Part shown: positions 1-64,000 of the stretch, one piece after another
Layout: the number at the start of each line of letters is the position of its first letter
Position numbering within the stretch: position 1 is the first letter of the stretch
Assembly: GCF_020382885.2 (NCBI RefSeq)
Contig: NC_058502.1
Span: forward strand, 6,643,501 to 6,707,500
Direction of reading: 5' to 3'
Origin: Scatophagus argus
Lineage: Eukaryota > Chordata > Actinopteri > Scatophagidae
DNA: 64,000 nucleotides
Notes under the pieces: generated by a model
What the model was told of the DNA's origin: nothing
Databases searched by the model: none
Seen by the model: the letters and a program-made list of their open reading frames with translations, nothing else
Program-made: the position numbers and the translations under genes

Positions 1-3000
1 TCAAAATCCCACCATTGCGATATTAAAAATATACTTATAGTATTTCACTTTTGGAGTACAAACGTCCCCTGTGACTGATAAATGATATCATATATAAATT
101 ATCAGATTTTAAATACTGATACAATGATGTGGAACCAGCTTTTTACGACTGTTTGTCGCAGCTTTATTAATGCCAGGAGATTACTTACTACTGATTATAG
201 CTCCACCGACGACAACAAGTTTATGGTTGTTAAGTCATGAAAAATGTCTTTGGCTGGTGTTTATCCTCCTCAGTGTTTGCTTTGTCTTTTTCACTCTTTA
301 ATTCATCCAAAAGGCCACTGCACTCCAGGACTTTTGCACAACTCTGCAACCAGAAACTTGATGTTTTTAATGGCTTACGACTGATGCTAAAACATGAGTA
401 AATGGATTATTTTCCATTTATGGAACTCACTACTTCCTTCTAAACTGTGATCCCTGGTGGTGTTTATGGGACGTTTATCTCTTGCAGTATAGCAGTGCAA
501 CAAACAAACTGTATATGACAGTACTGCACTAGTGTACAGACAACATGGTCTTGTCGACTGATCAGCCAGTATTAAGATGGAGCTGATGAGTACACTGACC
601 CCGTGAGACGTGAGGTCAAAATCCAACCTCTTCAGCTTCAAACATACTATTGGTCACGGGTTTTGTTTGTGGTCCAGAATGAGTTAATCTGAAGGTTTTC
701 ACGCTTCCAGTCTCATCTTAGTACTATCATTCTTCCACTTAAAAATACGAATACTAGAGCGAACATTTCACTTTTTAAGTAAAATTGTACGTACAGGACC
801 ATGACCTGCAACAGAGAGCTTTTACATTGTGGTATTGTTGCTTTTACTTCCACCGCTGTTGTCAGACCTTCCTGTAAACCCCGACTACAAACTCGTGCTC
901 TGCAGCCAACCACTTTTCAAACTCACAGAACTTTATTTCAAATCCTTGTGGACATCCCGAAGTTCCAACAGACACTAAATACAGTTTTCAGGAGCTGCGA
1001 TGAATTTTTTAAGTTGAATAATAAAATAAAAAAAAGAAATTACTACTTAAAGGTTAAAAGTCACAAGAGGTTGAACATGAACAAGAGTTAACAAGGTAAC
1101 TTGTTTTGAGGGCTTTGTGTGTATATTGTGCGTACATAGCCTGAAACATTCATTTAGTTTTAACCAGGTGTCAACATAGGAGTCTGACCTCAAAGTGGGC
1201 TGAACAGTGAGAGGGAGGAGGAAGGAAAAGTCCAGAATGAAGTAAAGAAAAAACACACACGGAAACACACTGCACTCGCACACTTTCAGGTGGAGAACAG
1301 GGATTCAGTGGAAGTTGGCAGTGTGAGCATGTAAAGGGATTAACGCTCATGACAGCAAAGGAGAATCAACTTCCTGAGAGAAATGTTTCAGACTGACACC
1401 AGGAATGAGATGGTTGTCGTTTCGTATAATTAACAAACAAAGGAGTTTTATTCCAAAAGTAACTAAATACTTCCCAGCAGTAACTGACTTAGCGACTTAC
1501 TTCTTTTAGATACTGAATGCAAAATCTCTGGTATCAAACTTCTTCATGCCATCATGTTTATAACTAAAAGTGTTTTCTGCAGCTAGGAGTCTCTGAATCA
1601 CAACAAAAGAAGTAAGGAGTGTGGGATTTGTGGTGCTCATTCTTAAACAACCATCGCTAATGGAAATCTATGCACCAGACTGAGACAGAAACGTTCATGA
1701 GCGAGCCAGTGTTGTCAAGTCTTAGTCACATTCACAGACTGTCTTCCTCACTCCGACTCTGCTGGAAGCTGGCGGCCAAATGAAACGCACTGCATTTTAA
1801 AATTTCATTTACATCTGAGACAATCTACTCAGCTTACCATGAATTGTTTGGTTTCCAATTCTCCACTTCAAATCAGCCTGTTAGGGGGGCTTGTTAAAGG
1901 AGCATTCTGTCAACTTTGTCAAGAAAAAAGTTCAGTTCAGTTTACTCGTCATGGGGATCTTCATGTTGTATCAAAGCTATCGTAATTACATCCGTCTGTC
2001 AAAATTAATTTTCATATCCAGGTGGTGAACAAAACTTGGAGCTCTGAAATGTCCAACCTTCTGATTTACAAATTAAAGAAGGACATCAAACCAAACAAGT
2101 TTATGTAAGTAAACCAAAATTTAGTGAATGTACTGTTTTTGCAGCGCTTTATGGCTCATGTGATGAATTCTGTAAAACATCTTGATTTGATTGGATCACA
2201 TGAACGTTCACAAGCGATTAACATGGGGATCTTTCCCGTGAACATGGCACAATGAAAGGAGCAGCCGAGCAGCATCCTTGCAAATGTAGGATGCGGCAGC
2301 CTTACAGTCACATTATTTTCCATTTTCAAACCACACCTGTCTCCTGTTAGTCCCGAAACTTTATGGAAGAGCAATTCCAAAAATCACCGAATGTCCCTTT
2401 AACATAACAGTCCAAACACCTAAAGAACATAACCAGCAGTATACAAACCTGATTTAGATTAAAAAACTGGAAAATCATTTTGCTGCATTCGAGTGAAATT
2501 GTCAAGACAGAAATCACCAGGAGGTGGGCTGGGAAAAACAGGCGACAGCTTGCAGGTGGAAATCAATATTGTTGGATATCAAAAACAAACTCGTCAAAAT
2601 ATTTGGCTGGAGATCTACCATCTAAATACAGTCCAAAGAAAACATTAATGCAATTGAATCACTGACTTTAAGAGAAGGTACACATCTTTTACATCTATCA
2701 GCTCATCAAACATTGTCAAAGCAGCTAATCAAGCCTCTTTAAATGATGTGACTCCAGTAGCCTCAACGTGTGAACATTCACGAGACATTCCCAAGTTGGG
2801 GCAAATGGGGAGCTTGCCTGTTCTTCCCAACATGGCGTGAATGCATCATTACCCTTTTTATTTTATAGCTGTGACACCACACCAGCAGGAAGCTCCGACT
2901 GGCTCATCTCGATGGTGAAACAAGACTAAACTTATTTAAACCATGTTTTTCTGGCAGAAGACAAAGAAAAGGCAGAAAGATGACCAACTGTTGTATACAG

Positions 3001-3641
3001 TTTATCAATCCATATTGCCTTCCTCTACCTTTTAAAAGAACATTGTGCAGAAAGTGCAAACAAATCAGTGGGAATAACGCAATAAACTATCAGAATAATG
3101 TGAGTAGAAAGACGCTGATCTAACGAATTGATTTTTGTTCTTCATACCAGATTCTTTGAACTGGTACGTGGAAAACTCACCTGCTAAAAAAAGAAAATGA
3201 ACAGGGAAAAGAGAAACCCATAAGCCTTCTCTCAATATGAGAAGATGGGCATCAACATTTCATTAACAGCATTGAGTGGAAGCAGTCATAAGCTACGGGA
3301 AAGTTAAAAGCCAATTATTATTATTTTTTTTGGTTGAATGACAAGGCAATAAAGAAGGTCTTTACTTAAAACATCTATCAAGCGACAAATAAACAAACAC
3401 AAAAAGACACTTAACAAATATTAAAGGATCCCTTTATCGTGTCAGGATGTGCTGTAAACCTGGCAGAATAAAACATGAAGCAGATAAAGTCCAAAGCATC
3501 TAAAGTGCTGAGGTTAAAACTTTCAAACTGATTTGACACCAGACTGGCACAGCGCATTTAAAACAGAGCATAGATTAACAAAAATACACTTAAAAGTTGA
3601 CCAACCAAACGTCCGTGAACAGTTCCTCTGGGCAGTGATCC

Positions 3642-3711
3642 TGTGTGTGTGTGTGTCTGCGTCAGTGCGTGTGTGTCTGCGTCAGTGTGTGTGTGTGTGT
3701 GTGAGTGTGTT
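3642..3711. repeat. Interrupted (GT)n microsatellite
   Basis: Runs of GT are broken by CTGCGTCA and GCGT units, followed by a purer run of about ten GT units. It lies in the predicted adss2 3' flank and produces spurious Cys/Val-rich reading frames. Confidence 0.9.
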
Positions 3712-4024
3712 GAGTCTGTTCCATCACGTCTTTGCATCAGACCTGATGGCAGCTGGTGTTGCCGAGTGTGTTGCGTGTCTGAAGTGAATGGCTATGATAT
3801 GAACAATGACAAACCAAAGAGGGACTTGAGTGTGGGACTCTTATCCTAAAGTGTAAAACTGTTAAAAATCCAGATAGAGACGCTGGGAACCATTCATACA
3901 GAGGCGGGTTAGTCTGATTGGCGTCTGATCCGCAGAGGTCCAGTCTGATGATACACTGATAAAGCATTAAGAACAGACATGATGGTCACGTCTCTCTCAG
4001 AGAATTTAGATAGGTAGGTAGGCG

Positions 4025-4051
4025 GTGTGTGTGTGTGTGTGTGTGTGTGTG
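4025..4051. repeat. (GT)13 microsatellite
   Basis: An uninterrupted GT run is followed by a G-rich stretch. It lies about 75 bases beyond the adss2 stop codon, so it is probably inside the 3' UTR, reading as (AC)n in the transcript. Confidence 0.9.
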
Positions 4052-4126
4052 CGGGGGGGAGGGGAAGAAGGGTACAGTTGATTCGCTGCGGTGCGTCCTC
4101 TTTCCTGAGGGTTCTCCTCCCTTTGT

Positions 4127-18886
<14,760 letters not shown>

Positions 18887-19289
18887 TTCTGCAGGGTCGC
18901 TGGTTGACTACACTTGTGCGCCCTTTCGCACCGTGCTGCGTTGCTGCACCAAAGATAGCTTAGGAACGGTAGAGCTCCCGTCACGGCAACGTTTAGATGC
19001 GAGGAAGTAACACACCTCGCACATGCGTACAAAGTGTCAGAAATTACAAACACCACGCTCAAGTGCGAATAGTATAAACCCCGAACAACTACGCAGCTGC
19101 TGCTTTGTGCCCCAGTCTTTCTTGGAAATAAATCTAAAAATGTCCCTACGTGTTTATTATTGTACTTTATCGATTTAGCCGATAGAGGTTGTTGGAATCC
19201 GATAAGAGGTGAGTCATCTGGCGTTTTTCTACAATCTCCGAAGACACACCCACTACACTGAAGGTGTGTTCAAGTCCAAGGAGGTGCAG

Positions 19290-19500
19290 TGTTTGAAAAA
19301 CTACTCAGATCTTTTACTTACATAAAGTAACCTTACTTTACTTTTAAAATACTGATCAATACTTAAAATGCAAAAAGTAAAGGTACCAATTATGTGGAAT
19401 GGCCTTTTTCAGAATAATGCATATTAAAGCACTGGATTATGACTAGTGATGTATTAGTGTATTAATCACATTAATGAAGCTGCTGGGGTTAATTTGAATC
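19290..19500. repeat. Fish interspersed repeat rich in AAGTA/TACTT motifs, copy 1
   Basis: Repeated TTTACTT, AAGTAA and ACTTTACTTTT blocks around AAAATACTGATCAATACTTA are typical of a common percomorph repeat. A related diverged piece is at 24185-24440. I do not know its class. Confidence 0.45.
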
Positions 19501-20300
19501 ACATATACACTGTCAGGTAGCTTGTAGTAGGAACAAGTTCAGTTCATTCATCATTGAATTTATTACTTCATCAAAAATTACGCAAAACTCTCTTCTGCAT
19601 GTCCTGAAAAAGTGCATTTCGGTATGTTCTCACAAAAATGGTTGCTATACTTCATGAGGTCCAAACAACAACAACAAATCTAAAATAACGCCACAACAAA
19701 CCACAGATGTTATTTTACTGTTCATACAGTAGACTTGGAAGAATTTCTCTCTGGGTTCTGAGTTTACATTCATATTAACTTTATCAAACTGCCTGCTCAT
19801 ACAAAATAAGAACAGGCCTATGGATGCCAGAACTGAACAACTCTGCTCCGTTTTCTTTCAGCTCGCAGCAAGCGTTTGATGCACTTACTAAAGCTCTAAA
19901 ATGGGACAGCATTAGATGTGATCTATCTTGAATTATATGGCTCCCTCTAGTGTTAACCAGAAATACACACAAGTGCCCTATTGCTCACAGTACGGAGGGT
20001 TTCATCACATCACGACTGTCCTGTTCGTGTCCTCTGAGCACAGCGTGGGACAGATGGTCAAGTGGGTGAATAAGAGAGAGTAGCGGGGGCAGTGGGCACA
20101 GGTCACGACCCGCAGGTTTTTCCCCACACCGACTTTGTTTTATGAAAATTGTCAGACATCATCAGTCCACACCAACTGCAATTACAATAAGTCAAGATTA
20201 AGGTCATACTATATTTCCCAGCAGCACATTACAATAGAAAAAGCAGCCCCTGTTCCATGTGGGTGGATTTAGGTTGGTGAAAATGTGTGACGTTCGTTGT

Positions 20301-20316
20301 CCTGCAGGGGGCAGCA
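20301..20316 (+). promoter_or_regulatory. CTCF-like motif upstream of the zinc-finger gene
   Basis: CCTGCAGGGGGCAGCA fits the AGGGGGC core of the vertebrate CTCF consensus with a suitable 5' CC. It lies about 180 bases before the zinc-finger start codon. It is a motif match only. Confidence 0.4.
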
Positions 20317-20405
20317 GAGATCTGACATGCGCGCACGTCAGGGGTTTGTTTATGTGTGCTTCCGTAGCATCTAAGCTAGCACCAAACGGAATTGACTCTG
20401 TAAAC

Positions 20406-20442
20406 CATAGACATAATAAAGAGTTTCTTTAATATGTCTATG
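20406..20442. repeat. Short palindrome (17-bp arms, one mismatch)
   Basis: The left arm CATAGACATAATAAAGA is matched by its reverse complement on the right at 16 of 17 positions, with a three-base loop. It could be a MITE end or a hairpin in the 5' UTR, since it ends 52 bases before the start codon. Confidence 0.8.
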
Positions 20443-20494
20443 CTGTAAACTGCTTCTCGTGCTAATTCTCATTCAGTGGAACATTGACTTCAAA

Positions 20495-20675
20495 ATGTCT
20501 ACTCGGCTGCATCTCAGGGCTGTGGTAAACGAGCGACTGGCAGCCGCTGCTGAGGAAATATTTCAGGTTTTTGAAAGAACTATCGCAAAATATGAAGAAG
20601 AAGCCTCCAGTTTCAAACAGGAGATTGAACGACTAAGAGGTCTGCTGCTGGAGTTTGTACCAAAGCAGAAAACAG
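20495..20675 (+). CDS. Zinc-finger gene coding exon 1
   Basis: Encodes residues 1-60 and one base of codon 61. It contains MSTRLHLRAVVNERL and the coiled-coil-like EEEASSFKQEIERLRGLLLE. Phase and splice sites match exon 2 exactly. Confidence 0.88.
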
Positions 20676-22266
20676 GTCTGTTTATTATATCACTGCCAGA
20701 GTAGACGAGAATAATTATCCGTAAGTGACATCTCGCAACATTACTTATCATTTTTATTTTACTATGTTTTTTATTTGTCGTGACCCTGAACCACCAAGGT
20801 TGCTGGTTGAATAATCGTTTCCCCCCCGTTTTGTGCTAAAACTAGTGGTTAGATAATAATTGTATTAGTTGAAAAACGATTGAAAAGATCCTGAAGTGAA
20901 ATCAGATAAATTGTAGGCCGTATGGATTTTCATCCCACATAATATCAAGTTCACACCAGATAATATAGTATTGTTTTCCCGCAATATAACACCTTGTTCT
21001 CAAATTTAAGTTAGCTGTCATAAACATTTTTAATATTTTTATCATGATCGGAGCTGCAACAATTAGTTGATAAATCATTCATTCAAATGGAAGAAAACGA
21101 CAGCAATTTTTATCATCAAAAGAATCAACTGATTAACTATAATGAAAATAATCATTCGACTTGGGATACTGCCAGTGTCAATTCACAACTTAATCACCAT
21201 TTTGTTAAAGAAGTGAGAATATAAAAGATGTCTTAGGTTCTCTACTCATTTTTTTTTCTCAGACATCTCTCAGTCGGCCATCTGCAAAGAGGAAACTCCC
21301 CCCGAGCTGCACCACTGTGAGCACGAGCTGAGCCCCAGCGGGGACCCAGAGCCTCGACACGTTAAAAAGGAAGACGATGAACTCTGGGCCGGTCAGAAAC
21401 ATGAAGAAGAAGAAGAAGAAGAGGCTCAAGAGGTTAAGGTTGTTGGTGACTCATATCTGCCTGATTCATCTGACTGGGAGCTGAATGAGCAGGAGAACAC
21501 AAAACCACCTTTGCAACCTCAGACTGAAAATGGTGAAAGTGAGACGCACTTTCAGGATCTGCGGGAAACTAAAACGATACAGGTCTTTCTACCTCTTCCC
21601 TCAACTTCACAAACTCTGATCCAACATGAAAGCTTGCAGGACGTAAGGGAAAACGAAAGACCTGCTGAAAGTTTTGCAAACCAACTGCAGACCGATGGAA
21701 GACAAAACTCCTGTATCACTTCCACAAAATCCACCGAGTCAATTCATTTGAATGCAGTGGCACCTCATCGTTGCAATGCGTGCGACAGATCTTTTTCCTC
21801 CAATCAGAATTTGGTAAATCATGCTTTTCGGATACATTTAAAGGACACAGATGTCCTCTGTGCTGTGTGTGGAAAGACCTTAGAGTCCACTGAAAGTCTC
21901 ACCGTGCACCTTAAGTCACACAAGGGCTCAAAATGTTGTCACATGTGTGGTAAACACTGCAACAGTGCGACCTCTCTGACTGAACACATGGCCAGCCATG
22001 CTGGCGTGAAACTCCATCGCTGTCATGTTTGTGGGAAAGAGTGCAGCCGGAAAGCAGACTTAAAGATACATTTGAGGATTCACACGGGCGAGAAGCCTTT
22101 CTGCTGCTCTTACTGTCGTAAACATTTCACCCACAGTGGACATCTAAGGAAGCACATGAGAAGCCACACAGGAGAGAGACCGTACAGGTGTGACATCTGT
22201 GGCAGAGGGTTTCTACAGAGTACACACCTAAAATACCACCTACGGACTCACGCTCAAAAATATTAA
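20495..22266 (+). CDS. C2H2 zinc-finger protein (two coding exons, six fingers)
   Basis: This is a probable nuclear DNA-binding transcription factor. Exon 1 is 20495-20675, exon 2 is 21263-22266, with donor ACAG|GTCTGT and acceptor TTTCTCAG|ACATC. Together they make 1185 nt, or 394 residues. Residues 1-60 form a charged, probably coiled-coil N-terminus (LAAAAEEIFQVFERTIAKYE), a type that heads many fish C2H2 proteins. An acidic linker follows, with a run of Glu residues from a GAA repeat near 21405. Six fingers span about residues 231-390, each with the C-x2-C-x12-H-x3/4-H pattern intact. Canonical TGEKPF and TGERPY linkers join fingers 4-5 and 5-6; the earlier linkers are irregular. No orthologue can be named, because this family expands by lineage. 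The start has A at -3. Confidence 0.9.
21048..21162. repeat. Fish interspersed repeat (ATTAATCGATTAGTC-type) in the zinc-finger intron
   Basis: GAGCTGCAACAATTAGTTGA at one end and TAATGAAAATAATCATTCGA at the other match the start of the same repeat family, as at 16218. It is diverged and truncated. Confidence 0.5.
21263..22266 (+). CDS. Zinc-finger gene coding exon 2
   Basis: Encodes residue 61 to the stop: an acidic region (HVKKEDDELW and a Glu run), a non-conserved spacer and all six fingers. Having the fingers on one exon is usual for C2H2 genes. Stop TAA is at 22264-22266. Confidence 0.93.
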
Positions 22267-22685
22267 CGCTTTCGTCCACGTGGGAGTGGATTTGTCAAAC
22301 CTCTGAGAACAATACGAAAATGTTTTAAAGAGAAACTAAAAAGTTATTTCTTCTTATTCCTTCAGCTAAATGTGAAATTCACCTTCAAGAACAAGCTCTT
22401 GTGTGAGTATGCTCAGAGCAGGAATAGCAACAACAATTTAAACTACATCTGCTGTATTTATTTTTAAAAAATCCTCAGATTTTACTGAGAGATGTTTTTT
22501 TGAACAGTACAATCTGTGTAAATCTCTTTGTAACCCATTAAAATGCCTGTAACCGAAACAGAAAGAAAACCAAACTAGATTTTCTTCATAAAAAAACCTT
22601 AAAACTACCTTTTGGTTGCTGGTTGGATTAGCTTTAGTCCAAAGTTTCACTTTTAGCAGTTAGAATGCATACAAGCCCTGAGTTA
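22267..22685 (+). other. Zinc-finger gene 3' UTR and flank
   Basis: No coding signal is present. The only usable polyadenylation signal seen on the plus strand is the variant ATTAAA at 22537-22542, giving a 3' UTR of about 300 bases. Immediately after it the Tc1-derived element starts. Confidence 0.45.
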
Positions 22686-23229
22686 CACATGGACAAAACT
22701 ACTGGAGCACCTGTTCATTACACCAACAGGGATTTTAATGACATTGCATTGTAAATACACAGACAGCTGTGCAGCTCTAACAGCTTGCACTCTTCTGTGA
22801 AGGCTTTCCACAACATGTTGGAGTGTTTCTCTGGGAATTTTTGCCCATTCATGCAGTAGAGCATTTGTGAGGTCACACACTGATGTTGGACCAAAAGGCC
22901 TGGCTCACAATCTCTGTTCCAGTTCATCCCAAAGGTGTTGGATGGGGTTGAGGTCAGGACTCTGTGTGGGCCAGTCAAGTTCTTCCACACCAAACTCATC
23001 CAACCATGTCTTTGTGAGCTTTGCTTTGTGTACTGGGCCACAGTCATGCTGGAATAGAAAGGTTCCTTCCCCAAACTGTTGCCACAAAGTTGGAAGCATA
23101 GCATTGTCCAAAATGTCTTGGTATGCTGAAGCATTAAAATTTCTCTTCATTGGACGTAAGGGGCCGAACCCAATCTCTGAAAAACAACCTTATAAAGAAG
23201 TGTGTCTGGATACTTTTGTCTATATAGCG
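22686..23229 (-). mobile_element. Non-autonomous Tc1/mariner-type element, copy 1 (transposase remnant)
   Basis: The ends are degenerate inverted repeats of the ACACTATATGGACAAAA type beside TA (22684-22685; CA at the far end). The minus strand encodes the C-terminal part of a Tc1-like transposase, including KTWLDEFGVEELDWPTQSPD and DLNPIQHLWDELEQRL, the region of the last catalytic acidic residues. At 544 bp it lacks the N-terminal DNA-binding half of a roughly 340-residue transposase, and the reading frame is broken, so it cannot be autonomous. It is closely related to the copy at 47288-47817. Confidence 0.85.
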
Positions 23230-23250
23230 CATTTTTTTTGTTCCTGAGTC

Positions 23251-23266
23251 TGCCACCAGGGGACGA
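23251..23266 (+). promoter_or_regulatory. CTCF-like motif
   Basis: TGCCACCAGGGGACGA resembles the CTCF core (CCACCAGGGGGC) with one core change. It sits about 20 bases outside the Tc1-derived element. It is a motif match only. Confidence 0.3.
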
Positions 23267-23454
23267 TCGAGATGTTTTGGATTCACTTTTGGTCAGCTCT
23301 CTTTCGTCTATACATTCAGTCACTGGTACCAAATAACAGGAATGTGTTTTTCCCCAGTTAAGAGTTTTGAACAATAACACTGCTGTTAACAACAACAACA
23401 ACAAGGAAATAATGTCACAATGTGTTTGTCATTATTTTATGTAGCAAAATTTGA

Positions 23455-23745
23455 AAGACCGAAAGGGAGGCTGGAGCCTGTCCCAGCTGCCGGCGGGCGG
23501 GAGGCAGGGTACACACACTGAACTGGTTGCCAGTCAATCGCAGGGCCAACACACAAACATCACACACTCACACCTAGGGGCAATGTAGAGTAGCCATTTA
23601 ACCTAATGTGCATGTTTTAAGGAATGTGGGAGGAAGCTGGAGTACCTGGAGAAAACCTACGCAGACACAGGGAGAGCAGACCCAAAGTGGAAACCGTTTG
23701 GCTTAGAGGTGACATTGCTAACCACCATGGTGCCCCCAGGTAATT
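23455..23745 (+). repeat. Fish interspersed repeat (GTGGGAGGAAGC/GAGAAAAC type)
   Basis: The order GGAGCCTGTCCCAGCTG, GTTGCCAGTCAATCGCAGGG, CACTCACACCTAGGGGCAAT, GGAATGTGGGAGGAAGCTGG and ACCTACGCAGACACAGGGAG is that of a very common teleost dispersed repeat. Its transposon class is unclear to me. It is moderately diverged and has no coding capacity. Confidence 0.7.
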
Positions 23746-24184
23746 ATTAGTTAACAAAGAACAGTTTTAGCAGCTGTGTGCAAGAATTTCACTGTCAGCA
23801 GAGACATTTTTAGATTCATGCTGCAGGTGAGGTCACACGTGTCCCTGAATGTGCCTCTGAAAGTGATGAAATCCCATCGCATTTTGGGCTGAATTCACAT
23901 CCGTGTTTGGAGCTGTCTGTTTTGGACTGGATCACCCACAATGCATTTTAGTGCTGATAGAAGCCTACAAGTGGGACGAGAGTTGCAGTGGTTTACGAAG
24001 CATGAACCTGTGGGCAGAAACAACCTCGTGTCATGAAAAATAATGCAAACGTCGACGTTTTATGACTCTGGTCAAACTGAAACCTTTAAAAACACGCCAT
24101 CATTTGGACGTTTATGCTAAGCAGTTCCTGTAAATTTAGAGATGAGGCTCATGCTTTTAGAGACCTCACAGTAACGGGAGGTTT

Positions 24185-24440
24185 TGATAACAGTAGTGTT
24201 GTACAAGTCTGATGTGCTCTCAAAGTATTACACACTGACAACATTTAGTCACTTGAGATGCACTGAGAAAATGTAGAAGTGTAACCTCTAAAGCAAACAG
24301 TATGCAGCGTTCAAATCACTTGTACTTTATTTTCTATTTCATGCATCATTTTACTTCTTCACTAAACCTGGCAGATTGTACTTTTTATTCCACTGCATTT
24401 GTCTGACAGCTTTAGTCATTTACTTTTCAGATTACGAATT
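24185..24440. repeat. Fish interspersed repeat rich in TACTT motifs, copy 2
   Basis: CACTTGTACTTTATTTTCTA, TTTTTATTCCACTGCATTTG and TCTGACAGCTTTAGTCATTT match the same family as 19290-19500. It is diverged and non-coding. Confidence 0.5.
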
Positions 24441-24675
24441 TTCAGGCCCTTCCTGAAAGGAAGGATGAAACCAAAGGATGAGGTCTTTCTTTATTATTTA
24501 AGAAAATTCTCCTGCTTCTTTAAATTAAATGAACTATTCAAAAACCCTTCTTGGATAAGCAGGGACATTCAGTGTCACAAAGCTGAAAACAGCTGATGTT
24601 CTGTGCTCGTGAGGTCTGTGGCTCTCACAGGAAAGCCTCACTACAAAGTGAGAGTTGTAGTTGTTGACACTTTGT

Positions 24676-24693
24676 GTCACTAGGTGGCACTGC
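24676..24693 (+). promoter_or_regulatory. CTCF-like motif
   Basis: GTCACTAGGTGGCACTG is a good match to the CTCF core (CACTAGGTGGCAC). It lies in the gene-poor interval between the zinc-finger gene and slc29a1. Confidence 0.4.
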
Positions 24694-27348
24694 AGAGCCT
24701 GTTCATCTATCTTGTAAATCAGCGAGGGCTCCTCAGAGTGCACTATAGGTACCACTATGTTAGTAAATAAAATCTTTTTGGGGTTTTGACTACTTTTATC
24801 ACACAATGCAATTGTTAAAAAGTATCTGTAAGCTGCTGACAGTGCAATGTTATTATCATGACCAAAGTTATGTTCACACGCTCACTGAGTTTTGAGCCTT
24901 TCATATGTGACTTTCTTGTCTGACGAGAGGACCACAAAGGCCTGAGAAGCTCAACTTGGACTGCTCCCAGGTGGCCTAAAAAGTCTCACACAGAACAGGA
25001 GCTCATTCAGGAATCTCTGTGTTTGTGAAGCTGCTTCAGGCGATTCAGATTTTGGATTGTAAAGCCAAAGAGCTAATCAGGCCTCAGTGACCCTCAAGAC
25101 CTAAAACCAACTACCCTAATCTGGTTATGTAACCTCCCCCTAAAGACACAGGATCACTAGCAAACACCCCTGGATCCTTGGGAACCGTTTCCCACATGTT
25201 TAGCCTTAATGGAGATTCAGTTCCTCACATCTACAGCATCAGCTGGCCTGATCCGTTCAAATCGCTGCTAAATCACAGACCAAACTAGCTATTAGACTAC
25301 TGTACTTCTTCTTTATGGAGGCTATACTCACAGCAGTATTTGACTCAGACTATGGTCACTTGAGAAAATTGCACCGTACTTTTCTGAAAAAAAAGCGGGC
25401 GAGAGGTTAATCTCCTGTGAAGTTAAATTATGTGAAACTTACTCAAGTGAACCTTGGGAGGTGCGGGGATTTTCTTTATGTGGGTCAGGCCATGCCTCAT
25501 AGATTAACACAGAAAGAGTGAGGTTACATTGAAAGTCTTTCCATGTGTGTGTGCGTGTGTGTAGTGTTTGTGAAAAGTGACATTTTGCACCCACAGCCTA
25601 TTATGAAGAATTTCAGCATTCATCAGAAATTCCACTGGCCCTTGGTTGTGTAACTGGGTCATTGAGTTACTCTCCAACCCACCCAGTGAAGTCTCTGCAC
25701 AGCACCAAGTGAGCCCAGAGCATGTGAGGGGAATCCATTTCTACAGCCAGGTGTGAAGGGGTGAGCCAAAGGTGGAGCAAAAGGAGATGGATGTTGGGAT
25801 GGAGGAAGGGTGGGATCTGACAGGATTGCCCTCATGGGGAGGGCTTGGTGTGGAGGTGGACAGCAAACATCTGGCAGACATAATTTAGAGACTAAATTCA
25901 CACATCTATTTAATGTGGGAGGAGAAACTGTCAGACAAAGTGCAGAAACACGAGCACTGATTAAATTTCTTGAGTTTATTCGCCGGATAACCCGCACCCT
26001 GATGAAGATATCTGCTTTTATTTTGCAGTCCATTTAATCACATTCCTGCAGTAGACGTTTTCGATCCATGGTGTAAAGTCAAAGACGAGTTTGTTTCGTG
26101 GAAAAACCTTGAGGAAGACCAGATGATACATTTGCCTGGTTGTTTACTTTCGATTGCTAATCCCAGTATGTATAAATCACACCGGACCTTTCATGAGTTG
26201 AGGAGCTCTGCTATTAAAAGCTGAGCGCATGACTGACGCTGCCGCTGCAGTTGTTGCTGTTGGGAGGTTTCCAACACGGTTTGTTTCCTCATGTACCTCG
26301 GCACTCTTGTCCTTGACTGATCTGATGACTGGATCAGGTGATAACTGGCTTCCCTTCTGTTACCTTATTTATACAGTGTGGTTTACCAAATGATGTCAGC
26401 CAAGAACATGAAGGGAAATTGAGATGCACATTTGTGAAATATCACATTTCTCTCATGTGCTTAGTATTTTTTTTCTACTCCTCCTCTATTTTGATAATTC
26501 TAACAATTTAACTTGCGCTATGCAAAATAACCGGCTCGTCGATGCCAAACTTAAAAAGTTACAAAAACAGTCAGCATTATAACACTCCTTCAGATTATGC
26601 CCCAGATAGATAGATTCATATTATCCACCTGCAGTCTTTACTTGTGGAGGAGCCAACTCTTTTATCGGCCAACAAATGTTTTTAATCAGTGTATCTGCAA
26701 AGTTACATATTTGCAAAATGTTCACTGACAATGTTGGACCAGTTCATGCTTTCTCACAGTACTTTATCTGCTCAAAGCACGATACAAAAGATCACAGTGT
26801 TGATTTAAGACTGACAAAGTCAAATCGGTGACCTGAACCATGTTTTTTCTTCATTAATATTTAATCAAAATGAGTGTCTCGCTAACCTTAATCAAAGTTT
26901 GTTCCCTAAACCAAATGACTCAGGATGCAAACAAATGGTCACCCATACTCACCAAAACGCAACACTTTCTTTTATCAAAAAGGCGAAAACAATAGAAAAT
27001 GTCACCAGTCAAATCCAGGTTGCATTTACATTTCATTTCAAACATGTAATTTATTTATATTTCAGCTGTATGATGCTTGCTCAGTAAATGATGTTTGGAC
27101 TGATGTAGTTAAGGCCCTGTTTTGGTGCATCTCCTTTCTGCCCTGTTGGACTATCAGCACAAGTGCTGATGCAGAGCCAGTAAGTAGTTCAACGTATGAA
27201 AGACCCGTTGACTGTGCCCCGTCTCTCTGACCCAGTATCTGGCTTTGGATTCTGTCGCATGCTTTAAAAGGATTATGACCTGGAGGTTTATTTGTAAAAA
27301 TCCAAAGTAACCACCTGGCCTGTTATTTGTCGGAATCTGGATCAGTCA

Positions 27349-27350
<2 letters not shown>
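24694..27350. other. Gene-free interval
   Basis: Open frames here (for example 25659-26033 on the minus strand) show no family motif, no splice partners and no conserved domain. I see only AT-rich spacer with short low-complexity patches. Confidence 0.5.

Positions 27351-27385
<35 letters not shown>
27351..27385. repeat. (CA)17 microsatellite
   Basis: A pure CA run immediately before a GC-richer stretch (27386-27800). Confidence 0.95.
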
Positions 27386-27386
<1 letters not shown>

Positions 27387-27516
27387 GGAGCCACTCTGTG
27401 CCAGCTGCAGGACTGCGGAGCGTTGAGCTTTGCTGCAGAATGACGGACCGATGCTGTTGACTGCGAGCCGACGTGCTGCTCAAATGTGAGGGCATCGCAG
27501 GCTCGTTTGCGTGAGG
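27386..27516 (+). other. Possible non-coding first exon (remote 5' exon)
   Basis: A GC- and CpG-richer stretch ends in GTGAGG|GTAAGTCT, a near-ideal donor with GT at 27517-27518. No coding frame matches a known protein. One explanation is an alternative 5' non-coding exon of slc29a1, about 18 kb upstream; another is an unannotated non-coding RNA. The call rests only on composition and the donor. Confidence 0.2.
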
Positions 27517-28030
27517 GTAAGTCTGTGTTTCTCTCGTGATAGAAAGTGGAGGATGGTGTCCAGACGAGGTAGGCTGTGCGCGTTGCTATTCTCTGCTGGG
27601 CGATTCGGTTACTGCACATGTGTAGTTTATAGCCGATTCTGTGGAGCGACTGAAGCTTCAGCAGAAACGACGACAAGGTCAAATGGTCACAGAGTCGCAG
27701 TGCGCTGCATGGACGTGACGAGGGGGCACATCTCAGCACCCAGAGTGCGCCAGCTGATGTGGGGCACTGCTGATAGCTGTGATATCAGACTACATGCATG
27801 TGTGCTGCTGCATGCTTTAAATACTGACGAATGAAAACATCTCTCTCTGTCCATAATCCTGCGTGCATGTTGTTATAGCTGCAGAAGAAGTTGAAAGGGG
27901 ACCTCGCTTTGGACCCCGAGTTGATGTGGGTCAGAGGTCGAGTCTTGTACACAGTCTGAGTTGAGGCAACACAGCAGGCGACAGTGTGAGAATATAGGTC
28001 CTCCTCACACACACTCACACGCACTCACAC

Positions 28031-28046
28031 ACAGCAGGGGGCAGCA
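28031..28046 (+). promoter_or_regulatory. CTCF-like motif
   Basis: ACAGCAGGGGGCAGCA has the full AGGGGGCAG core. It is the same orientation and core as the motif at 20301-20316. It is a motif match only. Confidence 0.4.
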
Positions 28047-29069
28047 TGAAAGAGACCCCAGTGAGCTAAAAACCACTATATCATGTAAACACTTGGTACT
28101 ATGTTTTCACACACACACATTTCAAGCCGCTCTCTCCTCAGTGTGCTTGATATAATGTTGGTGGAGTGTGTTTGATAACATTTGAGGCAGCTTGCTTATC
28201 AGCGGCCCTGCGCCTTCGATAAAGCTGTTCTTCTCACAGTGATAAGCTGTTCTGGTAGGCGCACAAAGAAGAGAAAGTTCAAGATGCTCAGCTCAGCTCC
28301 AGATGCTGTTCAATGCTCGTGCTGAAACATTCATCCGTAAGCAAGTAGTTGATCTTTAGAAGATTAACAGATCTGAACTTTTGTTTAGACAAAATAGAAA
28401 TTTCCAAGACAAGCCGATGGGCCTTTTGTCCTAATTTTCCTTTTATTTAAAGACTGAAATAATTCAGGGGGTCTTCAGCAGTTTAGTCTGCCCACCTGTA
28501 GAGTTGGGGAGACTCACAAGACACAGATTTTAAAAATCATTAGTCTCCTATGTGTGCAACTAATTAGTGGTATCTTCTCATCAGGCCCTCCCTGCCTGCT
28601 AGATGTCCCTGTGTTTCGATCCGCAAACCTCCAGTTTTGAGTGTTAAGGCTTTATGTGACATCACTATGACATCATAGTGAGTTATTTTGTCAGACGTTA
28701 CGAAGCTCCTCCCACTGTTTCCACAGGCCGTGAAGTCTCTGTTACTAGAAAACTGATTTCCCATTTCATCAGTTATTCAGGGAAGCAGTTTCTAGATGTC
28801 AAAGTGCATAGAAACTGTAACTGACATCATGGGATAGAAGTCAGGCTCGATTATAATTAGAAAGCTTTGTCTGCAAGAACCTTACAGGTCTAACAGGTCT
28901 AAGTGTGTAACATGCTGCAATGGAGTCAGACCAGGTGACCAGGATTGTCAGTTGTTGTTTTTACAAGCAGACGCCCTCTGGCACACAAGGTCACGAATAC
29001 TGATGAATCAAAGAGACTTACTGAAGGAAAAGTAAGAAGCGGGGAAGCAGACGAGAGCAGACTGTGAGT

Positions 29070-29270
29070 TTGTCTATTGACTATTTTTTAAATTATCTGA
29101 TTAATAGTTTAGTCTATAAAATGTCCAGATAATGAAAAATGTCCTTCACAAGTTTCTGGAGCTCAAGATGTTGCCTTCAAAGTGTTTATTTTGTCTGACC
29201 AAAACTCTGTCCAAAGACATTCATTTAATAATGGTATAAAACAGGAAAACATAGAAAAGCCTCAGAAGCT
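29070..29270 (+). repeat. Fish interspersed repeat (ATTAATCGATTAGTC-type)
   Basis: TAGTCTATAAAATGTCCAGA, then TGTCTGACCAAAACTCTGTC and a later AGAAGCTGGGAC segment follow the same order as the copy at 16218-16420. Confidence 0.5.
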
Positions 29271-29439
29271 GGGACCTCTGTCCATCTGTCTGTCTGTCCT
29301 TGGACGACCGTTCGTGCAGTCAACTTCACACTTGGCTGGTGTGGTCCTGAAGACTCCAGGAAGTGTATTGTTTAGCCTGACATAATTTGGCCACAGGCAT
29401 CCATAACAGAGGCAAAGCATCCAGCCCTTTCTGAACAAT

Positions 29440-29705
29440 CACTGCACTGGTTTAGACATTCATGGCTGCCACACGATGACTTTTCCTCTCAGCTGTTGGA
29501 TGGGCGGACATGAAATTCTTGTCCCCCTGAGGATGAACCAGTTTGGTGATCCGTGTGACCAAATACCTGCACAACCCATAGCATTCCCGTCGGCCTCAGC
29601 TGCATTTTGTTATTAGTGTTATTAGCGTGCTACCATGCTAAGCTAAGGTGTTAGCATGTTGGATTGGTGATTTGATGGTTTAGCTCAAAGTACCAGGGTG
29701 AACAA
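29440..29705 (+). repeat. Fish interspersed repeat (GGATGGGCGGACATGAAATT / TTAGCATG type)
   Basis: TGTTGGATGGGCGGACATGA, GAGGATGAACCAGTTTGGTG, CATGCTAAGCTAAGGTGTTA and TTTAGCTCAAAGTACCAGGG appear in the order of a widespread percomorph repeat. It is diverged and non-coding. A further piece of the ATTAATCGATTAGTC-type repeat follows at 29712-29790. Confidence 0.6.
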
Positions 29706-32700
29706 GTATGTTGTTTGACTAATCATCTAATAATCAATTCATCATTCATCAAAATTATTTTATTCTTTGTCAGTTTTCTATCAGTTAATGGTTTCAGCAC
29801 TTGATATTTTGCTGCTTGTGTGTGTGTGTGGTCTGTCCAACCTCGTAATTTATTATCAGTTTTTATGCTCTCACATGTAAACTGATCTGAGGCCCAAATG
29901 GTGGAGGAAAGGAAGGAGAAATGGAGGTTAGAATCCAGAGATTTCCTGTGGTTGTCCAAAAGAAAATGCTGATATAAAACATCCCATAAGGGAAAATACT
30001 TTGAGCGTATTTTTTCAGAAAATAATTGTTGCTGCAGCACAGTTTAGATAAACACACTGGAATGTGGCCTCATTAACTTTCCATTAGTAGATAAGCTTAG
30101 GTTTGTTTTAACATCTCAAAAAAAACCTATAATTTATACACACAAGTTTGTTGCATTTAGAGGAGGCGAGTTTTATTTATCACACTGTAAAATAAAAGCA
30201 GCATATTTCATAATAAAAGAAAAATGTGAAAGTGTTGTAATACTGATGGAAGACCGAAAGGCATTTTTTTCCATCAGGGGATAATCTTACATAACTTCCC
30301 CATGTTGGTTCAGGGAAACTCCTTGGAATAATCTCAAACATATGTTTGGCATTTTAAACTTTCACATAACTTTAGAACATCAACATTTTTTGCCAGCAGT
30401 TTCATATTTACTGCTGTACACGTAGTGGAAAGCAATAAACATGAAAGTGAGCAGCCAAAAAGTGAACTGCCTCCAATGAAGTGAAGTATGAAGTAAAGAA
30501 CTTTTTAAACAGCTCTGCTAATCCTCTGTGACTTCATACTAAAACAAAGGGGGCTAACTGATTCGAGAAGAACAATTTTACAAATAATTAAATGTCTGAA
30601 TGCAGTTTTGCAGAATTGTCATCAAACATCAAGGTTTTTGTCTGTCGATTGGCAAAAAGCAATCACATTCCCATGTATTCATGATGCTGGACGATTCTAC
30701 AAAACTGCGTTCAGTGTTGCTACTTCTTTCTATTACTATTTTCAGTGCCAATATTTTAGGGCTAATGTTCTGTTTGGGGTCCTGGAGACCTCTGGGTCTT
30801 CTTTGGTAACTGAAACAACTTTTAGACACCTTTTGTCCCTGAGATACTCAAAGACTGTTCCCAATTCTGTGAGAATTTCTCAGAAACATGATTCTCTGTA
30901 TCTGTGGTTGATGTGGGCGGTACTTAGCGCTGCCCATCCCTAATTCCAAATGAGTTTGTTGGGATTCCAGTTATTGGAGTTTGAAAGCAGTTTGTTCATA
31001 AGAGGTCTAACAGAGGAGGGTTCAGATGAACTAGAGCTTCGGTCGCACTTTTGGCACAAGGCAAAGTTAATACATCATATGTTACGCTTTGGCCCTCTTC
31101 TGTAAGTGATGGTTCATCATGCTGGCAAAGTTTGGAGCTTGTCTTGTTCGGTCTGTGTTATGAAGGTATTATTGTTCGTGTAGCTTTACTGGCGTCTGAT
31201 CTTGATGTGAATTTGGTAAGTCTGCTGTTCAGTATAAAGTCAGCTTTTAAATTACAGGGAGAGGGAGATGTATAATTGTAGTTTTTGGGACCATTGTTGC
31301 ACTTGTTGACAGAGCTTAGTGGTGTTGCCTTAAACTGTTTATCCAAAAGAGCCACTCGAAAAACATGTAGATATGGATAAAATATAGTCTTTCACTGTGA
31401 ATGAAAAGAAGGGAAACCAGGCAGGCAAAGAAAGAAAGAAAGGCAATTTCACACATGAATTCATTTTCACATATTGCAGTCCGTACTTTGTTTGGAGTTG
31501 GCCTTTCACACATGGAGCACAAAGCCGCAGATTGTTGGTTTCAGACGTGTTCTCACCAACTGGAAATACTCCATTTAGTTTAGGCAAGAGGTGGTGCCTG
31601 CGTAGGATGTGCAGGAGGAGGAAGAGGAGGACTCATTCCTAATGGTGACTGTTTCTGGGCATATCTGCAGCATCAACGCACGAGAGGAAAGCAATCTGTA
31701 GGCTGGCAGAAAAGCATGTGAAACAGCTACGCTCTGGGCAACATCATCAACTTGCCCGCCCGTTCGCTCGCTGAGATTCCTCCAGACAATGACCTGTTTG
31801 ATTCACACGTGCTCAAACAGAGGCCTGCTGATTTGGACATAGAGCTCCTCTGGTCGATATCAGGTTGGCAGTGCATGTGTGAAAGGAAAGAAGGCATTGG
31901 GGGCCAAGAAAGAAAGGCAGCCGTCCAAGATGCAAGCGAGCCGATGAAGCGTCTGGACCGCTTAGTGAGGAACACATAAGCGACAGGAAACAGTTGGAAA
32001 TAGACCAGTATATGTATTGCAGGCGCAATGAGGTAGGTGGGAACAGGTGATCACGTGGGGGAGGTAGTCAGGTAGTGGCAGGAGCAGGGGTTATTGTAGG
32101 AGAGGACACAAATGAATAATAAAGAATCAGGCAAATACTCCTGCTTTGGAATGTTTTCTAAAAAAAGAAAGAAAAGAAAAGAAAAGACCAGTCAGGGATG
32201 ATGTTGATGTTGGGACGTATCTGGGACATTTGTGCCGCGTTGAGAAGGAGCTGCGACAGCACAGACCGAGTCGATGAAACAAAACGTTTCTAACCTAAGC
32301 TAAAGATTCGGACGAGTCAGACACAGAAAGAAAGTCATTGATGGAGGTAAAGCATGTGTGTGTTTGTCCTACAAGCGCTGATTCAGCTGAACACAGTCGA
32401 GATATTGAAGCCAGAGGAAGAAAGTAGCTGCACTAAATTACCTTCGAGTCTTCAAGCTCCACTGGACTGGCCTTATTGCATTATTTTCAAGATGACCACA
32501 CTCCTCAAGGCCTTCCAGACATTTTAATTTAATTCCCTTGTTCGTTTTGAATGCATGTATTGTTAAATTAGCTTAGTAAAGCTTTTTTTTTTTTTGGCTA
32601 CCTTTTATTGAACATTGACACTGCAAGCTGAAGATATATGGTAATTTAATCAATCAATATGCACAGTGTGAAGTGTGATATTATCACACCCTTATTTGTG

Positions 32701-33234
32701 GAGTGCATGTGTATCTATGTGTTGGATGAACACACAAAAATCGCATCAAAAACACTGTTTCCTAACGTTCGGCTCCTTTGTCAGCCTGTTTATGGCTCTC
32801 TTTAAATACCAAGTGCTGGCAGGTTTCCACAACTGAAGTTTCAGATTTGATTGTACCTTATGAGGACACTGCAGGCGTGCAGTGACTGTGACAGCACCAT
32901 GAAAGTGATGAAGCCGCGTCTGAAATGCAGTCATTGCACTTGAAATCAACTTGTGACATTTTTTTGTATAAAAATTAAAATATTTTCACAGTAATATTAT
33001 AACGTAGGGTGTTTTTGGTCTTTAGAAATGTGGAACCGAACATTTCCATCATCTGTGACGTGTTTCACACTCTGTTGCTGGGACATGCATGTGGCAGATG
33101 CGTCTTACTTCATCATGTGAGTGTCACGATGCCATGTGGTCCATCGGTGGGATCTGCTAACACCCTCTGAAATTACTTCATTCTTTACAACAACAGCCAA
33201 ACCCTGGAAACAAAACAAGGTTTGATAAATGCAC

Positions 33235-33236
<2 letters not shown>

Positions 33237-33282
<46 letters not shown>
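33237..33282. repeat. (CA)23 microsatellite
   Basis: A pure CA run of 46 bases, the longest dinucleotide tract in the window. Confidence 0.95.
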
Positions 33283-33285
<3 letters not shown>

Positions 33286-36200
33286 TTTTGCACCAAATTT
33301 GTAGAGGTGGCTTGCAGACATGGCTTATTAGACTTCTTCTCATTAACATCTCCTTTGCCCTTCTTTTGGTTTGGAGTACCTTTTAAGGTGGCACATCATC
33401 TTGCACATTTAGCATTTTTATTAGCACATGCAATTTGGTGTCTAAGTGTCATTTCTAGCATAGCTCGACCCACCTTCAGACACAAATTATCTTTAGACTC
33501 TGGTTAAGGCATATACACCCATGACCTATGGGTGTGGGCATATAGTACTGTAAAATTTTAAAGCATTTTATCATAAATGCTTCATATAAATGCATTTCGA
33601 CAACAAGCTGAAACTTGCTGTAAAAGGCGAGCTGTAGATTCGTTGCTACAAGCAACACCTTTCAGATAGTTTTCATACATTATCATTTGATATGACTGGC
33701 ACATTGGTATTGAGTTGTTACAAAAATACTGAACTAAAGGTTTTAATTGGAGATAATGAAGGATAGTCCATATTTAAAACTGTTTTCAACCAAACAACCA
33801 ATGGACTAACTGACCCCTAAAATAAAAAAATATCACTGTATTATTGTTATTAAATTATTTTTCTTTCTGTATAAGCCCTGTTGAACAGTAATAACCTCGA
33901 GTATTGTCTCTGTTGACCTGATGGCTTCAACAGATGGCCTACAGGATCCTCTGGAGAGTCCAGCAAATAAGAAGAGCGTGTTGCAAACAGTCAACGTTTA
34001 ATGGTCTAGTATCAGTAAAGCTGGAAAATTAGCCTGGTGCCGTCTCACGCAGTAATAGAGGGAGAACAATTGAGTAATGGGTTTCAAATGGGCAAACAGG
34101 ATGTTAAATGGACATAACCACGCCATAGAAAACATGGTAATGGCAGCGCTCCAGAATCTTAAAAACAAAAAAAAGAAAGAAGACCTTGCCCTCAATTACC
34201 TTTCTGTGGTTATTTTCGTCATCAGGCTGGGCAACAGGATGGCTGACGGCCCCTGATAACTTAAAAGGATGGACCAGGATGATCTTTTAACAGGCCGACA
34301 AACAGACAAAAATCACTGAAGGGTAGCTGTGTCGACGGCCGTGAGCTGATTTTACACAGGACCTGAAGTATTTTAACAGCTGAGACTGTCAGCGGGGAAT
34401 TCAGTTTACATGAATTGCTTTAACAGATGATATTACGTGTGCAGTAACATTCCTGCACAAAAATATATCAGGATGCATGCAAACACACATGCATGAACAC
34501 AGGACTTGTGGGAAATTTTACATGCAGTGCACAAGTCTTATGTCATCAGCAAAAGAATGAGCTGACAGACATGAAATGAACACCACACATGCATACATGC
34601 TGCTACAGAATACACCATGATAAACAACAGCACAACAACCAATGAAATTAAACTACTTATCACTTAAGAAATAAGCCAGTTTATTCACAAATATGAATAG
34701 GACAATCTGTAAAAATAAGACAGCTAATGCAGGGTTATCAAGATGATCTCGCATGACTTTTTGCAGCGTCTCATCTAAAACCTCTTTGCTGTTTTGTTGT
34801 ATTGAAAAAAAATTGTAAATGAAATCAAGGCCACAAATTGAAATTGTGATTGTATACAGAACCAGCCTATAACTAAATAATCAAGTTACAATGACTTTCA
34901 AACTTTTAACATGCAACAGAAGCTCAGCGATGTTTAGTATTTTAATTCACCGTTCAAAACCCAAAATATTCAGGGTGTATAACCTGCTCTCTCCTGTTTA
35001 AATAGTGTTTCATCCAACTTTATTGAGTCATTTTTAAGTTTAATCATTCAAGTGTATGGGGCTCCAGTGCAGAGTGCTGTCTATGCTAACGGTGACAGCC
35101 AGAGATAAGCCTCATATGAATGAGCGCAGTCCATCGATAGATCCACATTATTCACACACCAGCTGTAATAAAGAGATATAATTAAGTCTTTTAAGCAGCT
35201 TTCTTGAACAAGTTAAGAAAACTATAGCTATGGCGATGATGTTGGCTCAGGAACTTCTGTTCAAACGCAGCATCCAACAGAGCCTTTCCAACTGTTTATA
35301 CGAACCAGAACAAAGGCAAGTAATGAAAAAGTCAGGTCACCATTAAAGCATCCACTGACTTGCAACTGAAGTAATTTACAGGCCTTACCAAACACAGAAG
35401 CATAACACAAATGTAATACAAAACATTCAAAAAAAATCCAAACCAAATAAGTCCATAACTTTATTCTGCACACACAAGATTTTGAGCAGCCTAAATGATG
35501 GAGATTTTATATTTCCTATGAGTATCTAAACAGGAGGAGGAGGAGGTGGCTGAAAGTAAAACTATGCTTGACTGAGACTGGTGATCTAACAATAAGTGTC
35601 ATAAATTGCCACCAGGGCACACATTCAAATAAATGAAGACCCAGACTTCTCAGCTAATGATGAAAACCACCTGTTGTGATATCAAAAATATCAAAAATGC
35701 AGCCTGCGTAGACTGCAGTGGTTTTCTGCCCACATGAGTACGTGTGGATTTAACCTTTAACACCAACCCTGTCATCAGGACAACGCCGCCACAACGCCAC
35801 GCATGTTGAATTCGAGCGTAACAGCAGAGGAATGCAGAAATGAAAGGAATGCACGCTCACACAATCGTCCTCCTCATGTGCCGAACAGAATCTGAACTGT
35901 TAACGGGGAATGATTTCTCGATTTCGTGAGCAGGAGAAGAATAGCAACTCACTGTCGTCCAAAGTAATTGATGTGAAATTTGCTTCAAGGTCCCGTTTCT
36001 CATTTATGTCATGTGAATGGGGGCACTTGTTTGACATTTCTGAAAAGCACAATGAGGTTATTGATAAATGAGGAAACACAAAAGATGTTATCGAGCCTTA
36101 TTTACAGAGCAAGAACCTACAAACTAGTGATGGACACATCTGGAATTCAGAGAGTTAAACATTATAGGTTAATAAATCAAAATATATTTTTTAGATACGT

Positions 36201-38527
36201 TTGAGGACACAATTTTAGATTTTGAGTGATTTTTGTGGTTGTAGAGAAGACTGTGAGCAGGACAAATGCAGAATTCTGGGAGTAATGCTTAATGGTTTTT
36301 GAATCCCATAATGGACTGTCTCAAACTTGGCTCTGGTCTTTGAATGCACCACTGGATTGAGAGGAATGTGTTGTCCTTGCAGCAGCAGATTTGTGGATCA
36401 TCCATCGTGACAGGGATTTCATACTAGTGCGTGACCCTTGCAGACCACTCACACTCTGCTGGGAATTTCAAGAGGCTACGAAGGTAAAGATGAGGAGGGA
36501 TTTCACTCTCACGGACCTCCCCGAGGAGGCTTTTCTTTGTTTACCTGTCTTCGTTGCTTCAGTCCAAACTTTAATCCTCAAAAATGGAGCCAGGCCTCGA
36601 AATTCTTAATCCCGAATGGGATTTACTTCACTCTCTCTCTGCGTCTCCTGAGCCATTCAGGGGTTGAAGAGGCCATCTATTGGAATTCCCTTTTCTACCT
36701 TTGTCCTCTTAAATCTCAGTATGGGGTCAGAAAGTCACTTCCATCCCATTCATGGCATGCCCTCCTCCTCTCCCTGAGCTCGCCTCTTATGCCACAGACT
36801 TCACAGGATATTCTCAAATTAGACATGCGTGATGTTTATTTGCTCATAAACTTGTGTTCTAAAAATGGGATGAGGGGGAACTTTCCAGGGTCAGTGGGAA
36901 GTGAAGGAGTTGATGACATAAGATCTTTGCATGACAATAGAAATGTCTACAACACCTCGACATAAAGAGGCCACTGAATGTTCTTCCAGGTTCTTCTTGA
37001 GTTACTATGGAGAAATACAGGTTTCCTATCTGGTTGATTTGGCTTATTTTTCAGATGTCGCAGGCCGATCACAGGTGTTTTGTGGCAGATATTTTGTCAG
37101 ACAGGTGCCTCGTAGAAATCAGTTAGTGGCTAACCACCTCGAGCACCTGAATGCACCTGTGAGCTACAGTTGAGACTGTTTTAACTGTTGGCAGCTCACT
37201 TATTCATTTATCTTCATTATGTGCAGTCATTGTCATGTTGTCCTCTCTCTTTTCCATTTTCTAAGTTTCACCGCTTCCTTTTTCCTCCCTCTCTTATTTT
37301 TTTTCTCCATGAAAAGAAACAAAACACAAAACCCAGTCAAGTCTGTCCTCTGCTGAACTAAGAGACTCTTGACTGACTTTCCTGCCTTGGGCTACACAAG
37401 CCAGTAAACAAGCCTCAGAGAAATGCAGACAGTAGAGACAAAGAGAGAGAGACATATGTACTACAGGAAATAAAGACTTTTGCATGGCCACTGATGGAGA
37501 TTAAGTGTTGTTTTGTGCCTTCGCATAACCCCGAGAGAGACAGTGGTCGCTCAGTCCTCAGCCTTACTGGGTTTGTGTTTGTGAGGAAGCAGCCAGTCTA
37601 GCACTGCTTCACACATGGTTTCTGTCCATAACCACAGCAAGCTTTTTTTAGACAGGGGGGAGACAGGGTGTGGATGACTGTGTACCTACCACGACTATAT
37701 GAGCAAACAACAGAGACCAATGCTTAGTGTGTCCACACTCACTTACGGCACAAAAACAGACCAAAAACTGCGCCCCGGCACGACGGTTCAGACAGGCCCA
37801 AGTGTTAGGATGAAATCATACATTGGTGTCAGTCCTCGCAGACACTTAAGAAAACAATCTGTACTCTAAAAGCAATAGAAGAGAGCACTGCAGCGTGTCT
37901 CTTTTCAGCCAGATTTACGGCAAGGCATTGTGTTGGGTAACAGCATCAATTAATTATCAGGATTGTGATCCTGACTGATTTACAGCACGACAATGTGAAT
38001 TAAGTCCACATGTTTCAGTCATTCGTTTAATCTCATTTAACAAACAATAATTTGATATTTCTGAATGCTTTTTGTTCATAGAAAACTCTTGCTTTTATGT
38101 CTTTCTTCCAAGCTCCCTTATAGGCATTTGACCAGGGATCTGTTTGCTTTGCCTTTGCATTAGGAAAAAAAAACCCCACTGTGGTTAGGTGTGAATGGTG
38201 CAGAGATGACATGATTCACAGTGCAGTAAGAAAACAGCTCCTCTCATGGCTGTTTGCACTAAATGTTTTCCTGTACAGTCAATGTTTTTAGTTGTGGTAT
38301 TTTCAACCTTTTTCACTGCTCCAGTAATATCGGACATGACGTCTCGACTGTGCGATTCAGCTGCCAGCTGCAAATTAGTTCCAGCAGTTTTCTGTCACAC
38401 AAACAAAGCAAATCACACAGCGAAAAAGAAATGTGTCTCCTAAATAAGAGAATGACTGTATTCATTTCTTTTTCCTCTACATGATATGATATATACAGTG
38501 AGACATATAGCACACCATGATAGAGTT

Positions 38528-38546
38528 TATATATATATATATATAT
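38528..38546. repeat. (AT)n microsatellite
   Basis: A short pure TA run. Confidence 0.9.
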
Positions 38547-39429
38547 CTAAATCAAACCTATGATTGTATCTAACAGTGTTTAGTTGGTTTACGACAGCTA
38601 AAATGTTAAATGTACAAAACATATGATGATGTTAATGATGGCTCATTGTGACTGGAAACCATAGCTGGCACGTTGGATGTAGCCCACCACTAATCAGAGG
38701 GTATTTCTGTTCACGTTTCAGTACAGAGATTACTCATAATTCCTAAGATGTTTCAGAAACAGTCACAGTCGAAAAACCGTGAGACAGTCATGGGTAGCAG
38801 ATGACATTTTAACATCATCCCACAGAAATTACTATGAAAACTTTCTCCCGCCTCCTCTGACGAGCGCTTCAACTATCGGAGAATCGGAACTTCTACAATT
38901 ACGAGTTCAGGACAGTGGAATCACATGATTAGGGGTTAACAGCTGTCTGCAAAATTCAACTGATTGTTGGTTTCAAAAAATTAAATTGTACTTATAAGAT
39001 TCTTAATTTTAGTTTTCATTTTATGGCTGAAAACGTGTTTAAATGACTGTTTGACGAGCCGTCTGTTCACTTCAGTGGCTGGATTGTGACTTTTACGAGT
39101 GGTCCGTGAAGGTCACAGCATAACTCTTCAGGCACAGCAGATCAGACACAACAAGCCTTCACAGACTGTAATGATCAGGTAGGACTTTCAGAGTGCCAAA
39201 TTAAAAACGTGTTAACTGTTCCTGTCAGTCCGTTATAATCGCTTTCTCTCAAGAATGGGGACTGCTTAGATTTGTAATCTCTTTTTTTTAAAACTGGCGG
39301 TTTAAGGCGAATTTGCTGTTAAAATAATGTTAACGGTTGCTCTTTTCGGATGTGATTCTGCCTTCTTTCGGGTGCGTGTGAGGGGATTTTGTTAATGAGA
39401 GATACCGACTCTCTGATTGATTTTGATGT

Positions 39430-39640
39430 CTTTAACGGTGTGAGACAACAATGGAGACGGAGGTACCGGTGTTTTGAGGCTGGACGCCAGCATGGCTCCT
39501 TTGTTGACCGCAGTTGTGAATTAAATTTAGCGCCAACGGTCCTTTCTGCGGGTCAGTGAAGTAAACGCTAGTGTTAATTAATATAGTCATACGGTTTAGC
39601 TAGCTGGCTAGCTGCTAGCGAAAGTGCTGTGGATGGGATG
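39430..39640 (+). promoter_or_regulatory. CpG-richer patch with a GCTAGC cluster, possible upstream promoter
   Basis: The stretch is richer in CG dinucleotides than its surroundings and includes overlapping GCTAGC/CTAGCTGG units at about 39596-39620. A comparable cluster sits beside the adss2 first exon (18300-18660). It may mark an alternative upstream promoter of slc29a1, but there is no direct evidence. Confidence 0.2.
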
Positions 39641-42600
39641 GTTGCCTGAGGGAAAAAATAGTGTGTTTTAATTTTATTTTGATTGGCAAACAGACGCTTA
39701 AATGACTTATTCTCATTTTTCACAAAAAAATAGTCTTAATTAACTTTGAGGTGGGACCTGCCCAGTCAAGTTGAGCTCTTTTAACGGAATGGTTAACGTT
39801 ATACATTTAATGAGGTCGTCTTATATTTTAGAGCAAGATTGTGAAGCAGCGCTGGTGATCTGACTATGATTAAATCATGTGGCTCAGGATCCGTGATGGC
39901 TGAGAAGAAAGCACGTGTGTGGCTGGTGGCTGTAATGACGCGTTCAGTGGCAGCACGTGGGGACATGGGGTCTCACAGGACGCGACAGTGTGGAAAAAGT
40001 TGAGAGAAGACCCCGCTGAAAGTTTGATGAGCTTGTCCGAAAACATTAACATTCCAGCTGCAAGGTGAATCTGTGATACATGTGCGTTTATGTAGGTCAC
40101 TGTGATGTTAGTTTAGTTAAGTTAAATGTTCCTATAGTACTCAGTAGTGACTTGGTTACATGATAATTAGTTGTATTGCTGTGGAATGTTCTCTTGTAAG
40201 TTTTTGCCATTTTACATTTTAATGATTATAGGGCATAGTTTTAGAGAAGTAACTTTTCTAAATGACGATGGCTCTCTCACTATGAGTGAGTGAGTGTTTC
40301 CTGGCTTGGCTCCATGTCACACATGTCTGTGCTATTTGCAACTCTGCTGACCCTGAAGCAAGGAGAAGACCGCACCAGAATGGTGGCTTTGTTTTCCACT
40401 GAACAGCTGACGGGACAGTAGCCTTGGCCCATCTCTGGGTGTGCAGGAGCATATGTCTTTATAGGAGTAGGAGTTAGGTTTTCCCATCTGTTGACTGGTG
40501 CGTCTCGCTCGAACAGGAAAACAAAACTGTTTGTTATTGTCCATGTTGGTAGAATTTAGCGTGTATCATTTCGAGCTGGTGGTGACTCCTCCTGTGAAGA
40601 CAGAGTAAGTTAAACTGACCTATTAAAGGGAATACAGGAACTGTGGCCCCTCTGGTCTTAGTCATTTAAACCCATCAGCACTGACTACATTGTAGTCTTG
40701 GTGAGAAGCGGAGCTGCTATTACCCATTCATCAGTCAGCCTCTTGAACCAACTAAAAAAGACAGGCAGCTGGAGATGGGCTTTGTTCCCATTCTCTCTGA
40801 TAAGGCGGGAAATGATTTGTGGCACAAAGGGGCGGGCCGTGGTGAAGACAATGGATTTCGAGACCTTTTTATGGTCCCTCCCTTGGTCCCTCCCTCTTTT
40901 AGCGTGATGGCTTTTTTTTCTTGCCAGCGTTCTCTCCGAGGAGTTACCTTTGTTTTTGGCGCTCTCATTAGTGTCTCACGAAAGTCTCTTTTCCTGTCTC
41001 TGTGTCACTGTATTAAGTCTTGCCCTGATCACATCCCAGTTTTACTAAAAGCGTGTGTAATTCAGTATCCTGGTATGTTTGGAATAGATGCAAATCACTT
41101 AATTGTCTTCATTGAGTAACAAGCGGAAAGCACCAAGATACAGATTTCATTTATGAGGAAAAGGGAGTGGAGAATGGTATTGTTTGGAGTGGAACTGTAC
41201 TCTATTTTCACTCACTTCTTTGTGCTTCCTCAAAAATATGTTTTACAACATTGTTAGCGGTAGATGATTATTTGTTTTACATCCACTGATTAAATGTTAT
41301 TTTTCAAAATAAAACTACACCCTCTTGGACACCTTGACGTGTGTGGGTTGTTCCAGCGTAAAGAGAAAATGTTTTATTTGAATCTCGGCGTGATGATCGA
41401 CCTGACTGAGAACAACGGCACGCGTTCAATTTTGTGTTTTGATTGGCTTTCTGGCCCCAGCTTCTCAGAAAATAGGTCCAGCCAGTGTTTTTAGAGGTTT
41501 GTTTCTCTGTGTCGCTTTGTCAATCAGAGCGTCAGGTCTCTCACAGTGTTATCCAGGAATGCCGCCTCTGTTTGGTTTGCCTCTGAACACCCAAAAATGT
41601 CCTTTGCGGATGTGATGAGGTGACTGTGTGTTTGGCCTTCTGTCAGGGTTTTTCCTGTTTTCCCTGAAATGAGCTTTCAGGTTGAGAAACTGTTTAATCT
41701 GTTGAGTTTGATTCATTCATTTTTCCGTCAATAGAATTTCGTTTGGCCACTACTATAAAGCACGTGGCTGACATGAAAAGCCTGTGTGTAAGCTGTTCGA
41801 CGGGATGGGTGATGACCTCAAGATCGGCTTCCCACCAAACCGCAGTATGTGCATGTGATGGGAAGCAGTTAAATGTTTATGCAACGTTTCATTTGCTGCC
41901 GGAGTGAATACTATTAAAAGAAATCTCATCAACAATACATGGCCTACTTAACATTCAAGCGACAACCCAAGACGCCGCAAAATATGTCGAGTGTAAATTG
42001 GTGGTTGTTAATGAGCTCACAGATGCAGATTGAATTATGATACAGACTATAGCGTGCACCTTGCTGTGAGATTATTCGAGAATTCAAGAATTACTGTGTG
42101 AACACTGAGAGACCAACTCGCCCATCCCCACCTCTTTCAGTGTCTTTCACTGTGTCTGCTTGGTTGACCTTTGTCAAAAGGATGTTTTACAAAATCATAC
42201 AAAAACAAATGTTGTCTTTTGGATTTTTTTCATGTTCTATTTTGTTTTCACAACAGCAGGTGAGTGTGTGGTAATGTTGTAACTTGTCCAGACAAACAAA
42301 ACCAACTTGGCACAGAATGACATCGGCTCCAACCAGGTGCATTTCCAAGCTTATAACAAAGGCACAAGTCGGGCCAAACAGGAGAGCTCGCACCGCGGTC
42401 AATGCCTAATACCAGAGAATGCCTGTTGTGACTGGCGTGTTGCCGCTTGTGAAACGTGGGTAATTTAAGTTGAAAGATGATGAAAGAACGATTAGCTATC
42501 TGTAAGGACTGGGAAATGACCTCGAGGAAATGGGTTGTTCTTCCCTCAACTCATCATATGACCAGCATCAAACTGTTCTGTGTGTCAGCCTGGGAATAAA

Positions 42601-44000
42601 GGCGACCCTGTTAGCGAGGTGTACTCGTGAGACAAGAAAAATGCTCTTCACCCCTGTGTCCCATTTGTTATGTCCACTTCCCTCCGGTCTCTGTCACTGA
42701 TATCAGTTTCCCAAGGATTTAGATTTTTAGATGGTAAAGGAAACAGCTAAAAACTGTATTCCTTGCACATCTCTTCCTTTTATTTTGTCCCTTTTTGCAT
42801 TGGTAGGCTATAAACTTAACATTAAAGCTATAAGACAGTAAAGCATTCCATGGCTGTCAAAAATTTTAATAAAAACTTATAACAATGAACTTGACCATCA
42901 GAAAATAATTATGAATGATGTAGTCTCTGCTGTGATAAAATCAACACCTGGGCTGTAAGAAAAGAAAAATGAAAAGAGAAGTCATCAATTGTTATCATAA
43001 AATGATGATGATGATGATAAAACAAGCCAACAGTAATTTTATGTTGAGCTTCGGCTGGATTATAGTTCAGTCATCATCTGACCAACAGCAGATGCTTGTG
43101 AAAACAGAAAGTCTTGTAAGAAGAAGCCTCAAGCTGGTAATATAATTTTTACGTTATTTGAGATCGATTAAGCCAAGTTTTCAAGAGAGCTTGATTACAT
43201 TTTGGGCGCAATTGTGAAAGTGGCAAGTGGACTAGTTCGAATGACTATACAGATCTAAACTGTTGGCAAAATGTGAACTGAACTGTATTTTTTTTACCTT
43301 GAAAGTAGAGGAGGAAGCAATAATTTGCTGTCAGTCCTGTTTTTTGGGTTTTTTTTCCCTCCCCATTCAAGTGCCGATTGTTGGAGTTGGATGCTGGTGA
43401 GGGACTGGCTGGTTAAAGTTTAGTGTCAGATTAATGCCAAACTGGAGTTTTGTACCACTCTACAGACTGCAAAGTGTGTGTGTGTGTGGGGTGGGCACCG
43501 TTTCAACACCAGGCAGCTCGTGCCATCTGGCCCGTTTTCATGACACGTTAGGTTGAGAGAGGCGTATTTTAGTGGAATCTAGGACAAGGCTGAGCCAATG
43601 TGTTTTTACGCTGTGCCTGTATTGGCTCTGATTAGGTTTGGACCATGCTGTGGGATTTGACTGTGTCATGACAACCAGAGGGAAAGGGAGGCACACAGGG
43701 CAAGTCGGAAACTCACAGCAGTAGTATGTCCAAGTAATATAGTCAAGAATACAGTATGCTGTTGCGATACCAGTGCTTTACTCAGTCAGTTTGCATTGAA
43801 ATTTTAAGGAAAACAAATATACCTTGATATAAGTTTTAGGCAATACCACCAAGCTATTCTTCCTACCTATACTGTAATTGACACAAAGCACAAAGGTGAC
43901 ATCTAGACCAATGTTCTACATAAACTTAGATCTTTAAAAGAAGAATAATTATGACTAGTTTACTAGTTAACTGACTATTATTTTTGTTACCCACTAGGAA
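39641..44000. other. Gene-free interval
   Basis: No exon or RNA gene can be supported. Reading frames are short and lack family features. Confidence 0.5.
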
Positions 44001-44011
44001 GGGTAGCAACA

Positions 44012-44033
44012 ATTAATCGACTAGTCGACTAAT
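44012..44033. repeat. Palindrome centred on CGACTAGTCG
   Basis: ATTAATCGACTAGTCGAC and the next four bases form a 22-bp near-perfect palindrome. It matches the end of the ATTAATCGATTAGTC-type repeat seen elsewhere in the window, so it is probably a repeat end; the following 370 bases may belong to it. Confidence 0.55.
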
Positions 44034-44639
44034 CCCAGACTAGAGATCTTCTGTGAACTGAATTCCCTGATGATGAGTGGGAGATGTAAACTCTCAGAGT
44101 AAGAAGATTCCCCTGTGGGGTTTACATTCAGTGTTATTCACCAAAACATATTGTGTTGAGATCTAACAAATGCATGTTGAATGCATTTCCTGTCCCATAA
44201 ATCACTTGCCAAGCCAATTTTTCTTAAAGGTTTCAAGCCTGCGTTGTTGACATCCATATTTACTCTTCTTCTCCGCCTTTGCTCTGCACATTGCTGCGTT
44301 ACTTGGCGCCACCTCTTGATTGTTGGAGCGATGTGATGCCATTGGTAGGAATGTGCATCTCGCCAGTGTGTTTCATGATGAGAACAATAAACAGAACCCA
44401 CTCATAGAAACACAGCTATAGGATATAGTATAGTCGTCAAAAAGACCACAAGATACCGTTTTAAAATGGGTCCTCGATCAATCCGTGTGTTTTATTTAGT
44501 GCTGTTCCCTTTTAAAAGCTTGTGATCCTTTTATTTACTGAGACAACCTAAACTTCGCCTTGTGTTGTTTAGGTTGATTTGATGCCAAATTGCTCGTCTT
44601 GGAAAAAACGTTATTCTGTTTAGAGAAGGTTTCGCACAG

Positions 44640-45000
44640 CTATCTGAGCACATGTCCTCCATCAGATCCAGGGGAAAAGATAGTAGGAAAGAGGGGAGAG
44701 GGAGAGAGCATAAATGGTATTGAATAAGTTGAGAGTGGAGAAGAGAGACGAATAAAATGGAAAGAGGAGTAATCGGGTTAGTAAAAGGGCATTGGAGAAA
44801 GTAGGACAAGAAAATAGGAGTTGCACAATGAAGGCCAGGGGAGCAATGGATATGAAAATAATAATGATAGAGGCGCTGACTAGCAACAGTGGATGAAATG
44901 AGCTGAGAAATTAGTAGGACAGTAGGAAGTATGGGGGAGATGGAGTGAGAAATTAAGAAGACATGGGTGTATAGATTGAAAATTAAGAGACTGGAACAAA
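44640..45000 (+). repeat. Purine-rich tract
   Basis: About 360 bases are dominated by A and G on the plus strand, mostly GAGA/GGAAA/AATGAG mixtures. It creates a spurious 170-codon minus-strand frame of Ser, Leu and Phe. It lies about 300 bases upstream of the TATA-like box of slc29a1. Confidence 0.7.
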
Positions 45001-45286
45001 TGGGACTTTGTTCTCTTCTTTGCTGTGACATGAGCTTCTTCATACTTTCATGATTCTAACATGAATCTTGTCAAGGAAGGATTTGACTTATGCCCTGTTT
45101 ACTGTTGAAATCTGGGAGTTGATGTTCAGATGCCAAATAGTTTCAGACATGCATGTAGAATGCATGTAGAAATGTAAAGGAAGTCTGAGGTAAAGGGAAG
45201 AGGGAGGGGTGGACACTGAGATGCAAAGAGGGCAGGTCCAGTGGGCAGCAGACAGCAGGGTGTCAACCTACTAAACCTCTGTATCC

Positions 45287-45293
45287 TATAAAA
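45287..45293 (+). promoter_or_regulatory. slc29a1: TATA box candidate of slc29a1
   Basis: TATAAAA lies about 30 bases before a stretch that ends in a good splice donor (AGCT|GTGAGT, GT at 45373-45374). This geometry fits a promoter with start near 45318 and a short non-coding exon. Confidence 0.4.
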
Positions 45294-45317
45294 TGAAGCA
45301 TGCAGAGCTTTGCGTAG

Positions 45318-45372
45318 TTGCATCTGGCCAGAGGAAAGAGGATCCTTTTTTACTCCCGGACTGAGTTCAGCT
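45318..45372 (+). other. slc29a1: Predicted non-coding exon 1 of slc29a1
   Basis: The exon would run from about 45318 (start inferred from the TATA box) to the GTGAGT donor, and splice to an acceptor TTTCAG ending at 45887, 62 bases before the coding start. ENT1 genes have non-coding first exons, so the arrangement is plausible, but it is not proven. Confidence 0.4.
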
Positions 45373-45949
45373 GTGAGTAATTAAAAAGTGTGTTGGTCTT
45401 TTTTAAGGAGACTGAAAAATGGCTGTTTTTTGCATTTATTTATACCTTTTGGCATATTTAAAAGAACTTCTGTGCTTTGTGAGGTGATGTGTGTGTGTGT
45501 GTTTCTGATCAATGTGAAGCTTGCCTTGTGATTTTCACAGTTGTTACGCAACTCACTGACTAAGGGCCAGGATTTCTTTGACTCATGGTGTTCTAGTCAG
45601 TTTTTAACCACTTATTGTTCTTGTGGACTGTTTGTTGCTGTTCACAGCACAAAAATTAGGAAGTTGTCTTGTCACTGCATCTGTGTACTAAAGCGTTTGT
45701 GCTGATTTTTAAGCTGATTTAACCAAAAAGAAAACAAACATGACAGTTACTGAATTGGTCAGTTGTGTTATTTCTGTTCAAACTGCATTTCGCAGTCCAT
45801 TATATTGGTGGCGGTGAGGGGTGCAAAGTAGCACACGTTGAATGTTTTCCATGTTCGACACATGTAGTTCTTATCTGTGCGTTTCAGACTTGGTGCCTCC
45901 CTGATTAACCCCTAACTGAGCACGTGCCCCTGACAATCTAACGAGAACC

Positions 45950-45978
45950 ATGACGGCCATCAACGCACCTCGGGACAA
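45950..45978 (+). CDS. slc29a1: slc29a1 coding exon 1
   Basis: Encodes MTAINAPRD and two bases of Lys10. The start has A at -3, and the same intron position follows the Asp-Lys/Arg pair in ENT1. Donor AA|GTAAGA. Confidence 0.9.
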
Positions 45979-48900
45979 GTAAGAGAAACTTCTTCTGTTT
46001 CAGTTTCCGTATGTGCAAAAATGAGCCTTGGACGAGAGCCAGTAAATAAATTGTTGTTATTAAGTTCACTGACCTCAGTAATGTACTTTCATGTGAACTT
46101 CCTTTGTGTCTTCTTTCCCAGATACAATGCAGTATGGATCATTTTCTTCATCATGGGCTTGGGAACCCTTTTACCATGGAATTTTTTCATGACGGCCACA
46201 ATGGTAAGTTAGGGAACATTTTAGGACACTTGCAGTTGTCTGAATGTCAGAATATCTGCAGCAGAAAGCTGTTAATCTTTGGAGCAGACAGATGCAAGTG
46301 GAAGGAAGAGCCCTGTAGGTGGGCCTGTGGTTAAGAGACTAGCTAATTGAAAGGTCACTTCACTTAGAGAAAACCAAAATTGTTTGTTTACCTTTCCTTT
46401 CAAAACCACCTGGTTTCACTCAGGACGGCTGACCTGACTCCAGCCAGGTGGATTTCCATGGCCTCTCTAATCCCCAGCCATTCTTTTTGAGCTTTAAGGG
46501 GTTAACTTCTTAAAATGCGGAATTTCAGTTTCATTATCCTGGGGGAATGCATTTGGTCCCTCCCTTGAGGGGAATTTTAGGTTATAGAGCTTATTTGTTT
46601 TGACAAAGCAAAGTTGGATAACTACTTTGTTAAATAACATGTGCTTTAAAGACGTGATCCAGAAATATGGCTGTGCTGAAAAGGCCACAGCCTATAAAAT
46701 TTAAATGCATCACTTTTTAGTTTAAATTCCACATAATTTCAGCACTTAAAATGTGTCATCCAAACGACCTTCCACATCACTGTTGTTAACATTCACTCAC
46801 AGTTGCCACTTTATAGATTATAGCCAGTTAAAACAAAAATCCTGCAAGAAATCAAGCACTCATGTGAGTTTACATAATTGCTAGAGGGCTCCTTGTCCTT
46901 ACAGAACGATAAAGTTCTTGGTTTTGAACCCACACCATAAGCTGCTTACATCTCCGCAAATTACATTCATATGACAAAATCTTTGTATTCATTGATCATT
47001 GGCTGCAACCTTTACTGCTGAGTTGGAAGTGCTGATGGAGTCCCCCCCACAACCCCCACCCCATCCTTTTCTTCAGTATTTCACGAGTCGGCTGAAGCAC
47101 ACATCCACCGACGTCTCCTCCAATCAGACGGCAAATGGAACGCTGACGGACGTTCGCACTGTGCTGGAGTCAAAATTTAACAACGTGATGACGCTGTGCG
47201 CTATGGTACCCCTGCTCATCTTCACCTGCCTCAACTCCTTCATACACCAGAGGTATCCACCCTGCACCCCATACTGACACAGATGTACACTATATAGACA
47301 AAGGTATTGGGACACCTGACCATTACACCAACAGGGACTTTATGACAATGCTTTTTAAATAGACAGCTTTGCAGCTATAACAGCTTCCACTCTTCTGTGA
47401 AGGCTTTCCACAACATGTTGGAGTGTTTCTGTGGGAATTTTTGCCCATTCATGCAGTAGAGCATTTGTGAGGTCAGACACTGATGTTGGACCAAAAGGCC
47501 TGGTTCACAGTTCATCCTAAAGGTGTTGGATGGTTTTAAGGTCAGGACTCTGTGAGGGCCAGTTAAGTTCTTCCACACCAAACTCATCCAACCATGTCTT
47601 TATGGAGCTTTGCTTTGTGCACTGGGACACAGTCATGCTGGAATAGAAAAGGGCCTTCAACAAACTGCTGCCACAAAGTTGGAAGCATAGCATTGTCCAA
47701 CATGTCTTGGTGTGCTGAAGCATTAAGACTTCCCTTCACTGGAAGTAAGGAGCCAAGCCCAACCCCTGAAAAACAGCCCCCAAAGAGGTGTGTCTGGATA
47801 CTTTTGTCTGTATAGTGTATGTACGGTAATTAGAAGTCTTGTATCACATATGCACACCCCTCTATCCACAGGAAGCACCGAGTTAAAGCCTAAAGTGAAA
47901 AATATATACCAATTTCAGTGACAGCAAGATGTGGGGAAAGCAGTTACCACACTTAGATAATCAGCTTCTTAAGTCTGATTGATGTCCTTTTAGACAGTAT
48001 ACTGAAGCTGTTTGAGTAGAGAAATGTGCTAACAGGACATTACATTCAAAGGATGAACTCACTTGAGGCAAATTGTGCGGCGTTTTGTTCCTGCCCTTTC
48101 TGCCTGCCCTCCTGCTACCCCACGCCACTGTAGGTAACACGATCCTGCTCTGTGAATGAATATCTGTATGCCTCCGGTATGTTTGCTTTAATTAGAGTTG
48201 AACTGAGAGAGATCTGGGACGGACCCCAACCGCGACCGACTCTTCTCCTTCACAAACACACCCAGGAATGCTGTTTATGTTTTATACCCCCTCACCTTCC
48301 TTACCTCTCCCCACGTCTCCTCCAGACTTTGTTCTTTTTCTCCTGCTGTCGCTCACTTCCTCAACATACTCACTTTATTTCTGAGGAGTTGCCAGTTTTC
48401 TTCCGGTTTCTCTCGCACAAAATGCAACACAATCCACAACACTTATTTCCCACTTTCTGTTGGGATGACCTCAAATTGACTCTCCTACATAATAATTGGA
48501 AAATGTTTTTTCTTCTGTTGAATAATAGATCAGAATCGCTTCCATATTACCATTTCTTGTTTTCGTTTAGATTTACAGAGCTATCTTCTCTGTCTTCTTC
48601 TCCTCTGAACAGCTCTCTTTTATATATATATATATATATATATACTGCGTTTCGTTGCATTGTACTTGCACATGTGTAATGACAATAAAGTTGAATCTAA
48701 TCTAATATGATGAATATGAGTCGCTTATGCAATACTTGTAACGACTGCACTTCATCCAACATTCATTTTTAAAATAAACTCCTAAAGCATCCTGAGGATA
48801 TGAGTTTCAATTCGCTCTCTTCTCTGCTGTTGTCACTCTGTGTGTGAACCTCAGGATTCCTCAGAAGCTGCGGATCTCTGGCAGCCTGACGGTCATCCTG

Positions 48901-49867
48901 GTGGTCTTCCTGCTGACGGCGATCCTCGTCAAGGTGGACATGGCCCCGCTGCCCTTCTTCACCATCACTATGATCAAAATTATCTGCATCAACTGTGAGT
49001 TTCTAAACATGTAACTAATAATAATTACATGGTACTTCGGTATTTCTGCTCAGGGAAAGTCTCTCTGCCCACTCTGGTTTAACCTGCCGCTTTTAATTTG
49101 AATTTCTGTGTGATTTCTCAGTTCCACATAAAGTGTGGACCTCACGCAGCCTGACAGTAGACCACATCAGCGATGGTCAACTAAAGATTAGAAACACTTC
49201 TCAGTATTACACAATACATTTACACAGCAACACAATTTACAGCCAAACACTGAACATTATAAATTTATTAAAGGAAGTATTTACTTATGACAGCATTGTT
49301 GTAGAATGTTGTTGCAATATTTTAAGGATTTCCTTTACCTCATCTTCATGTTAAGATCACACAAATTGTTATTTCCACTTGTTTTCTCCCTTCTTTGAAC
49401 TACATCTTCCACATCCACTGTGTTGAGAAAAACCTCCACTCTCTTATACCACACTGAGCTTCAGAACGCAGTCTGTAATCCTGCTGCGTTTGTTTATTTA
49501 CAATGAGTCACTGAATAGTAGGGATAAGCTCCTTATCCCCACCGGGCCGGTCCTGACCCCCACGTCCTCATGAGGGGAGAAACCCACAGTGTTTGATTTG
49601 GTGGGGAGGACGCCGTGACCTTGAAGCTTTGATATCGACGTCGGCACATTCTTCTTAGCGGACACATGTTAGAAGATTTCTGCATCTAATTAACTTCTCG
49701 AGTTGTTATAAAGCTGTTGAAATCCAGAGGCGTGACGCAAGTTTGCATGAAAAAGCCTACATGTTACAACTGGGTGAGATAAATAGAGAAGACAAGAAAA
49801 TAGTAGTTATGTAACAGTTACGTAAAACAAATGCTTTGCACCATGTTGTTTTTAGAAAGTGTGTCAT

Positions 49868-49908
<41 letters not shown>

Positions 49909-52900
49909 TGATGGACCTCTTTTTCGGTTGCTGTGGGACAGTCTGTCAGTCTGTATCATAGACGGTCTTTAACATACACACATTCTTTAACATGGATGTT
50001 TTCTGTGTCCCTCCCCAGCATTCGGAGCGATTCTTCAGGGCAGTCTGTTCGGACTGGCGGGGGTCCTGCCTGCCTCCTACACCACTCCCATCATGAGCGG
50101 ACAGGGGCTGGCCGGCACCTTCGCCGCATTCTCCATGATCTGCGCACTGGCCAGTATGTCCCACGCACGAAACACCAGTTCACATCGTTAGAGTTATGGA
50201 TGGACAGGTGGTGCACAAAATACCAAAACATCTGACAGCTCAACACACCTACCGGCACTAAGCATTAACGTTTCAGGAGGTAGCGCACTAGCACCAGACA
50301 AGCAAGAAACATTTCTTTTTCATTTCTTGCTCATGAAAGTGATAAATTTAGTTTAACTAATTTAGTCTAGCTGAACATCAAATCGTGCTGGCTGCTCTTT
50401 CAATTTTAGCTCCTGGACAGAGAAACAAGGAGCTGCTGGCACTCTGGATTATTTCACATCACATTTGTCTTCCTCTTTGTGCTGGGAGAATTTCCCCTTC
50501 AGGACATCACTCGGATTTTCTTGTGCAATTTAGCCGTTATCAGTCAGATGGCATCCAGCTTTGAATTCATCTGTCACCACAAAAATTCAGTTCATTTCCT
50601 TTGCTTTTCAGCTGCAGATCTCACTGCTTCACTCCGGTGACTCTGCTAACTTGAGCTGATCGGGGCCGTTAGGGTGAATCATGGGAGGTTTTGTTCATTT
50701 GTAAACTTTTAAAGAAGTGAGGACATGTTTACCAATCCCATCGTTAGCTATATTGATATTAGGAAATGACAACATGCACAGACATCGCACACGGATATAA
50801 TCACAAGCTCTTCAGCAGTACGAGAGGGCTCGTGTGTTCATGTTTGTGTTCAGGCTGGATGATCTTTGAAAAGAGGAATGCTGACTGAAAGATATCTGAT
50901 AAACTGTGACCCACAAGAAAAACAGTTGAGTTAAATCCAAACTGATGATGGTCTTTGAAAACCACTAATGACTGTGTGTGGCTCGTCTCTGCCTGCAGGT
51001 GGCGCAGCCCTGAAGGACAGCGCCTTTGGTTACTTCATCACAGCCTGCGTGGTTATTCTCCTGGCCATAATGTCCTACATCATTCTGCCCAGGATGGTGA
51101 GACCTCATAATCTCTAAACTAAAACATTGTTTCAGAGAGTTAAGTTCTTTTTATTGTGAGGTTTTCATTTAAAACCACTTATGACTGTGACTCTATTTTA
51201 CTCTAATTCATTTTTTGGAAAGCGCTTTGTAAACCTGATGAGTGCTGAGAGCTTTTAGATAAGTGCTTTTAGGGCGAAAGTTCAGTCTTTTTATCTTCCC
51301 AAACTCGTCAGTCTGAAGTGATGGAAAACACGTCTGCCAGTGAGGCTCTGCTGGCTCTGCAGTGGAAGTGGCTCATTGTGCATTTTGTTTTCATCAACAG
51401 GAGTTTTTCCAGTACTATATGGAGAGTAATGGATCAAGACCCTCTGCTGATGAGGAGAACAAGATGGACTTGCTCAAAAAAGGTACATACAGCTCAGAAA
51501 CTCAGATTCCAGCATCCAAAAATGAGTAAATTATGCAAGTTGAAGCTGTGAACACGTGTTGTTGTTGTTGTTGTTGTATGCTGACCACAGCGACTAATTC
51601 TTCTAAAAATCTTGAAGCCATAACATTACTTAAAGAAATTATTATATTGTGACAGTATATAATCAACATCAAGTTAGTCACTTGGATAACTTAATGAGAC
51701 TTCCATCCATCCATACATTTTGTCTCAGTAATCACATTGTTTGGTGTGTTGAATGGCATAATGATTTTAATCTGCTGAATGTTATCAGGTTTCTTTGTCT
51801 TACGCTTGTACTTAGCAGCACACACAAAATGATTTTAATCTTTGTGATGGTAGTTTTTCTCTTTAATAAACTTCAGTTCGTTACATTTTTATGTAGTGGA
51901 GCGGAAGAAGAGTCAGATGTTTTCTAACACGGTTACTCAGCTGTTGTCCGGCTGATTCAACCAGGAGAGTTTCATCTCCATTCAGGCCTTGAAAGACCTG
52001 TGACTTCGAGTCACCCCACATTGCCCAGGCAGAAATCGAGCAAGACTTTTTCAATTCACTTTTGGAAAAAACAAGTCACACCCTCATCTTAGTTTCTCCC
52101 TTCCTGCTTTCTCCTCTACGCTCTAATCATGGAAGCCAAACCCACTGGACGTGTTTGTGTCAGTTTTTCTATTGACGCCAACTCGGCTGACTGCTGTGAT
52201 TCTGTGACATTAAGTACTTATGTGTCAGAGTAGTTTGAACTCTGTGTTACACTGGAATTGTGTGTGGGGAGCATGGTCTTTACTCCACATAATGATAGAG
52301 CTGGTTTCTTTTCCTCCCAGAAAGTCCAGCGGAGAAGCGACCTGTGGTGAGCCTGATGGAGGACGAGGCCAAACCCAGCGTGTCCGTGTTCAGCATCTTC
52401 AAACAGGTGAAATGACTTTCTCACTCTGTAACACGCAAAACAACACCGTACATAAAAATTACAGCCATCATGCCACAGTTTCACTTGCAGAAGCTGATAT
52501 GACACGCTCTTGTCATTTAAACTTTTTAGATTAACCAGTAGTGAACACCTTTATGCATTGTTCTGCCTTCGGGCTGTGCGTACGAGATGAAAGCGGATAC
52601 GTGATATTATGTTTGTCGTTGTTAATCAGATCTGGGTCATGGCTCTGTCCGTGTGCTTCATCTTCACTGTCACCATTGGAGTATTTCCAGCCGTAACAGC
52701 CGATGTCAAGTCCCAAATAGCAGATGGAAGCGACTGGGGTGAGTCTGCGTTTCTAACATCTGGACAAAGCTACGCTGTTACAGTAGCTGCTGAGCCGCAA
52801 GCTTTGACAAGCTTTGTAGGAGACCTGGAACATTCTCAGCTTCCAACCTCACACAATAAGGTTGGAATCAATTGTTTAACTATTAATCAATAGGTTAGAA

Positions 52901-55585
52901 TCAATAGTTTTCCTAAAAAGTGAGAACTGACTCCAAAGGGAGATGATGAAATCTGTGAGGCACAAACATGTTGGAAGGCTCGTCTTTTAAAGCAGAATGG
53001 ACTCAGATCCTTTTCTTTTTTTTTTTTACTTTACTGGACTTCACTGTTGAAATTGGAAATCCATTATAAGCATACAGTATCTTATTAAAGGAGCAGTCCA
53101 CTGAACTGAAGGCTTGCAGTACAGTTGAGAAACGTTTGCAGCTTTGTGCTTCATGGATCGCAGACACTGTTGTCATGCCCCACAGTCACAACAAAACGCC
53201 GCCGTGGTTCCTCTCTAAGGAGGACTTGATTCAGTTTGTGTTGAGACGAGTGGTTGTTGGAATCCAAGTGGGCAACAGCTGCCGTCGTCTATGAGGAAGA
53301 AAGCTACAAGTTTTTAGCTCCACCTTCTGTTGTTGCTAACAATAACTGGTTTGTTTTGCTCCATCTCCAGGAACGTACTTCATCCCCGTGTCGTGTTTCC
53401 TCCTCTTCAACGTGATGGACTGGGCTGGCAGGAGTCTGACGGCCGTCTGTATGTGGGTCAGTATCACATTTTACCAACTGGGCTTCCTCTTTGGGTTTGG
53501 AGCCAGTTTGAGTAGGCCTGGTCCCAGCTAAATCTCAACTTTCTAGCCGTCTCAGGTCTTTGTGGACACAGGTTGACTGGCGAGAAACGTACAGTTTGCA
53601 AGCAGTTGTCTTTGCTGCCATTAAGCAACACTAATGGAGCTCATTTATAAACGCAGCACTTTGTACTGAAAACGCTGACGAACTGCCATCCCACGCTGGC
53701 CGATCAACAAATCAATCCAGTAACAACTTTTTTTATTTGCAAACACTTTTTGCTTTTTAGAGACCATTTAAAATAACCACATCAAAAATATTTACCGTCA
53801 TCTGGCAGGCATGTGGCGCCATGGACAACATATACATTTGTTTATGCTTTAATGACAGCCTTTGGCTGCATAAAATGTTTGAATAAATGAATGAGTCAAG
53901 CTTGGAATGGCGGTAAAATCTAAATCGTCGTTTGAGCGAGATTAAACGAGAAGGGTTTTATTGCCGAGATTGGAGAGATGTGCTACTTTGTGAGCGTGTG
54001 GGTGTGCATGCTGTGTAAAGGAAGTGGTTTTGGTGGTCAGAGAAGAGTGACTGTTGATTCTTCTCTCTCTCTCTCTCTCTCTGTCTCATGCGCATCTGGA
54101 TGAAAGGAAAAGCAAAACTCTGTCCAGAAAATAACAAATTAACAAACGAGTCTACTTTCCTGTGGTTCACTGGGTTTAATCAAATTGAACCAATTTATTT
54201 TGTGCACACTGAGTGCAGTTAGGTAATCCAGCCTGACCTGCACTTGAATGCAACCACTTGGTGTATTGATTAGATAATGGCAGTCAGCTGCTCCAAGACC
54301 ATGTGAGTTTATCATCTTAAGACTGAGCAGGATCCTTACAGTTGTCTTTAAATGTGTCTTTCCCACTAAGTTACATATAAGATTGTTGGCCCTACTTAGT
54401 TATATATATAAAGTGAGAAAGAAATGAGTTAATTGAACTCAGCCTTGCTGTGCAGTAAATTCAAAGCCAAATATTGTCAAAACATGTTTAAACAGATGTT
54501 ATTTTTGTGATTTTGTCTTGAACAATTAATAAGACAATAGGGGAAAATAGGGAAAGATGTTCGTAGAGACAAATGACTTGCGTTGTCTGAAATATTCAGT
54601 TTGGTATCATATAAAAAGAGAAAAGTACTACCACGTGTGCCATGTGTCACTGTGATTGATGTTGCTGTGTTTGTCTCCAGCCGGGTAAAGACAGCATGTG
54701 GCTTCCTGTCCTGGTGGGTCTGCGGCTTGTCTTCATCCCTCTCTTCATGCTGTGTAACGTCCTGCCTCGTCACAACTTCCCCGTGCTGTTTGCCCATGAT
54801 GCCTGGTACATCATCTTTATGATCTTCTTCTCCTTCTCCAACGGATACCTGGCCAGTCTCTGCATGTGCTTTGGACCCAAGTACGTAACACACACACACA
54901 CCATGCTCGAGCCTGTGTGTTATGAGGGTGGTGCTAAATGGAACAAGTACTTTTTAAGTGACTTTCGGCAGTCAAAGTTTGCTGGCCAACCAGTGGGAGA
55001 TACTGGACTACACACACTGGCTAATGTTTTACTTAAGGACAAATTAAACACATGAGATAAAACTTGTGAGTTAGCGAGCTTCAGAGGTTCTGATTGGCAG
55101 GTTTTTGGGAGAGAGCCAGCTTAGTGGTTTCCCCTGCTTCCAGTCTGTACACCAAGATAAGCTAGCTGGTTCTGGGCCGAATTGCAGTGTTTGCTATGCA
55201 GATGTCACGTTAAAGTGGTCAAATACAAAAACATCAATCATTTGCTGCCTCCAGGTTCTTAAATGTAACTATTTGCTGCTATGTTGCTGCTATACTATTT
55301 CTTAGCCATTTGTCGGATGTCTTTGGGTTCTGGATTGATGGTAGAAATGTCACTGATGAACAGTGTGTACTGTGACATTTCCATCCAACTGCTGGAAAAG
55401 AAGTGAAAAAGCACTATGTAGTGATGACCCACTCGTTCCTGATGAATTTTGTCCCTCTGGTGTCTCTGTACAGGAAGGTACCACAGCATGAGGCAGAGAC
55501 GGCGGGGGCCATCATGGCTTTCTTCCTGTCCCTCGGCTTGGCGCTGGGTGCTGCAATCTCATTTGCTTTCCGGGCCATGATCTAA
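45950..55585 (+). CDS. slc29a1: Equilibrative nucleoside transporter 1 (complete, 12 coding exons)
   Basis: The product is a multi-pass plasma-membrane carrier moving purine and pyrimidine nucleosides down their gradients. Coding exons: 45950-45978, 46122-46203, 47077-47252, 48855-48994, 50019-50153, 50999-51096, 51401-51482, 52321-52406, 52630-52738, 53371-53456, 54681-54880 and 55474-55585. They total 1335 nt, or 444 residues, against 456 in human ENT1. Every junction is GT/AG and in phase. TM1 carries LGTLLPWNFFMTAT, with Trp29 and Met33 at the human positions. The first outer loop has two N-glycosylation sequons (NQT at 53, NGT at 57). Other conserved blocks are SGQGLAG, FGYFITA, FIPVSCFLLFN, SNGYLASLCMCFGPK and ETAGAIMAFF. 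The inner loop between TM6 and TM7 (about 221-276) is short and charged. Details favour ENT1 over ENT2; teleosts have two slc29a1 copies and I cannot tell a from b. Confidence 0.95.
46122..46203 (+). CDS. slc29a1: slc29a1 coding exon 2
   Basis: Encodes residues 10-37 and the whole of TM1. The acceptor is TTTCCCAG and the donor ATG|GTAAGT, phase 0. Confidence 0.95.
47077..47252 (+). CDS. slc29a1: slc29a1 coding exon 3
   Basis: Encodes residues 38-96: the glycosylated outer loop and TM2 (NNVMTLCAMVPLLIFTCLNS). The acceptor is CTTCAG|TATTTC and the donor AG|GTATCC. Confidence 0.95.
47288..47817 (-). mobile_element. Non-autonomous Tc1/mariner-type element, copy 2, in slc29a1 intron 3
   Basis: The element is 530 bp with imperfect inverted ends (CACTATATAGACAAAGG at the left, complement CACTATACAGACAAAAG at the right) and intact TA duplications at 47286-47287 and 47818-47819. 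The minus strand carries the same broken C-terminal transposase segment as copy 1 (KTWLDEFGVEELNWPSQSPD). It is smaller than an intact Tc1 element by about two thirds. It is antisense to slc29a1 and lies 35 bases after an exon. Confidence 0.9.
48619..48644. repeat. (TA)12 microsatellite
   Basis: A pure TA run in an slc29a1 intron, just before a retroelement tail. Confidence 0.9.
48650..48712 (+). repeat. 3' tail of a non-LTR retroelement
   Basis: TTCGTTGCATTGTACTTGCA, ACAATAAAGTTGAATCTAAT and CTAAT units are the typical 3' end of fish LINE/SINE copies. The AATAAA here is in an intron and belongs to the repeat. The extent of the body upstream is unclear. Confidence 0.6.
48855..48994 (+). CDS. 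slc29a1: slc29a1 coding exon 4
   Basis: Encodes residues 96-143: IPQKLRISGSL, then TM3 and the start of TM4 (PFFTITMIKIICIN). The donor is AACT|GTGAGT. Confidence 0.95.
49871..49903. repeat. Poly(T) tract of 33 bases
   Basis: The longest homopolymer in the window, about 115 bases before slc29a1 coding exon 5. It may be the poly(A) tail of an inserted retroelement copy on the minus strand. Confidence 0.9.
50019..50153 (+). CDS. slc29a1: slc29a1 coding exon 5
   Basis: Encodes residues 143-188: FGAILQGSLFGLAG and SGQGLAGTF, the TM4-TM5 region that in ENT1 holds key substrate-contact residues. The acceptor is CCCCAG. Confidence 0.95.
50999..51096 (+). CDS. slc29a1: slc29a1 coding exon 6
   Basis: Encodes residues 188-220: DSAFGYFITACVVILLAIMS, TM6, ending in LPRM. 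The acceptor is CTGCAG and the donor ATG|GTGAGA. Confidence 0.95.
51401..51482 (+). CDS. slc29a1: slc29a1 coding exon 7
   Basis: Encodes residues 221-247 of the cytosolic loop, EFFQYYMESNGSRPSADEEN onward. The acceptor is ATCAACAG and the donor G|GTACAT. Confidence 0.9.
52321..52406 (+). CDS. slc29a1: slc29a1 coding exon 8
   Basis: Encodes residues 248-276, the rest of the charged loop (SPAEKRPVVSLMEDEAKPSV) and FSIFKQ leading into TM7. The donor is CAG|GTGAAA. Confidence 0.92.
52630..52738 (+). CDS. slc29a1: slc29a1 coding exon 9
   Basis: Encodes residues 277-312: TM7 with VCFIFTVTIGVFPAVTADVK. The acceptor is GTTAATCAG and the donor TGGG|GTGAGT. Confidence 0.94.
53371..53456 (+). CDS. slc29a1: slc29a1 coding exon 10
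   Basis: Encodes residues 313-341: TYFIPVSCFLLFNVMDWAGR, TM8 with the conserved FN and DW pairs. The donor is TGG|GTCAGT. Confidence 0.94.
54062..54082. repeat. (CT)10 microsatellite
   Basis: A pure CT run in the slc29a1 intron before coding exon 11. Confidence 0.9.
54681..54880 (+). CDS. slc29a1: slc29a1 coding exon 11
   Basis: Encodes residues 342-408: PGKDSMWLP, TM9, the HNFPVLFAHDAW loop and TM10 (FSNGYLASLCMCFGPK). The donor is CCCAA|GTACGT. Confidence 0.95.
55474..55585 (+). CDS. slc29a1: slc29a1 last coding exon (12)
   Basis: Encodes residues 408-444: ETAGAIMAFFLSLGLALGAA and the C-terminus FRAMI, TM11. Stop TAA is at 55583-55585. Confidence 0.95.
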
Positions 55586-57140
55586 AATCTCCAGCAGAGC
55601 CTTCGGTAGACGTAGATTAGACCACCCTACCCTCCATCAGCTTCCTGTCATTACAGTTTTCATGGGAGAGCTCATATAAAACAATCTTCGGCTGAGTGGA
55701 GACGGCACAGCAGGACCAGAAGACTAGAGGACCTCAGTCTTCTGAAGTGTACAGTAGAGACTCGTTTCATTCAGCCCTCAGCTGGAACACGTTACTGAAA
55801 TTTGTTTCCTCCGACCTCAGCAGCACAGTGTGTTTCTTCTGGATGTTTTCCATTCGATGCCATCGATCAAACCCGTAGTTTCTCTGAACAACTGCAACTC
55901 AACAAACAAATCGATACCAAAAGAAAGAAAAAATCAATTGTAGTTGACTCGTGTAGAAGACAGGAGAAATTCTTCAAGGTGTGTTTTACTAGTTTAGTTT
56001 TCAGGCGATGTTGATGACGACGGCCTGAACACAAAGTATCCCAGAGCCTCGTTCACGAAACGTTCTTTTGCACAAAATTCTTAAAAAAAAAAAAAAAGAT
56101 AAAATCACAACAATAATGTTATGTAAAGTTCTTTCATTTTCTTTAAAAACATTCTGAAGTTACGATGGTGTGTAAATAAAGTCTTAACACCTTTCTTTTT
56201 TTTTTTTAATAAGCGAGGCTCTTAGATTCTGGTGTTTGGCTCATCTGCATTAAATTTAATACATAAATTTGTAAACTGTGATTTCTGTCTCACATCAAAT
56301 ATGAAACATGGGCATCACATCCATCTGGACTTCTGCAGCTTTCATCTCTGATCAAGCCAAAAAACATAAAGACAACGTGGGGAAAGCCGCTTTGCTCCCT
56401 CTCAAAGAATGTAAGGAAGGACTAAATCCATAAGACGAGGTTTTTAATCTGGGCCACAAACTGCTAAATGTTCATTGTCTTAGGGAGTTTGTTGTTTTGT
56501 TTTGTTTTTAATTGTCCCTCCCGTAGTTTTAGATAAACTTCTACCAGTGTGGGTCTGTTTTGTTTACCTGAAAACATCCTCTGTTACTTCAGTCCATCTT
56601 GAACCACCAAATAAAAACAGACATCACATCATGCAAGAGATTTTGCCGTAATGTATTTGTAAATGCAGGAGGAGGGGAAAAAAGAGAAAAAAAGATTCAG
56701 TTTTCGGTTACATGAAATGTGCCATTGCTAGTGAGATTGGGAGACTTTGTAGAGCCGGTGACATTTTCTCATGGAAGATAAGTTTTATATCCAAAGTAGT
56801 TTTTAGTACGTTTTTCAAACTTTACCTCTGAGTTAGTTGTGTCTTGTTGTTGGAATAAAAGATCTTTTGCCTGTCACTGTTATATTTTTTGTTTCTTTGC
56901 ATTTTTGTGACTTTATGCCTTTTTTTTTTTTTTTTTAAACCTGCTTAAGTTGTGCACAGTCGTATCATAACATGAGCTGTATATATCCTAACAACCTGTT
57001 AGTTTAAATGTACAGTTTCTGTCTGCTCTACCCTACTGTGTTTTGGATGGCGTGGAAGCCCAGCATGGGCCATTACAATATTACTTATATTGCAGCTTGA
57101 AACAGTTCTGTGATGAAATAAAACTGTGTATTTTTAAGAA
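55586..57140 (+). other. slc29a1: slc29a1 3' UTR with several polyadenylation signals
   Basis: No coding continues after the stop. AATAAA occurs at 56175-56180, within CAAATAAAAAC near 56610, at 56854-56859 and at 57117-57122. The last would give a UTR of about 1.55 kb. Poly(A) and poly(T) runs lie near 56084 and 56922. Which sites are used is unknown. Confidence 0.6.
57117..57122 (+). terminator. slc29a1: Distal polyadenylation signal of slc29a1 (candidate)
   Basis: AATAAA lies in GATGAAATAAAACTGTG; the sequence beyond resembles ordinary intergenic DNA. Earlier AATAAA copies are also possible. Confidence 0.4.
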
Positions 57141-58180
57141 TCTGGCTCCTCCTGTTGCTCATTTGTGGAAACGCACTGCTCATCATCTCAGCAGCTGATC
57201 AGGTTAGACTATATGACATTATGTGTTCTGAAACGCTTCAGGTCTTTACTTCAATTGAACGTACAGTTAACAGACTTCCTGCGTTCCTCGGCTGATGGCT
57301 GTTAATATCTTCCTTGTGCTGCCTCTGCATGTGACTGAATAATGAAGTTAACTTGTCCAGAGAGGGACACGTGAAAACGCCTCCATGTTAGGAACAGAAA
57401 TAAAAGCAACCTTTTCTAGGAAACTTTCTCTGTGACCTTTTACAAATCAAGGCCGCTGACGCAGGAACTCTGAACTCTGCTCACAGAAAGCTACTTTCAG
57501 TATGATCGCTCTGAAATGTGACAATTTAACAGAGAATGAAAAAGTGTGAAACTTGTCTCGCTCATTTTGATGTTTCCCATTAGTTTCTCTCCTCTGTTTA
57601 CACACATTTTTTAAAATAAGTTAATAAATTTACCAACTGCTTTAACACACTTTTTCCCTGCCAACACAACTTTCAGGTTAATTTTTGTGGTGAAATCTAT
57701 AAAACTACAATTACAAGTGCAATACAGACTACTTTCCTGGGCTACCTCACACAAGCACACACCTGTACGTGCATATTTATACTGCACATGCTAAACTGGC
57801 TTCTTATTTATTTATTTCCTACTCATCTTTAGTTTTTTTTTATATTGTATTTGTCTTAGCCTATATATTCTTTAGCCTATATATTCTATTTTTACTTAGC
57901 TTATATTTCTATTTTTTTTTATTCAACTTTTCATTTCATATTTTTTCATAAAATACCCTACCAATTGCTCCCGGGACCTGAGTCCTAATTTTGTACCATA
58001 AGCATGTAAATGTGAGCTGGTACGACAATAAAAGTTCCTTGATCCCTGATCCTATGAATGTTGTGCTCTAACCGTCCAATTACTTTGTTCCAGATGAGAA
58101 ATCTGACTTGTATCTCTGGTCGTCTGAAGTACTGACTCTCTTTTACTTCTTGTTGTTGGTAACAATTTCCAAGAGAAATA
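57141..58180. other. Convergent intergenic DNA between slc29a1 and atl2
   Basis: No exon is visible. From about 57790 to 58045 an AT-rich stretch ends in GGTACGACAATAAAAGTTCC and TTGATCCCTGATCC, which resembles a LINE 3' tail. Confidence 0.5.
57790..58045 (+). repeat. AT-rich non-LTR retroelement 3' end
   Basis: A T-rich stretch with duplicated CCTATATATTCTTTAG/CCTATATATTCTATTT units is followed by GACAATAAAAGTTCCTTGAT, the usual form of a LINE 3' UTR end in fish. It has no coding part. Confidence 0.5.
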
Positions 58181-58845
58181 CGATAGATAGACAAAAAGTT
58201 TTGGGACACCTGACCATTACACCAACAGTGACTTTAATGGCATTGCATTGGTGTGCTGAAGCATTAAGATTGCCCTTCACTGGGTGTGGTGACTATCAAA
58301 ACAAGAAATGAGTCATCTGCAGCATGGCTTTAAGGGAGCTTTAACACGTGTCCAAAAATGCAATCATCAGAAGAAGGTCCAAACAACTTACCTCTGAATA
58401 GATCCGTTTCCATTTATTGAAGGTGTTGACTATGGCAGATGACAAAAAAACAGGTTGATCTTATTGATAAGGATGATATCTACTGGTGGCGGAATCAATT
58501 ACGAAAAATGAAGGAAATCCAAAAAGGTTGTGAATCACTGTCACGGTAAAAACTGTGTCCTTTTCCCATGTGCTTTCCTTTCCACTAAATAATCCACACC
58601 TGTGGCACCTTACTTAACCCCACCTTATCTGTGACCCATGACTTCCCACTTCCTGTGCAGACAAGCATATCATTGCCATCTAGGGGCCAAAACCAGTAAC
58701 TTGACCAAACACATAAACATCCACGTTACTCTTAAACACCAAACACAAAACTTAATGGCTCCTACACTGGGAGAAAGGGGGCTGAAAAACATGATAGTGA
58801 AAACAAAATGAGGTGTCTGGATACTTTTGTGAGACTGTTTTCACC
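58181..58845. mobile_element. Third Tc1-related fragment with unrelated internal sequence
   Basis: The left end (CGATAGATAGACAAAAAG after TA at 58179-58180, then TTTTGGGACACCTGACCATT) and about 50 bases of the body at 58245-58290 match copies 1 and 2. A right-end-like block, GTGTCTGGATACTTTTGT, is at 58813-58830. The 500 bases between do not match the other copies, so this is either a different internal deletion derivative with inserted DNA or a left end beside a chance right end. Confidence 0.6.
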
Positions 58846-59266
58846 AGACAGCAGCAGCTAAATGAGTCTGTCTCTGTGGTTTGGTGCTGAGCAGGCAGTG
58901 TACAGTGTGTTCTCAAAGGTTTTTCACTGAAAACAGCTGTCTGCTTTGACCGTAAATGATGCTGTGAGAGTGTGTCAGAGCAGTGAAGATGTGGGCCAGA
59001 AACCCCCCCTCATGAAAAATGGATCAAGTTCCTTAAAGCTGAGGTTTACCTGTTAATTGGTTGCTTAACTGCTACTTCTAAAAAAAATCTGGAAATCTTG
59101 ATTATAGCTGATTTTTGTGAACCGTTTCAGAGGAAAATCATAAGAGGAACTGCGCTTTGTTTCAAAGCTCCTCCTTGGTCATTTGTTTTGGACAAAATGA
59201 GGTTTCTTCCAAGAAATCATCTCCAAAAAGAAAAGAAAAAAGGAGCCAAAAGGATTGAATTGATGA

Positions 59267-59292
59267 TTTATTCTTAAGGTAAACATTTTATT
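59267..59292 (-). terminator. atl2: Candidate polyadenylation signals of atl2
   Basis: TTTATT (AATAAA on the minus strand) occurs at 59267-59272 and 59287-59292. They would end an atl2 3' UTR of about 2.5 kb. No experimental support is available, so the end could be elsewhere. Confidence 0.35.
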
Positions 59293-59864
59293 CAAAAATA
59301 AATTACCAGAGATATCTTTAAAAGGCAGACAGACATCGTCTCCAACCCACTCGTCACAATCAAATTCTATCAGAATCGAAATATTCGCACCACGTTTCTA
59401 CTAACGTCCGTCCTCATGAGGAGAATACTAGTGTGAATCCTACAGCAGCAACGCATCATTCTCAAACAAACAAATCACAGACTGGTGACGCTGATCAAGA
59501 GAACAAACAGCCATCGTCAACCAATTCACTATAAAATGTATACAAAGTTCATTTAAATATTTAACTCGATGTACATGCCCGATTTGTAATATGTGAACAC
59601 AGAAAAAGAGCGAGACTGTACAGTATGGGACTGATGCTCGAGGCAACCTGGATGGAATCAATGCAAAAGAGCTCAGACAGATGTGATGCAGCTGTTGAAC
59701 AAAGTGGGGTTCAGTCAGATTCCTCCTGTGGACTAATCACACTGTAATTCTATAAGTCACTCGCCACTTGACTGACTCTGCGGTCTTTGGATGAAATCTG
59801 AATTACTGGGTTCTTATCTTTGCTGATCCAGAGAGGCAGAGGGAAAGAATCACTTCCTGTCAGT

Positions 59865-60400
59865 TAAAGGAATAGTTCAGCATTTTTTAGAAAAATGCAC
59901 AGCTGCCTGCAAAGAGTCAGACGAGAGGATACAACTCTCACATGTAAGATGGATATGAAGTTACGGCCAACAGTCAGTTAGCTTAGCTTAACATAAAGCT
60001 TGGTAATGGGCTGACAACTAGCCTGGCTCTTACAGGTAATAAATCTGCCCACCTGCACCTCTGAAGCCCAGCATTTAACACATCTGTTTACTTTGTACTT
60101 AACAGTGGAGAAAAAAAAAAGTTATTTTCTGGAGCACCTTGAGATTTAACCGTGTGTGAATTTTAGAAATGAGACATACTGTGATAATTACTAGGCCTTA
60201 GAGGTACTGGAACAGTCAGATTTTTACACACTGGAGAGGATAGTAACCGTTTAAGGCCTTTGGTCTTTACGCTGAGCTAAACTAACCGGCTTAGCTGTTG
60301 GCAGTAGCTTCAAATTGTTCCTACAGGTATGAGTGATGTCAATTTTCTGATCTAACAAGAAACCAAATACAGGTTTTTCCAAGAAGTGAACTATTTGAGT
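59865..60400. mobile_element. Fold-back MITE-like element with about 150-bp inverted repeats
   Basis: The left part (TTAAAGGAATAGTTCAGCAT, ACAACTCTCACATGTAAGAT, AGTTAGCTTAGCTTAACATA) is matched in reverse complement on the right (CAAATAGTTCACTTCTTGG, GGTTAGTTTAGCTCAGCGTA). Both ends read inward through TAAAGGAATAGTTC-like and GTTAGCTTAGCTTAGCATA-like blocks typical of a common percomorph repeat. It has no coding capacity. It lies in the predicted atl2 3' UTR. Confidence 0.75.
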
Positions 60401-61564
60401 ACGAGCTTAAAAAAAGATCTAAATCTCTAACAGCAGAAGCAAGAATCAAACTTACAGCATGCAGCTCCTGAAAAATGTAAGAGGAAACAGATGCTTGTGC
60501 TGCTTTGACGAAAGGCAGAGGAAGAGAAAGTGGTTCAAAAATGACAGTCCAATCTGTAGAGGCCTGCGCTCTAAAAGCTATTAGCTAGCCTAATGCTACA
60601 AAACACGGTAGCTCTTAATGCCACACAGAGGGCCAAGCGCTGGCAGGTCCGCTACAAGACAATAAAGGCCAGATAAAAAGCATCAGCTGTAAAATTAAAA
60701 ACGGATGAAACTGCGGCTCAGGGGCTCGAGGCTTCTTGCAGTTCTCTGCGAGGTTACAATCACACAATATTAAAAGGGAAACACAGAGACAGAAAAATTT
60801 ACTGAGAAGCCTGACAAGATGAAACCTGATCTGAGAGGTTTACTATGTTACCTGATCAACACACCTCAAAACTTAGTGTTGAGAAATAAATACATGGAGG
60901 CAGGTAGGTGAACTAGAAGTACATCAGAGGGAGAAAAATAGTTTTGCTTGATTTCCCGCACTCTTCTGTTCTCAGTTCAGATTTGTACAACCAGACACGC
61001 TCAACATTTGACAGTTAAAACAGCTTCTTCAGTTTGACATGGTTTCAACTTACTTCCAATTCAGCAGAATCATAAAATCCATTTCCTGATTTTACTGAAA
61101 TAATAAAACATAACAATGACCTTATTATTAGTCGTTAATTAGTCGCTTGTGCTTTCAGGGAATATTAATTAACAGGCTGAAGTGTCTGGCCCGTACAACA
61201 GAACGATTACATGCACAGAAGAGGATTTTATTTGCATCCATCGTTGATAACAGCTGCCCACGTCGGTGTCAGTTTCCCTGAATTACAGCTCAGTCCTGAA
61301 GCAAGTGCAGTCCACTACCAGCAAAGATGTGTGTGAGCCTACAGTATACTTTACAAAACTAGCTGCATCAATAACAGCATGGCACAACAGAGAAGATGAC
61401 AGTCCATCGGGTCCTGCAAGAGGTTATGCCGTCAGTTCCTCTGCTGGGTCCTCTCATGAACATGCAGTTTCTGCTTTGAGGCACTGGGGGGCGATGAAGA
61501 GCACAGTACACAGCAAGCCTACAGGTCCACAAGAGCAAATAAAGATGGGACAGAGACATGATGA

Positions 61565-61566
61565 TG

Positions 61567-61603
<37 letters not shown>
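61565..61603. repeat. (GT)n microsatellite
   Basis: A GT run with one GC interruption near the start, followed by a G-rich stretch. It lies in the predicted atl2 3' UTR, 136 bases past the stop codon. Confidence 0.9.
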
Positions 61604-61604
<1 letters not shown>

Positions 61605-61738
61605 GGGGGGGTGGGGTGTCAGCTTTGGTGTTGAACTAGTTCCACAGTTCTAGGATTGAACACAATGAGCGAGTGGGCAGGAGGGAGATGAACATGACAA
61701 GAGGGAAGACATGATGATGATGATGAAGAGGAAGAGCG

Positions 61739-61858
61739 TCAGTGAGTCTTTAACTTGGTGTGCTGTGAGCCCTGTTCCGTCAAGCTGGCTTTGATAGAGT
61801 TAACCACCGTCTGCCTGACGTTGTCTTCCATATAATGTTCACTTAATGGCTTCAAAAC
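61739..61858 (-). CDS. atl2: atl2 C-terminal exon (VLKP type)
   Basis: The acceptor ACCTGCAG leads into 39 codons, [20 protein letters not shown] through TKLKTH, and stop TGA at 61739-61741. This is the conserved amphipathic-helix tail of ATL2. Confidence 0.92.
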
Positions 61859-63999
61859 CTGCAGGTGAGGAGAAAGGGGAGACAAAAAGAGGGTTTTGTG
61901 TGAGAACAAGTCAAACTAACTCAGCAGAAATCAGTTCATAAAAGGGGACAAAGAAACTGAAAGAAAGCAAGTTAGGAAAGAGAGAAACATTTAAAATAAA
62001 GGAACAAAAACAGGATACAGTCTCCGACATGCTGACCGAACATAATCAACTCACAAGACAACAGAACAAAACTTCTTCAACAGAATAAGAAAAAAACATT
62101 AAAGGAAAAAGAAAGCAGCCAGCTAAGATTAATAACCGTTTGGGCAGGCTTTAAATCCTTGAGATTATGAGATGGACCCAGCGCTACATTCAGTGAAGTT
62201 CAAAGGATGTCCACGCTGAGTGGGATCCAGGGGCGAAAGTATAAGAAACCAGCACCACCGGGCTGAAAATTAATAATAATAAAATAAAAAAAGCCAGCAA
62301 ACTGCAGAAGTTTCAGCATTAAAAGTAAGTTTAACAGTCTGTAAATCCACAAGTCGTCCAGCAGCTACTTAGTCTTCTTGTAGTTGTTGTTGAGAGGAGA
62401 CAGAGCTCTGAGTCCCAGTGTCACTCCTGATGGGAATGAGGGGAGGAGAGAGACGGGCCAAGCCAGGCGGCTCCTGACAGGCTCCAAAAGTTTGGAAAAC
62501 ACCTGAGAGAACAGCAGGGAGGAACGAAGGAGTTAAACAGGGAACAAGACTGACAGGCAGACAGATGGTGGAGCAGAAAGAGGGGGAAAAAAAGATGGAG
62601 AGAAACTGATCCCGAAGTTTGGGGAGAGATTAAGGAGAAATATGGGGAACAAAAGAAAAGAGGAGAGATGAATGACTGAAGAAAAACGGTAAATGTTGAA
62701 CAATATAAATGAAAAGAACACAGGAAACCGGTAGCAGGAAGTGGAGGGAGAGAAAAGGAAAAGGAAAGGAAATGAGGCAGGATGTTGTGAACGTCAGGCA
62801 GGCAGAAGATCAGAAAAAAGGGACGCAACACCTCTCACCTTTCTGACTGTCTTCTGTAAAGCAGAGGAAAGGGGGAGAGAGACAAAAGCAGAGGAAGGGG
62901 GGAGAAGTCAGAGGACACATGAGGGCTACGTTTGTGGAGCATCCCAAACATTCAAGACACTCAAATAGATGAAAAACACAGACAATCTGGCTTCATATTT
63001 GTACTCCTGAGCACAGAGGTCAACAAATGATGGCCGACCGCAGAGAGAGAAAATAAAAATGAGTGCTGACAGAGTGTCAGTGTGGAGGGTGAAGTGAAAC
63101 CCTTTAGAGTATGTGAGATGGACGATGGGATGTGAAGACACAGAAGACAATCATCAACATCTAGTGGACGGAAGGGAAAACACAGAGACAACAGGACAGA
63201 GTTTTGGTTCTCGGGCCTTTAAAAAAAAAACAACAAAACCTAAAAGTGAACAGTAATGAAAGAAACTTCAGTGAGAAAACCACAAGAAAATCAGAGGAAA
63301 CAACAATAGCTCAGATGATAAAACACAGACACACACTGTAGTGTATACTGTTGAATTCCCGGAGAAAAATAAAATGAAGAAAAGGTCACTCACTTAATAA
63401 ATTAATTAATAAATAAAAATGTTGTTGTTACTGTCATTTTCCTAATGTAATGAAGACAGTTTCTATATTATTATAAACCTAACGAACCAGCTGCAATAAA
63501 ACGGAATCTGCTCAACAAACTTCCATTTTCCAGTTCTGCCCCATTTCACCTACAGTGTACCTACAATTTCTAGCTTAAAATGCCTGATATAAACTCCTAT
63601 AGCATAATATCTCAACAACCATCAACAACAACCACTATGAATTTAGCCATTTAATTGTTATCCTTTCAGCCAAACCAGGTGAACTAACCTGGGCACAAAC
63701 ACACACACAGACACACACAGACTACCCACCTGTTCCCAGAGTGTCTCGGCCACCAGATCTATCATCGTTCCCACCTCCCGAAACTCTCCAGAATACTTCA
63801 CATACGCCCAGACGCAGAGCGACAGCAACGCCAACCCCATGACCAGGTTAGCCAGCGCTGCTAAGGTGCTCAGACCGATGAAGCCCGTCACCCCCGACAA
63901 CACGTAGGTGACAAACATGACCGCGAAAAGTGTGGCGGGTGTGCGCGCTGTGTAGAAGATGTTTTTGCCGTCATTGTGCTTGGAGAAGTTGCTGTAAGC
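61739..63999 (-). CDS. atl2: Atlastin-2-like ER-fusion GTPase, C-terminal part only
   Basis: Atlastins are dynamin-related GTPases that fuse ER tubules. Only the 3' end of the gene is in the window; the GTPase domain and middle domain lie beyond 64000. Exon 63730-63999 starts in frame at the window edge with [20 protein letters not shown] and covers the membrane hairpin: [20 protein letters not shown] and [20 protein letters not shown], then [18 protein letters not shown]. It ends at CAG|GTGGGT in phase 0. Two in-phase terminal exons follow: 62365-62502 and 61739-61858. The latter's tail ([20 protein letters not shown]) matches the human ATL2 main tail closely; the former's starts VFSKLLEP and ends LNNNYKKTK, resembling the alternative ATL2 tail. 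The paralogue call rests on these tails; ATL1 and ATL3 tails differ. Strand and identity are secure; the exact transcript set is not. Confidence 0.9.
62365..62502 (-). CDS. atl2: atl2 alternative C-terminal exon (VFSK type)
   Basis: An acceptor TCTCTCAG leads in phase 0 into 45 codons starting [13 protein letters not shown], ending LNNNYKKTK, with stop TAG at 62365-62367. The tail is basic and differs from the VLKP tail. The surroundings are pyrimidine-rich on this strand. As it has no visible nearby AATAAA, the transcript may read through to the shared 3' UTR. Confidence 0.75.
   Translation of the reverse strand: MFSKLLEPVRSRLAWPVSLLPSFPSGVTLGLRALSPLNNNYKKTK
62400..62900 (+). repeat. Purine-rich tract over atl2 alternative exons
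   Basis: A/G-rich on the plus strand, so pyrimidine-rich in the atl2 transcript. It provides the strong pyrimidine tracts of the microexon and creates a spurious Ser/Phe/Leu-rich 136-codon frame. Confidence 0.65.
62839..62853 (-). CDS. atl2: Candidate 15-nt atl2 microexon
   Basis: On the minus strand, a long pyrimidine tract ends in CTCTGCTTTACAG, followed by AAGACAGTCAGAAAG (Lys-Thr-Val-Arg-Lys) and the donor GTGAGAGG. Fifteen bases in phase 0 fit between the hairpin exon and either terminal exon without breaking the frame. A UGC motif 8-10 bases before the exon is a feature of neural microexons that depend on SRRM4. It is not proven to be used. Confidence 0.5.
63730..63999 (-). CDS. atl2: atl2 membrane-hairpin exon (partial, runs off the window)
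   Basis: Encodes the end of the middle domain and the two hydrophobic segments of the intramembrane hairpin. The 90 codons are open throughout. The donor is GAACAG|GTGGGT. Confidence 0.93.
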
Positions 64000-64000
64000 C

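Follow-up and report, generated by a model that had tools for sequence, protein, structure and literature searches.

A conserved 15-nucleotide microexon in atl2 of Scatophagus argus, probably the counterpart of the RSPRK cassette of human ATL2-3

The atl2 locus and its microexon

The 3' end of atl2 is read from the minus strand and lies in the final 2.3 kb of the window (the whole 64,000-nt stretch of Scatophagus argus DNA analyzed here). A 15-nt exon, AAGACAGTCAGAAAG, lies between an exon that ends in WEQ and two alternative atl2 tails; it encodes K-T-V-R-K (codons AAG ACA GTC AGA AAG) with phase 0 on either side. The exon names 12 and 13a follow the human usage found in excerpts of PMC10454310, and 13b is a label coined here. 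The features of the region, from exon 12 to the last tail, are the following.

63730..64000, minus strand: atl2 exon 12, which ends in LWEQ; it encodes the membrane hairpin and amphipathic helix and continues past the window edge
62907..62911, minus strand: branch-point-like CTGAC with its A at -55, a consensus match only
62854..62906, minus strand: acceptor tract ending in TTTACAG; leaving out the final three bases, 46 of the preceding 50 are C or T
62839..62853, minus strand: atl2 microexon (KTVRK), phase 0-0, with an identical insert in the annotated proteins P0001 (Chelmon), P0002 (Etheostoma) and P0012 (Seriola)
62833..62838, minus strand: intron part of the 5' splice site AAG/gtgaga, 10.6 bits
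62365..62502, minus strand: coding part of tail 13a (VFSKLLEP...NNNYKKTK, stop), of the type that comes after RSPRK in mammalian models
61739..61858, minus strand: coding part of tail 13b (VLKPLSEH...KLKTH, stop), taken here as the equivalent of the tail of human ATL2-1

The exon 12 piece matches a solved atlastin chain (3x1d_A, E 1.5e-25), and a Pfam search of the same piece returned no match. An earlier note on this DNA had placed the microexon at 62839..62853, and a re-reading of the sequence bears out its letters, coordinates, strand and phases. The exon is also, as that note proposed, an in-frame atl2 microexon; it places two Lys and one Arg after WEQ, beside the tail that governs autoinhibition. 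Its position directly after the WEQ exon, its frame and its 15 nt are those of the ATL2 cassette, and the length falls within the limit of about 27-30 nt for in-frame neural microexons dependent on SRRM3/SRRM4, as that limit is given in two abstracts.

Both tails start in phase 0, 13a at 62502 and 13b at 61858. Tail 13b is presumably the equivalent of the autoinhibitory tail of human ATL2-1. Twelve poly(A)-signal hexamers were located, none of them between the microexon and 13a, and none from the 13a stop to the AATAAA at 61232 (the hexamer-free stretch is 62364-61233, minus strand). Because no hexamer lies between the 13a stop and 61232, the two tails may use a common 3' end past 13b.

Other genes are apparent in the window. 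Two pieces on the minus strand (4788-12194) hit adenylosuccinate synthetase (PF00709), with the second hit only just over the cut-off; they are probably parts of one gene. A C2H2 zinc-finger protein of 349 aa is encoded by a long single reading frame on the plus strand (21217-22266). A nucleoside transporter exon (PF01733; 54660-55055, plus strand) lies downstream of atl2 in convergent orientation.

Conservation of the insert in atlastin-2 proteins

Two protein searches, one with the spliced tail of the window (best 120 of 989 proteins) and one from a tarpon protein (best 120 of 184), were pooled to 192 distinct atlastin-2-type proteins; several rows are near-duplicates, so that shares among them are not frequencies. 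Among these matches, a five-residue insert is found at the WEQ junction in 140 of the 192, is absent from 45 and was left unparsed in seven. All 140 inserts fit the pattern [KRM][TSM]x[RK][KQ], and among the matches listed they divide into RTPRK (47), RSPRK (29), RTSRK (23), RTVRK (16), MTARK (8), KTLRK (4), KTVRK (3) and others (10). Of the unparsed rows, read by eye, P0060 and P0067 carry the insert with an abnormal continuation, and P0188 has four residues.

The second teleost type of atl2 has RTPRK. The listed mammals have RSPRK, as does P0164, a caecilian, while P0192, a sawshark, has RSPKK. KTVRK and RSPRK are identical at two of five residues, the last two (RK) being common to both. The conservation that the earlier note had proposed to check for is found at protein level: in annotated proteins among the matches listed, from fish to mammals, the insert or a variant of it is kept at the same junction. 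Inclusion also appears optional, as annotated models with and without the insert occur in one species in Gymnodraco (P0009/P0022), Pygocentrus (P0125/P0182) and Hoplias (P0124/P0183). The protein models are mostly automatic predictions, which taken one by one may lack transcript backing.

In the atlastin-2 matches listed, 138 of the 140 inserts precede 13a and two precede 13b, whereas the 45 parsed insert-free models divide into 31 before 13a and 14 before 13b. The search queries contained both the insert and the 13a tail, and the share with both is therefore inflated. Nevertheless, a 13b protein with the insert should outscore one without it, yet the counts are 2 versus 14; microexon and tail choice may thus be coupled, which is a hint only, drawn from the matches listed. 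The two models that join the microexon to 13b, P0050 (Synchiropus) and P0096 (Eucyclogobius), represent a combination absent from the human variants described in the excerpts of PMC12312388.

Paralogous cassettes in the same genome

The assembly contains four atlastin genes, named here from their matches: the atl2 of the window, a second atl2 (C2), atl1 (C15) and atl3 (C12). At the junction that holds the window microexon, the second atl2 carries AGGACTCCTCGAAAG (RTPRK) and atl1 carries GGGAGCACAAATGAG (GSTNE), each of 15 nt between AG and GT and each with good splice-site scores. The atl3 hairpin exon ends in ...VVLEQ followed by GT. A scan of 5.9 kb of atl3 for cassettes of exactly 15 nt found none.

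Atlastin-1-type proteins (best 120 of 173) were collected with a query that contained a human ATL1 tail with GSTNE. Among these matches, the junction reads GSTNE in 58, GNTNE in 16 and GNTHE in one, has no insert in 39 and has other short pieces in three. On inspection, three more rows that were left unparsed also have GSTNE, among them one from a shark and one from a ray; the ATL1 cassette is thus probably at least as old as the jawed vertebrates. A common origin of the ATL1 and ATL2 cassettes is likely.

The two atl2 copies differ in their tails. The second (C2:28119300-28135300) has a 13a-type tail, and no 13b match was obtained within about 14 kb after it (tblastn, E 1 or better), whereas the window copy has both. 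This suggests that the atl2 duplicates may have divided inhibited and uninhibited forms between them.

Splice sites and acceptor layout

The microexon is flanked by the acceptor ...cctctgctttacag and the donor gtgaga. By position matrices made of unfitted frequencies, the acceptor scores 13.4 bits, compared to 12.5 for 13a and 13.7 for 13b, and the donor is on a par with that of exon 12 (10.3 bits). Both sites are strong and comparable to those of the neighboring exons. With relaxed cut-offs, both strands of the window and sites 3-51 nt apart, the microexon ranks first of seven acceptor/donor pairs, although its lead is narrow (24.0 versus 23.9 for a 3-nt pair). The runner-up is a possible 3-nt exon (CAG; 3183-3181, minus strand) with a strong acceptor and donor, and may be due to chance. 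At the microexon's own two thresholds, it is the sole pair in the window. The same thresholds returned one pair from 500 random first-order Markov introns of 1222 nt (0.002 each), a figure biased toward the candidate, from whose own scores the cut-offs were taken.

The acceptor has TGC at -10 (62863-62861) and at -37 and is free of AG over 72 nt. The three atlastin microexons, those of the two atl2 genes and of atl1, share a TGC 5-10 nt before the exon; their AG-free stretches measure 72, 137 and 106 nt, and pyrimidines make up 46, 45 and 40 of 50 bases. Nineteen further acceptors from these three genes served for comparison. These derive from 27 neighboring match pairs, of which seven remained open and 20 were resolved (seven with TGC); one of the 20, evidently misplaced (score -8.1, no TGC), was dropped. 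Their placements are rough and were taken regardless of constitutive use. Medians in the 19 are 41 nt AG-free and 28/50 pyrimidines; TGC occurs at -15 to -5 in seven, and an AG-free stretch of at least 72 nt in one. The four tail-exon acceptors are AG-free over 38-57 nt (none reaching 72) and have 30-40 pyrimidines of 50 (39-40 in three) and TGC in three.

The AG-free length is thus the best separator of microexon acceptors from the others. Pyrimidine richness is only partly useful as a mark, given the three pyrimidine-rich tail acceptors. A UGC near the acceptor is weak by itself because seven of the 19 others have it, and as stand-alone proof of SRRM4 control it is rejected on these counts and those of the tail acceptors. 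According to the excerpts of PMC12626420, UGC together with a pyrimidine tract such as a UC repeat is the canonical layout of 42 of 95 zebrafish microexons and is linked to Srrm4. The UGC cue of the earlier note therefore stands in part: the acceptor tract as a whole fits this layout, whereas the UGC alone says little. A term search of the main texts of PMC12626420 and PMC12626424 found no naming of atl1, atl2 or atlastin. From the layout, neural inclusion through Srrm3/Srrm4 is putative but likely.

Human counterparts

In human, the C-terminal extension is alternatively spliced in both ATL1 and ATL2 (excerpts of PMC12312388, as are the variants that follow). ATL2-3 carries RSPRK, which is missing from ATL2-2, and the loss makes autoinhibition modestly stronger; the RSPRK variant has been tested biochemically, with Bryce et al. 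2023 as the reference cited there. ATL2-1 is nearly without fusion activity owing to its tail. ATL1-1 equals ATL1-2 plus the five residues GSTNE, the absence of which weakens autoinhibition. In excerpts of PMC10454310, the name ATL2-3 is used for another, truncated transcript.

The earlier note knew of no description of the exon. This part does not hold, as RSPRK of ATL2-3 is in print (PMC12312388, excerpts) and KTVRK is present in annotated fish atlastin-2 models. A literature search found no paper that names an atlastin cassette a microexon, an absence that proves no novelty because the exon is published under its residues RSPRK. Thus, the microexon is real, conserved and already known in substance, and with the human cassette described, the fish exon is best regarded as its orthologue.

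Alternative explanations

Good splice sites may pair by chance in an intron that is never spliced there. The near-equal score of the 3-nt pair lends this some color; however, only one comparable pair arose in 500 random introns (with cut-offs set on the candidate), two paralogues of the genome have 15-nt cassettes at the same junction, and many fishes, mammals and a sawshark have the same insert in their annotated proteins. Chance is a poor explanation when other species share the insert at that junction, and given this conservation a decoy is barely conceivable. A transcript might instead read through the microexon donor and stop in the intron, which would make the 15 nt the start of a longer terminal exon. 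Such a structure is reminiscent of the Gouania model P0067, in which RTVRK is followed by intron-like sequence, and of the Caranx model P0060, which extends beyond the donor. Poly(A) hexamers do not discriminate here, because none occurs between the microexon and 13a but none occurs after 13a before 61232 either. By contrast, the inserts of the matches listed run straight into 13a (138/140) or 13b (2/140), and a terminal exon is very improbable.

More weight is due to the proposal that the exon is a real alternative microexon but a ubiquitous minor choice, neither neural nor controlled by SRRM3/4. UGC is common in the other atlastin acceptors (7/19) and in the tail acceptors (3/4), and three of the latter are as pyrimidine-rich as 39-40/50. 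In addition, ATL2-2 (the 13a tail) is called a neuronal-specific variant in the excerpts of PMC12312388, yet in those of PMC10454310 it is also measured in breast tissue and tumors. Against this stand the long AG-free stretches of the three microexons (at least 72 nt, a length reached by one of the 19 comparison acceptors and by no tail acceptor), their pyrimidine content relative to the median of the 19, and the combination of UGC with such a tract, which is the Srrm4-linked layout (PMC12626420, excerpts). A non-neural choice is on balance unlikely, though a serious possibility.

Proposed role

The reading that best accounts for these observations, and one that is very probably correct, is that of an alternatively spliced 15-nt atl2 cassette, orthologous to the human ATL2-3 (RSPRK) exon and the positional match of ATL1 GSTNE, whose inclusion should by analogy slightly relieve autoinhibition. 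Inclusion would place five residues, most of them basic, where the amphipathic helix after the membrane hairpin ends, at the membrane surface and immediately ahead of the C-terminal extension; in annotated models it mostly goes with the 13a tail. By analogy to ATL2-3 versus ATL2-2, the insert may slightly loosen C-terminal autoinhibition and thereby tune ER fusion. This effect in fish is inferred from the human proteins, in which it is modest.

A broader proposal is that the cassette predates the split of ATL1 and ATL2, was kept in both vertebrate lines as a neural switch under SRRM3/4 control and then acquired opposite charges and effects, with GSTNE tightening ATL1 and the R/K-rich inserts loosening ATL2. 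This history is speculative and rather doubtful as a whole. If true, neurons could move ER fusion between atlastins by one splicing factor.

PMC12312388 names the release of atlastin autoinhibition in cells as an unsolved point, and its abstract links atlastin mutations to hereditary spastic paraplegia. Both autoinhibited paralogues have a conserved microexon at one hinge, with effects reported to be opposite in the two, and this would be a simple splicing handle on the release. The interest of the exon is modest and lies in its putative neural control, the possible coupling to tail choice, and the reversal of charge and effect between ATL1 and ATL2.

Comparison with known systems

The atl2 exon resembles the SRRM3/SRRM4-dependent neural microexons in length, frame, upstream UGC with pyrimidine tract, and vertebrate conservation. 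That class is defined by neural inclusion and SRRM dependence, whereas the atl2 exon is likened to it by sequence features.

Compared to the human ATL2-3 cassette, the exon belongs to the same gene and encodes the five residues that ATL2-2 lacks. Mammalian models place RSPRK as the fish models place their insert, after WEQ and ahead of a 13a-type tail. The fish form differs in having KTVRK for RSPRK (two of five residues identical), and at least two fish models join the insert to 13b.

The GSTNE cassette of ATL1 is, like the fish atl2 exon, 15 nt long, in frame and at the same junction. Unlike the atl2 insert, GSTNE has no basic residues, and the effects of loss in human are opposite: autoinhibition becomes weaker in ATL1 and modestly stronger in ATL2 (PMC12312388, excerpts).
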